Below, in pieces: positions 1 through 64,000 of a DNA stretch of 64,000 nucleotides. Each line of letters opens with the position of its first letter. Positions within the stretch are counted from its first letter, which is position 1. The notes below the pieces were generated by a model. The model ran no database searches. It was given only the letters and a program-made list of their open reading frames with translations, and had not been told where the DNA came from. Source of the stretch: Gammaproteobacteria bacterium (GTDB taxonomy: Bacteria > Pseudomonadota > Gammaproteobacteria > Pseudomonadales > IMCC2047); contig JAJFKB010000002.1 in NCBI GenBank assembly GCA_021773395.1, positions 62,001 through 126,000 on the forward strand, read 5' to 3'. Both the position numbers and the translations under genes were made by a program.

Positions 1-598
1 TTATGTTAAATTGTTCAACGCCATCAACCGCTACAGTAATGTTTGTCGCGGTAAAGCTGATGTCGAACAAGTATTCCGTGTTGTCGGTCCAGCCGGTTAG
101 GCCAAGCGTAGCGGCTCGTTGGATAAACGTGACATTTCCAACATGGTCCCAAGCATTAGCACTTGTATCTGTGCCGCCAGCATTAATTGATCCGGTAACT
201 CGAGATATGGCCATTCCCGCATCCCAGCCGCCTTGCGTGCCCTGCTTCCAATCGACAAGTATGTAGTCCGTCGTCGGATTGGCACCAGTATTATCGTTAT
301 CGTCATACCCCAATACAAAACCTACAAAATCATCGTCACCGCCGGTTTCTTGCACTTCAATCGTTCCTGAAAGGGCCAAACCTTGGCTGTTCATATTATT
401 GAAGAACATGGATGGACCGCTGTTTAAACTTTGAAAAACCGAATCGTTAGGGTTTGTTTGGGTTTGCAGTGTCCAGTTTCCCGGCCCGTCTATTAACCAG
501 CTCGAAAGATCAACCGGTACAGCGTTAACCATGCCCGCGTAAAAGAGCGCTAACACCCCAAAAAAGGTATTTATCGTGCCTTTTTTATTGAATATCAT
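1..598 (-). CDS. Secreted thrombospondin C-terminal-like domain protein (3' end outside window)
   Basis: The reading frame is open from the ATG at 598 to the window edge, about 199 codons, and continues beyond it. A purine-rich AGGGAGA lies just upstream of the ATG. The first 25 or so residues form a signal peptide (basic start, hydrophobic core, A-G-M-V-N-A exit). The mature part has the pattern of the thrombospondin/COMP C-terminal lectin-like fold: G-D-D-D-F-V-G-F-V-L-G-Y, then a D-Y-I-L-V-D-W-K-Q-G-T-Q strand. In bacteria this domain occurs in secreted or surface proteins, sometimes with a PEP-CTERM sorting tail. The C-terminus is not visible, so sorting cannot be judged. It lies left of the tRNA-Asp fragment and is probably chromosomal. 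The family call is from recognised motifs; the ligand is unknown. Confidence 0.7.
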   Translation of the reverse strand, partial: MIFNKKGTINTFFGVLALFYAGMVNAVPVDLSSWLIDGPGNWTLQTQTNPNDSVFQSLNSGPSMFFNNMNSQGLALSGTIEVQETGGDDDFVGFVLGYDDNDNTGANPTTDYILVDWKQGTQGGWDAGMAISRVTGSINAGGTDTSANAWDHVGNVTFIQRAATLGLTGWTDNTEYLFDISFTATNITVAVDGVEQFNI

Positions 599-1036
599 GA
601 CCTAATCTCCCTCTTTGCTGTTAACTTTAAATATTTTTGTGTGAGATAACCTGAACAACTGCTATTGTAGCTATACAAGCAAAAACCATGCCGCCTAATA
701 AAATCAACAACTTATTATAAGATCGTCTCTACAACTGTAAAATAACTTGACAGTTTATTAGGGGATTTCTAACGAATGATTCAACAAAGGTATTACTAGG
801 CCGCAGAATCGCTTAGGAAGCACAGAGAAGCTAAGCGATTACTAATACCCTAACCAAAAGCCACCATTGCAGGTTCTTCCTGCGTCTTAGTATTACGGGT
901 ATCACGGCTCGCGGTGCTTGTGTAGTCAAAAAACCCTGCAGGGGGGCTACCCCTGTTTTAAGGCACAGTCGGCACCATTGCGCGCTGGTTAAAGTTGGGG
1001 CAGAATATAAACCCCATCAAAACACAAGGAAGTGCT
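599..1036. other. Intergenic region between the secreted lectin gene and csrA
   Basis: About 440 bases without a convincing gene. It holds the divergent control regions of the two flanking genes. A TTGACA hexamer at about 747-752 points towards csrA but is far from it. A GC-rich stretch with short C and G runs lies near 935-955. No RNA gene or complete repeat was recognised. Confidence 0.4.
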
Positions 1037-1222
1037 ATGTTGATACTCAGCCGCAACAAAAACCAACCCCTTATTATTAATGAAAATATTACCGTCACGG
1101 TTTTATCTATTGAAGGCAATCAGATTAAGTTAGGAACTGATGCGCCAAAGGAAGTGGCTATTCAAAGAGATGACGCGAAAACAAAAGAAAAATCAGCCAA
1201 TTTGTCCTTACATTGTCCTTAG
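1037..1222 (+). CDS. csrA: CsrA-family RNA-binding regulator
   Basis: A 61-residue protein, the length of E. coli CsrA. CsrA dimers bind GGA motifs in mRNA leaders and control translation or stability. The N-terminus M-L-I-L-S-R, the middle G-N-Q-I-K-L-G, and A-P-K-E-V followed by an Arg in I-Q-R-D-D match the family, so the RNA-contact residues equivalent to Leu4, Arg6 and Arg44 are kept. The last 17 residues diverge strongly from the usual E-I-Y-Q-R-I helix. The ATG at 1037 is chosen over an upstream frame start at 995 because AGGAAG precedes it and the family begins exactly there. It lies about 70 bases left of the tRNA-Asp fragment. CsrA paralogues are known on conjugative elements, notably in Legionella, so it may belong to the element or a neighbouring one. 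Confidence 0.8.
   Translation: MLILSRNKNQPLIINENITVTVLSIEGNQIKLGTDAPKEVAIQRDDAKTKEKSANLSLHCP
1203..1220 (+). repeat. Two TGTCCTT repeats left of the tRNA fragment
   Basis: TGTCCTT occurs at 1203-1209 and 1214-1220, overlapping the csrA 3' end. The same heptamer starts the phased array at 1424 on the other side of the tRNA fragment. They could be integrase arm-type sites, or chance. Confidence 0.35.
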
Positions 1223-1289
1223 ACGGGTATTCTCTTTGGCGTTAGATGAGATAATAATTTTATAAGTTATTGATATTTATTAAGTTAAA

Positions 1290-1334
1290 TGGCGACCCGG
1301 AAGGGACTTGAACCCTCGACCTCCGGCGTGACAG
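1290..1334 (-). other. tRNA-Asp(GTC) 3' half: attachment site of the element
   Basis: Read on the minus strand, 45 bases run from an anticodon loop CTGTCAC (anticodon GTC) through the 3' anticodon strand GCCGG, the variable loop AGGTC, a T arm GAGGG-TTCAAGT-CCCTT, the 3' acceptor strand and a terminal CCA. No D arm or 5' acceptor strand follows at higher coordinates, so this is not a functional tRNA. A 3' tRNA fragment next to a tyrosine integrase is the classic footprint of site-specific insertion into a tRNA gene. The orientation puts chromosome to the left and the element to the right. The intact tRNA-Asp should lie at the other end, outside the window. Confidence 0.85.
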
Positions 1335-1423
1335 AGCAAATTAACAATATCCACAACCCCTTGACCTGCCTACAAATAATTTAGCATTTACAAATTAATC
1401 ATCTAATAATCAATTAGTTATAA

Positions 1424-1460
1424 TGTCCTTTATTGTTCCTAGCTGTTCTTTGATGTTCTC
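1424..1460 (+). repeat. Four TGTYCYT repeats at exact 10-bp period (putative integrase arm sites)
   Basis: TGTCCTT (1424), TGTTCCT (1434), TGTTCTT (1444) and TGTTCTC (1454) each start exactly 10 bases after the previous one, between the tRNA fragment and the integrase. Short direct repeats here are typical of arm-type sites bound by the integrase N-terminal domain. The binding role is inferred. Confidence 0.5.
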
Positions 1461-1573
1461 TATGGACTGTTAAAAACCATCATTTTTGTGTTATTATTGT
1501 GTGATCAGCTTCTTAACGGAACTGAAGACAGCCTTAAATTTTATCGATCCTAATCACACAAGGAAGTATCAAA

Positions 1574-2860
1574 ATGCCTCAGCGATTGACTGCAAGTCTA
1601 ATCAAAAACCTAAAACCTAAACCAAACCGCTTTATCATAACCGATAACAAAACACCTGGTCTTGCTGTAGTGATCAACCCTAACGGTAGCAAATATTTCT
1701 ATTACCGATATCGGCCATCGGGGAGTAAACGGATTATCGAGGAATCGGTCGGAAATGCTTCTGTTCTTTCTGTAGAAGATGCCCGCAAAGCAGTGGCTAT
1801 TAAAGCTGGAGATGTCGCAAAGGGGATCAACCTTAAAGACCAACGAAGAGCTCGTACTTCCATCGCTATAGAAAAAATCTCAGACACAAACCTGCAGCTT
1901 TTTAATTACATCGATAAGTATTATCAGCCTTATGCAAAACAACATAGTGTTAGCGCTGATGAAATCATCAAGACCTTAAAGCGTGAGTTTGTTTTTATTA
2001 AAGGTAAACCTATCAACGATATCAACGCCGGAGATATTGACCAGTGGCGTTCCCTTCGTTGTGAAGATATTACTTATGCTCGGATTAAACGTATTTATAC
2101 CTATTTGAAGTCTTGCATCAATACTGCTCTTAAACACTATAAACTGATCCAAAGCTTTGAACTCCAAAGCTATACGCTCAAACGGAGAATCAATGAAAAA
2201 GTCAATCCACCTAAGGTTCGCTATTTATCTGCCGATGAAGAAATCAGTCTGTTGAAAGCTTTAGGAAGTCGTGACAAATCACTGCGCGAAGCTCGTGCTC
2301 GGTATGTTCAGTGGCAATCAAAGCGCAACCACGGCAAGAAGCACCAAGAACCTTTTGCCGATTCTGATTACCCAGACCACGTAACACCAATCGTTATCAT
2401 TGCATACCATACGGGGTTTGACCTGGGTGATATTTTCGATCTCTATTGGGAACATATCGATTTTCCTAATAATCAAATTCGTAAAATCCGGAATAAAACG
2501 GGACATAAACAGGATAACCCTCAACCGGTAATCATACCCATGTCTCCAAAAGTCAGGAGCATATTTGAACAATGGGGAAAACAACTCGGTATGTCAGGGC
2601 GAATATTTAGAAGCCCGCGGACGGGGGGAAGGCTCAACAATATTAGTAAAGCGTGGAAAAGCGTATTGAAAGAAGCCGGAGTGTCAAATTTCAGATTTAA
2701 AGACTTACGACATACTTTCGGGAGTTGGCTAGCTATTAGCGGTACTGACCTTCTGGAAATTCGTGATCTGATGGGTCATAAGGATATCAAAACAACTCAA
2801 ATTTATGCTCATCTTTGCCCCAAAAAGAAAGCCCAAACCGTGATGCGAGTATTCTCATAG
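1574..2860 (+). CDS. P4-type tyrosine site-specific integrase
   Basis: A 428-residue protein that should recombine the element into and out of tRNA-Asp. Residues 1-95 resemble the arm-DNA-binding domain of P4-type integrases (DUF4102), about 105-205 the core-binding SAM-like domain, and about 225-415 the catalytic domain. Box II is present as D-L-R-H-T-F (Arg379, His380), with Lys instead of His before it. L-M-G-H places a His at 402, and T-Q-I-Y-A-H-L supplies the nucleophile Tyr411. The first catalytic Arg, normally in T-G-x-R-x-G-E, is missing: the codons read T-G-F-D-L-G-D with Asp283. The ORF is otherwise full length with a good AGGAAG ribosome site. The enzyme may be inactive, or a relaxed variant. 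It reads away from the attachment site. Confidence 0.92.
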   Translation: MPQRLTASLIKNLKPKPNRFIITDNKTPGLAVVINPNGSKYFYYRYRPSGSKRIIEESVGNASVLSVEDARKAVAIKAGDVAKGINLKDQRRARTSIAIEKISDTNLQLFNYIDKYYQPYAKQHSVSADEIIKTLKREFVFIKGKPINDINAGDIDQWRSLRCEDITYARIKRIYTYLKSCINTALKHYKLIQSFELQSYTLKRRINEKVNPPKVRYLSADEEISLLKALGSRDKSLREARARYVQWQSKRNHGKKHQEPFADSDYPDHVTPIVIIAYHTGFDLGDIFDLYWEHIDFPNNQIRKIRNKTGHKQDNPQPVIIPMSPKVRSIFEQWGKQLGMSGRIFRSPRTGGRLNNISKAWKSVLKEAGVSNFRFKDLRHTFGSWLAISGTDLLEIRDLMGHKDIKTTQIYAHLCPKKKAQTVMRVFS

Positions 2861-3071
2861 CAGGAGAATGGAAAAGGTCATGATATGGATAACCGAAGGG
2901 AACCAGAGTCTGGCACAAAGTCTATACCAAGGGTCACGTAAAATTCACGAATAACTTAGTCGAAAAACAGAGTGATGCCTTGATAAGCGTGTGGAGCTGT
3001 TGATTTGCACCGGAATTTGATTCAAGTTTGCATTGAAACCTGGTCCACGGCAGATAGCAAAACTCTTTATC

Positions 3072-3794
3072 TCAATGAAACCGTACGCTGAGCAAGAAAC
3101 GAGTAGCATCCGGACCATTCAGGTCCTGAATAACGCCTCCCTCTAGTACCCAGCGTCCTTGTGTCCACTGCAGACCCAAGGTGAATTGGTGAACCATCGA
3201 AGCCCCCTTTTGCCAGCGACCACCCAGCTCAACGACTCCATACAACTCTGACTGAATCCCCCACTCTTGATAAATCCCTGGGATCAATCGATGCTGCCAG
3301 GACAGATCATAGCGCGCTGAATCCCGTCGATCACCGGTACCTCGCTGATATAGAGCATCAATATCCCATTCATTCTTTTCCCGAAACCAAGTAGCTACGG
3401 CACCAGCTTGAAACGCCCCATCCCGCGAGCTATCGGTTGGAATCACTGCACCGCCCAATAGTCCTATACGACTCGTTCCCTTAGGTTTATCCACCTGAGA
3501 AACAATCTGTCGGTATAGCAGGCTAAAATCCCCTAGCTGTTTAGCATCACCGGATGAAAGGCGATAAGGAACACCAAATAACAGCGTCTTTCTGTGATCG
3601 ATGCCATAGGCCAGGTTGGCTGTTAGCTGGTTAATATTGGATTGATTGTCGTGGCTGACAACACCGCGCAAGACAGTGCCGCCCCTCTCGACCGGTAGCG
3701 CTACGAAAGATCGCAATCCCATACCCGACACACTCGACTGGAAACACAGCTCAAGCAAACCGATCCATAGTAATGCCGCCCATTTATTTGACAT
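3072..3794 (-). CDS. Outer-membrane beta-barrel protein at the end of the mer-like operon
   Basis: About 240 residues with an N-terminal hydrophobic segment that may be a signal peptide, followed by alternating short beta strands and turns ending in S-V-R-F-H, an aromatic C-terminus typical of outer-membrane barrels. It resembles the transporter / MetA-pathway phenol-degradation type barrels (Pfam PF13557) often found beside metal genes. The ATG at 3794 is preferred to the one at 3824 because it overlaps the merP stop by 11 bases and sits directly before the signal peptide. It is the last gene of a four-gene minus-strand operon, so it may help metal cross the outer membrane. That role is inferred; no specific substrate residues are visible. 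Confidence 0.6.
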   Translation of the reverse strand: MSNKWAALLWIGLLELCFQSSVSGMGLRSFVALPVERGGTVLRGVVSHDNQSNINQLTANLAYGIDHRKTLLFGVPYRLSSGDAKQLGDFSLLYRQIVSQVDKPKGTSRIGLLGGAVIPTDSSRDGAFQAGAVATWFREKNEWDIDALYQRGTGDRRDSARYDLSWQHRLIPGIYQEWGIQSELYGVVELGGRWQKGASMVHQFTLGLQWTQGRWVLEGGVIQDLNGPDATRFLLSVRFH

Positions 3795-4065
3795 GGACCT
3801 TGACCGGTGTAAATCCGGAATCAATTATTGCCTGTTTGATTGCATCTATATCAGCTTTTTCATCACCGGTATCGAGCTTAACCTTTTTGTTTTTTAAGCT
3901 AACCTCTACTTGGGCAATTTCAGGTAACTTGCCCAATTTACGTTGCAAGCTATCAACGCAGAAAGCACACGTCATGCCGTTGACATCAATTTCCAAAGTC
4001 TCAGCAAATACAGTGACGGGAAATACTATCCCCACCAACAGCACTAACATGACTATAGTTTTCAT
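3784..4065 (-). CDS. merP: MerP-like periplasmic heavy-metal-binding protein
   Basis: 93 residues: a signal peptide cleaved after F-A (about residue 21), then one HMA ferredoxin-like domain with the metal site G-M-T-C-A-F-C (Cys33, Cys36). Mercury MerP has G-M-T-C-A-A-C-P at this place, binds Hg(II) in the periplasm and passes it to MerT. The Phe between the cysteines and loss of the Pro are minor departures. It lies 9 bases after merT and overlaps the next gene, so it is translated within the same operon. Without a mercuric reductase in the window, the natural metal could be mercury or another soft metal. Confidence 0.8.
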   Translation of the reverse strand: MKTIVMLVLLVGIVFPVTVFAETLEIDVNGMTCAFCVDSLQRKLGKLPEIAQVEVSLKNKKVKLDTGDEKADIDAIKQAIIDSGFTPVKVHVK

Positions 4066-4074
4066 CTTAACCTC

Positions 4075-4473
4075 CTAAACCCCTAACAACCTCCTGAGGG
4101 GCAATAGTAAAAAGGCAGCAGTAAATCCTACCGACCATACCACCAAGGCCATAAAAAATACGCGTCGATTCCATGTCTGCGCTCGCATGCAACGGTCAGC
4201 GATAATTGGATCAGCAGGGCAACCGACAGGTCTTTTCCAAAGCACCCATGCAGCGACACCTAAAATCAGGGCTGAACCACCAAACATCCATGACTCATAG
4301 GACGCCAACGTGACCAACACGGGGAATTGGCTGGTCAAGGACGCTACGGTCGCCCCCATACCAATACTGACCAATAGGATGGGTAGCGCACAGCAAAGCA
4401 AGGTTCCGGTGGAAACGAAGAGTGCCATCCACCCCAGCACTTTTTTGGAGCCTTCGCTAGATTTCCTCTTCAT
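4075..4473 (-). CDS. merT: MerT-like metal transport membrane protein
   Basis: 132 residues with three predicted membrane segments. The first carries a vicinal cysteine pair C-C-A-L-P (Cys27, Cys28) and the loop before the last carries Cys85 and Cys95. This is the layout of MerT, which takes Hg(II) from MerP and moves it into the cytoplasm. The start at 4473 is used because its ATG overlaps the previous gene's stop as ATGA, a translational coupling signal. Longer in-frame starts would lie inside the upstream coding region in another frame. Neighbours are a GDCCVxC protein before and merP after. Confidence 0.78.
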   Translation of the reverse strand: MKRKSSEGSKKVLGWMALFVSTGTLLCCALPILLVSIGMGATVASLTSQFPVLVTLASYESWMFGGSALILGVAAWVLWKRPVGCPADPIIADRCMRAQTWNRRVFFMALVVWSVGFTAAFLLLPLRRLLGV

Positions 4474-4697
4474 CGACAACACTCCATTTTTGCACCGGCT
4501 GTATTGGTCTGCTGAATCGGTGGGCATGGTACACTGCCATAAGAACAAAATACGCAACAGTCGCCCGCAACTGGTTTCAATACCACAAAACACTGGAGGC
4601 ATTGAAAGAAATACATACAGGCGTCTTCCGGCATAATTTCCACTGTTTTGTGACCACATTCGGGGCAGGTCAGCTCAGATTCAAGCATGATTGTCAT
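4470..4697 (-). CDS. GDCCVxC-domain small cysteine-rich protein
   Basis: 75 residues with two N-terminal CPxC/CxxC-type zinc-ribbon pairs (C-P-E-C near 11-14; F-Q-C-L-Q-C near 32-36) and the diagnostic G-D-C-C-V-F-C-S-Y-G at 45-54, followed by P-C-P-P-I-Q. The family is known as the GDCCVxC-domain (seleno)protein and is regularly encoded beside merT/merP-like genes; its biochemical role is not established. The start at 4697 has AGAGG seven bases upstream, better placed than the ATG at 4703. It is the first gene after the MerR-type promoter. Confidence 0.75.
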   Translation of the reverse strand: MTIMLESELTCPECGHKTVEIMPEDACMYFFQCLQCFVVLKPVAGDCCVFCSYGSVPCPPIQQTNTAGAKMECCR

Positions 4698-4731
4698 CGG
4701 CATACCTCTATCATTTTGAGCCAGTCGTGCT

Positions 4732-4762
4732 AGTATAAAACCTGTAGTAACTACAGATACAA
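4732..4762 (-). promoter_or_regulatory. MerR-class promoter with 19-bp spacer and operator dyad
   Basis: On the minus strand a -35 TTGTAT (4757-4762) and a -10 TATACT (4732-4737) are separated by exactly 19 bases. The spacer contains the perfect dyad CTGTAG-TTA-CTACAG (4742-4756). An over-long spacer with a central operator is the hallmark of promoters untwisted by MerR-family activators. It drives the GDCCVxC-merT-merP operon. The divergent merR start lies 10 bases beyond it, so merR is probably autoregulated. Confidence 0.85.
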
Positions 4763-4771
4763 GTGATTTAT

Positions 4772-5206
4772 ATGAATAATTATCAAGCAGAGAAATCGCT
4801 CGGTGTGGGCGAGTTAGCGAGGGCCAGCCATTGCAAGATAGAGACCGTGCGCTACTATGAAAAAATTGGCTTGATGCCTAAGCCAATGCGTACCGAGGGC
4901 GGACACCGGATTTATAAGCAGCCGGACCTAAAACGATTAACCTTTATTCGTCGCAGCCGCCAACTTGGCTTTAGTGTGGCGCAGGTGCGTGACTTATTAG
5001 GATTTGTTGATGAACCGAATCATACGTGCGGAGAGGTAAAAGCCCTAACCCTGGCGCAGTCAAAGGAAGTCGAACGCAAAATAGAGGATTTACAGCGGTT
5101 ACACCATGCGTTGATGGATATGGCGAACAGGTGTAAAGGCCAATCCTACTCGCTGGATCAGTGCCCTATTATTGACGCCCTGTATGATGTTAATCATACC
5201 GATTAA
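4772..5206 (+). CDS. merR: MerR-family metal-responsive regulator
   Basis: 144 residues: an N-terminal winged helix (V-G-E-L-A...E-T-V-R-Y-Y-E-K-I-G-L), a dimerisation helix, and metal-binding cysteines at 86 (H-T-C-G-E-V), 121 (N-R-C-K-G) and 131 (Q-C-P-I-I-D-A-L). Mercury MerR uses Cys82, Cys117 and Cys126. Here the last two are 10 apart instead of 9, which leaves the metal (Hg, Cd, Pb or Zn) open. The ATG at 4772 is preferred over a GTG at 4763 because it matches the family start and leaves the promoter free. It is divergent from the merT/P operon and should activate it when metal is bound. Confidence 0.85.
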   Translation: MNNYQAEKSLGVGELARASHCKIETVRYYEKIGLMPKPMRTEGGHRIYKQPDLKRLTFIRRSRQLGFSVAQVRDLLGFVDEPNHTCGEVKALTLAQSKEVERKIEDLQRLHHALMDMANRCKGQSYSLDQCPIIDALYDVNHTD

Positions 5207-5682
5207 TGAGCAACAACCCTCATTCGTCCTCTCCAAAATACGTCCATAGACTCTAGCGTACTTGTTCGCATAAATATCTATCCCATCATATATCAACTAT
5301 GTAAAACTGGTATTGGCCGGAACACCACAAAAAGTAGTAATAGCATCAACAGCGCACAACCTAATAACCCCTGCACCTCTATATCATTCAATATCGAGGC
5401 GATAAGCACCATACAAGCGTAACTGTTTCAAAGATACCCGGGACAATCAATAAAATGTCATGCTGCGCATACCCAGATGTCCCTGCTACAGTCCGGTATT
5501 GGCTATCACTATTGTGGAAGAACATTAAAAGTTGGTTTCCGTATAATACGATAACCAGTGCTCTGACAATTAACTGCCAGATCCAGGAAAGTTTTTCATC
5601 ATTTTTACTTTGGCTCGTGCATCAACTTATTCGGCAGCCAATAACGTTCAAATCAATATGCAATAACTCACCACGCAAATAC
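5207..5682. other. Gene-poor spacer, possibly a decayed minus-strand gene
   Basis: About 475 bases between convergent merR and the ion-channel gene. The minus strand from about 5690 to 5415 reads as hydrophobic protein-like sequence with an internal stop, and a 39-codon hydrophobic ORF (5293-5412) has no ribosome site. I do not recognise a family. The plus-strand frame at 5455-5694 is not convincing. Confidence 0.3.
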
Positions 5683-6129
5683 TCATCCCGTTGAACTACT
5701 CTCTGAACAGGATTGGCAAAATTTCATTCGGTTCATCGCCAGTAGCGAAAAAGAGGCTGACCAAGTGATTAGCACCAGGCCATTAATGGCCTCCAAACCA
5801 TAGAGAATTTTTAACCATCCCGAGGTAGATAAGTCACCGGCACCCAACGAACTGTAGGCTGCAAATGAAAAATACAGGGCATTGATCCAGTCATCGAAAT
5901 TAATCCCCGGTAGTTTGCCAATCCCGGGAATCAGATGCGAAAAATGATACACAAACGTATAAACCACTACTTCGGCGACATGGGCAACAAATAACCCGCA
6001 AATAATGGCGATCAATTTAATTGCCTGCGCCCAACCGGTATCAAGAATAACCATCAATCGTGTCAAAAACCCATAGTGCACAGTCACGGTTAATACCAAT
6101 AGAAAAGGAAATAAAATTATCAGAATCAT
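5683..6129 (-). CDS. Two-helix ion-channel-like membrane protein
   Basis: 148 residues with hydrophobic helices at the N-terminus, about 35-65, and about 110-140. Before the last helix lies a pore-loop-like stretch F-A-A-Y-S-S-L-G-A-G-D-L, which occupies the position of the potassium-channel selectivity filter T-V-G-Y-G-D but is degenerate. This is the organisation of the Ion_trans_2 (PF07885) family. Selectivity cannot be read from the altered filter. The ATG at 6129 has AAGGTG upstream; a GTG at 6132 is also possible. It follows the lycopene-cyclase-domain gene by 28 bases and probably shares its transcript. Confidence 0.6.
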   Translation of the reverse strand: MILIILFPFLLVLTVTVHYGFLTRLMVILDTGWAQAIKLIAIICGLFVAHVAEVVVYTFVYHFSHLIPGIGKLPGINFDDWINALYFSFAAYSSLGAGDLSTSGWLKILYGLEAINGLVLITWSASFSLLAMNRMKFCQSCSESSSTG

Positions 6130-6157
6130 CACATCACCTTATCGTTAACAATTTGGC

Positions 6158-6856
6158 TTACGGTATTTTCACACGCAACCAGTATCGGTGTTCATAGAAC
6201 GCACTCCACATCGCGCCAAGGGAGAATGCAAATAACAATTCTTCCACTGGAATACCGGCAACTTGTATACCGCTAATATTGGCATGATTCCAATACAGCG
6301 CCACAAAGCCCGGATGTGAAGCCGTCATGGCACTAAAAAACAGAAAATAAAATCCCGTAAACATCAGGGCACCTTTTATTGCCTTAGATAACAAATCTGG
6401 CCGACAAACTACCGTCGCTATCGCACCTCCCAGCAAACCCAGTGAAGCGGTATAAATGGCATTCCATGTTGTAAGTCCCTCAAGCCCGAGAAACAGCCAC
6501 ACCGGCGAACTAAGCAGGAACTTATGATATCGATGACGTTTGCTGGATTTATCGCAATCGGGCAGCGGCTTGAGCATGTATTTATTCGACACGCCAAAGA
6601 GACTACTCGCCAAACCACCCACCGCAAATGAAAAAATCAGGCTTTCGATATCGAAGCCAGTAGCTTCACCCAAACGAAACAAGGTCGGTGGAAACCAATA
6701 GTCCGGATAAAACAGCGGTTCAGACAGGCCCAGCGGCGCCGTCCAGATACTCATCGTCATCATCTTTACTCGCCGAGTCCTTTGCGCAATAAAAACGACC
6801 AGTCAAATCAGCAACAGAATGAGACTCCAGACGAAGTAAGTATATTGCATATCCAT
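6158..6856 (-). pseudogene. Lycopene-cyclase-domain membrane protein interrupted by an in-frame TGA
   Basis: A single reading frame runs from the ATG at 6856 (GGAGAT eight bases upstream) to the stop at 6158, 232 codons, with one in-frame TGA at codon 18 (6803-6805). The peptide before the stop (M-Q-Y-T-Y-F-V-W-S-L-I-L-L-L-I) and after it (L-V-V-F-I-A-Q-R) form one continuous first membrane helix, with TGA where Trp would be natural. Later helices contain A-P-L-G-L-S-E-P-L-F and I-P-V-E-E-L-L-F, characteristic of the lycopene cyclase domain family (CrtYcd-like). A second start at 6763 would give 201 residues lacking the first helix and has no good ribosome site. Most simply a recent nonsense mutation; UGA readthrough is possible. 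Confidence 0.72.
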
Positions 6857-6862
6857 CAGAAG

Positions 6863-8029
6863 CTATCTCCGGCCGGTGCCGATTTGTTTGGACAATACCG
6901 GAATAAAGACAGAGGAAATCAACGCTGTTACTAACGTCATGGACACCAGCGCAATCATTCCGTGGTGTGAAATATGTGCTTGCTGCAAGCCAATGCTAGC
7001 GACGACCAGCCCTACTTCGCCACGAGGCAACAATGAAACGCCCAGCAAATACTTCTCCCTTAATGGGAGCATGGAAGATATAACCCAGGGGCAAAAGAGC
7101 TTCCCTACAATGGCCGCAGCAACAACCAATATTGAATACGTTAACACTTCTCCCTTGCCAAAATCGATTCCGGTGATCTGAATTCCGACACTTAGGAAAA
7201 AAAGTGGCGCGACCCCATCGGCTATATTGTCAAAATACCGGCTATCCTTGTCCCGACTCTCATCTCGGGAGAGAGAAAACATCATCCCGGCCGAGAACCC
7301 TCCGACAACCGGAGAAAGACCAAGCCGATCACTTATCCAGGCTGAGATCATCGCCATAATCAGCGCTACTAATCTTCTAGCCCACAACATCTCTCCGATA
7401 ACAGTTTTATAGAGCAATGTTTTAAGACACCACACAGCCCCACATAAAACAGATAGCATCAATAAACTCAAGACCAGGGAATAAAGAATATGCCCCAGCC
7501 CATTATTAGTAGTTAACCCGAGATGCGCTGCCGACAATAAGTACAGCGCTAAAACATCATCGACTATTGCCGCAGCCAGTAATATCTGACCAACTTTAGA
7601 ATCAAGCATTCCTGCTTTATGTAACATCGGCACACTGAGACCGATGCTAGTAGCCGCCAAGGCGATACCGATATAGAGAGCCTCATCAAGGCGCTCTGTC
7701 TGTGAATAGCTGGCCAAGAAACCCAGCAAGACACTCAATACAATTCCCGCAACCCCCACTAACAAACCTGGCCGAATGGCGGCAACAAATTGTGACCAGC
7801 GAATTTCATAGCCTGCTGAAAAAAGGATGATCACGACGGCCAACTCCGCAAGCAGTTTTACCGGCTGATCGTAGCCTATAACATTAAGACCAGAGGGACC
7901 AATCAACATACCCATTAAAATAGTAACCGCCGCAGTAGGCAATTTAAATTTTTTAAATATCCCATCACAGGAAATAAGTAGGATTGTCGCCGTCAAAAAT
8001 AAGGCTGTATTAAAAAGCAAACTCAGCAC
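6863..8029 (-). CDS. CPA2-family cation:proton antiporter
   Basis: 388 residues with about 12 membrane helices of the Na+/H+ exchanger family (PF00999). Landmarks are the N-terminal G-M-L-I-G-P-S-G-L, the helix-5 ion site A-I-V-D-D-V (adjacent aspartates), the mid-protein G-G-F-S-A-G and L-P-R-G-E-V-G-L near the C-terminus. KefB-like transporters of this family exchange K+ or Na+ for protons. The cytoplasmic TrkA-N domain of full KefB is absent, so this is the short form. Antiporters of this type occur in mobile heat- and oxidant-tolerance islands, which fits the stress genes around it. It lies 17 bases after cti and 6 before the next start. Confidence 0.9.
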   Translation of the reverse strand: MLSLLFNTALFLTATILLISCDGIFKKFKLPTAAVTILMGMLIGPSGLNVIGYDQPVKLLAELAVVIILFSAGYEIRWSQFVAAIRPGLLVGVAGIVLSVLLGFLASYSQTERLDEALYIGIALAATSIGLSVPMLHKAGMLDSKVGQILLAAAIVDDVLALYLLSAAHLGLTTNNGLGHILYSLVLSLLMLSVLCGAVWCLKTLLYKTVIGEMLWARRLVALIMAMISAWISDRLGLSPVVGGFSAGMMFSLSRDESRDKDSRYFDNIADGVAPLFFLSVGIQITGIDFGKGEVLTYSILVVAAAIVGKLFCPWVISSMLPLREKYLLGVSLLPRGEVGLVVASIGLQQAHISHHGMIALVSMTLVTALISSVFIPVLSKQIGTGRR

Positions 8030-8046
8030 CTTTTAGAATTAATCTG

Positions 8047-10359
8047 TTATAAATTGTCATAACGACTCACATCCAGGAGACCCTCGTCTCCACCCACACG
8101 TCGTCGATAATGGTGAAGATTATCTAGGACCGACCAAATTCGACGGTCGGTTCTGCGGACACCATAGCGCCCGATCCATCGCTCCATACTCACCTGACCG
8201 GTAATGTTATTTGCTTCGCGGGTAAACTTTTCCAGATCTTTACGATCCACCCAAAAAATAAAATTCGGATAACTACCGATAGCCCCGCCCACCAACATCA
8301 TCGTATCTTCTTCAGGTTTACGACGATTGTCTTCCCCGAAAATAAATGACACATTCGTGTGAGCCTTGTTGATGATCATCGATACCACCTGCTCAATCTC
8401 ACTGTCTTCGTTATGAATCACCACATAACTCAGTTCGGGCAGGTTGCGTATCAAGACCGACTGCTTTGCTGACAGGTGATCCAGAGGATTAAGGGCTGTA
8501 GGTACGCGATCACCGATGGGAACGGCTTTATCCCGCGTGAATGAAGATCGATCACGGATCATCTCGATCAGTTCACCTTTGACATCATGACCGGCATACC
8601 GGATCGCCGCAGGGGTATCAATCAACAATTTGGAATGGCCATAAAATACCTTAGCCTGCGCCAACGCCCCCCGATACCAACGTTTAAGAATGGGTTCTCT
8701 GTCTGCGATGGGCAGGAAGGATAGAAACAATCCTTCGCTTTCCATGCGCAGATAGTCCATGTACATCCGGGTCAGTATTTGGTGGGACACGCTGCCAAAC
8801 ACATCGAAGTTCACCACCAGGTCGTAGTAAATACGTTCCAGCGTCGGGTAATCAATAACCCATACGGTATTAGGACTCTCGCCAATCAACCCCTTGGACA
8901 CAGAAGCGCTGTCAAAATGCCTGAACACGGTGAGCACCGGTGTCGATTGATTGTCGCCATTCCAGATGGCTGTTGTCGGCAAACCCTGCCGGGTGAGTGC
9001 GTGGATCCGGTAGGCATTGTCACGGTATTCCAGGTAGCGCCGGTGGCCGTGAAGCCCCTCGTGCCACAACGCCGCAAATTCCAGAGATCCGGCGGATGTC
9101 GGCGGAAGGTACAGAAGGGGGATCGCGTTAGAAAGATAGGCGTTATCGACCACCGACAAGTCATACTCCGGCGACAGGAAGGCCACAAAGAAATAATCGT
9201 TGATCACATTCAACGCGACCTGCCCGCGACAGACCGGACCTTTGATAAAGGATTCAACAAAAAATTGGACGTTATCCAGCATGAATCGATAACGGGCATC
9301 GGCGGGAATATCACTGAACGTCAAGAACGGATTGGTCGCATTTTTCGTGGTGTAGCCAGCCGGCTCCGTGACTTTCCAGTCACTGGAAAAAAACAATGAA
9401 CGCCAGCGGGCCATCCGCCGCTGATCGAGAGGGTAAACGCTATGTGTTTTATCCAGGAGTGTTTCCCTGATGGGAATGAGACGATAGTAAAACGGCTTGT
9501 TCCCTGGATCACTATTAGGACGACGGGTAGCGATCTCATTCGGCGCGAAAGCCGCAGGTGTCGACGATCTGATCAACCGAAAGTAATAGGTTTTTCTCTG
9601 CTCGGTAATCGCCAAATGCCCTAGAAACAAATGTTCATATAAATAGCGTGCAACCAGTTTATGCCGGGGTGATACTTGGTTGAAAAATGCCTCCCACTGG
9701 TCGACTTGCGCGATCACGCTGGATGGCAACTCAAGGGGAGGATCAAAATCCGGATAGCCCTGTTTTATCCAGTTTTCCAACTGCAGTTGTTCCTGGCGCG
9801 GTAAGGCCGCCATGCCATAGGGCATGGCGGCCATCGGCTGTTTAGCAAGAAAATCATCAACTTCTTCGATTGTTGCCGCACAGGACAATTCACGGTTAAT
9901 ATCCAACGGAAAGTCAGTGGACAATCTTCCTCTAGAGGGAAAGGTATTCTCGGGTTTGCGTGTAACAAGCCTGTATAACACGTCGTCCAGATAGTCGGTA
10001 TTTTTGGGCGAAGCTGAGGTGGCGGTAATCACCTCGTGAAAGCCTAGCTTGCGCCAGTTGGTGACGGAACGGCCGTCAATAAACAGCCTTGTAGTGACGT
10101 CTTCTGAGAACCTGGAGGGGTTGTAGACAGTTTGTGGCGTCGCTCCGCGCAGAAGCCCCTCGTAAGCACCAAGTTTTAACTGACAGGGTGCGTCATAACA
10201 GCCATGGCACACCACGCAGCGTGTATCCAGGATTCGCTTTACGTTGCTACTTTCCGAATACTGGGTGGCGCCAGCCCAACCATTGCCGATCATCAACAGA
10301 AAGGCGGCGGCCAATATGGCTATTGTTTGTATTGGAATCATTGGCACCAATCTATTCAC
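8047..10359 (-). CDS. cti: Fatty acid cis/trans isomerase (Cti)
   Basis: 770 residues, the usual size of Cti. A signal peptide (about 1-30) is followed by a cytochrome c-type haem site C-V-V-C-H at 48-52 inside the family's N-terminal pattern C-H-x-C-x-x-x-P-C-Q-L. The enzyme is a periplasmic haem protein that converts cis-unsaturated fatty acids of membrane lipids to the trans form without new synthesis, rigidifying the membrane during solvent, heat or metal shock (PF06934). Its stop overlaps neither antiporter nor channel, but its start overlaps the phospholipase D gene by 4 bases, showing cotranslation. Placement next to a cardiolipin synthase points to a membrane-remodelling set. Confidence 0.93.
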   Translation of the reverse strand: MNRLVPMIPIQTIAILAAAFLLMIGNGWAGATQYSESSNVKRILDTRCVVCHGCYDAPCQLKLGAYEGLLRGATPQTVYNPSRFSEDVTTRLFIDGRSVTNWRKLGFHEVITATSASPKNTDYLDDVLYRLVTRKPENTFPSRGRLSTDFPLDINRELSCAATIEEVDDFLAKQPMAAMPYGMAALPRQEQLQLENWIKQGYPDFDPPLELPSSVIAQVDQWEAFFNQVSPRHKLVARYLYEHLFLGHLAITEQRKTYYFRLIRSSTPAAFAPNEIATRRPNSDPGNKPFYYRLIPIRETLLDKTHSVYPLDQRRMARWRSLFFSSDWKVTEPAGYTTKNATNPFLTFSDIPADARYRFMLDNVQFFVESFIKGPVCRGQVALNVINDYFFVAFLSPEYDLSVVDNAYLSNAIPLLYLPPTSAGSLEFAALWHEGLHGHRRYLEYRDNAYRIHALTRQGLPTTAIWNGDNQSTPVLTVFRHFDSASVSKGLIGESPNTVWVIDYPTLERIYYDLVVNFDVFGSVSHQILTRMYMDYLRMESEGLFLSFLPIADREPILKRWYRGALAQAKVFYGHSKLLIDTPAAIRYAGHDVKGELIEMIRDRSSFTRDKAVPIGDRVPTALNPLDHLSAKQSVLIRNLPELSYVVIHNEDSEIEQVVSMIINKAHTNVSFIFGEDNRRKPEEDTMMLVGGAIGSYPNFIFWVDRKDLEKFTREANNITGQVSMERWIGRYGVRRTDRRIWSVLDNLHHYRRRVGGDEGLLDVSRYDNL

Positions 10360-11510
10360 AGCCAGCGTTTAACCATCATGGCAATCCGTTCCAACCATCG
10401 CGATACCCCATCGCGCCGCTCCCAGTCCTGCGACAGTATGCCCTCCGACAACGATAAATCCTGCATGAATTGTTCTTTAAGTTCGGCGGCCAACCCGCTA
10501 TCGGCTGTCGCCAGATTGAGTTCGTAGTTAATAAATAAACTGCGGTAATCCAGATTGGCCGTTCCCACCATCGACCAGTTACCATCGATCACAACCGTCT
10601 TTGCGTGCAGCATTCTCGGCAGGTACTCATAAATGCGCACACCAGAATCGAGCAAGGAGGCATAAATATGACGGGCAGCCCAGCGCGCGATATGCACGTC
10701 ACTCTTACCGGGAACCAGTAGTCTGACATCCACACCGCGCTCAGCGGCCTGACACAATTGCCTGAGGGTATGACTATCGGGGACAAAATAAGGGGTGGTC
10801 AGGTAAATAAACGTCTTCGCCTTGTGGAATGCTGCGCCGTACACACATCGCAAGCGGTGGCGGCAGGACAGCGTATGATTGTGTAGCAGTCTGCTACCCG
10901 CTTCCTTTCGCACGGGCTGCCAACGCAGACGACCTCGCCAGAATGCGTCAAACAACTGGGTGGCCACGTTGACAAGTGAGCCGCCAAAACTCACATGAGT
11001 ATCACGCCAGCGCGCATCCCCGTAACACTCCCTAGAATTTTCCTGATGAATATTGAAGCCACCGAGAAAGACGACTCGATCATCCACAATTAGCAACTTG
11101 CGATGATTACGACGGTTATAGCGCCAGGGCCTGCGCCAGCTCCAGCGGTGAAACCAGCGCAATTTCACACCGTTGCAACGCAAGTGATTTTGCATCTTGC
11201 GCGAAAACCAGAACAGCGAACCCGCCGCATCAACATGCACCCTTACCGCAATACCCGCCTGCGCCCGTTCAATAAGCGCCTGACAAAACCGTTTGCCTAC
11301 CGCGTCATCGGCAAAGATATAGCATTCCAGTCGAATACTCTCTTTAGCACCCGCTATCGCCGAAAGCATGGATGTATATAAAGTATCGCCCTCGGTAAAC
11401 AGCTGAAACGTTTCCGAAGCATGATCGGATAACATAACGCATTCGCTGCCGTTACATCGATTTTCCCGCCCGTCAGGAGTCTCGCTCGCCCCAGAGCAAT
11501 ATTCAATCAT
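10356..11510 (-). CDS. Phospholipase D family / cardiolipin synthase B-like protein
   Basis: 384 residues with two HKD catalytic motifs: H136-x-K138-x4-D143 (N-H-R-K-L-L-I-V-D-D) and H302-x-K304-x4-D309 (L-H-A-K-T-V-V-I-D-G). Cardiolipin synthases of this type join phosphatidylglycerol to a second lipid through a phosphohistidine intermediate at the inner membrane. No N-terminal membrane helices are present, as in ClsB. The start at 11510 overlaps the preceding methyltransferase by 8 bases; a later ATG at residue 26 would also give a complete fold. Another member of the PLD superfamily remains possible, but the motif order and length match ClsB. Confidence 0.85.
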   Translation of the reverse strand: MIEYCSGASETPDGRENRCNGSECVMLSDHASETFQLFTEGDTLYTSMLSAIAGAKESIRLECYIFADDAVGKRFCQALIERAQAGIAVRVHVDAAGSLFWFSRKMQNHLRCNGVKLRWFHRWSWRRPWRYNRRNHRKLLIVDDRVVFLGGFNIHQENSRECYGDARWRDTHVSFGGSLVNVATQLFDAFWRGRLRWQPVRKEAGSRLLHNHTLSCRHRLRCVYGAAFHKAKTFIYLTTPYFVPDSHTLRQLCQAAERGVDVRLLVPGKSDVHIARWAARHIYASLLDSGVRIYEYLPRMLHAKTVVIDGNWSMVGTANLDYRSLFINYELNLATADSGLAAELKEQFMQDLSLSEGILSQDWERRDGVSRWLERIAMMVKRWL

Positions 11511-12162
11511 CGGAATTCAAGCTGGAACTACCGGCAAACGCCCGCCATTGGGCCCGCCTAGGAATAAACATAGGCACCCGTTGCTGGTAGGCGCGATAGG
11601 TCTCGCCAAATTCCGCCAGCACCTGGCGCTCTTCCTTTCGGGCCAGCATGTAATAGGCAAATACGATCACCGGGAAAAGTCCCACAGAAAACAGAGTGGG
11701 CCAGTGCACCACACCCTCACCAAACAGCGCGATAAACAGGCCAGTGTATTGGGGATGTCGAACAAAGCGATACAAACCATCGGTCACCAGGGTGTTTTGC
11801 TGGCGTGAGCTATGTACCTGCCTCCAACCCTGGAAAAAAATGCCAATCCCGAGAAAAGCCAAGGCGTAGCCCAGAATCATCGAAATCATCATGCCCGTCT
11901 CCCCCACGCCCAATAAGGTGGACCATAGGCTGGCATTCAGATCGTAACGATCAAGACCAAAGAACCGGGACAGCAAATAAATGGTCAACGGAAAACCGTA
12001 CATCTCGGCGTATAAGGCGATAATAAAGGCCTGCACCACGCCCGCACTGGCCCATTCATGCCAGGATTTGGGTGCCAGGTAGCGATAAAAAAGCCAGGAA
12101 ATCACTACGATCATAATGATCGCGAGTGCCCAGGCGCCTGAATGTTGTATCGTTTGTTCCAT
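11503..12162 (-). CDS. Isoprenylcysteine/phospholipid methyltransferase-family membrane protein (copy 1)
   Basis: 219 residues with about five membrane helices and the C-terminal signature of the ICMT/PEMT families: L-Y-R-F-V-R-H-P-Q-Y-T-G followed by a helix, then R-K-E-E-R-Q-V-L-A-E-F-G-E-T-Y-R-A-Y. These integral membrane enzymes bind S-adenosylmethionine between the last two helices and methylate a lipid or prenyl cysteine. The bacterial substrates are mostly unknown. The ATG at 12162 has GGAG at good distance; the longer frame begins with TTG. A clear paralogue is at 23973-24623. It is followed by the cardiolipin synthase-like gene with overlap. Confidence 0.82.
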   Translation of the reverse strand: MEQTIQHSGAWALAIIMIVVISWLFYRYLAPKSWHEWASAGVVQAFIIALYAEMYGFPLTIYLLSRFFGLDRYDLNASLWSTLLGVGETGMMISMILGYALAFLGIGIFFQGWRQVHSSRQQNTLVTDGLYRFVRHPQYTGLFIALFGEGVVHWPTLFSVGLFPVIVFAYYMLARKEERQVLAEFGETYRAYQQRVPMFIPRRAQWRAFAGSSSLNSDD

Positions 12163-12306
12163 CGTTAAGCTCCGATTCAATAGATTGTGTTTATTCTTAT
12201 CTAAAACACCATTCCAATTTCTGACCAGCGCAGGAAATGTACTCAGCTGAGCAGCACACGAACTTATTATGGCGTACCAAAGCGCCTACCGAAAACCGCA
12301 TCCGTA

Positions 12307-13266
12307 TTAGTCACTACCTTCAGGCTCGAAGGTGGAGAAAGCCGCTTCTTGAATAGCCGTGGATACCTTAATTGATTGTTTAACGGTCGCTAAAACCTGG
12401 GCATCGAGGGTTTCTTCACTCAGCAACCTCTGAGCGGTTTCCTCCAATACTGACTGGTTAAGCGACAAAATGTCTTTTGCCAATTGGAACGCATCATTCA
12501 ATAATTGACTCACGGCTGCCGACACCCTTTGCGCCATTTCGGAACCGAAACGCAAGATTGAATCATCGATGGATTGATCTAGAAACTGCGATTTCTGAGA
12601 GTCGATAATGGAAAAGAAGGGCACCCCGGCCTCCCCCGCCACAGCTCGGGCGATCAGGGTTTTGCCAGTACCCGGCGGGCCAACCAGCAATACTCCCTTT
12701 GGAATATGCGCGCCCAGGCGATTGTAATGCCCTGGCTCTTTCAAAAGCTGCACCACCTCCACCAATTTTTCCTTTGCCTCATCCACCCCAGCCACGTCAT
12801 CAAACGTAACACCGGTATCTTTTTCAACTAACACCTTGGCTTTGCTCTTGCCGATATTCATCATGCCGCCCATGCCCTGCTTGTCGGCAAATTTACGGAA
12901 CATCAAAAACCACACCAGAAAAAACACTAACGCCGGAGCGATCCACCCAATTAACGTGGCGTGCGGCCCACCGGAGATAACGCCTTTATAGTCCACGTTA
13001 TAGGGAGCGAGTTTTTCCGCCAGATCAATATCGACCCGAGGCGTAACAAAGTGATCTTTTCCCTCGATCGGCTCCTTGAAGGTGCCGCGAATGGTTTGCT
13101 GATCGACCACCAAATCCTTCAACCAGCCCTGCGCCAGATAGCGTTCAAACTCGCTGTAACTCAGTTGTGCCTGACTGGCGGTGTGTCCCCAAAAACCCTG
13201 GAACAACACAACCCCCCACAACGCCACAAACAGGCAGACCAAGTTCAATTGCTGTTTTTTATTCAT
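12307..13266 (-). CDS. FtsH-like protein with large internal deletion
   Basis: 319 residues where FtsH has about 600-650. Residues 1-220 match the FtsH N-terminus: membrane helix, periplasmic domain, second helix (110-122), linker, [13 protein letters not shown], and Walker A G-P-P-G-T-G-K-T (196-203), ending at V-P-F-F-S-I. At residue 221 the sequence jumps in frame to a segment like the C-terminal M41 peptidase helices (about 235-290). Walker B, the second region of homology and the zinc site HExxH are all gone, so neither ATP hydrolysis nor proteolysis is expected. The frame is intact, so the product could still be made and act as a dominant partner. The gene follows a YHS protein and the remnant of hflK. 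Confidence 0.8.
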
Positions 13267-13275
13267 TGTCTTCCC

Positions 13276-13773
13276 TCAGTGACAACCACCGTCCTTGGTC
13301 AGGTGTGCAAGGTTGCCGAGTTCACACTCCTCGCTGTAATGGATCAGTCCACGCTTTACCTGCTCCACCACACCTTTGCGAAATCCAACTGCAGTTTTCT
13401 CGATGGTTTTTTCAATATCCTCCAGAGAGACTTGAATGAGGTCGTAAGTCACGTACAAGTCCTCATCTTCAAACACAATTGCTTCAACCCCCATCAGCAT
13501 CTGGAGTGATGCGTCCAACTCTGCTTTAAGGCGATCGCTGATAGCGTCGCAAAATCTAATGCGACGCTTCTTTAACACCACCTGGTCTTTCTGCTTGGGT
13601 GACAAGCCATGTTGTGGGTCACCCACAAACAGATGTGGATGAGATTTAAATCGCTCCAGGCACTGAGACGAACAGAAATAATGGTCGACACCCTGATAGT
13701 TCACCAACAGTGATCGGTTGATTTTTGTCATATGACAAACAGGGCAGTGAATCGTGAATTCCAGTTTGCTCAT
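13276..13773 (-). CDS. YHS/TRASH-type metal-binding protein with HMA-like second domain
   Basis: 165 residues. The first 45 have a YHS-like zinc knuckle: C-P-V-C (10-13), then V-x-Y-x-G-x-x-H-Y-F-C-S-S-x-C (Cys34, Cys38) and F-K-S-H-P. Domains of this sort bind copper, zinc or iron. The later part (about 85-130) looks like an HMA ferredoxin fold without the CxxC loop, ending in a Cys/His tail (E-E-C-E...G-G-C-H). The start at 13773 has GGAGGAG upstream; the longer frame to 13806 overlaps the hflK remnant. It resembles the protein at 23024-23368 in its second domain. Function is not established; metal sensing or delivery is plausible. Confidence 0.55.
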   Translation of the reverse strand: MSKLEFTIHCPVCHMTKINRSLLVNYQGVDHYFCSSQCLERFKSHPHLFVGDPQHGLSPKQKDQVVLKKRRIRFCDAISDRLKAELDASLQMLMGVEAIVFEDEDLYVTYDLIQVSLEDIEKTIEKTAVGFRKGVVEQVKRGLIHYSEECELGNLAHLTKDGGCH

Positions 13774-13789
13774 CAAAATCTCCTCCGGG

Positions 13790-14183
13790 TTACTGGCCCA
13801 CGCCATTCAACAACTGGTACAACTCGCTTTCGGTGGCTTTGGCATCGGCCTCACCGGCACCTTCGGAACGAAACCGCTCAGGGATCGGACATCTGTCGCG
13901 TGAACGTGGCACCGGGCGTTCCGAAGCCGAATTCTTCCTTGAGCTGACGTTTCACCGGGACTTGCACCACCCTGTCCACGCCAAAGGGAATTTTCAAATG
14001 CAGGCCGGGATCAACGACGTAATGGTAGTGACCAAAACGTTGTACGACGCCAACTGATTCCGCCGAGACAGTGTAAAAACTGCTGTAGCCCAGGCACACC
14101 GCGAGCACGATGACAATACCCAACGCAATCTGTCGCGGTGAAATGAGTATATCCGGCAAAGGTTGATCAGACTTGCTGTTCAT
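13790..14183 (-). pseudogene. hflK/hflC-like gene with internal deletion and frameshift
   Basis: The frame from 14183 gives 101 residues: a cytoplasmic N-terminus, a membrane helix and the start of an SPFH/band-7 domain (Y-T-V-S-A-E-S-V-G-V-V-Q-R-F-G, then P-G-L-H-L-K-I-P-F-G-V-D). It matches the N-terminus of HflK, which is over 300 residues long. After G-A-T-F the sequence changes and stops at 13878. In another frame 13790-13877 encodes P-E-R-F-R-S-E-G-A-G-E-A and a short tail, the kind of segment found late in SPFH proteins. So the middle of the gene is missing and the two ends are out of frame. HflK normally caps FtsH, whose gene nearby is also internally deleted. Confidence 0.75.
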
Positions 14184-14235
14184 GGCTGTTTCCTTTTCAT
14201 TGATTGTTTATGTGCACGGCTTGGGCTGATTCGCG

Positions 14236-14817
14236 CTAGCTGGTGGTGGCGTCGGAACCAATCTCCAACACATCGTTTTCCAGGTACTGATACGGTGGAA
14301 TAATCAGGTTGGTGGGGGCCGGTACGCCCTTGAATACCCGCCCGGCCAGATCAAACTTGGAACCGTGACAGGGGCAGTAAAATAATGCGTGATCAACACC
14401 CGCTATTCCCTCGGGTTTATAGTTCGGCACACAACCCAGGTGCGTACAAATACCTACCACCACAAAGATATCGTCATGGATACTGCGGTAGGCGTTTTTT
14501 GCATAATCCGGCTGCTGATTCATCTCGGAGTCCGCATCCCTGAGCAGGCTCTTGTGGGCAGGCTCTTTAAGTCCTTCAATGTTATCTTTGGTGCGCCGCA
14601 ACACCCAGACCGGTTTGCGCTGCCATTCCACGGTGATAATGGCTCCAGGATCAATTTTCGAGATATCCACCTTAACCGGCGCCCCCGAAGACCTGACTTT
14701 TGCACTGGGAGTCCAGGATTGTACAAAGGGTATCGCCAGGCCCACTGCGCCAGCACCAGCGACAAAGGATGTGGCGACGGTTAAAAATCTGCGTCGATTA
14801 TCATTAAAACTTTTCAT
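14236..14817 (-). CDS. Rieske [2Fe-2S] protein (bc1-type), without other complex III genes
   Basis: 193 residues. A twin-arginine-like N-terminus R-R-R-F-L and a membrane helix (about 12-33) precede the Rieske domain with cluster ligands C124-T-H126-L-G-C129 and C148-P-C-H151-G-S. This is the ubiquinol-cytochrome c reductase iron-sulfur subunit pattern, including both disulphide cysteines. No cytochrome b or c1 gene is in the window. The ATG overlaps the stop of the phosphoketolase gene as ATGA, so it is cotranslated with carbon metabolism genes. It could replace or modify the chromosomal subunit, or feed another oxidoreductase; the partner is unknown. Confidence 0.9.
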   Translation of the reverse strand: MKSFNDNRRRFLTVATSFVAGAGAVGLAIPFVQSWTPSAKVRSSGAPVKVDISKIDPGAIITVEWQRKPVWVLRRTKDNIEGLKEPAHKSLLRDADSEMNQQPDYAKNAYRSIHDDIFVVVGICTHLGCVPNYKPEGIAGVDHALFYCPCHGSKFDLAGRVFKGVPAPTNLIIPPYQYLENDVLEIGSDATTS

Positions 14818-17189
14818 AACTCACTCTTTTTTAGAAGGACTAACTTCCGTATCGCAGCAACTGCTACAGTTTCAAGTTCACAGCCATTGGCCTTAAACAG
14901 CCCGTTGGTGTCCAACGTGCCGCCCTGGTTGGTGTAGCCGAAGGCAATACAGCGCTGCGGTCCCAGATCCAAAGGCCTGCACACACCGAGCAGAGTTTCC
15001 GGCCGCAAATGAGCGACAAACACGCGCAGGGCTATGTTCGAAGGAAACAGCGCTTCTTTAGCTGAAACGCTGCTAACAAAGGCCTGTTCCGATCGATCCC
15101 TGGGCTTACGAAAACGGCCGGGTTCCATCAAATAGGTGACAAAGCTTGAAATACCATTTCCGCTAAGCTCTTGTTGAATCTGGATACAAAGATCGAGCTG
15201 ATAAGCCCCCACCGCTACCAGCTGCACTTCGGCATTGTTGCTCTTCCCCAGGGTTATAGCACCCTGGCTCACCAGTAGCTGCGCCTGTTGTTTGCTAAAA
15301 ATGGTCTTCACCTGTTGTTTCGGTACCGTGAGCGCCCAGATTTGTCCCTGTGTCCGATAACAGGCGTTTAAACAGGCAATGCCGCTATTCGCATCGGCGG
15401 GATATACCACACGCGCTACATCGCTCATTTCACCCATTAAGGCCTCACCAAATAATGAATCCTGGTGTGACTGTTCGTTTTTACCGTTCTCCCAGAGATG
15501 CGATGTAGCGATTACCGGTACCGACAACCACTGAGGGGCACGGCCTAACTCTTTCTGGTGACGTGCAAAAATGATCTCCTGACGGATCGCTCCCAGCATT
15601 TTCACGGCAAAAGCTTCATAGGAAACCACGAGGTTCATTCCGCCTTTATTACCCAGCGCTGCGCTCACTACAGCTTCTTCGTTTAGGGCTGTGATAACAG
15701 AACCCTGAATCGACTCGGCCACGCCATCTTCCTGTTTCAGCACACGGTGTTTCAGCTTATCAAGCGTATGTCCCATACGGTTACTGCGCAATTCATCGGG
15801 ATTGCCAACCCTTACCCTCAATTGAGGATTAGCATGCACTAGAGCAATGAAATGCCTGTCAATCGCTTCCATGGGGGAATATTCGGCACCCACGGTTACC
15901 CATTGAAATGCCGGGATTGGGCTAAGAGAAATATTCCTCCGGCAGAGTGGATGATCCTTCTCCGGCAGCCGGGCATCTTTATCATGCGTGTTTAATTGTG
16001 ATGAGGCCTGCCTGAGCTTTTTTTCAGATACAAATAAACCTGCTACAAACTCATTAAACAAGTCACGGGATGAAAGGTCATACTTAGGATTTTCAGGTAG
16101 CGGCGCACCATGTGCGGCATTGGTTCCCTCACCATAAAAACCATAGCCTTTTATCGTTTCGGCAATCAAGTAAGGTAATTTCACCGGATAACTCATATGG
16201 CCAGCCTGAACCTGTGCGCTGCAGGCCTGCAAACGGGCTTCGGATTCAAAAATTCCCCAAATAAACGCCGACGGATCCCTGCCATCAATGGCGATCGGAT
16301 AGAACCCATTCAGTTGCAGGTGCTGAAAAAACCATTCCAAACCACCTTGTTGATACATGATGGAACGCTGGTCTATACGACGGCCATTAGCGATCATTAC
16401 CGGCGTCACCAGACCACAGTCCTCCGCTCGCCACCAGCGGCTGGCCCAGTCGCTGCCGCGTTGTTCTTCGAACGCGCCATCGCTGAGAAACGCCACCAGA
16501 TGTTCACCCGGCAGCGGCATATGCACATACTGCAATTCGGCGAAACCCAGATACCCACCTTCAATCAGGCCACCAGCGGTATGCGGGTTAACGTGACTAC
16601 CCAGTGGAACACCAAGACGACCATCATCCGCAATCGCATAGCTGTAAAAATCCCGCACCAACTGCGTCAGCCCCTCTTCATTCAATGGATAGCGTTCTGC
16701 CTGTTCCGGATAAAGATTTTGCAACAACACATTGACCGCATCGATGGCTGCCACACAGTGCCCCTGCCCCATCAACCAGCTGCGGGTTTTACCGGCCAAC
16801 GTATTGGCAACCATATAGCCGACATAGGCAGGCACCATATTCAGGGAACCGCCCGTATGCCCTTGGGGGTTAGTTTTAAAAGCTGATGCCTCGAGAGCAC
16901 TGCCGCTGAAATCCACTTTGTTGCTGTAGGTCATATGCACCACCAACCACATCGCCGCGCTCGCCATGCGGTCGGCGGCATGCAATACGTCCAGGACTTC
17001 GTCTATCTGTTTAAACCGCCCCGTACAAAGGAGTTGCTGGCAAAGATCGAACACTCTTACCTGCGTTTCATCCCGGTGTTGGATCGCACCATAACCCTTC
17101 GCCCAGCGCGCAAAGGCGGGATAGGTATCACGATATAACCTTGCCCTCTGTTGTGTCCGATGATCGTTTTGTTGATCTATGGCATACAT
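14814..17189 (-). CDS. Phosphoketolase-family thiamine diphosphate enzyme, divergent
   Basis: 791 residues, the length of phosphoketolases, which cleave xylulose 5-phosphate or fructose 6-phosphate with phosphate to acetyl phosphate and an aldose phosphate. Family features: H-T-G-G-S-L-N, N-P-H-T-A-G-G-L-I-E-G-G-Y-L-G, and a diphosphate motif D-G-A-F-E-E-Q-R-G followed about 25 residues on by A-N-G. Several canonical motifs differ: the usual G-H-G-G-P-G is M-G-Q-G-H-C and G-D-G-E-A-E-T-G begins S-D-G. It therefore belongs to a divergent branch, and reaction or substrate may have shifted. Ten bases after acetate kinase, the usual partner that turns acetyl phosphate plus ADP into ATP, which supports phosphoketolase activity. 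Confidence 0.82.
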   Translation of the reverse strand: MYAIDQQNDHRTQQRARLYRDTYPAFARWAKGYGAIQHRDETQVRVFDLCQQLLCTGRFKQIDEVLDVLHAADRMASAAMWLVVHMTYSNKVDFSGSALEASAFKTNPQGHTGGSLNMVPAYVGYMVANTLAGKTRSWLMGQGHCVAAIDAVNVLLQNLYPEQAERYPLNEEGLTQLVRDFYSYAIADDGRLGVPLGSHVNPHTAGGLIEGGYLGFAELQYVHMPLPGEHLVAFLSDGAFEEQRGSDWASRWWRAEDCGLVTPVMIANGRRIDQRSIMYQQGGLEWFFQHLQLNGFYPIAIDGRDPSAFIWGIFESEARLQACSAQVQAGHMSYPVKLPYLIAETIKGYGFYGEGTNAAHGAPLPENPKYDLSSRDLFNEFVAGLFVSEKKLRQASSQLNTHDKDARLPEKDHPLCRRNISLSPIPAFQWVTVGAEYSPMEAIDRHFIALVHANPQLRVRVGNPDELRSNRMGHTLDKLKHRVLKQEDGVAESIQGSVITALNEEAVVSAALGNKGGMNLVVSYEAFAVKMLGAIRQEIIFARHQKELGRAPQWLSVPVIATSHLWENGKNEQSHQDSLFGEALMGEMSDVARVVYPADANSGIACLNACYRTQGQIWALTVPKQQVKTIFSKQQAQLLVSQGAITLGKSNNAEVQLVAVGAYQLDLCIQIQQELSGNGISSFVTYLMEPGRFRKPRDRSEQAFVSSVSAKEALFPSNIALRVFVAHLRPETLLGVCRPLDLGPQRCIAFGYTNQGGTLDTNGLFKANGCELETVAVAAIRKLVLLKKSEL

Positions 17190-17198
17190 GGTAACTCC

Positions 17199-18353
17199 TC
17201 ACTCAGCCACTAGCTGAAATTCATGATCAAAAGGAAAGTGATGGTGTACGGAGTGCAACATGGACGCCGCCTCATCAGCCGCCACTACCCAACACTGCAC
17301 CCGCGATGCCGGTCGCGATAGAATTAGCGGTAAAGCTGAACATGTAAGAGGCTCTTCTAACGTAATTCCTAAATGGGAAAGACTGCACAACAAGCGACAG
17401 CAAATATCGACATTGTTTTCCGCAATACCACCGCTAAGAATGACACCATCCAGCCCGCCTAGAATGGCGAAATAGGCTCCCAGCGTTTTCTGTAACCGAT
17501 AACGGAAAAGATCAAACGCCAGTTGGTGTTGCAGCTGGTCACTCGCAAACAAATCCGCCATGTTATCGATACCGCCAGACAGACCCCACCAGCCGGATTC
17601 GTGATTTAAAACATGATCAGCCTCTTGTGGGGACCAGCCCTCTTGCCGCTGCAACCAAGTCAGCAATCCAGGATCGATATCGCCACTGCGTGTACGCATA
17701 AGCAACCCTTCATTGGGGGTAAATCCCATCGTAGTATCGACCGGCTTGCCATCACGAATGGCGGCCATAGAACAGCCACTGCCCAGTTGCGCAGTTACCA
17801 AGGTGTAGTGTTCGACTTCGGGATTCAGAGTTTCCCACTGCTTTACCATCGACTCATGAGCAAAACCATGAAACCCGTAACGGCGTAAACCGTGCTTTTC
17901 AACAAGTGCCGCGGACAAGCCATAGGTTTGAGTGACTTTTGGTAAATCAGCAAAAAAATCCGTATCGAAAACGGCAATGACGGATAAAGGCGAAGGGGCG
18001 CTTCGACATTGCTCGATAAGATCAATTGCCAACTTGTTATGCAAGGGTGCCAGCGAAACCAAGCTTTTCAATGCTTGAAAATTATCATCGTTGATCATTA
18101 ACGGTTCGGCGTGGCTGAGCCCACCATGTACGACCCTGATGATCACCGCGCGGACATCTTGATTAGCCAGAACATTCTTCAACAAAGCAGCCATGCTCGC
18201 ACTAAGCTGATTGGATGACCGATCACCATCAATAGTACCTGTTGAAACAGCGGTTTCTATTTTTATTACACTGTGTACCGCCCACTTAATACTGGAACTA
18301 CCCGGGTTCAGCACTAGAAAAACAGGCTGTGTAGATCGTTGACTTAGCATCAT
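17199..18353 (-). CDS. ackA: Acetate kinase
   Basis: About 384 residues of the ASKHA kinase fold: N-P-G-S-S-S-I-K-W at the start, R-V-V-H-G-G, R-Y-G-F-H-G-F-A-H, Q-L-G-S-G-C-S-M-A-A-I, D-T-T-M-G-F-T-P-N-E-G-L-L-M-R-T-R-S-G-D-I-D-P, and L-S-G-G-I-A-E-N. It transfers the phosphate of acetyl phosphate to ADP. The canonical L-G-N-G and F-H-G-T-S-H are L-G-S-G and F-H-G-F-A-H, small changes in the active-site region. The start at 18353 is chosen because the family begins there; the longer frame runs back into the DUF5676 gene. It sits 10 bases before the phosphoketolase gene in the same operon. Confidence 0.92.
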   Translation of the reverse strand: MMLSQRSTQPVFLVLNPGSSSIKWAVHSVIKIETAVSTGTIDGDRSSNQLSASMAALLKNVLANQDVRAVIIRVVHGGLSHAEPLMINDDNFQALKSLVSLAPLHNKLAIDLIEQCRSAPSPLSVIAVFDTDFFADLPKVTQTYGLSAALVEKHGLRRYGFHGFAHESMVKQWETLNPEVEHYTLVTAQLGSGCSMAAIRDGKPVDTTMGFTPNEGLLMRTRSGDIDPGLLTWLQRQEGWSPQEADHVLNHESGWWGLSGGIDNMADLFASDQLQHQLAFDLFRYRLQKTLGAYFAILGGLDGVILSGGIAENNVDICCRLLCSLSHLGITLEEPLTCSALPLILSRPASRVQCWVVAADEAASMLHSVHHHFPFDHEFQLVAE

Positions 18354-18378
18354 GATAACTCGCGAACCAATAGATTGG

Positions 18379-18642
18379 TCACGACAATTGCTGCATGCGG
18401 TTGTAAATAGACGCCAACAGCCAGCCAGCAAAACCAGTCACAATGAACCAAGCCACCAGTCCTTTTATAACTCCTGCGAGAGTCATATGCCAACCCATAT
18501 CGTCGAGTTGCATATGAAGCATATCGCCTGACATGGACAACATCATGACTGGCATTACCATGACAAACACACTGCAAATCAACCAAAGTGTTGCCGCTGT
18601 GATGGCGCTGGCTATTCCGAATTTGAAAGCGTTAAGTATCAT
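18379..18642 (-). CDS. DUF5676-like small membrane protein
   Basis: 87 residues with two membrane helices (about 10-35 and 55-80) joined by a Met/His-containing loop (M-L-H-M-Q-L-D-D-M-G-W-H-M). It matches the DUF5676 family of small membrane proteins found in metal and stress islands. The methionine and histidine content suggests contact with soft metals, but no function is known. It lies between the helical protein gene and acetate kinase with short gaps and is part of the long minus-strand operon. Confidence 0.65.
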   Translation of the reverse strand: MILNAFKFGIASAITAATLWLICSVFVMVMPVMMLSMSGDMLHMQLDDMGWHMTLAGVIKGLVAWFIVTGFAGWLLASIYNRMQQLS

Positions 18643-18690
18643 CGTTATTTCTCCTTTATGTGGTGGTATGTCTTTGTAAATTGGATTGTT

Positions 18691-19149
18691 CTATATATCC
18701 TCAAAACGATTGGCCGACTGAGCCATACGCATCATTTCGTGCTCTTCCAGCGACCGGAGTGATTCCATCAACTCTTTGGCAGAGGGGATATCCGCCCTGG
18801 AGGCGAGATAGCGATACAGTTCAATCACCTGCTGGTGTTGATCGACTATCACCTCCATGATTTGCGTGGCATCCAACTCCGCAAAGGGCGCGTCGCAATG
18901 CGCATGCCGAACGATGGGGTGCTTTGCCACATATTCGTAACACCAGGTGTTCAGTGCATGCTCGTCGCCTGAGGTTTCAAACCCGCTGACTACCTTGGTC
19001 AATGCCTTCTCGTGATCGGACAGATACCCAAGGATCATCCGCGCCCGTTCACTCGTATTCTTGTCCGCGCAATGGGATAAACACTGGCTGAGGTGTTGGT
19101 GGAATTCCCGGGTCCAGTGCAGCACATCTTTTAAGGTTTCAATTTGCAT
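18691..19149 (-). CDS. Helical protein of unknown function (ferritin-like or hemerythrin-like bundle)
   Basis: 152 residues predicted almost entirely helical, with spaced His, Glu and Asp residues (E-F-H-Q-H, D-H-E-K-A, D-Q-H-Q-Q-V-I-E-L, E-E-H-E-M-M-R-M) suggestive of a four-helix bundle that could hold a di-iron centre. Cysteines occur at C-L-S-H-C and H-A-H-C. No signal peptide or membrane segment. I do not recognise the family. The gene is 33 bases after the beta-CASP hydrolase gene and 48 before DUF5676, in the same operon. Confidence 0.6.
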   Translation of the reverse strand: MQIETLKDVLHWTREFHQHLSQCLSHCADKNTSERARMILGYLSDHEKALTKVVSGFETSGDEHALNTWCYEYVAKHPIVRHAHCDAPFAELDATQIMEVIVDQHQQVIELYRYLASRADIPSAKELMESLRSLEEHEMMRMAQSANRFEDI

Positions 19150-19182
19150 ATCTTTTTTCTCCGTTGTGGATTGACACTTCGA

Positions 19183-20538
19183 TTACAGGTGCAAAATATC
19201 GCGATAACCCGCTACGCCTATGGTGAATTTTGTCTGTTCCTGCAAATGCACACGCAGGCTTTCAAGTGCTTCTGGATCGCCGTGAATCAATTGAATTCGG
19301 GTGGTATCGGTCAGTGCCGACTGTTGTAACCACTGCGTGAGTTCAAGGTAATCTCCATGGCCTGACAAACCCGATATCACGTCAACCGAAGCGCGCACAA
19401 GTATCCATTGCCCATGAATTTTCACCGCATCGACACCTTCCAGCATTTTTGCGCCGCGAGTACCACCTGCCTGATAACCGGTAAATAACACCGTGTTTTT
19501 AGAACGGCCTAACAGGCGTTTAAAGTGGTGGAGAATACGCCCACCAGTAGCCATACCACTGCCAGCGATAACAATATGAGGGTAAGCCTGACCGGCGATT
19601 GCCTTCGATTCATCTACCGTACGGGTATAGGTCACGCCATCGCACATGCGGTAGCATTGATCGTGGTTCAAGCGGTGCTGGTCACTAAACTGGCAAAAAA
19701 TGTCCGATACTTTGATGGCCATAGGGCTGTCGAGATAGATAGGCATTTTGGGGATTTCGCCCTTCTCCATTAAACTCACCAACAGATGCTGCAAGGCCTG
19801 CGCCCGTCCTACCGCAAAGGCCGGAACCAGCAACACGCCTCCACTTTTGGCGACACGGTTAACAATTGCCGCCAATTGCTGGAATGGGCCATGGGTGTCG
19901 TGCCGGCGGTTGCCGTAGGTGGACTCCATAAGCAACAGATCCAGTTCCGGCAATGGCCGAGGGGGGTTCATCAGCACGTCATCGAAGCGACCGACATCGC
20001 CAGAAAAACCGATGCGCTTCCCTTCCGCTTCCACTATAATGCTGGCGGCGCCAAGAATATGCCCGGCGGGCTGTAGATAAAAACGGATATCCCCCACTTC
20101 GATCTGGTCATCAAAATCCACGGACTGAAACAACTTCATGCTGGCTTCCGCGGTTTGACGGTCGTAAAGTGGCTCGGGATGTTGGTGTTTGCCCAGTTTG
20201 TGTTTACTGTAATACTTGGTGTCTTCCTCCTGAATATGGCCACTGTCGGCCAACAAAATCTGACACAAGGCTTTAGTGGCGTGATGGGTAAACACCGGAC
20301 CACGAAAACCTCCCTTGTACAGCACCGGGATGTAACCGGAGTGATCCAGATGCGCATGGGTGAGCAGTACGGCATCCAGCCTGCCGATGTCCAGGGGCAA
20401 GGTTTGCCAGTTGCGTTCCCGCAGCCACTTGTACCCCTGAAACAAACCACAATCGACCAACACGCGTGTACTGTCAGTTTCCAGCAAAAACTTAGAGCCA
20501 GTAACGGTTTCTGTACCGCCAATAAAGGTAATTCTCAT
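19183..20538 (-). CDS. Metallo-beta-lactamase / beta-CASP hydrolase (RNA-processing type)
   Basis: 451 residues. The N-terminal fold carries the zinc motif T-H-A-H-L-D-H-S-G (about 60), a second His in A-G-H-I-L-G-A and Asp in F-S-G-D-V-G. The beta-CASP insertion has E-S-T-Y-G-N-R, P-A-F-A-V-G-R-A-Q and G-S-G-M-A-T-G-G-R, and the C-terminus S-G-H-G-D and I-H-G-D. This is the family of CPSF73-like and bacterial RNA hydrolases, often called MBL-fold RNA metallo-hydrolases. It overlaps the PRPP synthetase gene by 4 bases, so it is produced together with the nucleotide enzymes. It might supply nucleotides by degrading RNA; that link is inference. Confidence 0.9.
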   Translation of the reverse strand: MRITFIGGTETVTGSKFLLETDSTRVLVDCGLFQGYKWLRERNWQTLPLDIGRLDAVLLTHAHLDHSGYIPVLYKGGFRGPVFTHHATKALCQILLADSGHIQEEDTKYYSKHKLGKHQHPEPLYDRQTAEASMKLFQSVDFDDQIEVGDIRFYLQPAGHILGAASIIVEAEGKRIGFSGDVGRFDDVLMNPPRPLPELDLLLMESTYGNRRHDTHGPFQQLAAIVNRVAKSGGVLLVPAFAVGRAQALQHLLVSLMEKGEIPKMPIYLDSPMAIKVSDIFCQFSDQHRLNHDQCYRMCDGVTYTRTVDESKAIAGQAYPHIVIAGSGMATGGRILHHFKRLLGRSKNTVLFTGYQAGGTRGAKMLEGVDAVKIHGQWILVRASVDVISGLSGHGDYLELTQWLQQSALTDTTRIQLIHGDPEALESLRVHLQEQTKFTIGVAGYRDILHL

Positions 20539-21461
20539 AATGATTTTCCTGGCAATTTCAGCATGCTGATAATGGGAGCAATCAGCTGCGACGTGATATC
20601 GATAGCATTGGAAGAATGGGGGATGGTATTGGACGTGACCAGTTGGCTCAGGCCTGAGTCAAGTAAGGTTCTATCGCAGTGATCGGCAAATATGCCGTGT
20701 ACCGCCACACACTGAATCTTGTCGATTCCTTTGGACTGAAGTGTTCTAACACATTCCAAAATCGTCTGCCCACTGGAGATTACGTCGTCGATAATCACTG
20801 CCGTTCTATCCCTGAATTCGTTGATGTCGGGCAGCATCACTTCGACTTGGCGATCCCCGAAGCGCTGTTTTTCTCCAATCACAAAAGGATGTTGACTAAA
20901 GGCAGCAATCTCAGAAACCCATTGCTCGCTTTCGCTGTCCGGCCCAACCAACAGTAGGTTGCTTTGCGTTTTGAGCCAGTGCGCCAATGCCGGAGCCCCT
21001 TGCACAACACGACTGGGTATGGAATAGATTTCATCCAAGGAATGATAGCGATGCAAATGTGGATCGACCGTGACCAGCCAATCAGCATGTTGAGAAAGGC
21101 ACTTGGCAAAAATACGTGAAGTAACCGCTTCCCCATCGACAAAACGGCGATCCTGACGCATATAACTGAGGTAAGGCGCCGCTAACCCCACTTGCGTTGC
21201 TCCCAGCTCCCGCAGTGTTTCCAATAAAAACAACAACGGTAGATATTTGGTGTTTGGGTGTGACAGGTCAGCCACCACAATACAGGCGCGATTTTCTACA
21301 GCAGAATGAATACGCAGATAGGACTCCCCATCGGGAAACCTTCGGGCATTGAAGTCGCCTCGCTGACCACCAATCGCAGTAGCGAGAGATTCAACCAACG
21401 GATGATTGTGCAGGGAAAATATCAGCGGAGATTTATCGTTCACAGCCGTCGCTTCGCTCAT
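20535..21461 (-). CDS. prs: Ribose-phosphate pyrophosphokinase (PRPP synthetase)-like
   Basis: 308 residues with two phosphoribosyltransferase-like halves. Motifs include R-F-P-D-G-E-S-Y near the start, P-Y-L-S-Y-M-R-Q-D-R-R-F (ATP site), D-P-H-L-H-R, and the PRPP-binding loop D-D-V-I-S-S-G-Q-T-I. The form resembles archaeal or short bacterial PRPP synthetases. The normal reaction joins ribose 5-phosphate and ATP to give PRPP and AMP. In this operon, directly overlapping a nucleoside/AMP phosphorylase-like gene, it could also run in the direction that recovers ribose 5-phosphate. It is overlapped by 4 bases on both sides, which argues for coordinated translation. Confidence 0.88.
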   Translation of the reverse strand: MSEATAVNDKSPLIFSLHNHPLVESLATAIGGQRGDFNARRFPDGESYLRIHSAVENRACIVVADLSHPNTKYLPLLFLLETLRELGATQVGLAAPYLSYMRQDRRFVDGEAVTSRIFAKCLSQHADWLVTVDPHLHRYHSLDEIYSIPSRVVQGAPALAHWLKTQSNLLLVGPDSESEQWVSEIAAFSQHPFVIGEKQRFGDRQVEVMLPDINEFRDRTAVIIDDVISSGQTILECVRTLQSKGIDKIQCVAVHGIFADHCDRTLLDSGLSQLVTSNTIPHSSNAIDITSQLIAPIISMLKLPGKSL

Positions 21462-22963
21462 TGCGCCTCCTCGATAGTAAAAATCATCGATTGACGATAA
21501 AACTCCATCGCGTATTGTTGCTCTCCGATCGTATCGGAATAGAGGGTAAATAAAGACTGTCCAGCCTCAATCTTTTCGCCGACACTTGTATGAAGACGCA
21601 TCCCCGCAGCCTCTGTCGCCGGAGCGCCTGCCAGCTTCGCCAAGCGCGCGAGTTGACGATTATCGATAGCGGTAAGTGTGCCCGCAGTTGTGGCCGCTTC
21701 GGTATGTTGGTAGCTGGGGTCAGGCAGGGCTTTCATCCCACCCTGTGCAGCCAAAATGTGCTGAAACTGCTGCCAGGCTTTACCTTCATCCAAAATTGCG
21801 ATTGCTCTTTCCAACCCTTGTTCATAACGCTCTGAATAAGCGAGTGAAAATAGATGTGCCGCTAAAAATAAAGCGCGCTCTCGTAAATCCTGTGGCGCAT
21901 TGTGCTCGCATTGCAATACCGCCAACACATCGCGCGCTTCTTCTACCGGGCCGATACCTCGTCCCACCGGTTGACTACCATCCGTAATGAGGCAGCGAAT
22001 TTGAATACCACAGGCAGCCCCCACTTGGGTAAAAAGTGAAGAGAGTCGCTCGGCATCTTTTTGCGAGCGCACCTTAGCTGTGGAGCCGACGGGAATATCA
22101 ATCACCGCATGAGTGGAACCGGCGGCGATTTTTTTGGATAGCACTGAGGCGATCAACTGTCCTTCGCCGTCTAAGTCCAGGGCCCGTTCAATGCGAATCA
22201 ACAAATCATCAGCTGGACTCAGATTCACCGCCCCGCCCCAGACGAGACAGGCATGGGTTTGTGCTACAACACGTTGAATGTCGGTAATTTCCAGATTGAC
22301 GGTAGTCAGTGCTTCCATGGTATCCGCAGTACCCGCCGGAGAGGTGATTGCTCGCGACGAGGTTTTGGGAATCGTCAGTCCCGCCGCGCTGACTATGGAA
22401 ACCACCAAAGGCGTGGTGCGGTTGCCCGGCAATCCTCCAATGCAATGTTTATCGAGAACTTTTGTTTGATCCGCCCATTTCAATCGTTTACCGCACGCTA
22501 CCATGGCCTTAGTGAGCCCGATGATTTCATCCACGTCCAAGCGACTGCCTGCACATACGCTAAGAAAACTCGCGATTTCGATATCTGAATAGCGATGGGC
22601 GCTGATGTCCTCGACGATATCGGCAATCTCCTGATCACTGAGTTTATGACCGTAAATTTTTTTACGTACTGCGCTTAATGACCCCACAACCTGTGCATGG
22701 CTGACACTTACCGACTCGCCATCCTTAATATCTAGACGTTGCTGCGTAATCTTGGACAACCCGATTTGTCCCACTAATAGCTTATCGTTTCTAACCACAT
22801 TAAGCGTCGCAATCAACTGCTCAGTTCTGGTGCTGATTGACAAGCGCGTGTTCGCGTTAAAGCCCTCTGCGCGGCAGATATGGCAGTCCTCCTGCATATA
22901 CACAACAGGCTCCTGATGGGTGTCAATGCCCATCGCCACCGCTTGTAGAATATGTCTGCTCAC
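21458..22963 (-). CDS. Thymidine phosphorylase family, AMP phosphorylase-like (TIGR02645-type)
   Basis: 501 residues, longer than DeoA (about 440) because of an N-terminal domain with D-C-H-I-C-R-A-E-G-F. The core carries the phosphate-binding K-H-C-I-G-G-L-P-G-N-R-T-T and S-S-R-A-I-T-S-P-A-G-T-A-D-T-M-E. These are the hallmarks of the archaeal-type group (TIGR02645), which includes AMP phosphorylase: nucleoside monophosphate plus phosphate gives base plus ribose 1,5-bisphosphate. Bacterial members are often annotated as putative thymidine phosphorylase, so the true substrate is uncertain. It leads the TP-PRPP synthetase-MBL overlapped trio. No RuBisCO or ribose bisphosphate isomerase is seen in the window. 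Confidence 0.87.
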   Translation of the reverse strand: MSRHILQAVAMGIDTHQEPVVYMQEDCHICRAEGFNANTRLSISTRTEQLIATLNVVRNDKLLVGQIGLSKITQQRLDIKDGESVSVSHAQVVGSLSAVRKKIYGHKLSDQEIADIVEDISAHRYSDIEIASFLSVCAGSRLDVDEIIGLTKAMVACGKRLKWADQTKVLDKHCIGGLPGNRTTPLVVSIVSAAGLTIPKTSSRAITSPAGTADTMEALTTVNLEITDIQRVVAQTHACLVWGGAVNLSPADDLLIRIERALDLDGEGQLIASVLSKKIAAGSTHAVIDIPVGSTAKVRSQKDAERLSSLFTQVGAACGIQIRCLITDGSQPVGRGIGPVEEARDVLAVLQCEHNAPQDLRERALFLAAHLFSLAYSERYEQGLERAIAILDEGKAWQQFQHILAAQGGMKALPDPSYQHTEAATTAGTLTAIDNRQLARLAKLAGAPATEAAGMRLHTSVGEKIEAGQSLFTLYSDTIGEQQYAMEFYRQSMIFTIEEAQ

Positions 22964-23023
22964 CCTGATATCCCCATCATTTCATGCCTCTTGGAAGTGT
23001 TGCTGGTGCATGCACACATGACG

Positions 23024-23368
23024 TTACTTTTTATGGCAACTCCATGGCTCATGCTTGGCGTTGTCTTTTACGTTCTGGTCGACAAAACGGTAGTTACTTT
23101 CCTTGTGTTGGGTCCACCAACCATGGCTCAGCTCCAGCCCATGTGTCGTCATCACCTTTTCCACATCCTCTATCGACAACCTTGAAGCGTCATAGGCCAG
23201 ATCTAACCGGTAATGTTTTTCGTCGAAGGCAACCGAATCCATCCCGTAGATCTCATCGATTTCAGCGACTGCCGCTCGAATAGATTCTGCGGGTGCAGTC
23301 TCAATTTTCAGATGCCTGTTAACCAGATTGGCTTCAGAAACACCCAGTCTGTGTTCTTTCTTTGTCAT
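23024..23368 (-). CDS. Small HMA-like fold protein with C-terminal Cys/His tail
   Basis: 114 residues. The middle (about 15-75) has the beta-alpha-beta pattern of heavy-metal-associated domains, with D-S-V-A-F-D-E-x-H-Y-R-L-D-L-A-Y-D and L-S-I-E-D-V-E-K-V, but lacks the CxxC loop. The tail ends W-S-C-H-K-K. The ATG at 23368 follows AGGAG; the longer frame to 23407 has no ribosome site. Its domain resembles the second domain of the YHS protein at 13276-13773. The gene lies between the copper operon and the nucleotide operon on the same strand. Function unknown. Confidence 0.55.
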   Translation of the reverse strand: MTKKEHRLGVSEANLVNRHLKIETAPAESIRAAVAEIDEIYGMDSVAFDEKHYRLDLAYDASRLSIEDVEKVMTTHGLELSHGWWTQHKESNYRFVDQNVKDNAKHEPWSCHKK

Positions 23369-23476
23369 GACATTACTCCTTTCATTTCTCACTTCTGTTG
23401 CTATCACTGATATAAGCCAGCTTATCGCTCTCAGGCCAGATTGAGCGGTGCGATTGACGCGCCACTCAATTTTCCG

Positions 23477-23959
23477 TTAACGTTTTTTATGCCGGTGCAG
23501 TTTCTTCTCTTCTGCACTGTGCGACACCATTTGATCCATCATCATTTCCATCATATCGATGCGCTGTTGCATCACATCCATTCGCTGCTCCATGTTCATG
23601 GCCGGTGCGGCCTTGCTTTTACCCTTATTGCTTCTCATTTCGCCCATGGACTCCTTTATGGATTTCATACCCTGTTGCATGCTTTCCATGTGTTGTTGCA
23701 TCAATTGCTCACGTTTTTTCGGGTCATCCTCCTTGGTGATCTGCCCCATGAGCTGATGCATTTTCTGCATCTGTTCATGCATGCCACCCATCTTGCTGTG
23801 ATCCATCATGCCCATTTTGCTATGGTCCATCTTGTCCATCATCATCCCGCCTTCCATTTTCTTATCTTGCTGACTCGCGCCATGTTGATGGTCGCCTGCG
23901 GCGAAGACCGGAGTAGCAAGTGCGGCTGCTATTACCACTGTAGAGATTTGTTTTTTCAT
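23477..23959 (-). CDS. Methionine/histidine-rich periplasmic protein
   Basis: 160 residues with a signal peptide (cleavage after V-F-A, about residue 20). The mature N-terminus has G-D-H-Q-H and then repeated M-D-H-S-K-M-G clusters, and the rest is helical and rich in methionine (M-E-M-M-M-D-Q-M). Such Met/His clusters bind Cu(I), Cu(II) or silver in periplasmic resistance proteins. The start at 23959 is picked because it begins the signal peptide; the longer frame runs into the methyltransferase gene. It is the last gene of the copA operon, so a periplasmic copper sponge is likely. Confidence 0.72.
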   Translation of the reverse strand: MKKQISTVVIAAALATPVFAAGDHQHGASQQDKKMEGGMMMDKMDHSKMGMMDHSKMGGMHEQMQKMHQLMGQITKEDDPKKREQLMQQHMESMQQGMKSIKESMGEMRSNKGKSKAAPAMNMEQRMDVMQQRIDMMEMMMDQMVSHSAEEKKLHRHKKR

Positions 23960-23972
23960 TGGACTATCCTCA

Positions 23973-24623
23973 TCAAGTTGAAACTGTTTTATTAACGCTG
24001 AATTTCGGAAACCACGCCGGCGTAGTTTCCATATAGCGGCGATAGTCATCGCCGAATTCTTCCAATGCCATTCGTTCTTCACGTTTCGCCAATCGAACAT
24101 AGACGACCACCAGTATCGGAAACATCACCACAGTGGGTAAGGTCGGCCACTGCAACAGGAAACCGAACATGATTAAAATAAAGGCGATGTACTGGGGGTG
24201 ACGGCAGCGGGCATACCATCCGGTGGTCGCCAGCGACCGTGTTTGCTGCGCCTTGTGTAGCACATTCCAGGCTGAGGCAAGTAGGAAGAAACCCAACACG
24301 ATCAGCACATTGCTGGCAATGTGCAGCGGGTCGAAATGGGGATTGCCTTCAAATCCAAAAACGGTATGCAGAAGATGGCCGTTCTCGTGGGACAGAAAAT
24401 CGATGCCCGGATACTTTTCCGTCAGCCAGCCGGAGAGGAAATAGATGGTTAACGGAAAACCGTACATCTCGGTAAACAGGGCAATAATAAACGCCGAGAA
24501 AGCGCCAAAGCTACGCCAGTCGGTTTTCGTTTGCGGCTTGGTAAAACTGAACGCAAAGAAGATAAATATCGCTGAATTTAATATCACCAGGGTCCAAAGA
24601 CCGTAACCTGATTCGCCATGCAT
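23973..24623 (-). CDS. Isoprenylcysteine/phospholipid methyltransferase-family membrane protein (copy 2)
   Basis: 216 residues, same family as 11503-12162: five or so helices and the C-terminal C-R-H-P-Q-Y-I-A-F, then K-R-E-E-R-M-A-L-E-E-F-G-D-D-Y-R-R-Y. Both copies share the N-terminal A-L-F-T-E-M-Y-G-F-P-L-T-I-Y segment (A-L-Y-A-E-M in copy 1), so they derive from one ancestor. The Arg-His-Pro motif contacts S-adenosylmethionine in characterised relatives. It is located in the copper operon between DUF2933 and the Met-rich gene, which suggests a role in modifying a lipid or membrane component under copper stress. Confidence 0.82.
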   Translation of the reverse strand: MHGESGYGLWTLVILNSAIFIFFAFSFTKPQTKTDWRSFGAFSAFIIALFTEMYGFPLTIYFLSGWLTEKYPGIDFLSHENGHLLHTVFGFEGNPHFDPLHIASNVLIVLGFFLLASAWNVLHKAQQTRSLATTGWYARCRHPQYIAFILIMFGFLLQWPTLPTVVMFPILVVVYVRLAKREERMALEEFGDDYRRYMETTPAWFPKFSVNKTVST

Positions 24624-24635
24624 GATTTTTCTCCT

Positions 24636-24920
24636 TTAATGCGGGTGTTGGCCCGAGTCTTTTTTGCCTGCTTCGTAACCGCGGCGATACGCTTTATCTT
24701 CCGATTCCTCCGGCATATGGGCATCTTGATGCTCATGCCCGCCGTGTCCTCCGTGCATAAAAACGTGCATCAAAGGACAGAGCGCCAGTATTAAAAACGG
24801 CAGCCATTGAAATAAATGTTGCCGATGCTCGATCAACAGAAAATAGCTGGCGGCACCGATAAGCCCCAGAGACGCTAAGCCTTTCGGGGTAAACCAAAAA
24901 GAACCTTGTTTGCTAGCCAT
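24636..24920 (-). CDS. DUF2933 small membrane protein
   Basis: 94 residues with two close membrane helices (W-F-T-P-K-G-L-A-S-L-G then F-Q-W-L-P-F-L-I-L-A-L-C-P-L-M-H) and a histidine/glycine-rich tail beginning H-V-F-M-H-G-G-H-G-G-H-E. This is the DUF2933 family, common beside copper ATPases. The ATG at 24920 has GGAG upstream and overlaps the PII-like stop by 8 bases. The His-rich tail could bind copper or zinc; no activity has been assigned. Confidence 0.75.
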   Translation of the reverse strand: MASKQGSFWFTPKGLASLGLIGAASYFLLIEHRQHLFQWLPFLILALCPLMHVFMHGGHGGHEHQDAHMPEESEDKAYRRGYEAGKKDSGQHPH

Positions 24921-25263
24921 GCTCCACCTCGTAATATTTAAATTCATTTGCCGCAGCCGTATCTCCGCTACAAACCCAGTACAATTGATCAACAGCAGTA
25001 ATTGCCACCAATCCTTCGCTCTGCGCTCCGACGTCCGCTGTCTGTATGATTAACTTCGCGATTTTATTGGCATGCTTTACGCTAGTGTAAATTTCAATTT
25101 GGGCGTGATTCACAAGCTGGTTTCGCGAATAAGTATTGCAATAATCTCCGCGCCCCTGGACCGGATGAATGGTAAAACCCTTTACCCCCTGCGATTCCAA
25201 AGCGGTCTCAACCGCGGTCAATTGCAACTCATCAATAATTGCCGTTATCTTCTTAATCGCCAT
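24913..25263 (-). CDS. PII superfamily protein linked to the copper ATPase
   Basis: 116 residues with the beta-alpha-beta double fold of PII signal proteins (M-A-I-K-K-I-T-A-I-I-D start, I-E-I-Y-T-S-V, and a G-L-V-A-I-T-A-V-D-Q-L-Y strand). The T-loop lacks the uridylylated Tyr context of GlnB and carries instead G-R-G-D-Y-C-N-T-Y. PII-like trimers without GlnB residues are often sensors of nucleotides or metals for a neighbouring transporter. It follows the membrane cupredoxin and precedes DUF2933. A second PII-like gene accompanies the Czc system at 49583. Confidence 0.75.
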   Translation of the reverse strand: MAIKKITAIIDELQLTAVETALESQGVKGFTIHPVQGRGDYCNTYSRNQLVNHAQIEIYTSVKHANKIAKLIIQTADVGAQSEGLVAITAVDQLYWVCSGDTAAANEFKYYEVEHG

Positions 25264-25286
25264 CTCTACCTCCTATTGGGAATGGA

Positions 25287-25640
25287 CTACTCCACCAACA
25301 GCGTGCCACGATACATTTGCATCTGGCAGCTAAAGGCATACTCTCCTTTCTCCATCGCGGGTAAAACGATGGATTTAAATTGGTTCAGTGGTAACTCCTC
25401 ACTAACATCAAAATCGGAAAACAACACCGTGCCGGCACAGGGCGAGGCATCTTTACGCATAAACCGAATAGTCGCCGGCTCACCGGCCGCCAGTTTTATC
25501 CGCGACGGCTGATAGGTGCCGTCTTCAACCATTACAGTGATCGCGCCCTCACTGACAATGACTTCACGCGGCTTATATAACCAAAACCACCAGACAATCA
25601 GCCCAATCAGTAATAGTCCGAGAATGTTAATTATCATCAT
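25287..25640 (-). CDS. Membrane-anchored cupredoxin
   Basis: 117 residues: one N-terminal membrane helix (about 4-22) and a periplasmic cupredoxin-like domain (Cupredoxin_1 type) with Y-Q-P-S-R-I-K-L-A-A-G-E-P and a late copper-site region Y-A-F-S-C-Q-M-Q-M-Y-R-G. The C-Q-M-Q-M segment provides Cys and Met ligands, while the expected His is not obvious. It lies 12 bases after copA. A role as a periplasmic copper acceptor for the ATPase is the simplest reading. Confidence 0.72.
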   Translation of the reverse strand: MMIINILGLLLIGLIVWWFWLYKPREVIVSEGAITVMVEDGTYQPSRIKLAAGEPATIRFMRKDASPCAGTVLFSDFDVSEELPLNQFKSIVLPAMEKGEYAFSCQMQMYRGTLLVE

Positions 25641-25652
25641 AACGAAAGCCTC

Positions 25653-27959
25653 CTAATGTTCCTGCGCTTTAAAAAAGCGCAAACGATTGGCATTGCTGAC
25701 CACGGTGAGCGATGAAAAGGCCATCGCCGCGCCGGCAATGACAGGACTGAGTAATAAGCCAAAGAACGGGTATAAAACACCGGCCGCAAACGGCACCCCG
25801 GCAACGTTATAGATAAAAGCGCCAAACAGATTTTGTTTGATATTGCGCAATGTTGCTTTACTAACGGCAATGGCATCGGCCAGGCCATGCAGTGAACCGC
25901 GCATCAGCGTAATATCGGCGCTCTCGATGGCGACGTCCGTGCCCGTACCAATGGCAAAACCGACATTCGCCAGGGCCAGGGCCGGTGCATCGTTAATGCC
26001 GTCCCCGGTCATACCGACGATTTCATTTTGCATTTGCAGCTCGGCGACTTTTTCGGCTTTTTGTTCCGGGAGAACTTCGGCAAAGAACTCGCTGATCCCG
26101 ACTTTATCCGCCACCGCTTTTGCCGTAGCGCGGTTATCCCCGGTCAGCATCACCACGCGTATGCCATTTTTTTGCAAGCGTTTAATCGCTGAAATGGAGT
26201 CGTTCTTGATCGGGTCGGCAACGGCAATAATCGCCGCCAACTTCCCATCCGCGGCGAAATACATGGGTGTTTTGGCTTCCTCCGCCATTTTTTGTGCGAC
26301 ATCCACGTAATCGTCCACGGAGATATTTTTATCGCGCATCAGCTTTTCATTACCGAACAGCAACTGCTGCTCACCGACAAAACCCTCTACGCCATGTCCT
26401 GCGATGGCGGAAAACTGTTCGACTTTATCGAGCGATAGATCGCGTTCGGTTGCGGACTCCACGATAGAAACCGCCAAGGGGTGTTCGGAACCAGCTTCCA
26501 GGCTCGCAGCCAGACGCAATACGTCTTCTTCGCTCTCAGCATGCGCGAGATGAATATTGGTGACTTTGGGTGAACCCAGCGTAATGGTTCCGGTTTTATC
26601 CAGAATCATGGCGGTGATTTTTGAAGAGGTCTGCAAGGCCTCGCCATTGCGAATCAGCACCCCAGCCTCAGCCGCTTTACCTACACCGACCATCACCGAC
26701 ATGGGCGTTGCCAACCCCAGAGCACAGGGGCAAGCAATAATTAATACGGTGGTGGCGGAAACGATAGCAAAGGCTATCGCCGGATCGGGGCCGAGGTTCA
26801 GCCAGGTCAGGGCGCTGACCACGGCGATAATCATCACCACCGGAACGAAATAAGCCGAGATCGCATCCGCCAGACGGCCAATCGGCGGTTTGGAATTCTG
26901 CGCACGTTTGACCATGCCAATGATTTGCGCCAGAGCCGTGTCTTTACCCACTCGCGTGGCCTTAAAGACGATGGAGCCAGTTTTGTTAATGGTGCCGCCG
27001 ACCACCTCATCATCCTGCTTTTTCTCAACCGGCATCGGCTCACCGGTCAGCATGGATTCGTCAACCGAGGTATGGCCGTCCAGCACCACGCCATCGACCG
27101 GTATTCTTTCGCCCGGCCGCACCCGCACCTTGTCGTTCAACAGCACCTGCTCGATCAGAATATCGATCTCTTTGTCATCGCGAATGACCCGCGCGGTTTT
27201 CGCCTGCAAACCGATCAAGCGCTTGATCGCTTCGGAGGTTCTGCCGCGCGCTTTTATTTCCAAAGCCAGTCCCAGATCGATCAGACCGATGATCATGGCG
27301 GTTGCTTCAAAATACACATGACGCGCCATCTCCGGCACGGCATAAGGAAAAAACACCACTACCATGGAATAAAGCCAGGCGGTGCCGGTACCCAAAGCGA
27401 TCAAAGTATCCATATTTGCACTGTGATTCGTGAAAGACTTCCAGGCACCGACAAAAAAGTGTTTGCCTGAAAAGAGCATCACGCCCAGAGTGAGTAGTCC
27501 GATAACCAGCCAAACCACTCGCTCCGTATTGGAGGTCACTGTCATTTCCCCAACAATGACGCTATAGGCCATCAATGGAATGCCAAGGGTTAAGGCGATG
27601 GTCATTTCTCTCATTAAACGCTTGTAGTAGGCCCAGTCCGCCTGCTCCTTTTCATCTAATGAATCCTGCTCCGATCCGTCCTCCTGCACTTTCGCGTTGT
27701 AACCGGCCTTTTCCACCGCTTTAATCAGATCACCCGAATTCACAGAGCCCAAGACTGTGGCTGTTCGTTGTGCAAAATTCACTTCAGCCTTTTCAACGCC
27801 AGACACATTGTTTAAGGCGGCCTCTATTTTTCCGACGCAGCTGGCGCAGCTTGCTCCTTCAATGATTAACTCCTGACTCGCGGAATTCGCTGACGGTTGC
27901 TCGCCGTCCTGATGGCATTTGGCATGACCAGCCTGCTGATCCGGTGTGATTTGATTCAT
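25653..27959 (-). CDS. copA: Copper-translocating P-type ATPase
   Basis: 768 residues. One N-terminal HMA domain with G-A-S-C-A-S-C (Cys38, Cys41), eight membrane helices, an actuator T-G-E-P, the ion motif C-P-C-A-L-G in helix 6, the phosphorylated D-K-T-G-T, and [10 protein letters not shown]. The pair N-V-A-G-V-P and [12 protein letters not shown] in the last helices is the Cu(I) signature (N-Y-x(n)-M-S-S class). It exports Cu(I), possibly Ag(I), from the cytoplasm. A His-containing leader (residues 1-28) precedes the HMA domain. It follows its MerR-type regulator by 36 bases. Confidence 0.95.
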
Positions 27960-27995
27960 AACGAGACCTCTTCCACTGATGGGATAAATTGATAA

Positions 27996-28424
27996 CTATT
28001 CACTGTCTTGTCCCCCACTTTGTTTTGGAAAACTTTCAATCAAATGACAGATCATATGCCCGGTCGGCGCTTTATCGGGCTTCGACTGCCAGTCTTTTAA
28101 GGCTGCCTGCATGCGTGCTCTAAGCACCTTGGTTTCATCAAACTTTTTCTCAGTTTCCTTTAACCGCTCTTCGATCAACTCTCTGACCAGGGGGCAGGTT
28201 GTTCGGCCAGTCTTGGCCTCCGCTAAAATAACTTCGATATCCTTCACCGAGAATCCCAGTTGCCGGGCCGCCAGAATAAAACCTAACCTTTTCCTGTCTG
28301 AGGCCGTATATTCTTTGTAGCCGTTATTCAGATTCTTTTTCGGCGCCAACATGCCTATCCTGGTGTAATAGCGGACAGTGTCGGCGCTAATATCCAATGC
28401 AGCGGCTAATTGATTTACTCTCAT
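27996..28424 (-). CDS. MerR-family regulator of the copper operon (CueR-like)
   Basis: 142 residues: winged helix A-A-A-L-D-I-S-A-D-T-V-R-Y-Y-T-R-I-G-M-L, dimer helix, and C-terminal region with Cys in T-T-C-P-L-V and a late M-I-C-H-L. CueR binds Cu(I) with two cysteines of a C-terminal loop; here only scattered Cys are present, so the sensing site is not standard. The ATG at 28424 with AGAGG upstream is preferred over a GTG at 28430. Unlike merR above, this regulator is the first gene of its own operon, downstream of the 19-bp-spacer promoter at 28476, so it activates itself together with copA. Confidence 0.85.
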   Translation of the reverse strand: MRVNQLAAALDISADTVRYYTRIGMLAPKKNLNNGYKEYTASDRKRLGFILAARQLGFSVKDIEVILAEAKTGRTTCPLVRELIEERLKETEKKFDETKVLRARMQAALKDWQSKPDKAPTGHMICHLIESFPKQSGGQDSE

Positions 28425-28475
28425 AAACACCTCTCATTTTCGGACTCAAACCTAAGACTATCCCACACACCCAAA

Positions 28476-28506
28476 AGCCTACGCCTGTGTCTAAGACACA
28501 GGTCAA
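28476..28506 (-). promoter_or_regulatory. MerR-class promoter of the regulator-copA operon
   Basis: On the minus strand -35 TTGACC (28501-28506) and -10 TAGGCT (28476-28481) are separated by 19 bases. The plus strand shows a 19-bp perfect dyad (28484-28502) made of CCTGTGTCT and AGACACAGG around one base. This matches the promoter architecture of CueR/ZntR-type activators. It is the only promoter recognised upstream of the copper operon. Confidence 0.82.
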
Positions 28507-28535
28507 GCAGGTTTTGAAAATTGTGCTGTGCCCGG

Positions 28536-31500
28536 TTAATCAAGTGATCTTTGCCTCCATAAAAAATAAACCGCAGGCACAACCAGCAAAGTCAGCACCA
28601 CCGCACTGACCATACCGCCGACCATTGGCGCAGCGATGCGGCTCATCACTTCTGAGCCGGTACCCGTGCCGTAAAGAATGGGTAGCAAACCGGCTACAAT
28701 AGCTGCTGCAGTCATCATTACCGGGCGCACGCGCATACCGGCACCTTGTAGTACCGCATCCGTCAAAATCGCTTTACTGGGTGCTACGCCCTGTTTTTCG
28801 CATTCATCCAGCATGTGCCGGTAGGCTTGATTGAGGTAAACCAGCATGATGACGCCTATTTCGACAGCTACCCCCGCGAGAGCGATAAACCCAACACTTA
28901 CCGCCACCGAAAAATTGTATCCCTCCAAATACATCAACCAGATACTGCCCACCATGGCCAATGGCAAGGTACCCATAATGATGGCGACTTCGATCAAATT
29001 GCCGAAATTCATAAACAGCAGCACAATAATGATGGCCAAAGTGAGTGGCACCACGTAGGTGAGTTTTGCTTTCGCGCGCTGCATATATTCATACTGGCCT
29101 GACCAACTGATAGAATAACCCGCCGGCAAATCAAGCTGCTCCTTCACCACTTTCTGCGCCTCGACCACATAGCTGCCGATATCAACACCTTCGATATCTA
29201 TGTATGCCCAGCCATTGAGCCGGGCATTCTCGCTTTTGATGGCCGGCGGGCCATCTTCAACAAAAATACGCGTCACATCCGCCAGAGAAATACGATGACC
29301 ACTTGGCGTAACAATAGGAAGAAGAGATAATTGCTCTGGTGAGTTTCGATAATCCTGCGGGTAGCGGATGTTAATCGGGTAGCGCTCCAAGCCCTCAACC
29401 GTTTGCGCCACATTCATACCGCCGATCGCCGTAGCAACCACCTGCTGCACATCATCAATATTAAGACCGTAACGCGCCGCTTTTTCTCTTTGTATGTCCA
29501 CTTTGATGTAGCGCCCGCCCGCTACTCGTTCCGCATATACGGAGGCCGTACCGGGAACATCTTTAAGAATCCTTTCCAATTGTTGACCAATCTCTTGAAT
29601 CTTGCCGAGTTCGGGTCCGGCAACCTTGATGCCAACCGGCGTTTTAATCCCTGTGGCTAACATGTCGATACGCGTCTTGATGGGCATGACCCAGGCATTG
29701 GTGACACCGGGAAGTTTCACCAGACTATCTAACTCTTTGATAAGACCCTCAGTGGTCAAACCATCACGCCACTCCTCTCTTGGTTTAAGCTGAATAAAGG
29801 TTTCAACCATGGTGAGTGGTGCCGGATCAGTAGCCGTTTCCGCTCGACCCACCTTACCAAAAACGGTTTTAACTTCAGGGACGGTGTATATAAGTTTGTC
29901 CATCTGCTGTAACAACTCTCTTGCTTTACCGATGGAAATCCCGGGATAGGTCGTTGGCATATACATTAGATCCCCCTCATCCAGCGGAGGAATGAATTCG
30001 CTGCCAATCTTATCGAGCGGCCATAGTCCCACAGCAAGCACTAACAGCGCCGCGAGCAGGGTTATTTTCGGAAATTTTAAAACACTTCTTAATACCGGCA
30101 AATAAGCTGTTGTTAGCAGTCGGTTGATGGGGTTTTTATGCTCGGCCAGGACTTTTCCGCGAATAAAATATCCCATGAGTATCGGCACCAGAGTGATCGC
30201 CAAAGCCGCCGATGCCGCCATCGCATAGGTCTTGGTGAAGGCGAGTGGCGAGAACATGCGCCCCTCCTGTGCTTCGAGTGTAAATACTGGTACAAAACTG
30301 ACGGTAATGATTAGCAAGCTGAAAAAGAGCGCCGGCCCCACTTCGCTAGCCGATTCAGCAACGATTTGCCAACGGTTTTCCTTTGTGAGTGGTGTCCGTT
30401 CCATATGCTTATGCATATTTTCAATCATCACGATTGCTCCATCAATCATGGCGCCAATGGCAATGGCAATACCACCAAGAGACATAATATTAGCGTTCAG
30501 TCCTTGGGCGTACATAATGATAAATGCCGTGAGAATTCCGACAGGTAAGCTAATAATCGCCACCAGTGAAGAACGAACATGGAACAAAAACACCATGCAG
30601 ACAAGAGCGACAACCCCAAACTCTTCTAACAACTTAATGGCCAAATTGTTCACTGCTCGCTCAATCAAAGCGCTACGATCATAAACCGTCACCACTTCAA
30701 CACCATCAGGCAGCCCTTGCTTCAATTGTTCCAGCTTGGCTTTTACGCCATCGATGGTTTTTTGTGCGTTTTCACCAAAGCGCATGACGACAATGCCGCC
30801 AACGGTTTCCCCTTCGCCGTTGAGTTCAGCCACCCCTCTACGCATTTGCGGGCCAAGATCGATTTCAGCAACATCCTTTAGCAACAATGGCGTACCGTTC
30901 TGATTAACACCCAGCGGGATACTCCCTATGTCCTGTATACTTTGCAGGTACCCGGTGGCTCGCAACATATATTCAGCTTCAGCCATTTCTACCACTGAAG
31001 CGCCAATCTCCTGGTTACCCCGTTTGATGGCCGTCTGGATATGAGAAAGCGGTATACCGAAAGCCCTTAACTTCTCCGGATCCACTTTCACCTGGTACTG
31101 TTTGACCATGCCGCCCAGGGCCGTAACCTCAGAGACTCCCGGTACGGTTTGCAGTTCATACTTCAAAAACCAGTCCTGAAGGCTACGCAGTTGACCAATA
31201 TCATGCTGCCCGGTTTTATCAACCAGCGCGTACAAATACACCCAACCTACTCCGGTGGCATCCGGCCCCAATTGCGGCTTGGCATTCTGAGGAAGCGTCG
31301 GAGCAACCTGGCTCAGGTATTCAAGCACCCGAGAACGCGCCCAATACATGTCAGTTTTTTCATCGAAAATCACGTAGACATAGGAATCACCAAAAAAGGA
31401 GTAGCCACGAACCGTCACTGCACCAGGCACTGACAGCATGGCAGTCGTCAAAGGGTAGGTAACCTGATCCTCCACTACCTGAGGTGCCTGTCCCGGATAG

Positions 31501-31655
31501 GTGGTTTTAATAATGACCTGCACATCAGATAGGTCAGGTATTGCATCGACTGGTGTATTTTTAAGTGAAAACAACCCAATGCCAACAACAATGAAAGTGG
31601 CCAGTAATACAAAAAAGCGATTACTAACCGACCAACGAATAATAGATTCAATCAT
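28536..31655 (-). CDS. cusA: CusA-like heavy-metal efflux RND transporter
   Basis: 1039 residues with 12 membrane helices of the HME-RND family. N-terminus shows P-V-D-A-I-P-D-L-S-D-V-Q-V; helix 4 carries G-A-M-I-D-G-A-I-V-M-I-E-N, the proton relay of Cu/Ag (HME-4) pumps. The periplasmic cleft contains Met residues at intervals as in CusA. The trimeric pump takes Cu(I)/Ag(I) from the periplasm or cytoplasm through the CusBC channel. The stop lies just 30 bases from the next operon's -35 region. Eleven bases separate it from cusB. Confidence 0.94.
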   Translation of the reverse strand: MIESIIRWSVSNRFFVLLATFIVVGIGLFSLKNTPVDAIPDLSDVQVIIKTTYPGQAPQVVEDQVTYPLTTAMLSVPGAVTVRGYSFFGDSYVYVIFDEKTDMYWARSRVLEYLSQVAPTLPQNAKPQLGPDATGVGWVYLYALVDKTGQHDIGQLRSLQDWFLKYELQTVPGVSEVTALGGMVKQYQVKVDPEKLRAFGIPLSHIQTAIKRGNQEIGASVVEMAEAEYMLRATGYLQSIQDIGSIPLGVNQNGTPLLLKDVAEIDLGPQMRRGVAELNGEGETVGGIVVMRFGENAQKTIDGVKAKLEQLKQGLPDGVEVVTVYDRSALIERAVNNLAIKLLEEFGVVALVCMVFLFHVRSSLVAIISLPVGILTAFIIMYAQGLNANIMSLGGIAIAIGAMIDGAIVMIENMHKHMERTPLTKENRWQIVAESASEVGPALFFSLLIITVSFVPVFTLEAQEGRMFSPLAFTKTYAMAASAALAITLVPILMGYFIRGKVLAEHKNPINRLLTTAYLPVLRSVLKFPKITLLAALLVLAVGLWPLDKIGSEFIPPLDEGDLMYMPTTYPGISIGKARELLQQMDKLIYTVPEVKTVFGKVGRAETATDPAPLTMVETFIQLKPREEWRDGLTTEGLIKELDSLVKLPGVTNAWVMPIKTRIDMLATGIKTPVGIKVAGPELGKIQEIGQQLERILKDVPGTASVYAERVAGGRYIKVDIQREKAARYGLNIDDVQQVVATAIGGMNVAQTVEGLERYPINIRYPQDYRNSPEQLSLLPIVTPSGHRISLADVTRIFVEDGPPAIKSENARLNGWAYIDIEGVDIGSYVVEAQKVVKEQLDLPAGYSISWSGQYEYMQRAKAKLTYVVPLTLAIIIVLLFMNFGNLIEVAIIMGTLPLAMVGSIWLMYLEGYNFSVAVSVGFIALAGVAVEIGVIMLVYLNQAYRHMLDECEKQGVAPSKAILTDAVLQGAGMRVRPVMMTAAAIVAGLLPILYGTGTGSEVMSRIAAPMVGGMVSAVVLTLLVVPAVYFLWRQRSLD

Positions 31656-31666
31656 CTCATTCCCTT

Positions 31667-33376
31667 CTATTCGTTATGCTGGGTATGATCCATATTTTCA
31701 TGGTCCATACTCTGCATTTGGTTGTGATCCATCCCTTCATCATTCATGTCCTGGTGCTGACTATGATCCATATCTTCCGGCTCCATCGTCTGATCCTGGC
31801 TGTGATCCATCCCTTCATCATTCATGTCCTGGTGCTGACTATGATCCATATCTTCCGGTTCCTTCATCTGATGCTGACTGTGATCCTTCTCGTCTTTGCT
31901 CATACTCTGTTCTGGGACTTTACTATCTGGTATATGAACATTAGAGATTTCGTACTGATCACCTTCATTTTTTGTCACTTCAATATGCAGCCTCAATCCT
32001 TTTTCAAGAATGGAGAAATCAAGCGCTTCAGCGACGGTAAAATCCATTGTCATTTCAGGCCAATCCCACTCACTTATCGCCTGATGAGTTACGTTAACCA
32101 TCCGTTGCCCTGCCATCAGGCTATTGATAGTTGCCTCAACCCAAACACTTGCTGTTACAGTCTCATCGCCGTTATCGTGATTCATTCGTTTAAAATCAGA
32201 TGTTTTGCTCGATTCAGAATCAATTAGGAACTGCGCCGAACTCACTATTTGATCACCTTCCTTTAAACCAGCCAATATTTCAGCTGACAAACCATCAAAA
32301 CGACCAACCTTGACGTTGATAGACTTAAAACGACCATCGCCAAGTGCGAGTACCACGCGATTGACACCACCGGTGCGAATAACGGCCTCTCTAGGCACTA
32401 GCAATACTTCATCTGAATTTTTTGCATGAATGACAACCTGCGCAAACATATTGGGTTTTAACACCTGGTTTTCATTGTCAAAACGTAGCCTGACTTTCAC
32501 TGTTCGCGTTTTACTGTCCAGCGTTGGGTAGATATAGTCGACTTTCCCCAGCCATTCCGTTCCAGGTAGATAGTCGAGCGACATAGTGACAGGTAAACCC
32601 ACCATAACTTCGGATGCTTGACGTTCGAACACTTCTGCTTCCACCCAAACCTGATCAAGCGTACCTATCGACATTAGTGTGGTACCGGGTTTCACATAAA
32701 ACCCTTCCCGAATATTTAGGTTGTCCACTACGCCGCCCTGCGGCGCAAAAAAAGTAATGGTTTGCTTTACCTTTTTGGTACGCATCAGCTGCTTGACTGC
32801 ATCTTTGGGTAGCTGCAAAGCTTTTAGTCGATCCTCCGCTGCCTTAATTAACCGCTGGCTATTCCTATCTAAAGCCAGTAGCAACTCTTCCTGTGCATTT
32901 ACTAATTCGGGAGAGTAAATTTCATAGAGCGGTTGTCCTTTTATTACCGGGTCACCAGCTGCTTTCACGTACAGGCGTTCAATCCAGCCTTCGACTCTGG
33001 GGTGAATATGGATCAATTGATCTTCATCGTAAGCCACATAACCGACTGTCTGTATTTCAGTATGCAGAGCTTTGCGCTCTGCCACAGCGGTTCTCACGCC
33101 GAGATTGTTGACCACATCAGGAGATATTTTTATAGTCCCAGGCCCGGCATCATCGCCACCTTCCTCATAAACCGGAATCAGATCCATACCCATAGGAGAT
33201 TTTCCCGGTTTGTCGCGTTTATAGTTTGGGTTCATTGGCGCTACCCAGTACAGCGGGACCTTTTCCTGCGCCACTCCTTCCACTGGCGTGGGGGAACGGC
33301 TTAACCCGAGCCAATGGCCTATACCGCCTCCAACCAGCACTAGAATAATTGCGGTTATAATGTTGGATCTACTCAT
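31667..33376 (-). CDS. cusB: CusB-like membrane fusion protein with fused CusF domain and Met/His-rich tail
   Basis: 569 residues. After a membrane anchor comes a YHS-like metal motif P-M-N-P-N-Y-K-R-D-K-P-G-K-S-P-M-G-M-D-L, then the lipoyl/hairpin/beta-barrel body of membrane fusion proteins (about 80-395). Residues about 405-480 form a CusF-like domain with the copper site W-D-W-P-E-M-T-M-D-F, normally a separate protein. The last 70 residues are repeats of M-D-H-S-Q-H-Q-D-M. So adapter, chaperone and metal sponge are in one polypeptide. AGGGG lies upstream of the ATG. It follows the TolC-type gene by 34 bases. Confidence 0.93.
   Translation of the reverse strand: MSRSNIITAIILVLVGGGIGHWLGLSRSPTPVEGVAQEKVPLYWVAPMNPNYKRDKPGKSPMGMDLIPVYEEGGDDAGPGTIKISPDVVNNLGVRTAVAERKALHTEIQTVGYVAYDEDQLIHIHPRVEGWIERLYVKAAGDPVIKGQPLYEIYSPELVNAQEELLLALDRNSQRLIKAAEDRLKALQLPKDAVKQLMRTKKVKQTITFFAPQGGVVDNLNIREGFYVKPGTTLMSIGTLDQVWVEAEVFERQASEVMVGLPVTMSLDYLPGTEWLGKVDYIYPTLDSKTRTVKVRLRFDNENQVLKPNMFAQVVIHAKNSDEVLLVPREAVIRTGGVNRVVLALGDGRFKSINVKVGRFDGLSAEILAGLKEGDQIVSSAQFLIDSESSKTSDFKRMNHDNGDETVTASVWVEATINSLMAGQRMVNVTHQAISEWDWPEMTMDFTVAEALDFSILEKGLRLHIEVTKNEGDQYEISNVHIPDSKVPEQSMSKDEKDHSQHQMKEPEDMDHSQHQDMNDEGMDHSQDQTMEPEDMDHSQHQDMNDEGMDHNQMQSMDHENMDHTQHNE
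31723..31858 (-). repeat. Two direct 58-bp repeats, 78-bp period, in cusB
   Basis: Positions 31723-31780 and 31801-31858 are identical, giving two copies of a 26-residue unit centred on M-D-H-S-Q-H-Q-D-M-N-D-E-G in the cusB tail. Nucleotide identity implies a recent duplication. Slippage could alter the number of metal-binding units. Confidence 0.85.
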
Positions 33377-33410
33377 TGTGAATAACCCCTGATTGAATTT
33401 AATTTCTGAT

Positions 33411-34889
33411 TCATTGTTTTTTTCCCTTCAGCGCCACAGAACGTTCATTTAACATCTTCTCAGCGTCCTGCTGCTGACTGACAAAAAGGTAATTCAGTTG
33501 AGTAATCACTTTCTGTCTGTCCACTTCGATACTCAGTGCTTCAATTTCCGCGTTTAATACCGCGATACGCGCTCTCACCGCTTCTGCAAAATCACCGTCA
33601 TCATTGGTATAGGCGGTGAGTGATGCTTCAGCCTGAATGTGCATTTGCGGTAACAGTTCTGAGCGATAGAGTTTTTGGCGGTCATTAAGCCGCTCAAGCT
33701 GCACACTGAGGGACTCAAATGACGCCATCAACTTTCTGAGCAACAACCACTTTTCCGTTTTCACGGATTCGGCCTGGGATGTCGCTGCACGCAACTCTTT
33801 ATCCTGCCGGTTTGCAGCAAATATAGGCAGATCAAAAGTGACTCCAAAAGAAAATAAATCGGCTCGATCGCGCCCCAACAGGTCGTCATCGCGATAGCCA
33901 TACGCTGCATTAACACTCCATTCAGGCTTATACTTTTGTTTTGCCAGCTCAATTCCGATATTGGTTGCCTGAATCTTTTGTTCCAAAGCTTTTATGGACG
34001 GATGCTCCATAAAGTTCTCAGCTAATAATTGTTGGCTAACTCCTGTCGCTCTTTCAAAAATTTCAGGTTTAAGCAACGCAATATCGGGTAAGTTGCCGGC
34101 CAGTGCTATACCAGAAATGTTCTTACGACTTGCACTCGATGTATCCTTCAAATATTGATCCACAAAATAGTCATTTAGCCATTCCGAAAGCCGCTCTTGG
34201 GACATTTCCTGCTGTTGCTTTAATAGGGTTAACCGATCTTCTAGTTGCGTCAGCTCCAGATCGGCGCGAACGATATCTTGCTGCCGCGTTCGTCCAAATG
34301 CTGAGGAGTAAGTGGCTTGAGCGACATCCGCCAACTGCTCAAACAGCGCACGATCTTGTTCGATCAGCGCAATGCTTTCCTGCGCCTTGTAAGCATCCAA
34401 CCACAATTGACTGACGGTGGTCACAACCTTAGCTTCCCTATCCTGGCGCTGGTAGGGATATTGAGCACTCATGACTTCAAGCTGTTTTTTCTTAATCGCC
34501 CGGCTGTCACCGCGAGGAAACAGTTGCGACACAGAGATTTTGGACTGCGTCATCGCTTCCTGTTGCACGTCAAATGTGTCTGTCGGCAGATTAGCAATGC
34601 CTAGAGATACTTTTGGGTCAGGCAGGGCGCCTGCCGCAATACTCAATGCTTCTAGTGCATCCTGAGAATGCCTACTCCCTACCAACCAGGGATCTGTTAT
34701 TAACGCAATCTGTACCGCCGACTTGAGTTCAATACCCTTCAATTGCGACGTAGTCATCTCATTGGCAATCGCTGCTAATGGGGATACATTAAACAGTAGT
34801 ATGATCGTCCATCTAAGTATTACCCTGTTGTTTATTGGCCTGCTCATAGCATTATTCATCTGTATTTTTCCCATTAATCTCCAGTTCAT
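33411..34889 (-). CDS. cusC: CusC-like TolC-family outer membrane efflux protein
   Basis: 492 residues in the longest frame with a signal peptide and two outer-membrane-efflux repeats rich in long helices (A-L-E-A-L-S-I-A-A-G-A-L-P-D-P-K near the start; E-A-V-R-A-R-I-A-V-L-N-A-E later). Forms the trimeric channel for the RND pump. Several in-frame starts exist (34889, 34874, 34859, 34847); none has a clearly superior ribosome site, so the N-terminus is uncertain by up to 14 residues. It precedes cusB and cusA in the operon. Confidence 0.9.
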   Translation of the reverse strand: MNWRLMGKIQMNNAMSRPINNRVILRWTIILLFNVSPLAAIANEMTTSQLKGIELKSAVQIALITDPWLVGSRHSQDALEALSIAAGALPDPKVSLGIANLPTDTFDVQQEAMTQSKISVSQLFPRGDSRAIKKKQLEVMSAQYPYQRQDREAKVVTTVSQLWLDAYKAQESIALIEQDRALFEQLADVAQATYSSAFGRTRQQDIVRADLELTQLEDRLTLLKQQQEMSQERLSEWLNDYFVDQYLKDTSSASRKNISGIALAGNLPDIALLKPEIFERATGVSQQLLAENFMEHPSIKALEQKIQATNIGIELAKQKYKPEWSVNAAYGYRDDDLLGRDRADLFSFGVTFDLPIFAANRQDKELRAATSQAESVKTEKWLLLRKLMASFESLSVQLERLNDRQKLYRSELLPQMHIQAEASLTAYTNDDGDFAEAVRARIAVLNAEIEALSIEVDRQKVITQLNYLFVSQQQDAEKMLNERSVALKGKKQ

Positions 34890-34905
34890 TCAACGCTCCT
34901 TAGAG

Positions 34906-35337
34906 TTATTTATCTTCTCTCATTAGCTCCGCCACATCGTGTCTCTTAATCTCTCCACTTATAATTTTTGCTCTAGCAAAATGAGTATCAACAATCTCAT
35001 TAATCCTAATTTGACCGATATAAGCTCTACCGTACGCATCTTCTCCTTCCGTTATTGAGCCTTCATATATATACCTATAAACGCTCAATTCCTGACCTTT
35101 CTCAGCACCATCACGACGGCCTATACAGAGGACAATTTCGCCATCATCGATCCCGATGACCTGTCCTTTATAGAAATATTCATGTTGTATTGGATTTCCA
35201 GAGCACCCGGCTAAAAATCCAATTAAGATAAATACCGCACCGTATTTAACGGCCTTCTTTAACCTCCGAGAGCTACCATTTTTAAAATAGCTTTCTGCGC
35301 GAGCATCTTGTAATACTAAACTGTTATAACTATCCAT
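34906..35337 (-). CDS. Lipoprotein of unknown function in the cus operon
   Basis: 143 residues with a long basic leader and a lipobox F-L-A-G-C-S, so it is probably lipidated. The mature part has G-Q-V-I-G-I-D-D-G-E-I-V-L-C-I-G and D-G-A-E-K-G-Q-E-L-S-V-Y-R, the pattern of small beta-barrel domains such as the FlgT C-terminus. The ATG at 35337 has AGGAAG upstream; the first ATG at 35349 overlaps that site. It sits between the cytochrome c and cusC genes. No known role. Confidence 0.62.
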   Translation of the reverse strand: MDSYNSLVLQDARAESYFKNGSSRRLKKAVKYGAVFILIGFLAGCSGNPIQHEYFYKGQVIGIDDGEIVLCIGRRDGAEKGQELSVYRYIYEGSITEGEDAYGRAYIGQIRINEIVDTHFARAKIISGEIKRHDVAELMREDK

Positions 35338-35416
35338 GATCTTCCTCATTCGTTGTCAGTAAATTCGATAATGACGACCCCGGATATTCTTTAATCCGGG
35401 GCCGTATCTGCATCCA

Positions 35417-36034
35417 CTAATTGGCAAATTGGTCTCTGATATACTGCAAAACAGATTCCATATCAGCCGGGGAAAGCGCTGGGTTTCCACCTTTTGCAGG
35501 CATTGCCATTAAGCTTCCTTTACTTTGATATCCGTTAATCATGTTGGTAAGCAACTCACCATCGGGTTTGCTCAATCTGCCATTTCTATCCGTAAAATCC
35601 GGCACGCCTGGCAGGCTTCCTTTCCCGTTTGCACCATGACAAGCGATACAGGTACTGTCATAGGTATCTTTTCCTGAAGCAGTAACCCCGGAACCTGCTG
35701 AAGCTGATAGTTCACCTTTGCCCTCATAACTCTCCGGTTTTGTATTTGAACCTTGCAAAAAAGTAAGAATGTCACGCGTCTCCTGGCCCGTTAGCCCGGC
35801 ACGTATCCGCATATGAAAGGCCGTGGTAATCCATTGATCATCGCGAAGGTCAGCGGGGTTTCGCATGTTATGGCAACGCGTGCAATTATCTGCCCATGCT
35901 TGGCTTCCCTTGGCAAAATCGCCTTTTTCGGGATAATCAAATGCGTAGCCAAACTGTGCAGCACTGGCAGCCAAGAACAATAAAATCATTCTTAAGCCAT
36001 GCGCATAAATATATTTTTTAGCTGGATGTTTCAT
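35417..36034 (-). CDS. Dihaem cytochrome c
   Basis: 205 residues: a signal peptide, then two haem sites, C-T-R-C-H and C-I-A-C-H-G-A-N-G-K-G, each with a later Met ligand region (the second near L-M-A-M-P-A-K-G-G-N-P). Typical class I dihaem cytochrome of the periplasm. GGGAGA precedes the ATG. It follows the porin by 14 bases in the cus operon, which is unusual company for a Cus pump. It might donate or accept electrons to keep copper in one redox state; that is inferred. Confidence 0.88.
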   Translation of the reverse strand: MKHPAKKYIYAHGLRMILLFLAASAAQFGYAFDYPEKGDFAKGSQAWADNCTRCHNMRNPADLRDDQWITTAFHMRIRAGLTGQETRDILTFLQGSNTKPESYEGKGELSASAGSGVTASGKDTYDSTCIACHGANGKGSLPGVPDFTDRNGRLSKPDGELLTNMINGYQSKGSLMAMPAKGGNPALSPADMESVLQYIRDQFAN

Positions 36035-36048
36035 GATAGTTCTCCCGA

Positions 36049-37299
36049 TTAAAAGCCGTAGGCCATTTGAATCAACAGTCGATCCTGGTCAATATCTCTA
36101 TTCAATGCATCGTTAAACTCATAGCTGAGCTTACCAATCACATTGTTGGTAAAGAGATAGTTAATGCCAAACGCCCATTGCTCTTGATCCCTGCTATCAT
36201 GCGGAGAATCAAAGTCCGTGTAGCGTGTCACCAACTCCAGTTTTGTTTTGGGTATTTGATAACTAGCCTGTGTGTACCAGGTTTCCCAATCGGCTCCAGC
36301 CGACGCTGCGGTACCTGCGCCATTGTCATCACCTACTTCAGTTTTGACATATTCACCACGCAGGTTGAACGCATTCCACTGCCAACTAAAATCAGCACCT
36401 ATTACGTCATAGTCCCTTGCCGCTTCACCATCCAGCAATTCGCTATCACCATCCTCAATGGATGTCACTGTGACCTTACCGCTCGCGGCTGAGAATCCAA
36501 GTTCAAAACCTGAGAAGGGGATGATTCCAAAACGACCGCCAAAGGTTTTTTCACCATCGCTATCTGTGCCAAAGCCTTCTGCCTCTACTCCATCCAGTTC
36601 GAACTCAATTTCGCCCTCTTCTTCCTCCATCTCAGCTTTCAGTTCGGGGCCATTGCTTATAAAAATTGCATAATTAGTTCGTATGCCTGCTATTGGAAAC
36701 CCGCCACGCAGTTGAAAGCCAACGTCAGAAACTGGCGCTGCACCATCATGACCGAACCCAGGAGGCGCTGAAGCCAATTTGTTTATCCAGGAAGGGTGTA
36801 TATTTTGCCTAAATTGACCGATTGGACTGAGGAACTTACCCCCGACCAAAGTCACATAGTCGTTCAAAATTAAATCAATGGTCAGGTATTCCAGATTGAT
36901 TTCCGTTTCACCATCATCACCGACCTCAAGCTCCAGTTCAGACTCCAACATCACTAAGTCGCGATACTGATAGTGGAAGATCGGTGCGAAAGTTCCTACA
37001 TTAAAACTACCGTCCTTCGATTCCGTATCCGCGTAACCTACATCGGCATAACCCGCCATGTGTATGAGCGTATCTGGTTGGCGCCATTCCCTGGCGACGG
37101 CTACTTCCTGCCTGACCGCCTGAACGTCCTTTTTGCTAGCGCTCATTTGTATCTGGTGCTTCAGTTCATCCATCTCTTTTTGCATCATTTCGAGACGCTT
37201 GCTTAATGCCTCTACATCCGTCTCTGCCGCTATAGTCACAGTGCTAACAGCCGCTAGAGTTCCATAGGTGACAACCTTCACTAACTTCTTAATATTCAT
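36049..37299 (-). CDS. Outer-membrane porin with N-terminal coiled coil
   Basis: 416 residues. Signal peptide (1-25), then a coiled coil (E-A-L-S-K-R-L-E-M-M-Q-K-E-M-D-E-L-K) and about 16 predicted beta strands ending in M-A-Y-G-F, the aromatic C-terminus of porins. Loops are very acidic (E-E-E-E-G-E-I-E-F-E), which could attract cations. Similar to putative phosphate-selective-porin-like proteins. The ATG at 37299 replaces a TTG at 37338 that the longest frame would use. First gene of the cytochrome-lipoprotein-cusCBA operon. Confidence 0.8.
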   Translation of the reverse strand: MNIKKLVKVVTYGTLAAVSTVTIAAETDVEALSKRLEMMQKEMDELKHQIQMSASKKDVQAVRQEVAVAREWRQPDTLIHMAGYADVGYADTESKDGSFNVGTFAPIFHYQYRDLVMLESELELEVGDDGETEINLEYLTIDLILNDYVTLVGGKFLSPIGQFRQNIHPSWINKLASAPPGFGHDGAAPVSDVGFQLRGGFPIAGIRTNYAIFISNGPELKAEMEEEEGEIEFELDGVEAEGFGTDSDGEKTFGGRFGIIPFSGFELGFSAASGKVTVTSIEDGDSELLDGEAARDYDVIGADFSWQWNAFNLRGEYVKTEVGDDNGAGTAASAGADWETWYTQASYQIPKTKLELVTRYTDFDSPHDSRDQEQWAFGINYLFTNNVIGKLSYEFNDALNRDIDQDRLLIQMAYGF

Positions 37300-37440
37300 G
37301 TTGACTCTCCATTGTGTTGCGCCAAGTGTGGCGCTCAATTTTTAGTCAAAATCAACTCGTTATCTCTGCATTAATCTTGCACCAGGCCGTTTAAAGGCTA
37401 ACGACGCTCGCATTACATACGACAGAGGATTTTGGCTAAG

Positions 37441-37471
37441 CCCTAAAACCCAGACACAAGGTCTAGATCAA
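37441..37471 (-). promoter_or_regulatory. Candidate MerR-type promoter of the porin-cus operon
   Basis: Minus strand: TTGATC (37466-37471) and TTAGGG (37441-37446) with a 19-base spacer containing an imperfect dyad CTAGAC-cttgt-GTCTGG. The -10 is poor and the dyad differs from the copA operator, so the assignment is tentative. Confidence 0.35.
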
Positions 37472-37528
37472 TACATTAATGTTTAGGGATTCCGAAATTT
37501 TGGGCGTAATAACGCCTTTTCGGATAAA

Positions 37529-37936
37529 TTAGGAGTGTTTAGGAGGGTGATAGATAGATGAAAGAATACCAAGAACAAGATGTTCGGCTCTTTCAACAAT
37601 ATGCATGTTAATTTGTGGATTAGAGGAAATAATCAGGTTATGACTAATTGAAGCCACGCAAACACCACAGCAGTTTCCAACAGTGATGCAACCGTCATGA
37701 GTTTCAGATGTTGATCCGTCTTCCGCAGCGCCCCCATGACAGGGTTCTTCAGCTGCTTTATTGCCGACTTTTTGATCATGTATGTATGTATGCCCATCCA
37801 CAAGGGCTGTCTCATCAACATTAATAGTTGCCATGGTATCCGTCCCGTGATCGGCCATTTCAATAGGCATAGCAGCCATCAGCGGTTGAAAAATCAACCC
37901 CAAGATAACTAATACTGTACCCACTAAACGAACCAT
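37529..37936 (-). CDS. Small exported Cys/His-rich protein
   Basis: 135 residues with a signal peptide (about 1-22). The mature part has H-T-Y-I-H, E-P-C-H-G-G, H-D-G-C, and G-N-C-C-G-V-C, a pattern reminiscent of CopL/DUF2946 copper-binding exported proteins. AGGAG precedes the ATG. It lies upstream of the porin operon on the same strand. Metal binding is inferred from the residues; family assignment is weak. Confidence 0.55.
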   Translation of the reverse strand: MVRLVGTVLVILGLIFQPLMAAMPIEMADHGTDTMATINVDETALVDGHTYIHDQKVGNKAAEEPCHGGAAEDGSTSETHDGCITVGNCCGVCVASISHNLIISSNPQINMHIVERAEHLVLGILSSIYHPPKHS

Positions 37937-38367
37937 ATATTTACTCCTTCTAAGCTATTAATCAGCCTACGTCTGAGTTTTATCCCGATTTAGACACTAG
38001 CTCTCTCTATGTTTTGATCAATAGCCGTTACGGCTTTTAGGAATTATGACCATATTAGAAAAATCTGTCCCCAGGATTGACATAAGTCAATATTTTCAAA
38101 TAATGAAAGTAGCTTCTATTCTACGAATACCACTTTCGAAGTATTTTTTCATACAGTCAAAAACTATTTGTTTTCAAACAGATAGCTTCCTTATTCTGCC
38201 AGATCAGATTAGCAATTCAACTAATCAGGTTATCGGTGGTAATTGACGACCAGTAACACACAACATGTTCTCGAGTTGAAGTGAAATCACACGTGGCGAT
38301 CATTTTTAGCTCGCTATCCACTTCCCTACTTCGATGTACTTTAGTTGCCATTACCATGTCAATATCA
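37937..38367. other. Non-coding stretch between two exported-protein genes
   Basis: About 430 bases with no supported gene. It holds the dyad TTGACATAAGTCAA (38077-38090) and a short palindrome AGCCGT-T-ACGGCT near 38026-38038. Both could be regulatory; neither matches the MerR-type sites elsewhere. Confidence 0.4.
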
Positions 38368-38913
38368 CTACAGTTTCAACGAAGCTATTCGAAACATGCC
38401 CGCCTCGAAATGGCCGGGGATATTACAGGAAAATACAACCTGATCATCACCGACAAAGTGCCACGCCAAACGTTTGGTTTCACCTGGTGCCAACGTAACT
38501 GTATTACCATCGTTGTGCACCATACCTGGCATTTGCCGCATCATTTTTGCATGTGCTTTCTGCTCAGCCTGGTTGCCGATAGAAAACTCATGGGAAATTT
38601 CACCTTCGTTGGTCACCACAAAGTTAATCGCCGTTCCTGATTTGAGCTCGGTAAGATCCTCAGAAAAGCTAATCCGCATATTATCGCTTAAGCTGACATC
38701 AATGGAACGCTGAGAGTTGGAAGGTTTGGCAGGGTACCCCACTGCTCCCTTTTTTGTTTCATGATTATGTGCTTGCATATGGGCACCATGACCTTCATGG
38801 GATGATTTAGCATGGCTGTTATGGTCACTCACGTTATCATTATGCTTTCCTTCGGCAAAGGCCGACAAAGCGATAACTGTCGATGCTGTTAACGTAATAA
38901 TGAATTTGTACAT
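38368..38913 (-). CDS. Periplasmic cupredoxin-family copper protein
   Basis: 181 residues: signal peptide, a His-rich linker (H-N-D-N-V-S-D-H-N-S-H and H-E-G-H-G-A-H), then a cupredoxin domain with E-I-S-H-E-F-S-I and C-N-I-P-G-H-F-E-A-G-M, giving the His, Cys, His and Met of a type 1-like copper site. AGGAGA is upstream. Related proteins carry copper in efflux operons. It precedes the cus operon on the same strand, separated by a regulatory gap. Confidence 0.85.
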   Translation of the reverse strand: MYKFIITLTASTVIALSAFAEGKHNDNVSDHNSHAKSSHEGHGAHMQAHNHETKKGAVGYPAKPSNSQRSIDVSLSDNMRISFSEDLTELKSGTAINFVVTNEGEISHEFSIGNQAEQKAHAKMMRQMPGMVHNDGNTVTLAPGETKRLAWHFVGDDQVVFSCNIPGHFEAGMFRIASLKL

Positions 38914-38940
38914 AGGTATGTTCTCCTGGTTGATAAAGAT

Positions 38941-39450
38941 TCAATGATCTGCCTTATGTGTCTCACTTATATGAGCATAAACCTCTGAGCTACCATCTTT
39001 TTTTAACAACAGCACATCATAGTCATCGTGCCGATCGCCCATTTCCATGCCTGGACTACCCGCCGGCATACCGGGTACCGATAAACCAACAACATCTTTG
39101 GGTTTCTCAATAAGAAATTGTTGAATAATGTGCGCTGGGATATGACCCTCAAAAGCGTAGCCATCAGCAATCGTGGTATGGCAAGAGCGATAACGTGGCT
39201 CAATGCCAAAATTGGATTTGATCGTAGCTACATTTGAACCACTAACAACTTGGCTCAAAAGCCCGAAGTCGTTGATATGCTTTACCCATTTATCACAACA
39301 ACCACATTTTGGGTTTTTGTATACCATCATTATTTTATTTTTGGCGTGATCAACGGCAGATTTGGCAATAGCTGATTCCGCACTCACAATATTTGTAGCT
39401 GCCGATAGCAGTATGGCGAGCATAAATGGGAATATGGTTTTATTGATCAT
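38941..39450 (-). CDS. DUF411 exported metal-binding protein
   Basis: 169 residues with a signal peptide and a thioredoxin-like fold of DUF411: V-Y-K-N-P-K-C-G-C-C-D-K-W, then R-S-C-H-T and G-H-I-P-A. The K-C-G-C-C cluster and later M-P-A-G-S-P-G-M-E-M suit soft metals. DUF411 proteins occur widely next to copper resistance genes. It lies 27 bases before the cupredoxin gene in the same operon. Confidence 0.83.
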   Translation of the reverse strand: MINKTIFPFMLAILLSAATNIVSAESAIAKSAVDHAKNKIMMVYKNPKCGCCDKWVKHINDFGLLSQVVSGSNVATIKSNFGIEPRYRSCHTTIADGYAFEGHIPAHIIQQFLIEKPKDVVGLSVPGMPAGSPGMEMGDRHDDYDVLLLKKDGSSEVYAHISETHKADH

Positions 39451-39515
39451 AATAGATCCTCAAATATCAATATTAGTTTTGCTTGTTGGGCTAGAGAAAC
39501 CTCTATTTTCCCAAA

Positions 39516-39941
39516 TTAGTGGTTTGGCTTAGGCCGTTTAGCCAGCTTGTCTTTATGGAAACTCAGCTGTAATTCAGCTTGGGTAGCGATCGATTCCGGT
39601 AAAGTAAAAACAAATTTTGAAGGGTGGTGGTATCGACGATTTACGATTCGTGGCCAGTAAAATTCTGAATCCTCAAAAATCACATGATCACTTTGATCAG
39701 ACACCATCAAGTCAAAATGCCCCATCGGTACCGGGTTATTTTGACGTCGCCTGACCTCACCACTCAGCCGATACTCGCCATCAGCTAAATGACGTAATTG
39801 AACTTGACCCAAGCGAACTCCTCGTATGCTATCACGATCAATTTTGATACTTGTATCCAATGGATGATTGGCAAAAGCAACGTTAGAAAAGGCGCTCATG
39901 GAAAGTGCGATAAAACCAATTTTTATATAGGAAGTTTTCAT
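39516..39941 (-). CDS. Exported beta-sandwich-like protein (paralogue A)
   Basis: 141 residues with a signal peptide. The mature part has a beta-rich pattern: R-L-S-G-E-V-R-R, M-G-H-F-D-L-M-V-S-D, and F-V-F-T-L-P, ending L-S-F-H-K-D-K-L. The protein at 42974-43405 in the Czc block shows the same layout, with G-H-I-D-I-A-V-W-S-D and I-A-F-H-Q-N-Q-L at the matching places. GAGGAT precedes the ATG. Family not recognised; association with both metal blocks suggests a shared periplasmic role. Confidence 0.6.
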   Translation of the reverse strand: MKTSYIKIGFIALSMSAFSNVAFANHPLDTSIKIDRDSIRGVRLGQVQLRHLADGEYRLSGEVRRRQNNPVPMGHFDLMVSDQSDHVIFEDSEFYWPRIVNRRYHHPSKFVFTLPESIATQAELQLSFHKDKLAKRPKPNH

Positions 39942-40022
39942 CTCATAATCCTCAAATACGGGAATAGAAACCTGCTGGCAACAACAGATCTAATAATTCG
40001 TTGGGCGCAATTGCCCTAGGGA

Positions 40023-40442
40023 TTAAGAAATAATGGGGGGGCGGAAAAGTGAGCTGGGCAGCAGTTTCGGAACCACAAATGAATAATTATCTTCTGGGCT
40101 TGAGGGTGACGTACGCTGATTTTGGTCTGATCCACCACCTAACACTGACTGGCAACCACTAACACAACATTGACAACTTACATCGCAACAATTTTCGGTT
40201 AAAGCAGAGAACTGTGATTCACCCTTTTGAGAGTTATTGCTGTGACTATGGACAAGTGTAGGTTTGTTGACATCGGAAGCGCTCTCTGTCAAAGAGTTGC
40301 CATGACAGGGAACATCGGTCTGCACAGCCAATTCAGCTCCATTTTGATAAGGAATTGTTTTTACAAAGTTCACAGCAGCTGCTCCCGCCTGTTGGCAGAA
40401 CAACATAAAAACCATTATTATCGCTGTGTTTTTTAACTTCAC
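40023..40442 (-). CDS. Exported Cys-rich protein, CopL-like
   Basis: 139 residues from a GTG start, with a signal peptide (A-G-A-A-A). Cys/His clusters: V-P-C-H-G, H-S-H, E-N-C-C-D-V-S-C-Q-C-C-V-S-G-C. The C-terminus S-L-F-R-P-P-I matches that of the small exported protein at 42536-42898. The pattern is like CopL/DUF2946 copper proteins. No clear ribosome site precedes the GTG. First gene of the minus-strand metal block, adjoining the mobile-element debris. Confidence 0.58.
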   Translation of the reverse strand: MKLKNTAIIMVFMLFCQQAGAAAVNFVKTIPYQNGAELAVQTDVPCHGNSLTESASDVNKPTLVHSHSNNSQKGESQFSALTENCCDVSCQCCVSGCQSVLGGGSDQNQRTSPSSPEDNYSFVVPKLLPSSLFRPPIIS

Positions 40443-40654
40443 TTAAATAAAATCGCCATACTCAATAATATCTACCGCTTCGATTTGCGAATTAGTATTA
40501 AGTTCAATTTTAATAACGCTTCATCGGAGCTATTATAGCAGTATATAGTTTTCATTACATTTTTTAACCACCTTTCTTATCATACGCGCATCAATTCAAG
40601 TTAATTATCAGGGCACCTCTTAATTGACAAAATATTGAAAATATTCACGAGTTA

Positions 40655-40815
40655 TTACTCTGCAATGCTATGAAATTGACCCCCCAACTTATAACTATTG
40701 TGCTTGTCTCTCTCTAGTATTCCGAAGTCAAAAAGATTTCTCAGTACTCGGCGTACAATTTCTAGATCCAAGTCATAATGCGTAGCTTTTATTTTCCTCA
40801 GAACTGGTGGAATAC
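40655..40815 (-). pseudogene. Unidentified gene 3' remnant
   Basis: Minus strand reads L-R-D-E-R-I-P-P-V-L-R-K-I, then H-Y-D-L-D-L-E-I-V-R-R and L-E-R-D-K-H-N-S-Y, to a TAA at 40655. It looks like the winged-helix C-terminus of a real protein but has no start. Origin not recognised; it abuts the reverse-transcriptase remnant. Confidence 0.4.
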
Positions 40816-40826
40816 GTTCGTCGCGT

Positions 40827-40871
40827 AAACAGGTTCACCAGTAGCGGACTGATGACACCCCCTTGCGGCGT
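40827..40871 (-). pseudogene. Group II intron-type reverse transcriptase fragment
   Basis: The minus strand encodes T-P-Q-G-G-V-I-S-P-L-L-V-N-L-F, the highly specific motif of group II intron reverse transcriptases. It is joined in frame to transposase sequence on its 5' side. Nothing else of the intron protein was found, so this is a short fossil piece. Confidence 0.6.
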
Positions 40872-41386
40872 GTTGTGGTCAAGGTAGCGTTGCCATTGGT
40901 AGGTGGTGGTTTGGTGTAGGTTATACAGGTGAGAGATGGAGATCTCGACGAGACGCTGATACTGGGGTTGGCCAAACCGCTGATAGGCGCGTTCGCAGAG
41001 TCTTTTGAGTACCGGCCCGCTGGGTGGTTGTGGCGTTCATCCATGGCTGCCAATAAACGTATATCTGCATCTGTGTAAAGGCGCTTCAAGCGATTGCGGC
41101 AAGCCGTCTTGAGCAAGACAGCTTGTCGGTTTGGCGGTACCGCTGTATCAGACGTTTGATATGGGCGCGGGAGTAGCCCGTGACTTTCATCAGATAACGT
41201 GTGAGGATCCCTTTATCCGTCTTACCCAGTTGCCGACACTGAAACTTTATCAAAGTCTTTTTATATCCAGCTATACCGATCCTGTTTGTACATGGCGAAG
41301 TTAAAGGCGACTGCCTGTGTACCCTCAAGAAATTGGCTAACGGCTTCAATGGTTGTTTGTTGTTCTAAGCTTATGGTCGTTTTCAT
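40872..41386 (-). pseudogene. Frameshifted transposase (integrase-core IS) fragment
   Basis: Starts M-K-T-T-I-S-L-E-Q at 41386. By joining three frames one reads Y-S-W-I / K-T-L-I-K-F...L-G-K-T-D-K-G, T-G-Y-S-R-A-H-I-K-R-L-I, then L-Y-T-D-A-D-I-R-L-L-A and H-L-Y-N-L. That is the N-terminal half of a DDE transposase of the type with an integrase core and helix-turn-helix. At least three frameshifts are needed (near Y-S-W-I, after K-L-S, and near H-N-H-P) and the catalytic half is missing, replaced by the reverse-transcriptase piece. Confidence 0.7.
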
Positions 41387-41420
41387 CCTCCGATCATTAA
41401 CAAACTCAGTGATTATTTCA

Positions 41421-41476
41421 GGCTCATTTGATAATGGAAATACGCCCCCCACTTCCGGCTCATTTCATATTGGAAA
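41421..41476 (+). repeat. IS-end subrepeats
   Basis: A 20-base unit, GGCTCATTT-x-AT-xx-TGGAAA, occurs at 41421-41440 and 41457-41476, 36 bases apart. It lies just outside the transposase start, where terminal binding sites of such insertion sequences are found. The other IS end is absent. Confidence 0.5.
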
Positions 41477-41486
41477 AGACTCGGAG

Positions 41487-41536
41487 TTGACATAATTAGT
41501 ATATCGTGCAAACATATGAATATATATTTATATGTT
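41487..41536 (+). promoter_or_regulatory. ArsR/SmtB-type promoter-operator
   Basis: TTGACA (41487-41492) is followed by an imperfect 26-bp palindrome at 41511-41536, with halves like ATATGAA and TTTATAT. That is the 12-2-12 class of operators bound by zinc-sensing ArsR repressors. A -10 would overlap the palindrome; its exact place is unclear. The arsR ATG is at 41548, so the operon is probably repressed and released by metal. Confidence 0.65.
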
Positions 41537-41547
41537 TATTCATCAAT

Positions 41548-41886
41548 ATGAAGACAAAAAGACGCCCGCTTAAAAAGATAGGTTCAGAGGAGGAGATATC
41601 GCAGTTAGCCGATTTATTCCGCCTTATGGGGGATACCAGCAGGCTGCGCATTATTCTAACCTGCTTGCACGCTCCAATTAGCGTATCGGACATCGCCGAG
41701 AAGCTAGAGCTATCGCAATCCCTTGTCAGCCACCATTTGCGTTTGTTGCGAGCCGCCAGAATCGTCCGTTCAGAACGTCGTGGTAAACAGGTTTTCTACG
41801 TCGCAGCAGATGAACATATCCAATGCGTGATTGAGGATATGGTGGCGCATATCGGCGAGCCGGATCAATCCGAGGAGGACAACTAA
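41548..41886 (+). CDS. ArsR/SmtB-family metal-sensing repressor
   Basis: 112 residues: winged helix with I-S-V-S-D-I-A-E-K-L-E-L-S-Q-S-L-V-S-H-H-L-R-L-L, and R-R-G-K-Q-V-F-Y. The last helix holds D-E-H, then 10 residues on A-H-I-G-E, i.e. Asp, His (+2), His (+13) and Glu (+16). CzrA and NmtR use Asp, His, His, His in these places for Zn or Ni, so the alpha-5 site is nearly complete. No strong ribosome site precedes ATG 41548; the longer frame from 41506 would run through the operator. It overlaps the next start by one base. Confidence 0.87.
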   Translation: MKTKRRPLKKIGSEEEISQLADLFRLMGDTSRLRIILTCLHAPISVSDIAEKLELSQSLVSHHLRLLRAARIVRSERRGKQVFYVAADEHIQCVIEDMVAHIGEPDQSEEDN

Positions 41887-42524
41887 TGCCAGGGTGTACA
41901 AACTGTCCATCTGATACCGTAACGGCAGACAATAACGTTGATCCTGTATTTCGCCGCGTACTATGGATTGCACTTTTCGCGAATGCAGCTATGTTTTTGG
42001 TTGAGATCATCGCCAGTCAGATTGGTGATTCGATCTCCCTGCAAGCCGATGCGTTGGATTTTTTTGGTGACTCAGCCAACTACGCGATTAGCCTGTTTGT
42101 ACTGGGAATGGCGCTACATTTACGCGCCCGCGCCTCGCTGATTAAGGGCGCGACCATGGCTGCTTTTGGCCTATGGGTGATTGGCAATGCTATTTATCGC
42201 GCGCTGACCGGCAGTGCTCCTGAAGCGTCTGTTATGGGCGCAGTGGCCATACTCGCACTCATCGTCAATGTTGCTGTTACGGTGTTGCTTTACCGCTACC
42301 GTGCAGGTGATAGCAATATGCGTTCTATCTGGCTGTGCAGCCGCAACGATGCGATTGGCAATATCGCGGTCATGATCGCTGCAGCGGGTGTCTTTGCAAC
42401 GTCTTCGCGATGGCCCGACCTTGCCGTCGCGGCCATCATAGCCAGCCTCAATTTTAGTGCGGCCATTCACGTCATACGCTTGGCATTTAGCGAAATACGT
42501 GCAGAACACTTGGAAGTCGTATAG
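41886..42524 (+). CDS. Cation diffusion facilitator-like transporter, short form
   Basis: 212 residues with six membrane helices and no cytosolic C-terminal domain (usual CDF proteins are about 300). Helix 2 has D-A-L-D-F-F-G-D-S, the metal-site region, and helix 5 S-R-N-D-A-I-G-N in place of the usual His-x3-Asp. A cysteine-bearing start P-G-C-T-N-C-P may help load metal. CDF proteins exchange Zn, Co, Cd or Fe for protons. It is cotranslated with arsR and heads the Czc block. Confidence 0.85.
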   Translation: MPGCTNCPSDTVTADNNVDPVFRRVLWIALFANAAMFLVEIIASQIGDSISLQADALDFFGDSANYAISLFVLGMALHLRARASLIKGATMAAFGLWVIGNAIYRALTGSAPEASVMGAVAILALIVNVAVTVLLYRYRAGDSNMRSIWLCSRNDAIGNIAVMIAAAGVFATSSRWPDLAVAAIIASLNFSAAIHVIRLAFSEIRAEHLEVV

Positions 42525-42535
42525 ACTGATTAATT

Positions 42536-42898
42536 ATGTTCAAATCGTTTACCTGCTACCTGTTTATCTTTTCTCTGCTCTTTACGGGTATAGAAAGCGC
42601 TGTCGATTCTGCTGCTGGAGAACTGCATCGCGGGGGAAGCTACACACATATTTTGGATAGCAATTTCAGCAATAGCTTTACAGGTGATTTGGATGACAAC
42701 CCTAGTGTTACTGACCCTTTAAACCAAGAAGATTCGTGTGGAAGTTTTCTACACTGTCATAATCATGGATGTCATTGCTACCTAACTGAAAATCTTATGC
42801 AGCTATGTGTGACTCATACGAAACTGCTGCAACCGGACTACCGATCCAATTTGCCAATAGCCCCAGTATTTTCTTTGTTTCGCCCGCCTATAGCCTGA
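42536..42898 (+). CDS. Small exported Cys/His-rich protein (paralogue 1)
   Basis: 120 residues. N-terminal Y-L-F-I-F-S-L-L-F-T-G-I-E-S-A signal segment, then an acidic middle and C-G-S-F-L-H-C-H-N-H-G-C-H-C, an apparent metal cluster, and S-L-F-R-P-P-I-A at the end. The same signal segment and a His/Cys cluster recur at 43495-43824, so the two arose by duplication. It has CopL-like features, but the family is not certain. Twelve bases after the CDF gene. Confidence 0.6.
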   Translation: MFKSFTCYLFIFSLLFTGIESAVDSAAGELHRGGSYTHILDSNFSNSFTGDLDDNPSVTDPLNQEDSCGSFLHCHNHGCHCYLTENLMQLCVTHTKLLQPDYRSNLPIAPVFSLFRPPIA

Positions 42899-42973
42899 TT
42901 TTTAATAACTTAGAAAGAGCTACGATTTAGTATCGTGGCAACTACTTAGCTATTTCAAATTAGGTGAAACAAT

Positions 42974-43405
42974 ATGAGATTTACTATTCTCGCATTCCTT
43001 TTATGTACGACATTTATTGCGCCTGCGTCAGCGAACAATCATTCCCCGCTGTTAAAAATTATCAAAACTGATTATCAGCGCTGGCATTTTAGCCGATTAC
43101 AATTCGAAGAAAACAAATCCGATGCAATTGTATCTGGACGAATGACTGCAAGCTCGCGATACGGACTGCCAAAAGGGCATATAGATATCGCAGTTTGGTC
43201 GGATGAAGGCGATTTGATGTATGAGACTACAACCAACTATTTTCCCCCGTCACCCTCAAAACGAGCATTTCGCAAAGGAGGAGTACGATTCTCGGCGAGC
43301 GTTCCTAAAGCTATTCCTACAAATGCCGTAATTAAGATCGCTTTTCATCAAAACCAGTTAGAGGCAGCTTCACCTCCGAAGCACGAATCAAACATTGCGC
43401 GTTAA
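42974..43405 (+). CDS. Exported beta-sandwich-like protein (paralogue B)
   Basis: 143 residues with a signal peptide ending A-S-A. Beta-rich: A-I-V-S-G-R-M, K-G-H-I-D-I-A-V-W-S-D, V-R-F-S-A-S-V-P-K-A-I, and I-A-F-H-Q-N-Q-L. It resembles the protein at 39516-39941 across the whole mature part. It lies between two paralogous Cys/His-rich genes. No known function; likely periplasmic accessory of metal efflux. Confidence 0.6.
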   Translation: MRFTILAFLLCTTFIAPASANNHSPLLKIIKTDYQRWHFSRLQFEENKSDAIVSGRMTASSRYGLPKGHIDIAVWSDEGDLMYETTTNYFPPSPSKRAFRKGGVRFSASVPKAIPTNAVIKIAFHQNQLEAASPPKHESNIAR

Positions 43406-43494
43406 GATATCTAGGCTTCCAAATATGATCGGGCAATATAGTCTGAACTACCGGGTATTAATTGTGTTTTCCCATCAAAACAGGATGGTCTAGT

Positions 43495-43824
43495 ATGGGT
43501 TCTATGCAGAGATATTCCATTCTTTATCTATTTATATTTTCGCTACTCTTTATGGGTATCGAAGGCGCTATCGATTCTTTGGGCGGCGGTGAACACACGC
43601 ACGGAGACGATCACGCGCATGTACTGGATAACGATGAATCACTGTCAATAGATTCAGATGCTGATAGCAACCACTGCTCACATTGCTGTCACGGTCATAC
43701 CGGCAGCATTGAGGGTAATATCACTATTCTGAAATGCGATATGTCCGATCAACAGTTTGCCTTTTACCAGCCACATATCCTTAACTTCGCACAGGCACCG
43801 CCGACTCCTCCTCCAAACGCATAA
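43495..43824 (+). CDS. Small exported Cys/His-rich protein (paralogue 2)
   Basis: 109 residues, starting at ATG 43495 with AGGA nine bases before. Signal Y-L-F-I-F-S-L-L-F-M-G-I-E-G-A, then H-T-H-G-D-D-H-A-H and H-C-S-H-C-C-H-G-H, dense potential zinc or copper ligands, and a Pro-rich end. Sister of the protein at 42536-42898. Precedes the czcCBA genes. Confidence 0.62.
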   Translation: MGSMQRYSILYLFIFSLLFMGIEGAIDSLGGGEHTHGDDHAHVLDNDESLSIDSDADSNHCSHCCHGHTGSIEGNITILKCDMSDQQFAFYQPHILNFAQAPPTPPPNA

Positions 43825-43926
43825 ATCATTTCTGATACCTAGCAGCTCACACCTGTTACTGCAAACCATTAGTGGTAACAGGCTAATCACTGTGTACGAC
43901 CATTCATTACAATCGGAATTTGATTT

Positions 43927-45336
43927 ATGCAAACGCGAAATATTGTCGCTACTTTACTGTTGAGTAGCTTATCCATCTTTAATTGGATAGCAGCTACTGC
44001 ACCACCCAATTCTGCGCCTATAACAAACGCAAAATTTAAACGAATCAGCTTTAGAAAACTGATATTTATCGGTCTGATTTTCGGCGGACAACTCTCTTTT
44101 GCTCATGCTGAGGCCACAGACAATACACTCACACTCAACACCGCACTTAAGCGTGCTCTAGAGCGGAATCCTTCCCTTAAGGTTTTTGACTTTCGCAACA
44201 CAGCCCTGGCTGGGCAGTTGGAAACAGCAAACTTGAAACCAGCTTATGAACTCGGTCTGGAAGCTGAGAACTTCTCTGGCTCCGATGAACTCAGCGGTTT
44301 TGGTGGCGTAGAACTCACCGTTTCGCTCTCGTCCGTACTGGAAATGGGCGATAAACGCGCTGCTCGCCGGGGCATCGTTTCTAACGGTCGCTCCGTTCTC
44401 GATGCACAGCGGCAAGTGGAATCGTTGGCATTACTGGGTGAGGTCACTCGGCGCTACGTGGATGTGCTCGCAGCGCAAGAGCAGGTTTCCCTGGCTAGAG
44501 AAGCAAATGAACTTGCCATCCAAACGCTAAACAACGTAATAAAACGTGCTGACGTCGGTGCAACGCCAGATGCCGAGGTAAAACGCGCCCAAGCCGCCGC
44601 CGCACAGGCACGCCTCACACTGCTATCCACTCAACAGCAACTTGCTTATCTGAAAGTGTCTCTCGCTGCGCTTTGGGGCGAAACGTCACCGGATTTCGGA
44701 AAAATTGACGGTGATTTGTTTCACTTTGGTAGCGATGTCGAGTTTGAAAGGCTCTATGCCAAAGTGGAGAAAAATCCAGCTATCCAGGTCTTCGCTGCTG
44801 AGGAGCGACTCAAAAAGGCGGAAGTGCGTCTCGCCAAAACTCAATCAAGGGCTGATATCAGCTGGTCGGTCGGTGTACGTCGTTTTGAGGAAAACGACAA
44901 TTCCGCCTTGGTTGCCGGTTTTAGCATGCCGCTCTTTTCATCGAAAAGAAATTCCGGTGCTATCTCCTCTGCACTTGCCCAACGCAACGAAGTCTTTGCT
45001 CAAAAGGAAGCGGCATTACTCAACATGCACACGCAATTATTTCGGGCATTCCACAATAGAAAACAGGCCATTCTTACCGCAAAGGAACTCCAAAACACAA
45101 TTATTCCGGCATTAGAAGAAGCACTCAAAGAAATACAGACAGCGTACCAGCGTGGCCGTTACGGCTACCTGGAATATGTTTCCGCCAGACAGGAATTGCT
45201 CAGCGCCAAGCGCACTCTGATCGAATCCGCCTCATCCGCATTAACGTATGGCGCTGAAATCGAACAGCTGACAGCAGAGCCTTTATCCGCCACGCAGCAT
45301 GGTGAATCAACCGACTTATCAGGATCAGTACAATGA
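43927..45336 (+). CDS. czcC: CzcC-like TolC-family outer membrane protein
   Basis: 469 residues, two efflux-type helical repeats (N-P-S-L-K-V-F-D-F-R; A-N-L-K-P-A-Y-E-L-G-L-E-A-E-N). The N-terminus is longer than usual: one hydrophobic segment at 8-24 and a second, more typical signal L-I-F-I-G-L-I-F-G-G near 45-60 with no Met before it. The true start may therefore be a non-ATG codon further on, or the protein has a double leader. The stop overlaps czcB by 4 bases. Confidence 0.88.
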   Translation: MQTRNIVATLLLSSLSIFNWIAATAPPNSAPITNAKFKRISFRKLIFIGLIFGGQLSFAHAEATDNTLTLNTALKRALERNPSLKVFDFRNTALAGQLETANLKPAYELGLEAENFSGSDELSGFGGVELTVSLSSVLEMGDKRAARRGIVSNGRSVLDAQRQVESLALLGEVTRRYVDVLAAQEQVSLAREANELAIQTLNNVIKRADVGATPDAEVKRAQAAAAQARLTLLSTQQQLAYLKVSLAALWGETSPDFGKIDGDLFHFGSDVEFERLYAKVEKNPAIQVFAAEERLKKAEVRLAKTQSRADISWSVGVRRFEENDNSALVAGFSMPLFSSKRNSGAISSALAQRNEVFAQKEAALLNMHTQLFRAFHNRKQAILTAKELQNTIIPALEEALKEIQTAYQRGRYGYLEYVSARQELLSAKRTLIESASSALTYGAEIEQLTAEPLSATQHGESTDLSGSVQ

Positions 45337-46268
45337 AATCAAATAACATCATCAAATCACCTGCCATCAATATTATTTTTTGTCTCGCATTCTATTTAAT
45401 GTCTACTCTGGCTTTCGCAGAAACCAGTCATGGCGATGAAGAAGAGCACGAAGAAGGACACATCGAACTCAACCAGGAACAAATCAAGCATGCAGGTATT
45501 GGCCTCTCTCGCGTTGGCCCCGGAAATATTCGAGAAACGCTACCCGTGTATGGTGTTATTACCAGCAACGCAGAACAAATACAGTCGGTCAGCGCCCGCT
45601 TTGATGGCGTCATTCGCTCGGTCAACAAGAAAATTGGCGACCAGGTTCGTAAAGGTGAAACGCTAGTCACAGTTGAAGCCAATGAAAGCTTGAAAGCCTA
45701 TTCTGTTGTTTCATCACTTAACGGTGTGATCACTCAACGTCATGCCAATATTGGCGAACAAACTGCCGATCGAGTTCTCTTTGTTGTTGAAGATTTCTCC
45801 ACCGTTTGGGTTGATCTCTCACTGTTTCCCAAGGACGTGACCAAGGCAAAATTGGGACAAACAGTTCGTATCAAAAGCGCCAATAACCCTATCACTGGCG
45901 AAGGTCAGATTATCTACATCGCTCCATTAGGGAATAGCAACAACCAAGCCACTATTGCACGGGTTTTGGTAAACAACACAGACAATTTGTGGAAACCAGG
46001 ACTTTTTGTGAATGCTGAAATTACCCTGTCTGAAACGGCCGCCCCATTGGTTATTCGCAATGAAGCGGTACAGATTGTAGAAGGAGAAAATGTTGTTTTT
46101 GTTCAAGGAGAAGAAGGCTTTGAACCGCGCCCGGTTACCTTGGGGCTCACCGATGGCGAGTCAACCGAAATATTGGCAGGGCTGGACGTCGACGAAACTT
46201 ATGTCTCGAAAAATAGTTTTGTTCTGAAATCAGAGATGGGCAAAGAGGATGCTGAACATGGCCATTAA
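45333..46268 (+). CDS. czcB: CzcB-like membrane fusion protein
   Basis: 311 residues: signal/anchor, H-G-D-E-E-E-H-E-E-G-H (metal-rich linker), barrel-sandwich domain (S-A-R-F-D-G-V-I-R-S-V-N; L-N-G-V-I-T-Q-R-H-A-N-I-G-E), and beta-barrel. Shorter than CusB because the helical hairpin is reduced and no C-terminal extension occurs. It connects CzcC and CzcA. Overlaps czcC and ends 90 bases before czcA. Confidence 0.9.
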   Translation: MKSNNIIKSPAINIIFCLAFYLMSTLAFAETSHGDEEEHEEGHIELNQEQIKHAGIGLSRVGPGNIRETLPVYGVITSNAEQIQSVSARFDGVIRSVNKKIGDQVRKGETLVTVEANESLKAYSVVSSLNGVITQRHANIGEQTADRVLFVVEDFSTVWVDLSLFPKDVTKAKLGQTVRIKSANNPITGEGQIIYIAPLGNSNNQATIARVLVNNTDNLWKPGLFVNAEITLSETAAPLVIRNEAVQIVEGENVVFVQGEEGFEPRPVTLGLTDGESTEILAGLDVDETYVSKNSFVLKSEMGKEDAEHGH

Positions 46269-46358
46269 CAGCATCCTCCCTAATACGCTGAATACGCGTC
46301 ATTGTTTCCCATCAGCACTAGGTAAGTTAGTTGTGCGAGACCATAAAAGGGCCACACT

Positions 46359-49300
46359 ATGATCGATAAACTGATTCAATTTTCCATCGCCCGTCGTTGG
46401 CTGGTGATGTTTTTTATACTCATCGTCGGCGCACTCGGTGTCTGGAATTACCAAAACCTGCCAATCGATGCCGTTCCCGATATCACCAACGTACAGGTGC
46501 AGATAAATACTGAAGCGCCCGGCTATTCACCGCTGGAAGTTGAGCAACGCATCACCTACTTGGTCGAGCTTGCAATCACGGGTTTGCCCTACGTGGAAAG
46601 TACCCGTTCTCTATCAAGATACGCACTCTCACAAGTGACGGTCATATTTGAAAAGGGAACCGACATTTACTTTGCACGTAATCTGATTAACGAAAGACTA
46701 CAGCAAGCCAAAAGTGACATGCCTTCAGGCATCGAGCCCGTGATGGGGCCTGTTGCAACGGGTCTCGGAGAGATCTTTCACTACGCGGTACATGCAGACG
46801 ACGATGCCCGGCAAGACAATGGTGAAAAATACGACGCCACGGCATTGCGTACACTGCAAGACTGGGTAATCCGTCCTCAACTACGATTAGTGCCGGGGGT
46901 GACCGAGATTAATACCATCGGCGGTTATGAAAAGGAATTTCATATCACCCCTGACCCTGCTCAACTGTTGGCATTTAATCTGACCTTTGATGACATTGTC
47001 GACGCTGTAGAAAAAAATAACGCCAATGTCGGCGCTGGCTATATCGAGAAAAATGGCGAGCAATACCTGATCCGTGCGCCGGGACAGGTGGCGGACATCG
47101 CTGCAATCCAAAAGATCATCGTCGCCCATAAAGACGGTATTCCAGTAACTGTAGCCGATGTAGCTGAAATTGGTTTTGGCAAACAGCTTCGAACCGGCGC
47201 TGCGACCCGTGATGGCGAAGAGACTGTCCTCGGCACAGCCGTAATGCTGCTGGGCGGTAATAGCCGCAGCGTTTCCGAGGCTGTTTCCGCCAAGCTGGTT
47301 GAGATTAATAAAACCTTACCCAAAGGTATCACCGCCGAGCCAGTGTATAACCGAACTGTATTGGTTGATAAAACCATTGCAACAGTGCAAAAAAATCTAC
47401 TCGAAGGTGCGGTATTAGTGGTGGTCGTTTTGTTGGTGATGCTCGGCAATGTGCGGGCCGCCTTGCTTACCGCAATGGTTATTCCACTATCCATGCTGAT
47501 GCTTATGACAGGCATGGTGCAAACAAAGGTCAGCGCCAACTTAATGAGTTTGGGGGCATTGGATTTTGGCCTTATTGTCGATGGCGCAGTGATCATTGTG
47601 GAAAACTGTATTCTCAGGCTGGCTGGCCGACAGCACCAACTCGGTCGCACATTGAAACTGGAAGAACGGTTTCAGACGGTTTTCGCTGCGACGCGTGAGG
47701 TATTCACACCCAGTTTAATCAGTGTGCTGGTGGTAATTCTGGTTAACATACCGATCTTGGCGCTCACCGGGGTAGAGGGGAAAATGTTTACCCCTATGGC
47801 GATGGCGGTAATTATGGCGCTGCTATCGGCACTGGTATTGTCACTCACCTTTGTTCCCGCTGCCGTGGCACTATTTTTGGGCGGTCATATTAAGGAAAAA
47901 GACAACGTCATTGTTCGCCAATCAAAACATGCTTATACCCCCATCCTGGCCTGGGCGCTCAAGTTTCGTCTAGCCGTCTTGGCAGGGGCTGTGCTGTTTG
48001 TTCTAGCCATTGGCTGGCTGGCTACCAGAATGGGAGCTGAGTTTATTCCAAACCTGGATGAGGGAGATGTTGCCATTCAGGCTTTGCGTATTCCCGGCAC
48101 CAGCCTTACGCAATCGCTAGACATGCAGTTTCAATTGGAACGTGCGGTACTGGAAATTCCCGAAGTAAAAACCTACTTTTCGCGAGTCGGCACCGCAGAG
48201 GTGGCCAGTGACCCCATGGGGCCCAATATTTCTGACGGCTATGTGATGTTAAAAGACCACAAAGACTGGCCGAACCCTGATAAATCCAAAGCGCAATTAT
48301 TGGAAGATATTCAGGAAAAACTGGCACTGATCCCTGGTAATGCCTTCGAGATTAGCCAACCGATCCAGCTTCGTTTTAACGAACTTATCTCCGGTGTTAG
48401 ATCGGATCTGGGCGTTAAAATTTATGGAGATAATCTCGATCAGTTACTGAAATCCGGCACGGAGATTGCGGCCGTTCTCAATGGTATTGAAGGTGCGGAA
48501 GGCATTAAAGTAGAGCAGGTTTCCGGGTTGCCCATCCTGTCAATCGAAGCCAATCGCGCCGCTTTGTATCGCTACGGTCTCAACGTCGCCGATGTCCAGG
48601 ACATCGTCGCAGCAGCCACTGGTGGTGAGGAGGCTGGTTTGATATTTGAAGGGGATCGACGTTTCACCATTGTAGTCAGAGTGACAGAGGACATCCGCAA
48701 TGATTTGCGCGCACTTGAGCGCTTACCAATCCCATTACCGCAAGGTGGTTATGTCCCCCTCAATGAAGTGGCGACACTCAATCTTGCGCCTGGGCCGAAT
48801 CAAATTTCCCGGGAAAATGGTAAACGTCGACTGGTGGTGAGCGCCAATGTACGAGGCCGCGATTTGGGCGGTTTTGTCGCCGATGTGCAAACACAGATCG
48901 AGCAGCAAGTTACTTTACCGCCGGGCTATTGGCTGGAATACGGCGGCACATTCGAACAATTGCAATCGGCTTCTGAGCGTTTAAGCCTGTTAGTACCTAT
49001 CACATTAGTCATGATTTTCGCCCTGCTGATGATGACCTTTGGTTCGGCCAAGGATGCGGCGCTGGTTTTTAGTGGCGTGCCCTTGGCATTAACCGGCGGC
49101 GTTATCGCACTATGGCTACGAGATATCCCACTCTCCATCACCGCAGGCGTCGGTTTTATTACACTGTGCGGAGTCTCAGTGCTGACGGGCGTCATGATGG
49201 TTTCCGCGTTTAGAGACAGATTGAATCAAGGCGATGATATCGATAACTCTATTCGACAGGGTGCGATGCTGCGGTTAAGGCCAATACTGATGGTCGCTTT

Positions 49301-49502
49301 AGTTGCTGCGCTGGGTTTTCTGCCGATGGCCCTTAACACCAGCACCGGCGCAGAAGTTCAACGTCCCTTAGCCACAGTGGTTATCGGGGGAATCATATCC
49401 TCCACGCTATTAACGCTGTTGGTACTACCGGGGTTATACCGCATGGCTTATCGCAAACCAAAAAATCTGGTAGGAAATAACGAGGATGTGTTGGCATCTT
49501 AA
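46359..49502 (+). CDS. czcA: CzcA-like heavy-metal efflux RND transporter
   Basis: 1047 residues with 12 helices; helix-4 motif D-F-G-L-I-V-D-G-A-V-I-I-V-E-N matches HME-1 pumps for Co, Zn and Cd, differing from the Cu-type motif of the pump at 28536. N-terminus P-I-D-A-V-P-D-I-T-N-V-Q-V. The zinc-type regulator and CDF gene in the same block agree with Zn/Co/Cd export. The ribosome site before ATG 46359 is weak, and the 90-base gap after czcB may hold RNA structure. Confidence 0.94.
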   Translation: MIDKLIQFSIARRWLVMFFILIVGALGVWNYQNLPIDAVPDITNVQVQINTEAPGYSPLEVEQRITYLVELAITGLPYVESTRSLSRYALSQVTVIFEKGTDIYFARNLINERLQQAKSDMPSGIEPVMGPVATGLGEIFHYAVHADDDARQDNGEKYDATALRTLQDWVIRPQLRLVPGVTEINTIGGYEKEFHITPDPAQLLAFNLTFDDIVDAVEKNNANVGAGYIEKNGEQYLIRAPGQVADIAAIQKIIVAHKDGIPVTVADVAEIGFGKQLRTGAATRDGEETVLGTAVMLLGGNSRSVSEAVSAKLVEINKTLPKGITAEPVYNRTVLVDKTIATVQKNLLEGAVLVVVVLLVMLGNVRAALLTAMVIPLSMLMLMTGMVQTKVSANLMSLGALDFGLIVDGAVIIVENCILRLAGRQHQLGRTLKLEERFQTVFAATREVFTPSLISVLVVILVNIPILALTGVEGKMFTPMAMAVIMALLSALVLSLTFVPAAVALFLGGHIKEKDNVIVRQSKHAYTPILAWALKFRLAVLAGAVLFVLAIGWLATRMGAEFIPNLDEGDVAIQALRIPGTSLTQSLDMQFQLERAVLEIPEVKTYFSRVGTAEVASDPMGPNISDGYVMLKDHKDWPNPDKSKAQLLEDIQEKLALIPGNAFEISQPIQLRFNELISGVRSDLGVKIYGDNLDQLLKSGTEIAAVLNGIEGAEGIKVEQVSGLPILSIEANRAALYRYGLNVADVQDIVAAATGGEEAGLIFEGDRRFTIVVRVTEDIRNDLRALERLPIPLPQGGYVPLNEVATLNLAPGPNQISRENGKRRLVVSANVRGRDLGGFVADVQTQIEQQVTLPPGYWLEYGGTFEQLQSASERLSLLVPITLVMIFALLMMTFGSAKDAALVFSGVPLALTGGVIALWLRDIPLSITAGVGFITLCGVSVLTGVMMVSAFRDRLNQGDDIDNSIRQGAMLRLRPILMVALVAALGFLPMALNTSTGAEVQRPLATVVIGGIISSTLLTLLVLPGLYRMAYRKPKNLVGNNEDVLAS

Positions 49503-49506
49503 TACG

Positions 49507-49539
49507 CTGGCCATAGAGGAGTCTTCCCTCTGTGGCCAG
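49507..49539 (+). terminator. Stem-loop between czcA and the PII-like gene
   Basis: A 13-bp stem with one mismatch (CTGGCCA...TGGCCAG) and a 6-base loop, followed six bases later by a short T run. It could attenuate transcription into the PII-like gene, or stabilise the czcA mRNA end. Confidence 0.5.
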
Positions 49540-49582
49540 ACCAATTTTTCAGACATAAATACTCAATTCGTGGAGTAAGATC

Positions 49583-49903
49583 ATGAAACAAATTAAAGCG
49601 TTTATACACCATGTCCGTTCCGCCACTGTCGTCGAAGCATTGCGTGACGCCGGTTATAAAAATATTACTTTGCTTGATGTAAAAGGCACCTTAAAACCGC
49701 TAAACGAATCTGAACAAGATTATTCTACTGGTGCCGGCATCGTTATTTCGGAGGTTCGAATATCATTGGTCTGCGAAGATTCGCAAGTTGATGAAGTCAC
49801 CGGCATAATTTGTAAAGCGGGACGAATTGGACCGAACATCTCAGGCTGGGTTTATGTCAGCCCCGTAGAGCAAGCGTTACCGATTGGAGGCGCTGGCAGT
49901 TAA
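49583..49903 (+). CDS. PII-like protein linked to the Czc system
   Basis: 106 residues with the PII fold: M-K-Q-I-K-A-F-I-H at the start, I-V-I-S-E-V-R-I-S-L-V-C, and G-R-I-G-P-N-I-S-G-W-V-Y-V-S-P-V-E, corresponding to the G-D-G-K-I-F-V-x-P-V-E of GlnB. The T-loop lacks the uridylylation Tyr. GGAG precedes the ATG. PII-like proteins are regularly the last gene of czc clusters; their ligand there is not settled. Confidence 0.78.
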   Translation: MKQIKAFIHHVRSATVVEALRDAGYKNITLLDVKGTLKPLNESEQDYSTGAGIVISEVRISLVCEDSQVDEVTGIICKAGRIGPNISGWVYVSPVEQALPIGGAGS

Positions 49904-49929
49904 GCTCTCAGTTTATCTTTCGGCATAAC

Positions 49930-49974
49930 AGCACACCTAAGATACAAACAGCTATTTTTAGGTGTGCTATTTTT
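49930..49974 (+). terminator. Rho-independent terminator of the czc block
   Basis: Perfect 11-bp inverted repeat AGCACACCTAA / TTAGGTGTGCT with a 17-base loop, followed by ATTTTTG. It lies 27 bases after the PII-like stop and ends the plus-strand metal operon. Confidence 0.8.
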
Positions 49975-50223
49975 GAGGATCCTAATAAACAGAGGGTAGC
50001 AGACTGGCCAAATGAGATTATTTTCCGGTTTTGCTTATCCATTTGTCGTTTGTTTTATCAAATCACCACTGTTTTTGGGGCGTGAAATACAGCCGTAAGC
50101 AAACTAAGATAGTTCGCCCGTAAGTGTTATAATCAAGTTTCACATGGGCTAAGCCTATTCACAGCTCTATTTTTGCTATAGATTATTCCAGCCTTTTTGA
50201 GCAATACGCAGAGGGAACCTGCA
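49975..50223. other. Spacer between terminator and small convergent gene
   Basis: About 250 bases, AT-rich, with no gene seen. It marks the border between cargo and conjugation genes and should hold the promoter of the small plus-strand ORF at 50224. Confidence 0.4.
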
Positions 50224-50427
50224 ATGAATATTGTTAACCATATTATAAGTCTATCCAAAACCAGCATGACCCTGTTCAAAACCATTGTCAGTTTTCTTTT
50301 TGCCAAAGATGACGATAAAGATCATCCTTCGGCCAATGGCTCACATTTATTTGGCGAACATAATTTCCGTACTGGGGGAATGGATTCCGGAGCTGATCCG
50401 GATGGGTGGTACGAAGAAGACTTGTAA
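50224..50427 (+). CDS. Small hypothetical protein convergent with traG
   Basis: 67 residues; ATG 50224 with GAGGGAA upstream, better than the TTG at 50197. A hydrophobic helix (about 18-30) is followed by a charged tail: D-D-D-K-D-H, G-S-H-L-F-G-E-H, D-P-D-G-W-Y-E-E-D-L. In related elements a DUF3742 protein with a similar acidic C-terminus lies next to traG; this could be a short relative. The link is weak. It ends 7 bases from the traG stop. Confidence 0.45.
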   Translation: MNIVNHIISLSKTSMTLFKTIVSFLFAKDDDKDHPSANGSHLFGEHNFRTGGMDSGADPDGWYEEDL

Positions 50428-50434
50428 TCGCCTT

Positions 50435-52000
50435 CTATTTCTTTATTCCTTTTGAAACTGCCATTTTACCCTGGCTGCCTCCGTGCCGTCCTGCATCGTC
50501 AGCAGGCCTCGCAAGTGGCGAAGTAGCAGCAGCAATAGATCGCCCAATATTCATCCCCGCCCACGCCATCATTCCACTCCACAGCAACGGCAGTCCCAGA
50601 TAAAGGCTGGTTGTAATCATATTCAATAGCATGCGCTTGGCATCATGTTCACCGGGGTTAGCGAAGATCTGCAGGAAAGCATTCACATCCGGGTACATGG
50701 ATAGGATTAGGTTTTGATCTACCCACATGGCCAGATACCAGAGCACTGTCCAGAACTTGATGGTGAAGATGGCCATGCCACCCACTACCATCATGGATAT
50801 GGAGTAGCGTGATAAAACCACCACCAGCGGCAACAGTGCATAGATGCCCAGCAGCATAATGGCCTGCACCATGGGCAGCGATTGAAGCACGGCGGTCATG
50901 GTCACGGAGAACAGAGCCGATGCGGTGATCACACCACCGGTCGCCAGGCCACCTTTAACAATACTTCCTGCCGTATTGAATAAACCCGAGCCGGAGGCAT
51001 TATTGGCGATCAGTTCATTACTCGACCACGAGGGTGGTGCATTGGTGAGAACGGTTTTGGCGACGGCGTCGTTTTGCTGCTCGCTGGCCAGTGTCGATGC
51101 GATAGCGACCACTAGACCGGAGAAGCCGGCCGAGGTGGCATCCGCCTCATTGATCAGCTTTTCACGTAAGCCGATGGCCCCATCCTCCCACCATTGTTTG
51201 CAGTAGGGCTTGCCCCAGGTCGGCAGTGAAGCTGGATCGTATTCGGTATCCCGGGTGGCATTGTAGAGCCAGCCGGGAATGGGATGGGTGGGCCGTAGCG
51301 TATCGTAATAGCCCGCTATATCGCGATAGACGTGAGAGCCCATCCAGTCGGGGTCATCAGCACCGTAGGTGGTGAGAATACCATTGATGGCCGCGGTGTT
51401 TGGTCGCTCTGCCTGGTATTTGGAACGCGCCAGAATGTAACACTGGCTGAAGAAATCACTCACTTCCTGCCGCAGGCGCGGATCGGCAATAGTGGCCAGG
51501 CGTGCTTGCTGCTCAAACGTGCGCATATCCGCTACTGTTGGCAGACCTTCGACAATGGCGTGATTCAGGCCGGAACTGAGGGCGATGACACCGTACCACC
51601 ACACCGGCACATTGACGGTTGCGGTAGAACCCGTAAAACCGGTCGTGCCATAGGTGCTCTGGGGGGCAGCGACGGTCGCGGTTGTTGGCGTTGGATTCAG
51701 CAAGGTCGGCGGTGGCGAATAGGCCAAGGTCCCGGCATTGAGGGGGGTGAGCGTAGCTGGCTGCCCTGCCAACACAACGACCAACAAGGCAATAAACAGC
51801 TCAATTTCCATGCGACGTAACGACAGCCCACTGGCATGGCCCACTTCGCCACCCTGCGCCGGTTCCCGCCAGTTGTCGATCAGGATACCCAGAAACGGGA
51901 GGTAAACGATGCCGGTACTGACCAGCACATCCCAGAGAATGCCGTAAAAGGTCCAGCCAAAAAGGGAAGTAAAGAGCTCCAGATAGCTATCGACACTCAT
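50435..52000 (-). CDS. TraG N-terminal-like conjugation membrane protein
   Basis: 521 residues, multispanning: helices near 15-35, 65-85, 350-400 and 440-490. It fits the TraG_N family (PF07916) involved in mating-pair formation and stabilisation. The periplasmic stretch (about 90-340) has D-W-M-G-S-H-V-Y and C-K-Q-W-W. It is the downstream end of the conjugation block, after a 122-residue membrane protein. Confidence 0.82.
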   Translation of the reverse strand: MSVDSYLELFTSLFGWTFYGILWDVLVSTGIVYLPFLGILIDNWREPAQGGEVGHASGLSLRRMEIELFIALLVVVLAGQPATLTPLNAGTLAYSPPPTLLNPTPTTATVAAPQSTYGTTGFTGSTATVNVPVWWYGVIALSSGLNHAIVEGLPTVADMRTFEQQARLATIADPRLRQEVSDFFSQCYILARSKYQAERPNTAAINGILTTYGADDPDWMGSHVYRDIAGYYDTLRPTHPIPGWLYNATRDTEYDPASLPTWGKPYCKQWWEDGAIGLREKLINEADATSAGFSGLVVAIASTLASEQQNDAVAKTVLTNAPPSWSSNELIANNASGSGLFNTAGSIVKGGLATGGVITASALFSVTMTAVLQSLPMVQAIMLLGIYALLPLVVVLSRYSISMMVVGGMAIFTIKFWTVLWYLAMWVDQNLILSMYPDVNAFLQIFANPGEHDAKRMLLNMITTSLYLGLPLLWSGMMAWAGMNIGRSIAAATSPLARPADDAGRHGGSQGKMAVSKGIKK

Positions 52001-52016
52001 TGCCCTGCTCCAATAA

Positions 52017-52385
52017 TCAAGATTTAACCATCAAGCCAATGGCATTGACCCACACACCCTGCCCTAACACCCATTCAAGCAAAACCAGCCAGACGATCGC
52101 GCGCCGGCGCAACCCTGTTAACCAGGTTACCTTGTTGCGGTTCAGGATTTTTACATCAGCCAGCCACACAACCAAATGATTCCAGCCAAAGGCAATGACA
52201 GCAATCACTGTCCAGCGCATGGTTGTTAGTGTCGTCCGCCAGGCATAGATGCTGTGTTGGACGGATTGCACGGAATCCGTTTTCAATCGATGCATCAGGA
52301 GATATCCCACCAGCGCTGTCAACAACACGGCCATGGTGGTGAATAGCAGAAAGTTTTTTCGTCTTGATCGGTTATTATTGAACAC
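52017..52385 (-). CDS. Small conjugation-cluster membrane protein
   Basis: 122 residues with three membrane helices (about 12-30, 56-76, 95-115) separated by basic loops. No family recognised, but a protein of this size and position is usual between the PFL_4711-type gene and traG in related elements. Its start overlaps the previous gene's end by 11 bases. Confidence 0.6.
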   Translation of the reverse strand: MFNNNRSRRKNFLLFTTMAVLLTALVGYLLMHRLKTDSVQSVQHSIYAWRTTLTTMRWTVIAVIAFGWNHLVVWLADVKILNRNKVTWLTGLRRRAIVWLVLLEWVLGQGVWVNAIGLMVKS

Positions 52386-53715
52386 GCCCGCCTCGTAACG
52401 GATTGGGATCGAGGGTCGGTACTTCTGGTACCGTCAGGGAACTCTGCCTTTTGGCAGCCGCTCGCTCCAGTAATGTGGCAACGGTGTCGGATACCACTTC
52501 TTTGCGTACACGGGTTTCAAACAGCAGGTTTTCGATTTCTTTGTCGAGCTCGGCGATGGAGTTGTCCGCATGCTCGCGGGCCACTTCGGTGGCGTAGACC
52601 TCAGGGACCTGCCGCCCCGACAGCAGCAGACGGCGTGCGTACAGTGCCTTTTCAACAGTGCGTGCGGTGCTGATCTCGGATACCAGGCGCCCCATAATCA
52701 GGCTCTGTTCCGAAACCGGCATCTCGCGGATGGCTTCGATCACCTGCCGGGTGATGGCCACGCCGGGGGCGGTGATCTGATCGAGATTGGCCAGCGTGGG
52801 CGACGTGGCGCCACTGACCAGGTTCTGGATCTCGGTGGTGACGGTGGCGGATTCCTGGTAGAGCTTGGGTAACAGTCCCGTACCGGGAATACTGTCCTTA
52901 CGGCAGGTATCGCAGGTGGTGACGATGTTCTCGCCCACCACATCCACGGTCCAGTCCCGGGCTTCGACGGGCGTGCTCCAGATTTCCGACAAGCGTGTCG
53001 ATGATGCCGCCGGTACCGGACTGGTGTCAGTCACGGCACGATTCATATTGATGTTATAACCGGCCTCGACGATATCGCCAGTGAACTCCAGCACCGGTTG
53101 CCCGCTGCCCCCGGCCTGCCCGCCGATCCAGGGCACACCGTTATCGCCGTTAGAGGATTCCACCGTATCTTTGGCGGTCACCGCATCGTTTCCACCAATG
53201 CCCATCTGTACCTTCCAGTCATTGCCTTTGGATAAAGTGATCAAATCCGCGTAGGGATTTTTGCCCTGAGCGATTTCCGCTTCCATCTGCTCGCAGGACT
53301 TGGTAGCCAACTGCATGGTTTCTTCAGCTTTCAGCAGTGCGTTTTGAAACAGATCGTACAGGCCGGGATTGGCGCGCTGCAGAATGAGTGCTGGCAATGA
53401 CGCAATAGCGCTAGTAGCCGCCGCCGTCATGGCATTGACCATATTGTCTAACCCCGAGCCGATATCGTTCAGGGTATGGGTGACTGCGGCCACCGGATCA
53501 AACTTGCCACAGCTGTATCCCAACCCCAATTGGGCGGATCCACCCAAGGTGACAGAAACCACCGACGGGTTGGCAGGCACTGAAACTGGTTCAGCACCGC
53601 CAATTTCGTAATACCACAACCCATCTTCAGTAGGTGCTTTGGCCGCATTGATCTTTTCACTAACGGATAAGACTGAAGCGATGAGCAGCGTATAGACAGC
53701 GTATCGTTTGATCAT
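52375..53715 (-). CDS. ICE conjugation protein, PFL_4711 family (TraH-like)
   Basis: 446 residues with signal peptide (1-24). N-terminal G-L-W-Y-Y-E-I-G-G-A-E-P and a long helical middle. This is the TIGR03755 family, periplasmic in the mating-pair-formation complex. The ATG at 53715 is preferred as it overlaps the preceding stop (ATGA); the longer frame starts 18 bases earlier. Conserved Cys residues (Y-S-C-G-K, K-S-C-E-Q, C-D-T-C) may form disulphides. Confidence 0.83.
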   Translation of the reverse strand: MIKRYAVYTLLIASVLSVSEKINAAKAPTEDGLWYYEIGGAEPVSVPANPSVVSVTLGGSAQLGLGYSCGKFDPVAAVTHTLNDIGSGLDNMVNAMTAAATSAIASLPALILQRANPGLYDLFQNALLKAEETMQLATKSCEQMEAEIAQGKNPYADLITLSKGNDWKVQMGIGGNDAVTAKDTVESSNGDNGVPWIGGQAGGSGQPVLEFTGDIVEAGYNINMNRAVTDTSPVPAASSTRLSEIWSTPVEARDWTVDVVGENIVTTCDTCRKDSIPGTGLLPKLYQESATVTTEIQNLVSGATSPTLANLDQITAPGVAITRQVIEAIREMPVSEQSLIMGRLVSEISTARTVEKALYARRLLLSGRQVPEVYATEVAREHADNSIAELDKEIENLLFETRVRKEVVSDTVATLLERAAAKRQSSLTVPEVPTLDPNPLRGGRVQ

Positions 53716-54734
53716 GGTGGGTAATTGATCCAATTAATGTCAAACAGAAAGATGCCGCGATCCCTGCAACAACGGTAGGGACGCCATAGGTTCCAGACAT
53801 AATCACCTCCACCGTCCACACGCCCACCGCCCCAGCCACGCAAGCTGGCCAGATCGTTGGTGCCAAACACAGCGCAGCTGTTCTGGGTTTTGGGTAATAG
53901 CATCTGCCAATAACCGGTACGCCGGTTATCTTCAACGAGCGGGCCCGGTGGCCAGACTCTTTGCCGGGAACTGGATCCACCGGTGATGGGCACGTAGATA
54001 TGGGGTTGACCGGTACGGGTGACGATATCCCCTGCCCTTTGCGCATTAATGGCGGCGGCTTTGGGTTCTTCGGCCTGGGTGGTCCAGCCAGTACGCGGGT
54101 AGACACCACCCCAGGTCTGTAGCGGCCAGGTGCCGATCTCCCGCAATCCCGGAATCAGGCTTGCGGGATAGAACATTTCAGGGATTTCCATCCGCCAGGA
54201 GAGCGCATCCAGACCGGATAAAAAGTAAGGATAGAAGGATCGGGTTTGTGAACGGCAAAGATAACCGGTACTGGCAACAATGCGCGACAAGGAACTGACC
54301 GGGTGGCCAATCACATCCGTTTCCCGAAAGATCAGATTACGGTGGTCCTTGTTGCCCCGCCCACCTTCCGTTCGATTGCCAGCACTATCGATAGGTACCG
54401 ATAATAAACGGCCAAGTAGTCCTTTAGCGGCTGTTTTTTGTGCTAAGCCCAGCGTCGATCGAATTTCAATCCAGGGGTTGCCACCGAGTTCGTTATAGCT
54501 ACTCACCACCGCATCCGGTTGGTAATGTCCCACCTTAATTGAAGTTCGGATACGACAACCAGATAAGGAGCATTTCAGCCAAAAGCAGATGCCCACTGGC
54601 ATCCAGCGCATGCAACTCAGTGCCGCCGTGCTGGTTTGGATCACAATTTGCGGTGTGGTAATCGAGCCGCTATAACCGGATAACGGAACCAGCAGCATCA
54701 AGCTGAGCAACAGGTGTTTGGGGCTTCGGCGCAT
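53712..54734 (-). CDS. ICE conjugation protein, PFL_4710 family (TraU-like)
   Basis: 340 residues with signal peptide and conserved cysteines C-M-R-W, G-I-C-F-W-L-K-C, G-C-R-I-R, typical of TraU/TIGR03756 periplasmic proteins. P-E-M-F-Y-P-A-S and D-A-L-S-W-R lie in the middle. It overlaps its neighbours by 1 base upstream and 4 downstream. Part of pilus assembly or DNA transfer. Confidence 0.85.
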   Translation of the reverse strand: MRRSPKHLLLSLMLLVPLSGYSGSITTPQIVIQTSTAALSCMRWMPVGICFWLKCSLSGCRIRTSIKVGHYQPDAVVSSYNELGGNPWIEIRSTLGLAQKTAAKGLLGRLLSVPIDSAGNRTEGGRGNKDHRNLIFRETDVIGHPVSSLSRIVASTGYLCRSQTRSFYPYFLSGLDALSWRMEIPEMFYPASLIPGLREIGTWPLQTWGGVYPRTGWTTQAEEPKAAAINAQRAGDIVTRTGQPHIYVPITGGSSSRQRVWPPGPLVEDNRRTGYWQMLLPKTQNSCAVFGTNDLASLRGWGGGRVDGGGDYVWNLWRPYRCCRDRGIFLFDINWINYPP

Positions 54735-55204
54735 CAGTCATTTACCTTGGAACGCCATTGCCGATAATAACCACTGGCCTGTTCCACATCCCGAACGCCG
54801 TAGACCACGGCACGGTTGTCAAAAACCATGGCGGGATAACGATCCAGTCCATATTCCAGGGCCTTGAGCAAACCTTTGGCCGCATTTTCGAGCGATCGAT
54901 ACCGCTTTGGATTCAGCGATTGTAAGTACGATAACGCGACCTGCTTGGCTTGCGCCGGATGGTTCGGCAGTCCTTGTGACCATTCGGTTTGCAATCGTTC
55001 GATTCCATCGATACTGTACAGCTGGCAATCCGGCTTTGCCGCCTGTGCTGATTTTAGGTAACAAGCTGTGGTTGGGAGAGTTCCGGTGGCGAACACTTCG
55101 ATTGTTTTGATGGGTAATTCAGCGCTATCGACGGATTCACTCAGGGTCGAGAGCAGCAACAGAGGAACCACGCATGCAAAACGGCTTTTCCGGCGGACTA
55201 TCAC
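54734..55204 (-). CDS. ICE conjugation protein, PFL_4709 family (TrbC-like)
   Basis: 156 residues: signal peptide, then a thioredoxin-like TrbC/TraW C-terminal domain (TIGR03757; I-E-V-F-A-T-G, A-L-E-Y-G-L-D-R-Y-P-A-M-V-F-D-N-R-A-V-V-Y-G). Works in the periplasm with the TraU-like protein. A 148-base gap to the AbiE pair precedes it, and its stop overlaps the next gene. Confidence 0.85.
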   Translation of the reverse strand: MIVRRKSRFACVVPLLLLSTLSESVDSAELPIKTIEVFATGTLPTTACYLKSAQAAKPDCQLYSIDGIERLQTEWSQGLPNHPAQAKQVALSYLQSLNPKRYRSLENAAKGLLKALEYGLDRYPAMVFDNRAVVYGVRDVEQASGYYRQWRSKVND

Positions 55205-55352
55205 GGGCTTTTATTACCAACGATGATTCAGAAGTTGGCTATCATGCGCGATGCTTTTAGTGCCGCACAGCAGAAATCACTGCAAAGGCGGGCGTGGTTT
55301 TTAACACGACAGGAATAGGCTGGTGTTTAAGTGAAAGATCTGCCGGCGAAGG

Positions 55353-56081
55353 TTATCCGATCTGCAGCAGCGTCGGGTATCGATTCTCCCGCAGCTCCTG
55401 GATCATTTGATCGCTTAATTTCCAGGGATCGCCCGGTAACCGGCGAATCAGTTCTAACCAAATCCGATTAAAGGCCGCGATGGCCTGCTCCTGATTGAAG
55501 GTGATACCGGCCGGCAGCAGCGGCGCGACATCTTCGGTTAAGCTGCGGCTGAGTTTTCCCAGCATACGCTGTTCTGCACTCGCGCGAGTGATCACTTGCC
55601 CCTCCTGTGCCAGGTAATGCTCGAAGGAGGCGATTAACTGACCGGTATCCACCACAAAAGGATAGGCTTTGATGGCCTGATAGCTTTGCTGCTCGCGGGT
55701 ATTAATCTCCACCTTAACCTTCATAGCCGCTGCACTGTCTTCCTCCGGATCAAAGGTAAAGAGTAAATGTACCGAATGCCCTGCCTGTTTGACGCGGCAG
55801 CGCCCCAACCAAGCGAGCGCTTTGCGAACGGCATCAATGGTCGTGCCAATCGGTTCCGGTCGACGTTGTACCAGATCAATGTCTTCGGAATAACGTAAAG
55901 GTTTTTGAAATAATAATTTGTGGATAGCGGTACCACCCCGAAAAGCGAGACGCTCTGCCAGTTCCGGTGATCCGAACAGATCACAGAGTACCCGGCTAAT
56001 GATTAAATCCTGTTCCACCTGCCGTATATCCGGCCAGGGTGCCTGAGTACGCCAGGCTTGCAGATAAGCCTGAGGTATCAT
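55353..56081 (-). CDS. abiEii: AbiEii-type nucleotidyltransferase toxin
   Basis: 242 residues. F-R-G-G-T-A-I-H-K-L-L-F (47-58) and R-Y-S-E-D-I-D-L (63-70) are the G-G-T/S...D-x-D signature of DNA polymerase beta-type nucleotidyltransferases; Asp67 and Asp69 are the metal ligands. AbiEii toxins act on cellular nucleic acid components, and some relatives modify tRNA; the precise activity here is not known. Its start overlaps abiEi by 4 bases. Confidence 0.87.
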   Translation of the reverse strand: MIPQAYLQAWRTQAPWPDIRQVEQDLIISRVLCDLFGSPELAERLAFRGGTAIHKLLFQKPLRYSEDIDLVQRRPEPIGTTIDAVRKALAWLGRCRVKQAGHSVHLLFTFDPEEDSAAAMKVKVEINTREQQSYQAIKAYPFVVDTGQLIASFEHYLAQEGQVITRASAEQRMLGKLSRSLTEDVAPLLPAGITFNQEQAIAAFNRIWLELIRRLPGDPWKLSDQMIQELRENRYPTLLQIG

Positions 56082-56896
56082 CGGTCAATTTCCACAAACT
56101 CATTCACTAAGATTTTCCATTTCTCATTTTTTTCCAGTGGATCTGCCAGCACTTCACTGATCGGCTTTTCCGAGGGGTTGAGCTGTTTATAGGATTTTGC
56201 CCGTAACGCTGCCGCTATCAGGGTTTCGGCCTGCCGCTCATGGCCGTATAGTTCCAGCAGATAACCCAAACGTCGTACCGAGGAGTCCTCGTAATGTTTG
56301 GACGCATCGGCCAATTTGCGTAGGCGCGCTTGCGCACCCAGATCGTGAACCAGCTGTGCAGCTGCATTCACACCACCACAGGCTTGATAATAACGGATCG
56401 CGTCCAACAGGGTGAGTTCAATACCGGCAACCTGCGCGTAACCGGTTTCACTCTTGATCCGATCTAACCAGTCACCCTGATTGGTTGGTGCAAAGGCCTT
56501 GGGGGATTGATAAATAAACTGTATACGGTGACGCCCCGCCTCAAAAGCCCGCAACTGCTTTGGCACAATCACTTGAAAAACCATCGCCGCCTGGTGAGAT
56601 GCACCATGAAAAGCTGCTGCGCGTAACAGAGAGATACGGTAATCGATGCCCAAATAGCCCATCAATGGATCGATCCAGCGTATCGGGTCCGGTGCACCGG
56701 CAATTCGATCCTCCGGCCGGAGAATCACGTAAAATCCACGCTTCGGGTGGATGAGCCGCTGTTGCTTAATCAAGCGGTTGACGGCCAGATCAAAGGCGGC
56801 TGAAGAGAGGTCAAATGCCGCCATACTTTCTGCTTTTGAGAAAGTACTTTGCCCTTGAGCCAATAGATCATCGAGGTAATTGTTAAGCCATGCCAT
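56078..56896 (-). CDS. abiEi: AbiEi-type antitoxin/repressor
   Basis: 272 residues: N-terminal winged helix (S-T-F-S-K-A-E-S-M-A-A-F-D-L-S...R-L-I-K-Q-Q-R-L-I-H-P-K-R-G-F-Y-V-I), and a longer C-terminal domain with D-Y-R-I-S-L-L-R-A-A-A-F-H-G-A-S-H. This is the AbiEi family that neutralises AbiEii and represses its own promoter. It precedes the toxin, as expected. It is placed between traC-like and trbC-like genes. Confidence 0.87.
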   Translation of the reverse strand: MAWLNNYLDDLLAQGQSTFSKAESMAAFDLSSAAFDLAVNRLIKQQRLIHPKRGFYVILRPEDRIAGAPDPIRWIDPLMGYLGIDYRISLLRAAAFHGASHQAAMVFQVIVPKQLRAFEAGRHRIQFIYQSPKAFAPTNQGDWLDRIKSETGYAQVAGIELTLLDAIRYYQACGGVNAAAQLVHDLGAQARLRKLADASKHYEDSSVRRLGYLLELYGHERQAETLIAAALRAKSYKQLNPSEKPISEVLADPLEKNEKWKILVNEFVEIDR

Positions 56897-56902
56897 TCCC
56901 TA

Positions 56903-56940
56903 ATTATATTAATAAAACAAATATAAACAATGTTTTTTGT
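56903..56940 (-). promoter_or_regulatory. Promoter and operator of the abiE pair
   Basis: Minus strand -35 TTGTTT (56925-56930), 16-base spacer, -10 TATAAT (56903-56908), seven bases from the abiEi ATG, so the mRNA may be leaderless. A dyad with ACAAA / TTTGT ends covers 56917-56940 and could be the AbiEi site. This AT-rich stretch contrasts with the GC-rich conjugation genes around it. Confidence 0.55.
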
Positions 56941-56962
56941 CTGCAATTGGGGAAAACACCAC

Positions 56963-59701
56963 TTACTTATCAAGACGCTGCGCGATTCGCGCCGCCATTT
57001 CATAAGCCGCTTCCAGTTCAGAACAGTGTTTCTCCCGCATAATGGCAGCACGCTCAGCCTTCTCATGCTTTTCGGTCATGGCCAGGGCGAGCGATAAGGC
57101 TGGTGGCACGTTGCGAAACAGGGCTTCGACTTTGTCGGCCAACACCACGCCTTCAACATACTTGCCAGGCTCCTTGCGGGCCGACAGCAGCAGATTGCGC
57201 TGCTCGTCATTGAGATCCTTAAAGCGGGCAATCTGCTCTACCTCCTCTTTGGGCATCACCAAACACAGCCACCACTCCATCATATTGAGCATCTTGCGGC
57301 TGGCATCCGGAAAATCCTCCAGATTCTGCGTGGCGATCCAGAACCAAGCCCCGAGCTTGCGCCACATCTTGGTGATCTTGACCACGTAGCGCGCCAGCAA
57401 GGGATTGGTGGTAATGATATGGCCTTCGTCGGTGACCACCAGCGTGGGTCGATCGTCGTGTTGATGACGTTCCACCAGGTCATTGATATGACTCATCATG
57501 GACAGGTAGGCAACAGTGAGCTGATCCTCGTAGCCCTCTCTGGCCAGCATGCCCATTTCCAGGATGGTGACATCGGCTTCCGGCCGGGACTGTCCCGGCC
57601 GGTTGAAAAAGTGACCGGCCAAGCCCGAACAGAACAGTGCCATGCCATCGCCCATCTCCAGAGCACGATTACGCCGGTGTTCGGGCAATTCCCTGTTGGT
57701 GGCGATGGTCTGGAAGGCGTTGACCACATCCTGGGTAATCACTTGGGTACGACGGGTCTCTTTCACGGTTTTTGCGGCAAGGAAGATAGCATTGCGAATC
57801 AGCAACCGGTCCGCTCGGGTCAATCGCGCCTCTTCGCGCTCATCGCCACCGGTAATCATGATCCGTGCAGCGATCTCCATTTCGCCAAGCATATCGCGAC
57901 CGCCGCCCTCTTCCTCGATCTCATCGTCTTCGTCTAAGGTTTCCTCCAGCTTGTTTTCTAACCCAGCTTCATCAACATCGAGTGGATTACACGCGTGACG
58001 TCGATCCAGCAACCGCAGTGCATCGGCAAAGGGCGGCAGGCTGACATCGACATTGGGATTCAGGGTGATCTGGTTCACCGACAGACCGTGATGCGCAAAA
58101 TGCTGTCCCAGCAACGAAAACGACGCCCCGGCCTCGATGATAAAGATGCGAGGTCGGTGTCGTGCCATCATCTGCTGTAGCAGATACACCAGCAACGCTG
58201 ATTTGCCTGCACCCGTCGGGCCCAGGATCAGCATGTGGGCGTTCTTCTTGCGATCATCCCGATGCAGCGGATCGAACACCAACGGTTCGGCACCGCGGTT
58301 GTAGAACACCAGGCCCGGGTGACCGGTCCCACGGGAACGACCATAGAACGGCAGTAAATTGGCAATGTGGCGAGAGAAGATCAGCCGCGAGCGACGACGC
58401 GATTTGTCCAGGTCGGCGTCGTAGGCCATGGGCAGGTTGCGGATGTAACTGTCGAGCGACAGCAGATCCGCTTCCTGGGCAATGGGCTGCAGACCATTGG
58501 GCAGGAGCAGCGCGTGGAGTCGATTCAAATGGTTCCGCAGTGCCTTTTGGTTATTGCCGCGCACATAGAAGGCCATGCTCACGGGATACAGCTTGTTGCC
58601 CTGAGCCATCTCCCGCTCCACCTGTTCCGCATCTTCCTGTGTAATCGACGCCTCAGCGGAATCGCCTACCGAAGCACGCTTGATTTGGGCAATGTGGTTG
58701 CGGGTGGTGTCTTGTGGCTTAAGGGTGAGCGTGATCGCCATAATGCAGTGCTCGGGCAAACGATCGAACAGCGAATACACCTGATCTCCGGCCTGGCGTT
58801 CGGCCGTGAAGTGGCCGATGTCCGGTGCCCGCCGCAAGCTTTGGATGCTCACCACCGTATGGGGCAAGTTATCGAAGAGCCAAGTCGCCGTTGCCGCATC
58901 GGAACGGGGCATCGACAGCATCAGTTGCTCAGCGAAGTCATAACCAAAGGGTAAGTGGCCGTCCCCCGGATAGGGTGCCAACTGGTGCAGTGCTTCCGGA
59001 TTACCATCTGCCAGCGGTGGATTGGGATTAAACCAGCTCAACAGCCACTCGTAAAACGCCTGACCATCGGCGCGTTGGGCGTTGATTCCGGCAGAGGCCA
59101 GTGAGGCGACCCATTTGGTCGCCACGTCATTGAGCGCCTCCTCCACTGCAACAGCGGGTGGCGTTTTACCGTTGTTTGCTAAACGACGATAGAGCACAAC
59201 GCGGATCCGTCGTTGCTGCCCCTGCCATCGCGAACCGGTGACAGTGGTATCGTCAAACAATCCACCCGGTCGGGAAATCGCTTGCAGGTGCTTCGCCATC
59301 ACCGACTGGTAATGTTGAGAATAATCCGATGCACGAACTATCGGAGGCGGATAATGGGCCAACGACGCATTGAATTGAGTGAGACTGGGCTCGTCCTGCA
59401 CATAGATCTGCAATACCCAAGGCGCATCGTCACGCTCGGGAATGGCCTCGTTGATGGCCGTTTGAATGGCATCACGCAGCTGGGTCATAAAAGCTGGCGT
59501 TCTTGCCTCGCAACCGACCGGCTGCACTTCGAACAGGGCACCGAGACTGACCCCATCCTCTAACAGAAAAGCTTTGCTCTCGGGAACGTATTCCATCCAC
59601 GGCAGCAAATCGGTAAACGACGGCGGTCGGGTATAGTGCTGTTTAACCGCGGCAGTGGTTAAGGGCGCACCCTCGGTTAGGTCCGATTTATGTTTTGGCA
59701 T
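56963..59701 (-). CDS. Conjugative transfer ATPase, TraC/VirB4-like (PFL_4706 family)
   Basis: 912 residues. Walker A G-P-T-G-A-G-K-S near residue 500, Walker B L-V-V-T-D-E-G-H, and further on A-T-Q-N-L-E-D-F. N-terminal half is the TraC-type membrane-interacting region. Family TIGR03744. It powers assembly of the type IV secretion channel at the inner membrane. Between the two Walker motifs lies an acidic insertion (E-E-T-L-D-E-D-D-E-I-E-E-E). The last 30 residues are helical and basic. Confidence 0.93.
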   Translation of the reverse strand: MPKHKSDLTEGAPLTTAAVKQHYTRPPSFTDLLPWMEYVPESKAFLLEDGVSLGALFEVQPVGCEARTPAFMTQLRDAIQTAINEAIPERDDAPWVLQIYVQDEPSLTQFNASLAHYPPPIVRASDYSQHYQSVMAKHLQAISRPGGLFDDTTVTGSRWQGQQRRIRVVLYRRLANNGKTPPAVAVEEALNDVATKWVASLASAGINAQRADGQAFYEWLLSWFNPNPPLADGNPEALHQLAPYPGDGHLPFGYDFAEQLMLSMPRSDAATATWLFDNLPHTVVSIQSLRRAPDIGHFTAERQAGDQVYSLFDRLPEHCIMAITLTLKPQDTTRNHIAQIKRASVGDSAEASITQEDAEQVEREMAQGNKLYPVSMAFYVRGNNQKALRNHLNRLHALLLPNGLQPIAQEADLLSLDSYIRNLPMAYDADLDKSRRRSRLIFSRHIANLLPFYGRSRGTGHPGLVFYNRGAEPLVFDPLHRDDRKKNAHMLILGPTGAGKSALLVYLLQQMMARHRPRIFIIEAGASFSLLGQHFAHHGLSVNQITLNPNVDVSLPPFADALRLLDRRHACNPLDVDEAGLENKLEETLDEDDEIEEEGGGRDMLGEMEIAARIMITGGDEREEARLTRADRLLIRNAIFLAAKTVKETRRTQVITQDVVNAFQTIATNRELPEHRRNRALEMGDGMALFCSGLAGHFFNRPGQSRPEADVTILEMGMLAREGYEDQLTVAYLSMMSHINDLVERHQHDDRPTLVVTDEGHIITTNPLLARYVVKITKMWRKLGAWFWIATQNLEDFPDASRKMLNMMEWWLCLVMPKEEVEQIARFKDLNDEQRNLLLSARKEPGKYVEGVVLADKVEALFRNVPPALSLALAMTEKHEKAERAAIMREKHCSELEAAYEMAARIAQRLDK

Positions 59702-59710
59702 CAGGCGTTC

Positions 59711-60208
59711 CTACTGATCCAATGTCGAATGATTGGTCGAGTAATTGGCCGCTGCGGACGCTTCATCAGGTACTTTCCCCGCCACTTCCCCCGGCACTTC
59801 TCCTGGTAAGGCGTACTCCACCGTTTCATAAAAAGGAAAGGTGGTGACATAACCTGGCACCGGGGTGCGCTCACTGCCCGACAGGTGAGGAAAGATATAC
59901 ATCACTAGGGTGGGATTGGGCAGACGAGGAAATACCGTGTCGATTTCATTCGCAGCCTCTCGCACAAAGCCCTGGTAGTGGTCAATGCCAGATTGCGGTA
60001 ACGGCTGACCCGTGATGACTCGTCGAGGGTCAGATTTGAGAACATCCGCCCGATGCTGGTCGTAAATGGACTTCATGGTGGGACCATCCTGCGGTAACAC
60101 CGTCTCCTTAGTACTGGCGCAACCGACCATCAGGGCGCTAGTCCAGACCAGAGCCACCCGAACCAGAGCCAAAGGTAATCGTCGCTTGTTGGAAAAGATT
60201 CGTTTCAT
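59711..60208 (-). CDS. Conjugative transfer lipoprotein (TIGR03751 family, VirB7-like role)
   Basis: 165 residues from ATG 60208. Basic leader and lipobox L-M-V-G-C-A-S, then K-E-T-V-L-P-Q-D-G-P-T-M-K-S-I-Y, typical of the family. The start lies 71 bases inside the preceding gene's end; shorter starts would remove the lipobox, so the overlap is real. AGGAA precedes it. Probably helps anchor the channel in the outer membrane. Confidence 0.83.
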   Translation of the reverse strand: MKRIFSNKRRLPLALVRVALVWTSALMVGCASTKETVLPQDGPTMKSIYDQHRADVLKSDPRRVITGQPLPQSGIDHYQGFVREAANEIDTVFPRLPNPTLVMYIFPHLSGSERTPVPGYVTTFPFYETVEYALPGEVPGEVAGKVPDEASAAANYSTNHSTLDQ

Positions 60209-61601
60209 GATGAAGTTTCCTGCCATTGGAATGGAAATCGATGGGGAGTTCATGATCAACGTGGATTGCCAGCTCGACACCGGCGGGCACGAAAACCGCA
60301 TCGAAACTCTGTGCCTGGCGCTCGCGCAACCACTGGGCGACTTCGTCGCTACCGCCGCTCAGGGTTTTGCCCAATACGTATTTACCGGTCTCACCGGAGA
60401 CCACTCGGGTGGCCGAGCCTGAATCATTGATCAGTGTTGTGGTTTCGGCCTGTGCTGCCGCTTCACCCGCGGCTTCAAGGGCCATCACGCCAATGCGTTG
60501 TGTCAGGAATGCGGGAGCGTTGGTCTTGCGTTCGCCCGTGATACAGGGGATACCCCGCGCATCGGAGATCCAGCCCAGCGGTCTATTGCTGTTTCCGCCA
60601 CTGGTTCCACTGGAACCACCCCGTTGGTTGTTAGTGCTGGCCCTGTCATCACTGGAAAGTGTCTGAATGGTGCCGTCCTCGAATACGAAGGTCACCGATT
60701 CCAGCTTCCCCGTCACGCAAGAGAGCGTCCAATCGCCAACGGCCGTACCACTCCAGATCATGCCCTCGAGGCCAGGAATGCGCAGCCCATTGGCGGCGAG
60801 GTTTTCCTTGCCGGTCATCACCTTGAACGGCATGGGGTCGCGCACCTGTCCCTGAATTGGCACTCTGCCTACCAAGGCAGTCATGCCGGTGGAGCCAATC
60901 AGAGTGGCATTGCGCGGCACGGTGTAGACCGGCAGAGCGGTATTGAGGGCTTCGGATCCTTTCGTTACTAGCGCTTTCACCTCCGGACCGGCGCTAACTA
61001 ACGCATTACGGCTACCGCGACTGAAGCGGTTGAGCAACGTCTCCTTATCATTGTCAGCCGACGGCATGAGCTCCAGGGGGTTAACCCACACCAATGCTTC
61101 CGACTCCGCCGCCGATGTGCTGACACCCTCCAGACCGAGCCCAACCGGAATATCAGAACCGGTGGAAGACCGCTGTGTCGATGACGTCCCAAAGCGGTTA
61201 GCCAGGGAATCCACTCTCGCCGTCAACGCGGCGATGGCCGACGTGGTTTCGTTGGACGCGGCGTCGCTACGCTTTGCCTCCAAGACTGTCTGCACTCTCG
61301 ACAGCACGTTGTTTTCAATCTGCTTTCGGTCTTCGATCAGATCTCGATTCTCCTGTTTGAGAGCGGTGTTATCCCGGCGCAGGGCATTGAGCTCCGAAGT
61401 CATGGCGCTGACGTTGGCCGTCAGTGTCTTGATGGTATCCGCCGGTGTATCGGCATCCGGTTTCGGTGCCTGTGGCACGGCGTCCAACAGCTGAGGCTGC
61501 TTGTCACTCAGGGAGCAGGACTTCATCGCGACGAGCACTGCCATCAGCACAACGAAACCGGCAAGAAGGGGTAACAAACGATTACTGGTGACCATCGACA
61601 T
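60138..61601 (-). CDS. ICE conjugation protein, PFL_4705 family (TraB-like)
   Basis: 487 residues: one membrane helix (about 10-28), a coiled coil (about 55-130; L-R-R-D-N-T-A-L-K-Q-E-N-R-D-L), a Thr/Ser linker, and a beta-rich VirB10-like domain with V-P-I-Q-G-Q-V-R-D-P-M-P-F-K-V. Family TIGR03752. It spans the periplasm in the secretion core. The N-terminus has a Cys (K-S-C) after the helix. Confidence 0.87.
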   Translation of the reverse strand: MSMVTSNRLLPLLAGFVVLMAVLVAMKSCSLSDKQPQLLDAVPQAPKPDADTPADTIKTLTANVSAMTSELNALRRDNTALKQENRDLIEDRKQIENNVLSRVQTVLEAKRSDAASNETTSAIAALTARVDSLANRFGTSSTQRSSTGSDIPVGLGLEGVSTSAAESEALVWVNPLELMPSADNDKETLLNRFSRGSRNALVSAGPEVKALVTKGSEALNTALPVYTVPRNATLIGSTGMTALVGRVPIQGQVRDPMPFKVMTGKENLAANGLRIPGLEGMIWSGTAVGDWTLSCVTGKLESVTFVFEDGTIQTLSSDDRASTNNQRGGSSGTSGGNSNRPLGWISDARGIPCITGERKTNAPAFLTQRIGVMALEAAGEAAAQAETTTLINDSGSATRVVSGETGKYVLGKTLSGGSDEVAQWLRERQAQSFDAVFVPAGVELAIHVDHELPIDFHSNGRKLHHETNLFQQATITFGSGSGGSGLD

Positions 61602-61635
61602 AGGGTAGATTCCTATCCTCTCTCAAAACGCCACA

Positions 61636-62481
61636 TCAAAAGGCCGCATCAAAGCGCCGATCCGACACCAGATAGACGGCTGTGGTATCAGCCTCACTGC
61701 CAGCGGGTAACAGGCGATTGTGCTGAAAGGTTGCCGCCAGCCATGACCCGCGCAGTTCGCGTGGATCCAGCACGACGGGGCTTTGGGTACGATTGATCAG
61801 CCTGACGGCAGTGACGTACCGCAAACCCGCCTTCCAGGCAGCAACCGGCACGGCTTCGATCTTGCCGCCCAATACCAGATCGACCGGTTCGGGGTTCACG
61901 GGTATGGCTACCACGCCCGGCTGCCGGGGGATCAGTCGTGTTGGCGCATAGAGTTGTTGCGCGGCATAACGGGTTAAAGCGGCATAACCCAAAGGCTGTG
62001 ATCGCTTGTCCGATGTCGTCTGATCGGCACCAGCATCTTGCGGTGGCTTTTGTGATGAATTCTGCCGTGACTTGTGTGGTGATTGCAGCAGTACCTGCAC
62101 ATCCGGCAATGATCCACTGTCTGATCCACCTGGCGCCGCTAATATATCGAGGACGTAGATCGGGCCGTCAGTTTCCGAGCGCACCATGACACGGGTGGGC
62201 TCAAAGGCTTGCCTGGCCAACAGGTATAGGGTGCCGTTGATGCTTTGGCTGCGCAGCAACGGTGTCAGTGACTGCGGCAACGCGATGCTCACCGAATCCG
62301 GAAAATGCACCATGCGCTCTTCACCCACGACCAACGGAATGGCGATGGGCGCTTTGTCCCAGACAACGCGTTCCGGAACGTTCGAGGCCGCGTCATCGAC
62401 TTGTGCAAAGGACAGCAGCGGGAAACAGAGGCCGAGTAAAACGATCCATCTCAATGACGCAAAGAAATCACGGGGATTCAT
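61636..62481 (-). CDS. ICE conjugation protein, PFL_4704 family (TraK-like)
   Basis: 281 residues with signal peptide (1-25; L-L-S-F-A-Q) and beta-rich mature region including R-M-V-H-F-P-D-S-V-S-I-A-L-P. A Ser/Gln-rich linker (about 130-160) precedes a second domain with V-T-A-V-R-L-I-N-R. Family TIGR03749. Functions in the outer-membrane part of the core. Overlaps the previous gene by 4 bases. Confidence 0.85.
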   Translation of the reverse strand: MNPRDFFASLRWIVLLGLCFPLLSFAQVDDAASNVPERVVWDKAPIAIPLVVGEERMVHFPDSVSIALPQSLTPLLRSQSINGTLYLLARQAFEPTRVMVRSETDGPIYVLDILAAPGGSDSGSLPDVQVLLQSPHKSRQNSSQKPPQDAGADQTTSDKRSQPLGYAALTRYAAQQLYAPTRLIPRQPGVVAIPVNPEPVDLVLGGKIEAVPVAAWKAGLRYVTAVRLINRTQSPVVLDPRELRGSWLAATFQHNRLLPAGSEADTTAVYLVSDRRFDAAF

Positions 62482-63155
62482 GGGGAGGTTTCCTTATTGG
62501 TAATGGCGCCAGTCACCCTGGGTTCAGCCAGCTCGACATCGGTTAATCGACGCGGGCCGTCGCTGGCATAGCCATCGAGTACCAGCCCCCAGGGATTGGC
62601 CTCCGGATCGATAGCCTGACGCACCACCCGAATCGGGTAGCGAATCGTGGTTTGCTTGACGGTCATGCCTTTCACGGACTCCAGCAGATCCAGATCCAGC
62701 CAGACAATCCAGACATCGGGCGACAACACATCGACGCGACGTTCTTCGTAGCCGTGTCCTGGCACCTCATGGACACCGCGCACCCGGTAGGCCAACTCGC
62801 CGCGCCGGGCTTTGAGTTCCATATCGGCGATCAGGTCATTGCGGTAGCGCGGTGTCAGGTAGGGCGAGATCCGAAAAATCGCGCTGCCGTAATCCGTTGC
62901 GCCGTTGTCGGGCCAGCGATTGAGTTGCTGAAAGATATAGAACGCAAAGGCATAGACATTGGCCGGAGGCACCTCCTCGGCCGCCAACACAGCGCCCGAG
63001 CGCAGATCGGGTGGTACGTAAACCCGCAGCTGCTTGGGTGCCTGGCTCCAGCCGATCCAGAGCGCAAGAATGATCAGGCCTTGCAAGCCAATCACGATCC
63101 ACAGGGAACGCAAATGGGACCGCACGTTATCGATTTCGAGTCGGTAGCGACGCAT
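62478..63155 (-). CDS. ICE conjugation protein, PFL_4703 family (TraE-like position)
   Basis: 225 residues: M-R-R-Y-R-L-E-I-D-N, one membrane helix (about 18-36), and a periplasmic domain with R-V-Y-V-P-P-D-L-R-S-G. Family TIGR03746. The start lies 29 bases inside the end of the previous gene and matches the family N-terminus. VirB8/TraE-like role inferred from position and topology. Confidence 0.85.
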   Translation of the reverse strand: MRRYRLEIDNVRSHLRSLWIVIGLQGLIILALWIGWSQAPKQLRVYVPPDLRSGAVLAAEEVPPANVYAFAFYIFQQLNRWPDNGATDYGSAIFRISPYLTPRYRNDLIADMELKARRGELAYRVRGVHEVPGHGYEERRVDVLSPDVWIVWLDLDLLESVKGMTVKQTTIRYPIRVVRQAIDPEANPWGLVLDGYASDGPRRLTDVELAEPRVTGAITNKETSP

Positions 63156-63507
63156 AATGCGTTCTCCCTATATCCCAGGACCCACTGCGTAGTACCCAAG
63201 GCGTGCGATACAGCCCCATCGTCTGCAGACGGATACGCAGCCATTGCTGGTAATAGCCTTCAGGCCGGCCGCGTTTGATCCGCTGAAACAGCGTCGCCAT
63301 AGCGACCACTGTGGCCACCACACCGACACCGGCAATACCAAAACCCATGGTGATGGCACCCAGCAACCAAGCCAATAACAGACTGAGGGGCAGCCAACTC
63401 ACAATCGCCAACCCCACAATCATGCCCAGCTCTGAAGAAGAGCAACCTTTAAAGATGGCGGGCTCGGCATTGAGCCGATCCGCCAGAATTTCATGGTCGT
63501 TGGACAT
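63127..63507 (-). CDS. Conjugative transfer membrane protein (TIGR03750 family)
   Basis: 126 residues with two helices (about 28-48 and 52-70), then R-I-K-R-G-R-P-E-G-Y-Y-Q-Q and a basic tail. Family TIGR03750, TraL-like by order. G-C-S-S-S-E-L is the conserved cytoplasmic start of the first helix. Overlaps the next gene by 29 bases. Confidence 0.85.
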   Translation of the reverse strand: MSNDHEILADRLNAEPAIFKGCSSSELGMIVGLAIVSWLPLSLLLAWLLGAITMGFGIAGVGVVATVVAMATLFQRIKRGRPEGYYQQWLRIRLQTMGLYRTPWVLRSGSWDIGRTHYASLPTRNR

Positions 63508-63545
63508 TCGCGTCTCCTACGGCAAGTTGATATTGACGCTGGCTG

Positions 63546-63923
63546 TTAAATAACCCCAGCCGCTTCTGTGAGCAGATAGCTGGCGAAGATCAGCACGATC
63601 GCACCGACAATCCCCAGCACACCGACTTCGGCCCACTCCGCCTTGCCCTGGCGAGCTTCATTGAATTTTGCAAATCCCAGATAGGCGATCCAGAGAAAAC
63701 CAAGCACGGCGATGGCCAGTCCAAGTACCAAACCACCATCTTTGATGTAGCCCTGAATCAAGCCGATCCAGTCACCCGCTGGCGGCGCTGTACTCGGCGC
63801 AACCGGTGTCGGCAACGCCGCCCAGAGCGGCAGTGGGAATAGCACCACGGCCGCTGCCAATAGCGACTTGTGGATGGCAGCCGATTTCTTGTTAAAACCG
63901 CTTATTGGTTTTGATGTATCCAT
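63546..63923 (-). CDS. Pilin-like ICE membrane protein (PFL_4702 family)
   Basis: 125 residues from ATG 63923, which has AGAGGA eight bases upstream; the frame to 63989 has none. Long basic signal peptide (to A-L-P, about 38), then two helices (L-V-L-G-L-A-I-A-V-L-G-F-L-W and V-L-G-I-V-G-A-I-V-L-I-F). TIGR03745, with the layout of conjugative pilin precursors. The 77 bases beyond it include a GGGG/CCCC hairpin and a T run; no gene end could be assigned there. Confidence 0.8.
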   Translation of the reverse strand: MDTSKPISGFNKKSAAIHKSLLAAAVVLFPLPLWAALPTPVAPSTAPPAGDWIGLIQGYIKDGGLVLGLAIAVLGFLWIAYLGFAKFNEARQGKAEWAEVGVLGIVGAIVLIFASYLLTEAAGVI

Positions 63924-64000
63924 AACAAATATCCTCTTCTGTAACGCTGTTAAAAAGGGGAACAACCCCCGCATCCCACTGCTCTGCATCGCCGTTTGCC

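What the first reader, a model, noticed from the sequence alone, without database searches (positions are those of the whole stretch)
14236..22963. Possible nucleotide-to-ATP scavenging operon
A phosphorylase of the AMP/thymidine type, PRPP synthetase and a beta-CASP hydrolase overlap by 4 bases each, followed by acetate kinase, phosphoketolase and a Rieske protein. RNA or nucleotide breakdown could feed pentose phosphate into acetyl phosphate and then ATP, without respiration. I know of no described pathway joining these on a mobile element.
Basis: inference. Interest (0 to 1): 0.72.

Follow-up and report, generated by a model that had tools for sequence, protein, structure and literature searches.

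The report
Mobile nucleotide-to-acetate energy operon
A transferable DNA element carries a compact set of enzymes that may let a bacterium break down its own nucleotides and turn the sugar part into acetate and ATP when respiration fails; the same set recurs on plasmids of several kinds of bacteria, often near metal-resistance genes, and I found no paper that describes it as a pathway.

Summary
Observation confirmed. The set recurs: 14 of 15 plasmids with this phosphoketolase clade carry TP2, 12 within 5 kb, against 115 of 72,556 plasmids. In 96 genomes (host included) TP2 and PRS are together in 22, each alone in one. Published B. diazoefficiens tables list TP2-PRS-MBL and phosphoketolase-kinase as two predicted operons with FixK2 boxes and FixK2-dependent expression at low oxygen. 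I propose it handles ribose-1,5-bisphosphate, the missing link. The energy reading is partly supported: no activity, transcript or flux data exist for this locus, the PRS reaction is inference, and Rieske is an occasional neighbour.

The parts
21458..22963 (-). TP2: NMP/AMP-phosphorylase-type protein (annotated thymidine phosphorylase family), 501 aa
   Evidence: NF003338 647.8 bits, TIGR02645 573 (cutoff 434.6), TIGR03327 AMP_phos 476.1 (below cutoff 535), PRK05820 thymidine phosphorylase 199.9 (below 269); best PDB match 4ga5, E 2.9e-98
20535..21461 (-). PRS: PRPP-synthetase-like protein of the TP2-linked clade, 308 aa; DPHLHR and GPDxESxQW motifs
   Evidence: NF005537 356.8 bits; motifs; overlaps TP2 by 4 bases
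19183..20538 (-). MBL: beta-CASP metallo-hydrolase, RNase TTHA0252-like, 451 aa
   Evidence: Beta-Casp, Lactamase_B and RMMBL domains; PDB 2dkf E 2.3e-72; motifs conserved in 32 dereplicated homologues
18691..19149 (-). Conserved 152-aa protein of unknown function (H152)
   Evidence: no Pfam or NCBIfam match; 44-97% identical in 12 relatives aligned
18379..18642 (-). DUF5676-type two-TM protein, 87 aa
   Evidence: ORF; clusters with the L052 protein that matches PF18926; not scanned itself
17199..18353 (-). Acetate/propionate family kinase, 384 aa from the ATG at 18353
   Evidence: PF00871 272.1 bits; TIGR00016 263.4, below its cutoff 293.4; start; conserved kinase motifs
14814..17189 (-). PKL: phosphoketolase of a divergent clade, 791 aa
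   Evidence: PF03894 143 bits; catalytic residues kept, pocket positions 321 and 548 changed
14236..14817 (-). Rieske iron-sulphur protein, PetA type, 193 aa (occasional neighbour)
   Evidence: TIGR01416 222 bits; in 6 of 30 groups
13878..14183 (-). HflK remnant, 101 aa (four relatives have a 326-aa HflK plus an HflC-like gene here)
   Evidence: TIGR01933 40 bits; compare L026, L028, L030, L051
12307..13266 (-). FtsH with an internal deletion, 319 aa (628 aa in the same four relatives)
   Evidence: FtsH_ext and start of AAA, then only the end of M41
25653..27959 (-). Heavy-metal P-type ATPase upstream, a frequent neighbour of the set
   Evidence: named from annotated relatives; 15 of 30 groups
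1574..2860 (+). Tyrosine integrase of the mobile element
   Evidence: PF00589 73.8 bits
50435..59701 (-). F-type conjugation genes (TraG_N, TraU, TraC)
   Evidence: PF07916, PF06834, PF11130

Best explanation
A mobile emergency-energy module. The beta-CASP RNase releases nucleotides from RNA; TP2 splits nucleoside 5'-monophosphates with phosphate into base and ribose-1,5-bisphosphate; the TP2-linked PRS-like enzyme returns this to ribose-5-phosphate (possibly by phosphoryl transfer to a nucleotide); host isomerase and epimerase make xylulose-5-phosphate; phosphoketolase cleaves it with phosphate to acetyl phosphate and glyceraldehyde-3-phosphate; acetate kinase makes ATP and acetate. From general knowledge of these families, none of the five enzymes needs oxygen, a membrane potential or an Fe-S cluster, which would fit their place beside metal efflux and, in another species, in a low-oxygen regulon. 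Shown: gene content, recurrence, kept catalytic residues. Published for another species: low-oxygen, FixK2-dependent expression of genes of the same names. Inferred: substrates, the PRS reaction, flux direction, physiological role.
For: Linkage: 14 of 15 PKL plasmids carry TP2 against 115 of 72,556, P 4e-39; in 53 loci with at least 8.5 kb on both sides (30 groups) TP2 is present in 20 groups, PRS 21, MBL 18, acetate kinase 12, TP2+PRS+MBL in 16. The TP2-PRS pair also sits near phosphoketolases of the canonical side (43-60% identical to the host's canonical enzyme, 20-22% to PKL): Legionella fallonii, Criblamydia (with acetate kinase, glgP and an ATP-cone protein), Shinella HZN7, Sphingobium xenophagum, so a phosphoketolase of either clade can partner it. 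TP2 is nearest AMP phosphorylase. PKL catalytic residues intact. B. diazoefficiens tables: phosphorylase, PRS, MBL and phosphoketolase raised at 0.5% O2; phosphorylase, MBL, phosphoketolase and acetate kinase lowered in a fixK2 mutant; a phosphoketolase in a predicted FixK regulon. No RuBisCO and no clear DeoB in the host, so another exit from the phosphorylase product is needed; the host has a canonical PRS as well. Analogous archaeal nucleoside-to-acetate route (PMC12628685, passages).
Against: No activity, transcript or flux data for this locus. 7 of 53 full loci have none of TP2, PRS, MBL or acetate kinase and 5 of 15 PKL genes in the 96 genomes lack TP2 within 10 kb, so PKL can occur without the set. 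19 of 29 TP2 genes lack PKL within 10 kb. PRS may simply make PRPP. PKL pocket changes could mean another substrate. No FNR/FixK-type box upstream of the window's TP2. An R15P-isomerase-like protein exists elsewhere in the host (153.6 bits, cutoff 314.1). In B. diazoefficiens the genes are not raised in soybean bacteroids and are marked as outside the earlier direct FixK2 regulon in one table, though a later table gives FixK2 boxes; those genes were matched by name only, their sequences were not compared here.
Confidence: 0.5

Rival explanations
1. Nucleotide homeostasis module: the RNase, TP2 and PRS recycle damaged RNA and rebalance nucleotides, with PRS making PRPP so that bases are re-salvaged; phosphoketolase and acetate kinase are separate cargo sharing the low-oxygen or metal-stress regulation.
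For: TP2-PRS is the tighter unit (23 of 29 TP2 genes have PRS within 6 kb, 10 of 29 have PKL within 10 kb); PRS keeps the flexible-loop K/R and the DDxxSSGxT loop of PRPP synthases; TP2-PRS-MBL lies beside copper genes with no phosphoketolase in the 14.8 kb shown in Sphingobium TKS.
Against: PRS lost the usual pyrophosphate-loop sequence across the TP2-linked set (8 of 8 more checked) and the host has a canonical PRS; phosphoketolases of two separate clades are found with TP2-PRS.
Confidence: 0.25
2. Sugar-fermentation bypass: phosphoketolase plus acetate kinase convert host sugar phosphates to acetyl phosphate when copper or low oxygen disables Fe-S dehydratases and respiration; nucleotides are not the carbon source.
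For: On a Methylophaga plasmid canonical phosphoketolase and acetate kinase lie with glgP, pgm, pgi and transketolase; glycogen phosphorylase also in the Criblamydia set; GAPDH type II and P-type ATPase neighbours; some PKL loci lack the nucleotide genes.
Against: Does not explain why TP2 sits within 5 kb of PKL on 12 of 15 plasmids.
Confidence: 0.18
3. Passive accumulation: metal-resistance islands gather unrelated stress genes, so the neighbourhood carries no pathway meaning.
For: The island also holds lipid, protease and efflux genes; hflK and ftsH in this copy are broken.
Against: Near-perfect TP2-PRS co-occurrence (22 both, 1, 1, 72 neither of 96) and FixK2-dependent expression of both unlinked loci in another species.
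Confidence: 0.07

Closest known systems
Archaeal pentose bisphosphate pathway / NMP shunt (AMP phosphorylase, R15P isomerase, form III RuBisCO)
   Same: Starts with a phosphorylase of the same family; takes nucleotide or nucleoside ribose to central metabolism, and in T. kodakarensis to acetate and alanine (PMC12628685, PMC9700705, passages)
   Different: No RuBisCO in the host; R15P isomerase match below cutoff and unlinked; a PRS-like gene and phosphoketolase/acetate kinase stand in the set instead; bacterial and on a mobile element
Phosphoketolase pathway (XFP + acetate kinase)
   Same: Catalytic residues and frequent pairing with acetate kinase
   Different: Separate clade, median 21% aligned identity to 17 canonical enzymes; positions 321 and 548 changed; linked to nucleotide genes
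Microoxia/FixK2 genes bll3117-3115 and bll2518-2517 of Bradyrhizobium diazoefficiens
   Same: Same enzyme names, low-oxygen expression (PMC6515984, PMC9104804, table passages)
   Different: Two separate predicted operons; not treated as one pathway in the passages found; sequences and phosphoketolase clade not checked here
PRPP synthetase (ribose-phosphate diphosphokinase)
   Same: Family models over cutoff; FPDGE and RQD regions, flexible-loop K/R, DDxxSSGxT loop
   Different: DPHLHR and GPDxESxQW where the host canonical enzyme has DLHADQIQGFF and SPDVGGVVRA

Membership tests
NMP/AMP phosphorylase family | Curated model score: ARCH_P_rylase TIGR02645 / NF003338 | tested here: met
   573 (cutoff 434.6) and 647.8 (cutoff 434)
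NMP/AMP phosphorylase family | AMP phosphorylase equivalog TIGR03327 cutoff | tested here: not met
   476.1 against 535; hence not filed as AMP phosphorylase proper
NMP/AMP phosphorylase family | PGNxT and SSRAITSxAGTAD motifs shared with T. kodakarensis AMP phosphorylase | tested here: met
   alignment to 4ga5; conserved in 47 dereplicated homologues
NMP/AMP phosphorylase family | Phosphorolysis of NMPs | not testable with these tools
   needs enzyme assay
Phosphoketolase | XFP Pfam domains over gathering cutoff | tested here: met
   PF03894 143 (22), PF09364 47.8 (23.7); no match to a C-terminal XFP domain was listed
Phosphoketolase | Active-site residues of BbPK (His64, His97, His142, Gly155, His320, Ser440, Glu479, Tyr501, Asn549, His553; from the list in PMC10547157) | tested here: met
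   all present in window; 52-54 of 54 clade members each
Phosphoketolase | Pocket residues Gln321 and His548 of the same list | tested here: not met
   Q and H in 17 of 17 canonical and in L160, L161, L164; window G and K; clade N or G 52 of 54, K 53 of 54
Phosphoketolase | Pocket residue Gln546 of the same list | tested here: inconclusive
   window N, clade N 53 of 54, canonical Q 17 of 17, but two canonical-side enzymes that my filter had dropped, L160 and L161, also have N, so it does not separate the clades
Phosphoketolase | NCBIfam PRK05261 subfamily cutoffs | tested here: not met
   best 119.7 against 962; supports a separate clade
Phosphoketolase | Acetyl phosphate formation from xylulose-5-P or fructose-6-P | not testable with these tools
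   needs assay
PRPP synthetase | NF005537 and TIGR01251 cutoffs | tested here: met
   356.8 (322); 183.6 (113)
PRPP synthetase | Canonical pyrophosphate-loop sequence (PDxGGxxRA; its role is recalled) | tested here: not met
   GPDxESxQW conserved in the 44 dereplicated homologues and in 8 of 8 plasmid genes checked; host canonical enzyme has SPDVGGVVRA
Archaeal NMP shunt | RuBisCO large subunit | tested here: not met
   0 matches in the host genome, listed as 98.89% complete
Archaeal NMP shunt | Ribose-1,5-bisphosphate isomerase | tested here: inconclusive
   one unlinked homologue, 153.6 bits, cutoff 314.1
Acetate kinase | Pfam acetokinase domain and kinase motifs | tested here: met
   272.1 bits, cutoff 22; but TIGR00016 is below its cutoff, 263.4 against 293.4
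Integrative conjugative element | Integrase plus conjugation genes | tested here: met
Integrative conjugative element | Relaxase and att sites | not tested
   not searched

The most novel reading that the evidence does not exclude
The TP2-linked PRS clade is a new enzyme that converts ribose-1,5-bisphosphate to ribose-5-phosphate (perhaps charging a nucleotide), giving bacteria a RuBisCO-free NMP shunt; coupled to phosphoketolase and acetate kinase it forms a horizontally moving RNA-to-acetate ATP pathway for anoxia and metal stress.
Probability: 0.27. Interest if true: 0.87.

Novelty: new variant of a known kind. Interest (0 to 1): 0.63.

Why it matters
If true, bacteria carry, and trade on plasmids, a way to consume their own RNA as an emergency fuel without respiration. 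It would give functions to a widespread phosphorylase named after thymidine phosphorylase, to a PRPP-synthetase-like clade tied to it, and to a phosphoketolase clade that public annotation often calls xylulose 5-phosphate 3-epimerase. It would also suggest why metal-resistance islands carry central-metabolism genes.

Tried and rejected
Considered and rejected or weakened: (1) RuBisCO-type NMP shunt: no RuBisCO in the host. (2) TP2 as ordinary nucleoside phosphorylase followed by phosphopentomutase: the only strong PF01676 hit is about 497 codons long, GpmI-sized by my recall, so no clear DeoB. (3) Island PRS as the housekeeping enzyme: the host has a canonical one. (4) PKL as an epimerase, as RefSeq often names it: phosphoketolase catalytic residues are intact; 12 papers hold that enzyme name, and I saw only their listing. 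(5) beta-CASP with canonical phosphoketolase as a general pair: 1 of 14 canonical genes in the 96 genomes has the hydrolase within 10 kb on the same contig, read by eye; some of these contigs are short. (6) FNR/FixK control of the window operon: no box in the 250 bases upstream of TP2; the near-box upstream of PRS lies inside TP2 coding sequence. Upstream of PKL, 9 of 91 loci (8 groups) have a box against 1.7 expected from mononucleotide shuffles. (7) Promoter and terminator scans: no signal above shuffles. (8) Rieske as a pathway step: 6 of 30 groups. (9) Gln546 as a clade mark: my motif filter had dropped canonical enzymes with Asn there; one search showed two, so only positions 321 and 548 are claimed. 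The position called R442 (recalled) varies in the clade: Arg in 37 of 54.

Limits: ORFs in scripts were called greedily without a gene finder, so neighbour counts are lower bounds; the 93 PKL loci include short 5-kb loci. Co-occurrence used fixed thresholds; 10 TP2 rows below the family cutoff were dropped, one of them a split fragment beside PRS in G048. The 80 loci are the best of 536 confirmed relatives. Of 22 loci tried for canonical phosphoketolases 17 gave a sequence; three of the other five were checked by gene coordinates, two (L157, L158) were not. Plasmid lists show 40 of 166, 60 of 115, 60 of 103 and 60 of 213 records. Active-site numbering comes from passages of PMC10547157; K300, R442 and K605, the roles of acetate kinase and PRPP synthetase motifs, and the FNR consensus are recalled. 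Paper searches cover only the open-licence library, and of the papers listed I read passages of six (concern seven ids, PMC6435721 being unused here). Structure prediction of PKL and the 152-aa protein was not obtained.
Full report
What is there. The reported genes are real, open and in the stated order on the minus strand. TP2, PRS and the beta-CASP hydrolase overlap by 4 bases each, as do PKL and Rieske. Gaps through the set are -4, -4, 33, 48, 25, 9 and -4 bases. Two small genes were missed: a conserved 152-aa protein without family and a DUF5676-type protein. Downstream lie an HflK remnant and an FtsH with an internal deletion; the four relatives checked have a 326-aa HflK, an HflC-like gene and a 628-aa FtsH there. 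The element has a tyrosine integrase and F-type conjugation genes; its other cargo includes two RND systems, one with a CusF domain, a heavy-metal P-type ATPase with MerR, and cis/trans isomerase, phospholipase D-like and isoprenylcysteine methyltransferase genes (some named from annotated relatives).

Is it more than chance. A scan of species genomes with PKL found 536 relatives, 80 kept. Of the loci held at that point, 93 (window included) carry PKL, 55 groups at 90% identity; neighbours are PRS in 29 groups, TP2 28, MBL 25, P-type ATPase 24, acetate kinase 19 (many of these loci are short). In the 53 loci with 8.5 kb or more on both sides (30 groups): PRS 21, TP2 20, MBL 18, ATPase 15, acetate kinase 12, Rieske 6; TP2+PRS+MBL 16 groups, with acetate kinase 7; 7 loci have none of the four. 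On plasmids, 14 of 15 PKL-clade records carry TP2 (12 within 5 kb) against 115 of 72,556. In 96 genomes (host and relatives) TP2 and PRS are both present in 22, one alone in 1 and 1, neither in 72 (P 2e-19); PKL and TP2 10, 4, 13, 69 (P 5.6e-5); 23 of 29 TP2 genes have PRS within 6 kb; 10 of 15 PKL genes have TP2 within 10 kb. Gene order varies between loci, which argues for selection to keep the genes together rather than for recent common descent alone (inference).

What the enzymes are. TP2 scores far above the classical thymidine phosphorylase models and is nearest archaeal AMP phosphorylase, but below that equivalog's cutoff; its best solved relative is 4ga5. PKL has a median of 21% aligned identity with 17 canonical phosphoketolases and forms its own clade; ten active-site positions of the published list are conserved in 52-54 of 54. 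Two pocket positions set the clade apart: Gln321, kept in 17 of 17 canonical enzymes plus three more checked, is Asn or Gly in 52 of 54; His548, likewise kept in 20 of 20, is Lys in 53 of 54. Gln546 is Asn in 53 of 54, but also in two canonical-side enzymes, so it does not count. One relative, G047/L016, has lost several catalytic residues. In BbPK a Q321A change raised efficiency on dihydroxyacetone (PMC10547157, passages), so this position bears on substrate. PRS belongs to a clade that keeps flexible-loop Lys/Arg and the DDxxSSGxT loop but has DPHLHR and GPDxESxQW where the host canonical enzyme has DLHADQIQGFF and SPDVGGVVRA; 8 of 8 plasmid PRS genes checked beside TP2 have GPDxESxQW, 7 of 8 DPHLHR. 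The host has that canonical PRS elsewhere. The beta-CASP protein is closest to RNase TTHA0252.

Evidence for a role. The TP2-PRS pair occurs with canonical-side phosphoketolases too (clade checked): MBL-TP2-PRS-phosphoketolase beside a copper ATPase in Legionella fallonii; phosphoketolase-glgP-ATP-cone-MBL-TP2-PRS-acetate kinase in Criblamydia; phosphoketolase-PRS-MBL-TP2 in Shinella HZN7; Sphingobium xenophagum, TP2-PRS some 8 kb from the phosphoketolase and no MBL annotated between 232,000 and the phosphoketolase. Either of two clades as partner suggests that the phosphoketolase reaction itself is needed. In B. diazoefficiens bll3117, bll3116, bll3115 (TP2, PRS, MBL) and bll2518 (phosphoketolase) are raised at 0.5% O2 in protein (log2 2.1, 4.4, 2.9; 4.3) and transcript (5.1, 7.7, 15.4; 8.2-fold); the same table shows no change in soybean bacteroids and no mark as direct FixK2 targets (PMC6515984, table passages). 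A later table has bll3117, bll3115, bll2518 and the kinase bll2517 lowered 6.6-, 30.6-, 10.0- and 10.2-fold in a fixK2 deletion, with FixK2 boxes before both predicted operons (PMC9104804, table passage). Searches inside these two papers for nucleotide metabolism, acetyl phosphate and fermentation, and in the first also substrate-level, found nothing. A third paper discusses bll2517 with pta as an ATP-forming acetate route (PMC10888616, passages). A phosphoketolase is in a predicted FixK regulon (PMC2908626, passages). The identity of these genes with ours rests on names.

How it most likely works. RNA to NMPs (beta-CASP); NMP + phosphate to base + R15P (TP2); R15P to R5P (PRS-like, inferred); R5P to Xu5P (host); Xu5P + phosphate to acetyl phosphate + G3P (phosphoketolase); acetyl phosphate + ADP to acetate + ATP (acetate kinase). 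The R15P step is the weak point. The host lacks RuBisCO, has no clear DeoB and has one unlinked, sub-cutoff R15P-isomerase-like protein beside panP. The near-obligate TP2-PRS pairing and the changed PRS loop make PRS the best candidate, but ordinary PRPP synthesis is not excluded. The host's own canonical phosphoketolase lies with a beta-CASP hydrolase and a TIGR00730 protein, a family that by my recall includes NMP phosphoribohydrolases (weak matches to the LOG and PpnN models): suggestive, but this hydrolase pairing is 1 of 14 canonical genes in the 96 genomes.

Against. No assay or transcript for this locus; PKL and TP2-PRS each also occur without the other; no FNR-type box before the window operon; Rieske does not belong to the core.

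Known or new. No paper found treats these enzymes as one pathway (open-licence library only; mostly listings seen, passages of those named above). It works like a union of the archaeal NMP shunt and the phosphoketolase pathway but fails the shunt's RuBisCO criterion, so it is filed as a new variant of a known kind.

Noticed in passing
window 12307-14183: HflK is reduced to 101 aa, HflC is absent and FtsH has an internal deletion (319 aa against 628 aa in four relatives); natural decay or an assembly artefact of this draft genome cannot be told apart.
   Followed up: partly
G000:C13 (L139 1539-15081): Host has a second cluster: long acetate-kinase-like frame, P-type ATPase, symporter-like protein, canonical phosphoketolase, phosphate-transporter-like protein, beta-CASP hydrolase and a TIGR00730 protein (transporters named by eye).
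   Followed up: partly
L025 (Methylophaga thalassica plasmid): Plasmid glycogen-to-acetate set: isoamylase, pgm, pgi, transketolase, glgP, acetate kinase, canonical phosphoketolase, with ppk2, cis/trans isomerase and efflux genes; a TP2-PRS-MBL locus with split acetate kinase pieces lies elsewhere on the plasmid (L167).
   Followed up: no
L016 (G047): A PKL-clade member next to TP2-PRS has lost the equivalents of His64, His97, His320, Tyr501 and His553: a possible pseudoenzyme with kept partners.
   Followed up: no
L165, L166: An ATP-cone domain protein precedes MBL-TP2-PRS in Pontibacter and Criblamydia plasmids, suggesting adenylate sensing.
   Followed up: no
public plasmid annotation: 14 of the 15 PKL-clade plasmid genes are named 'xylulose 5-phosphate 3-epimerase' and one phosphoketolase; sequence evidence favours phosphoketolase.
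   Followed up: yes
L141 8693-9643: eIF2B/R15P-isomerase-like protein beside panP in the host genome, below the cutoffs of all eight NCBIfam models it matched.
   Followed up: partly
window 18691-19149: 152-aa protein with invariant His and Cys residues and no Pfam or NCBIfam match; travels with the operon in 9 locus groups.
   Followed up: partly
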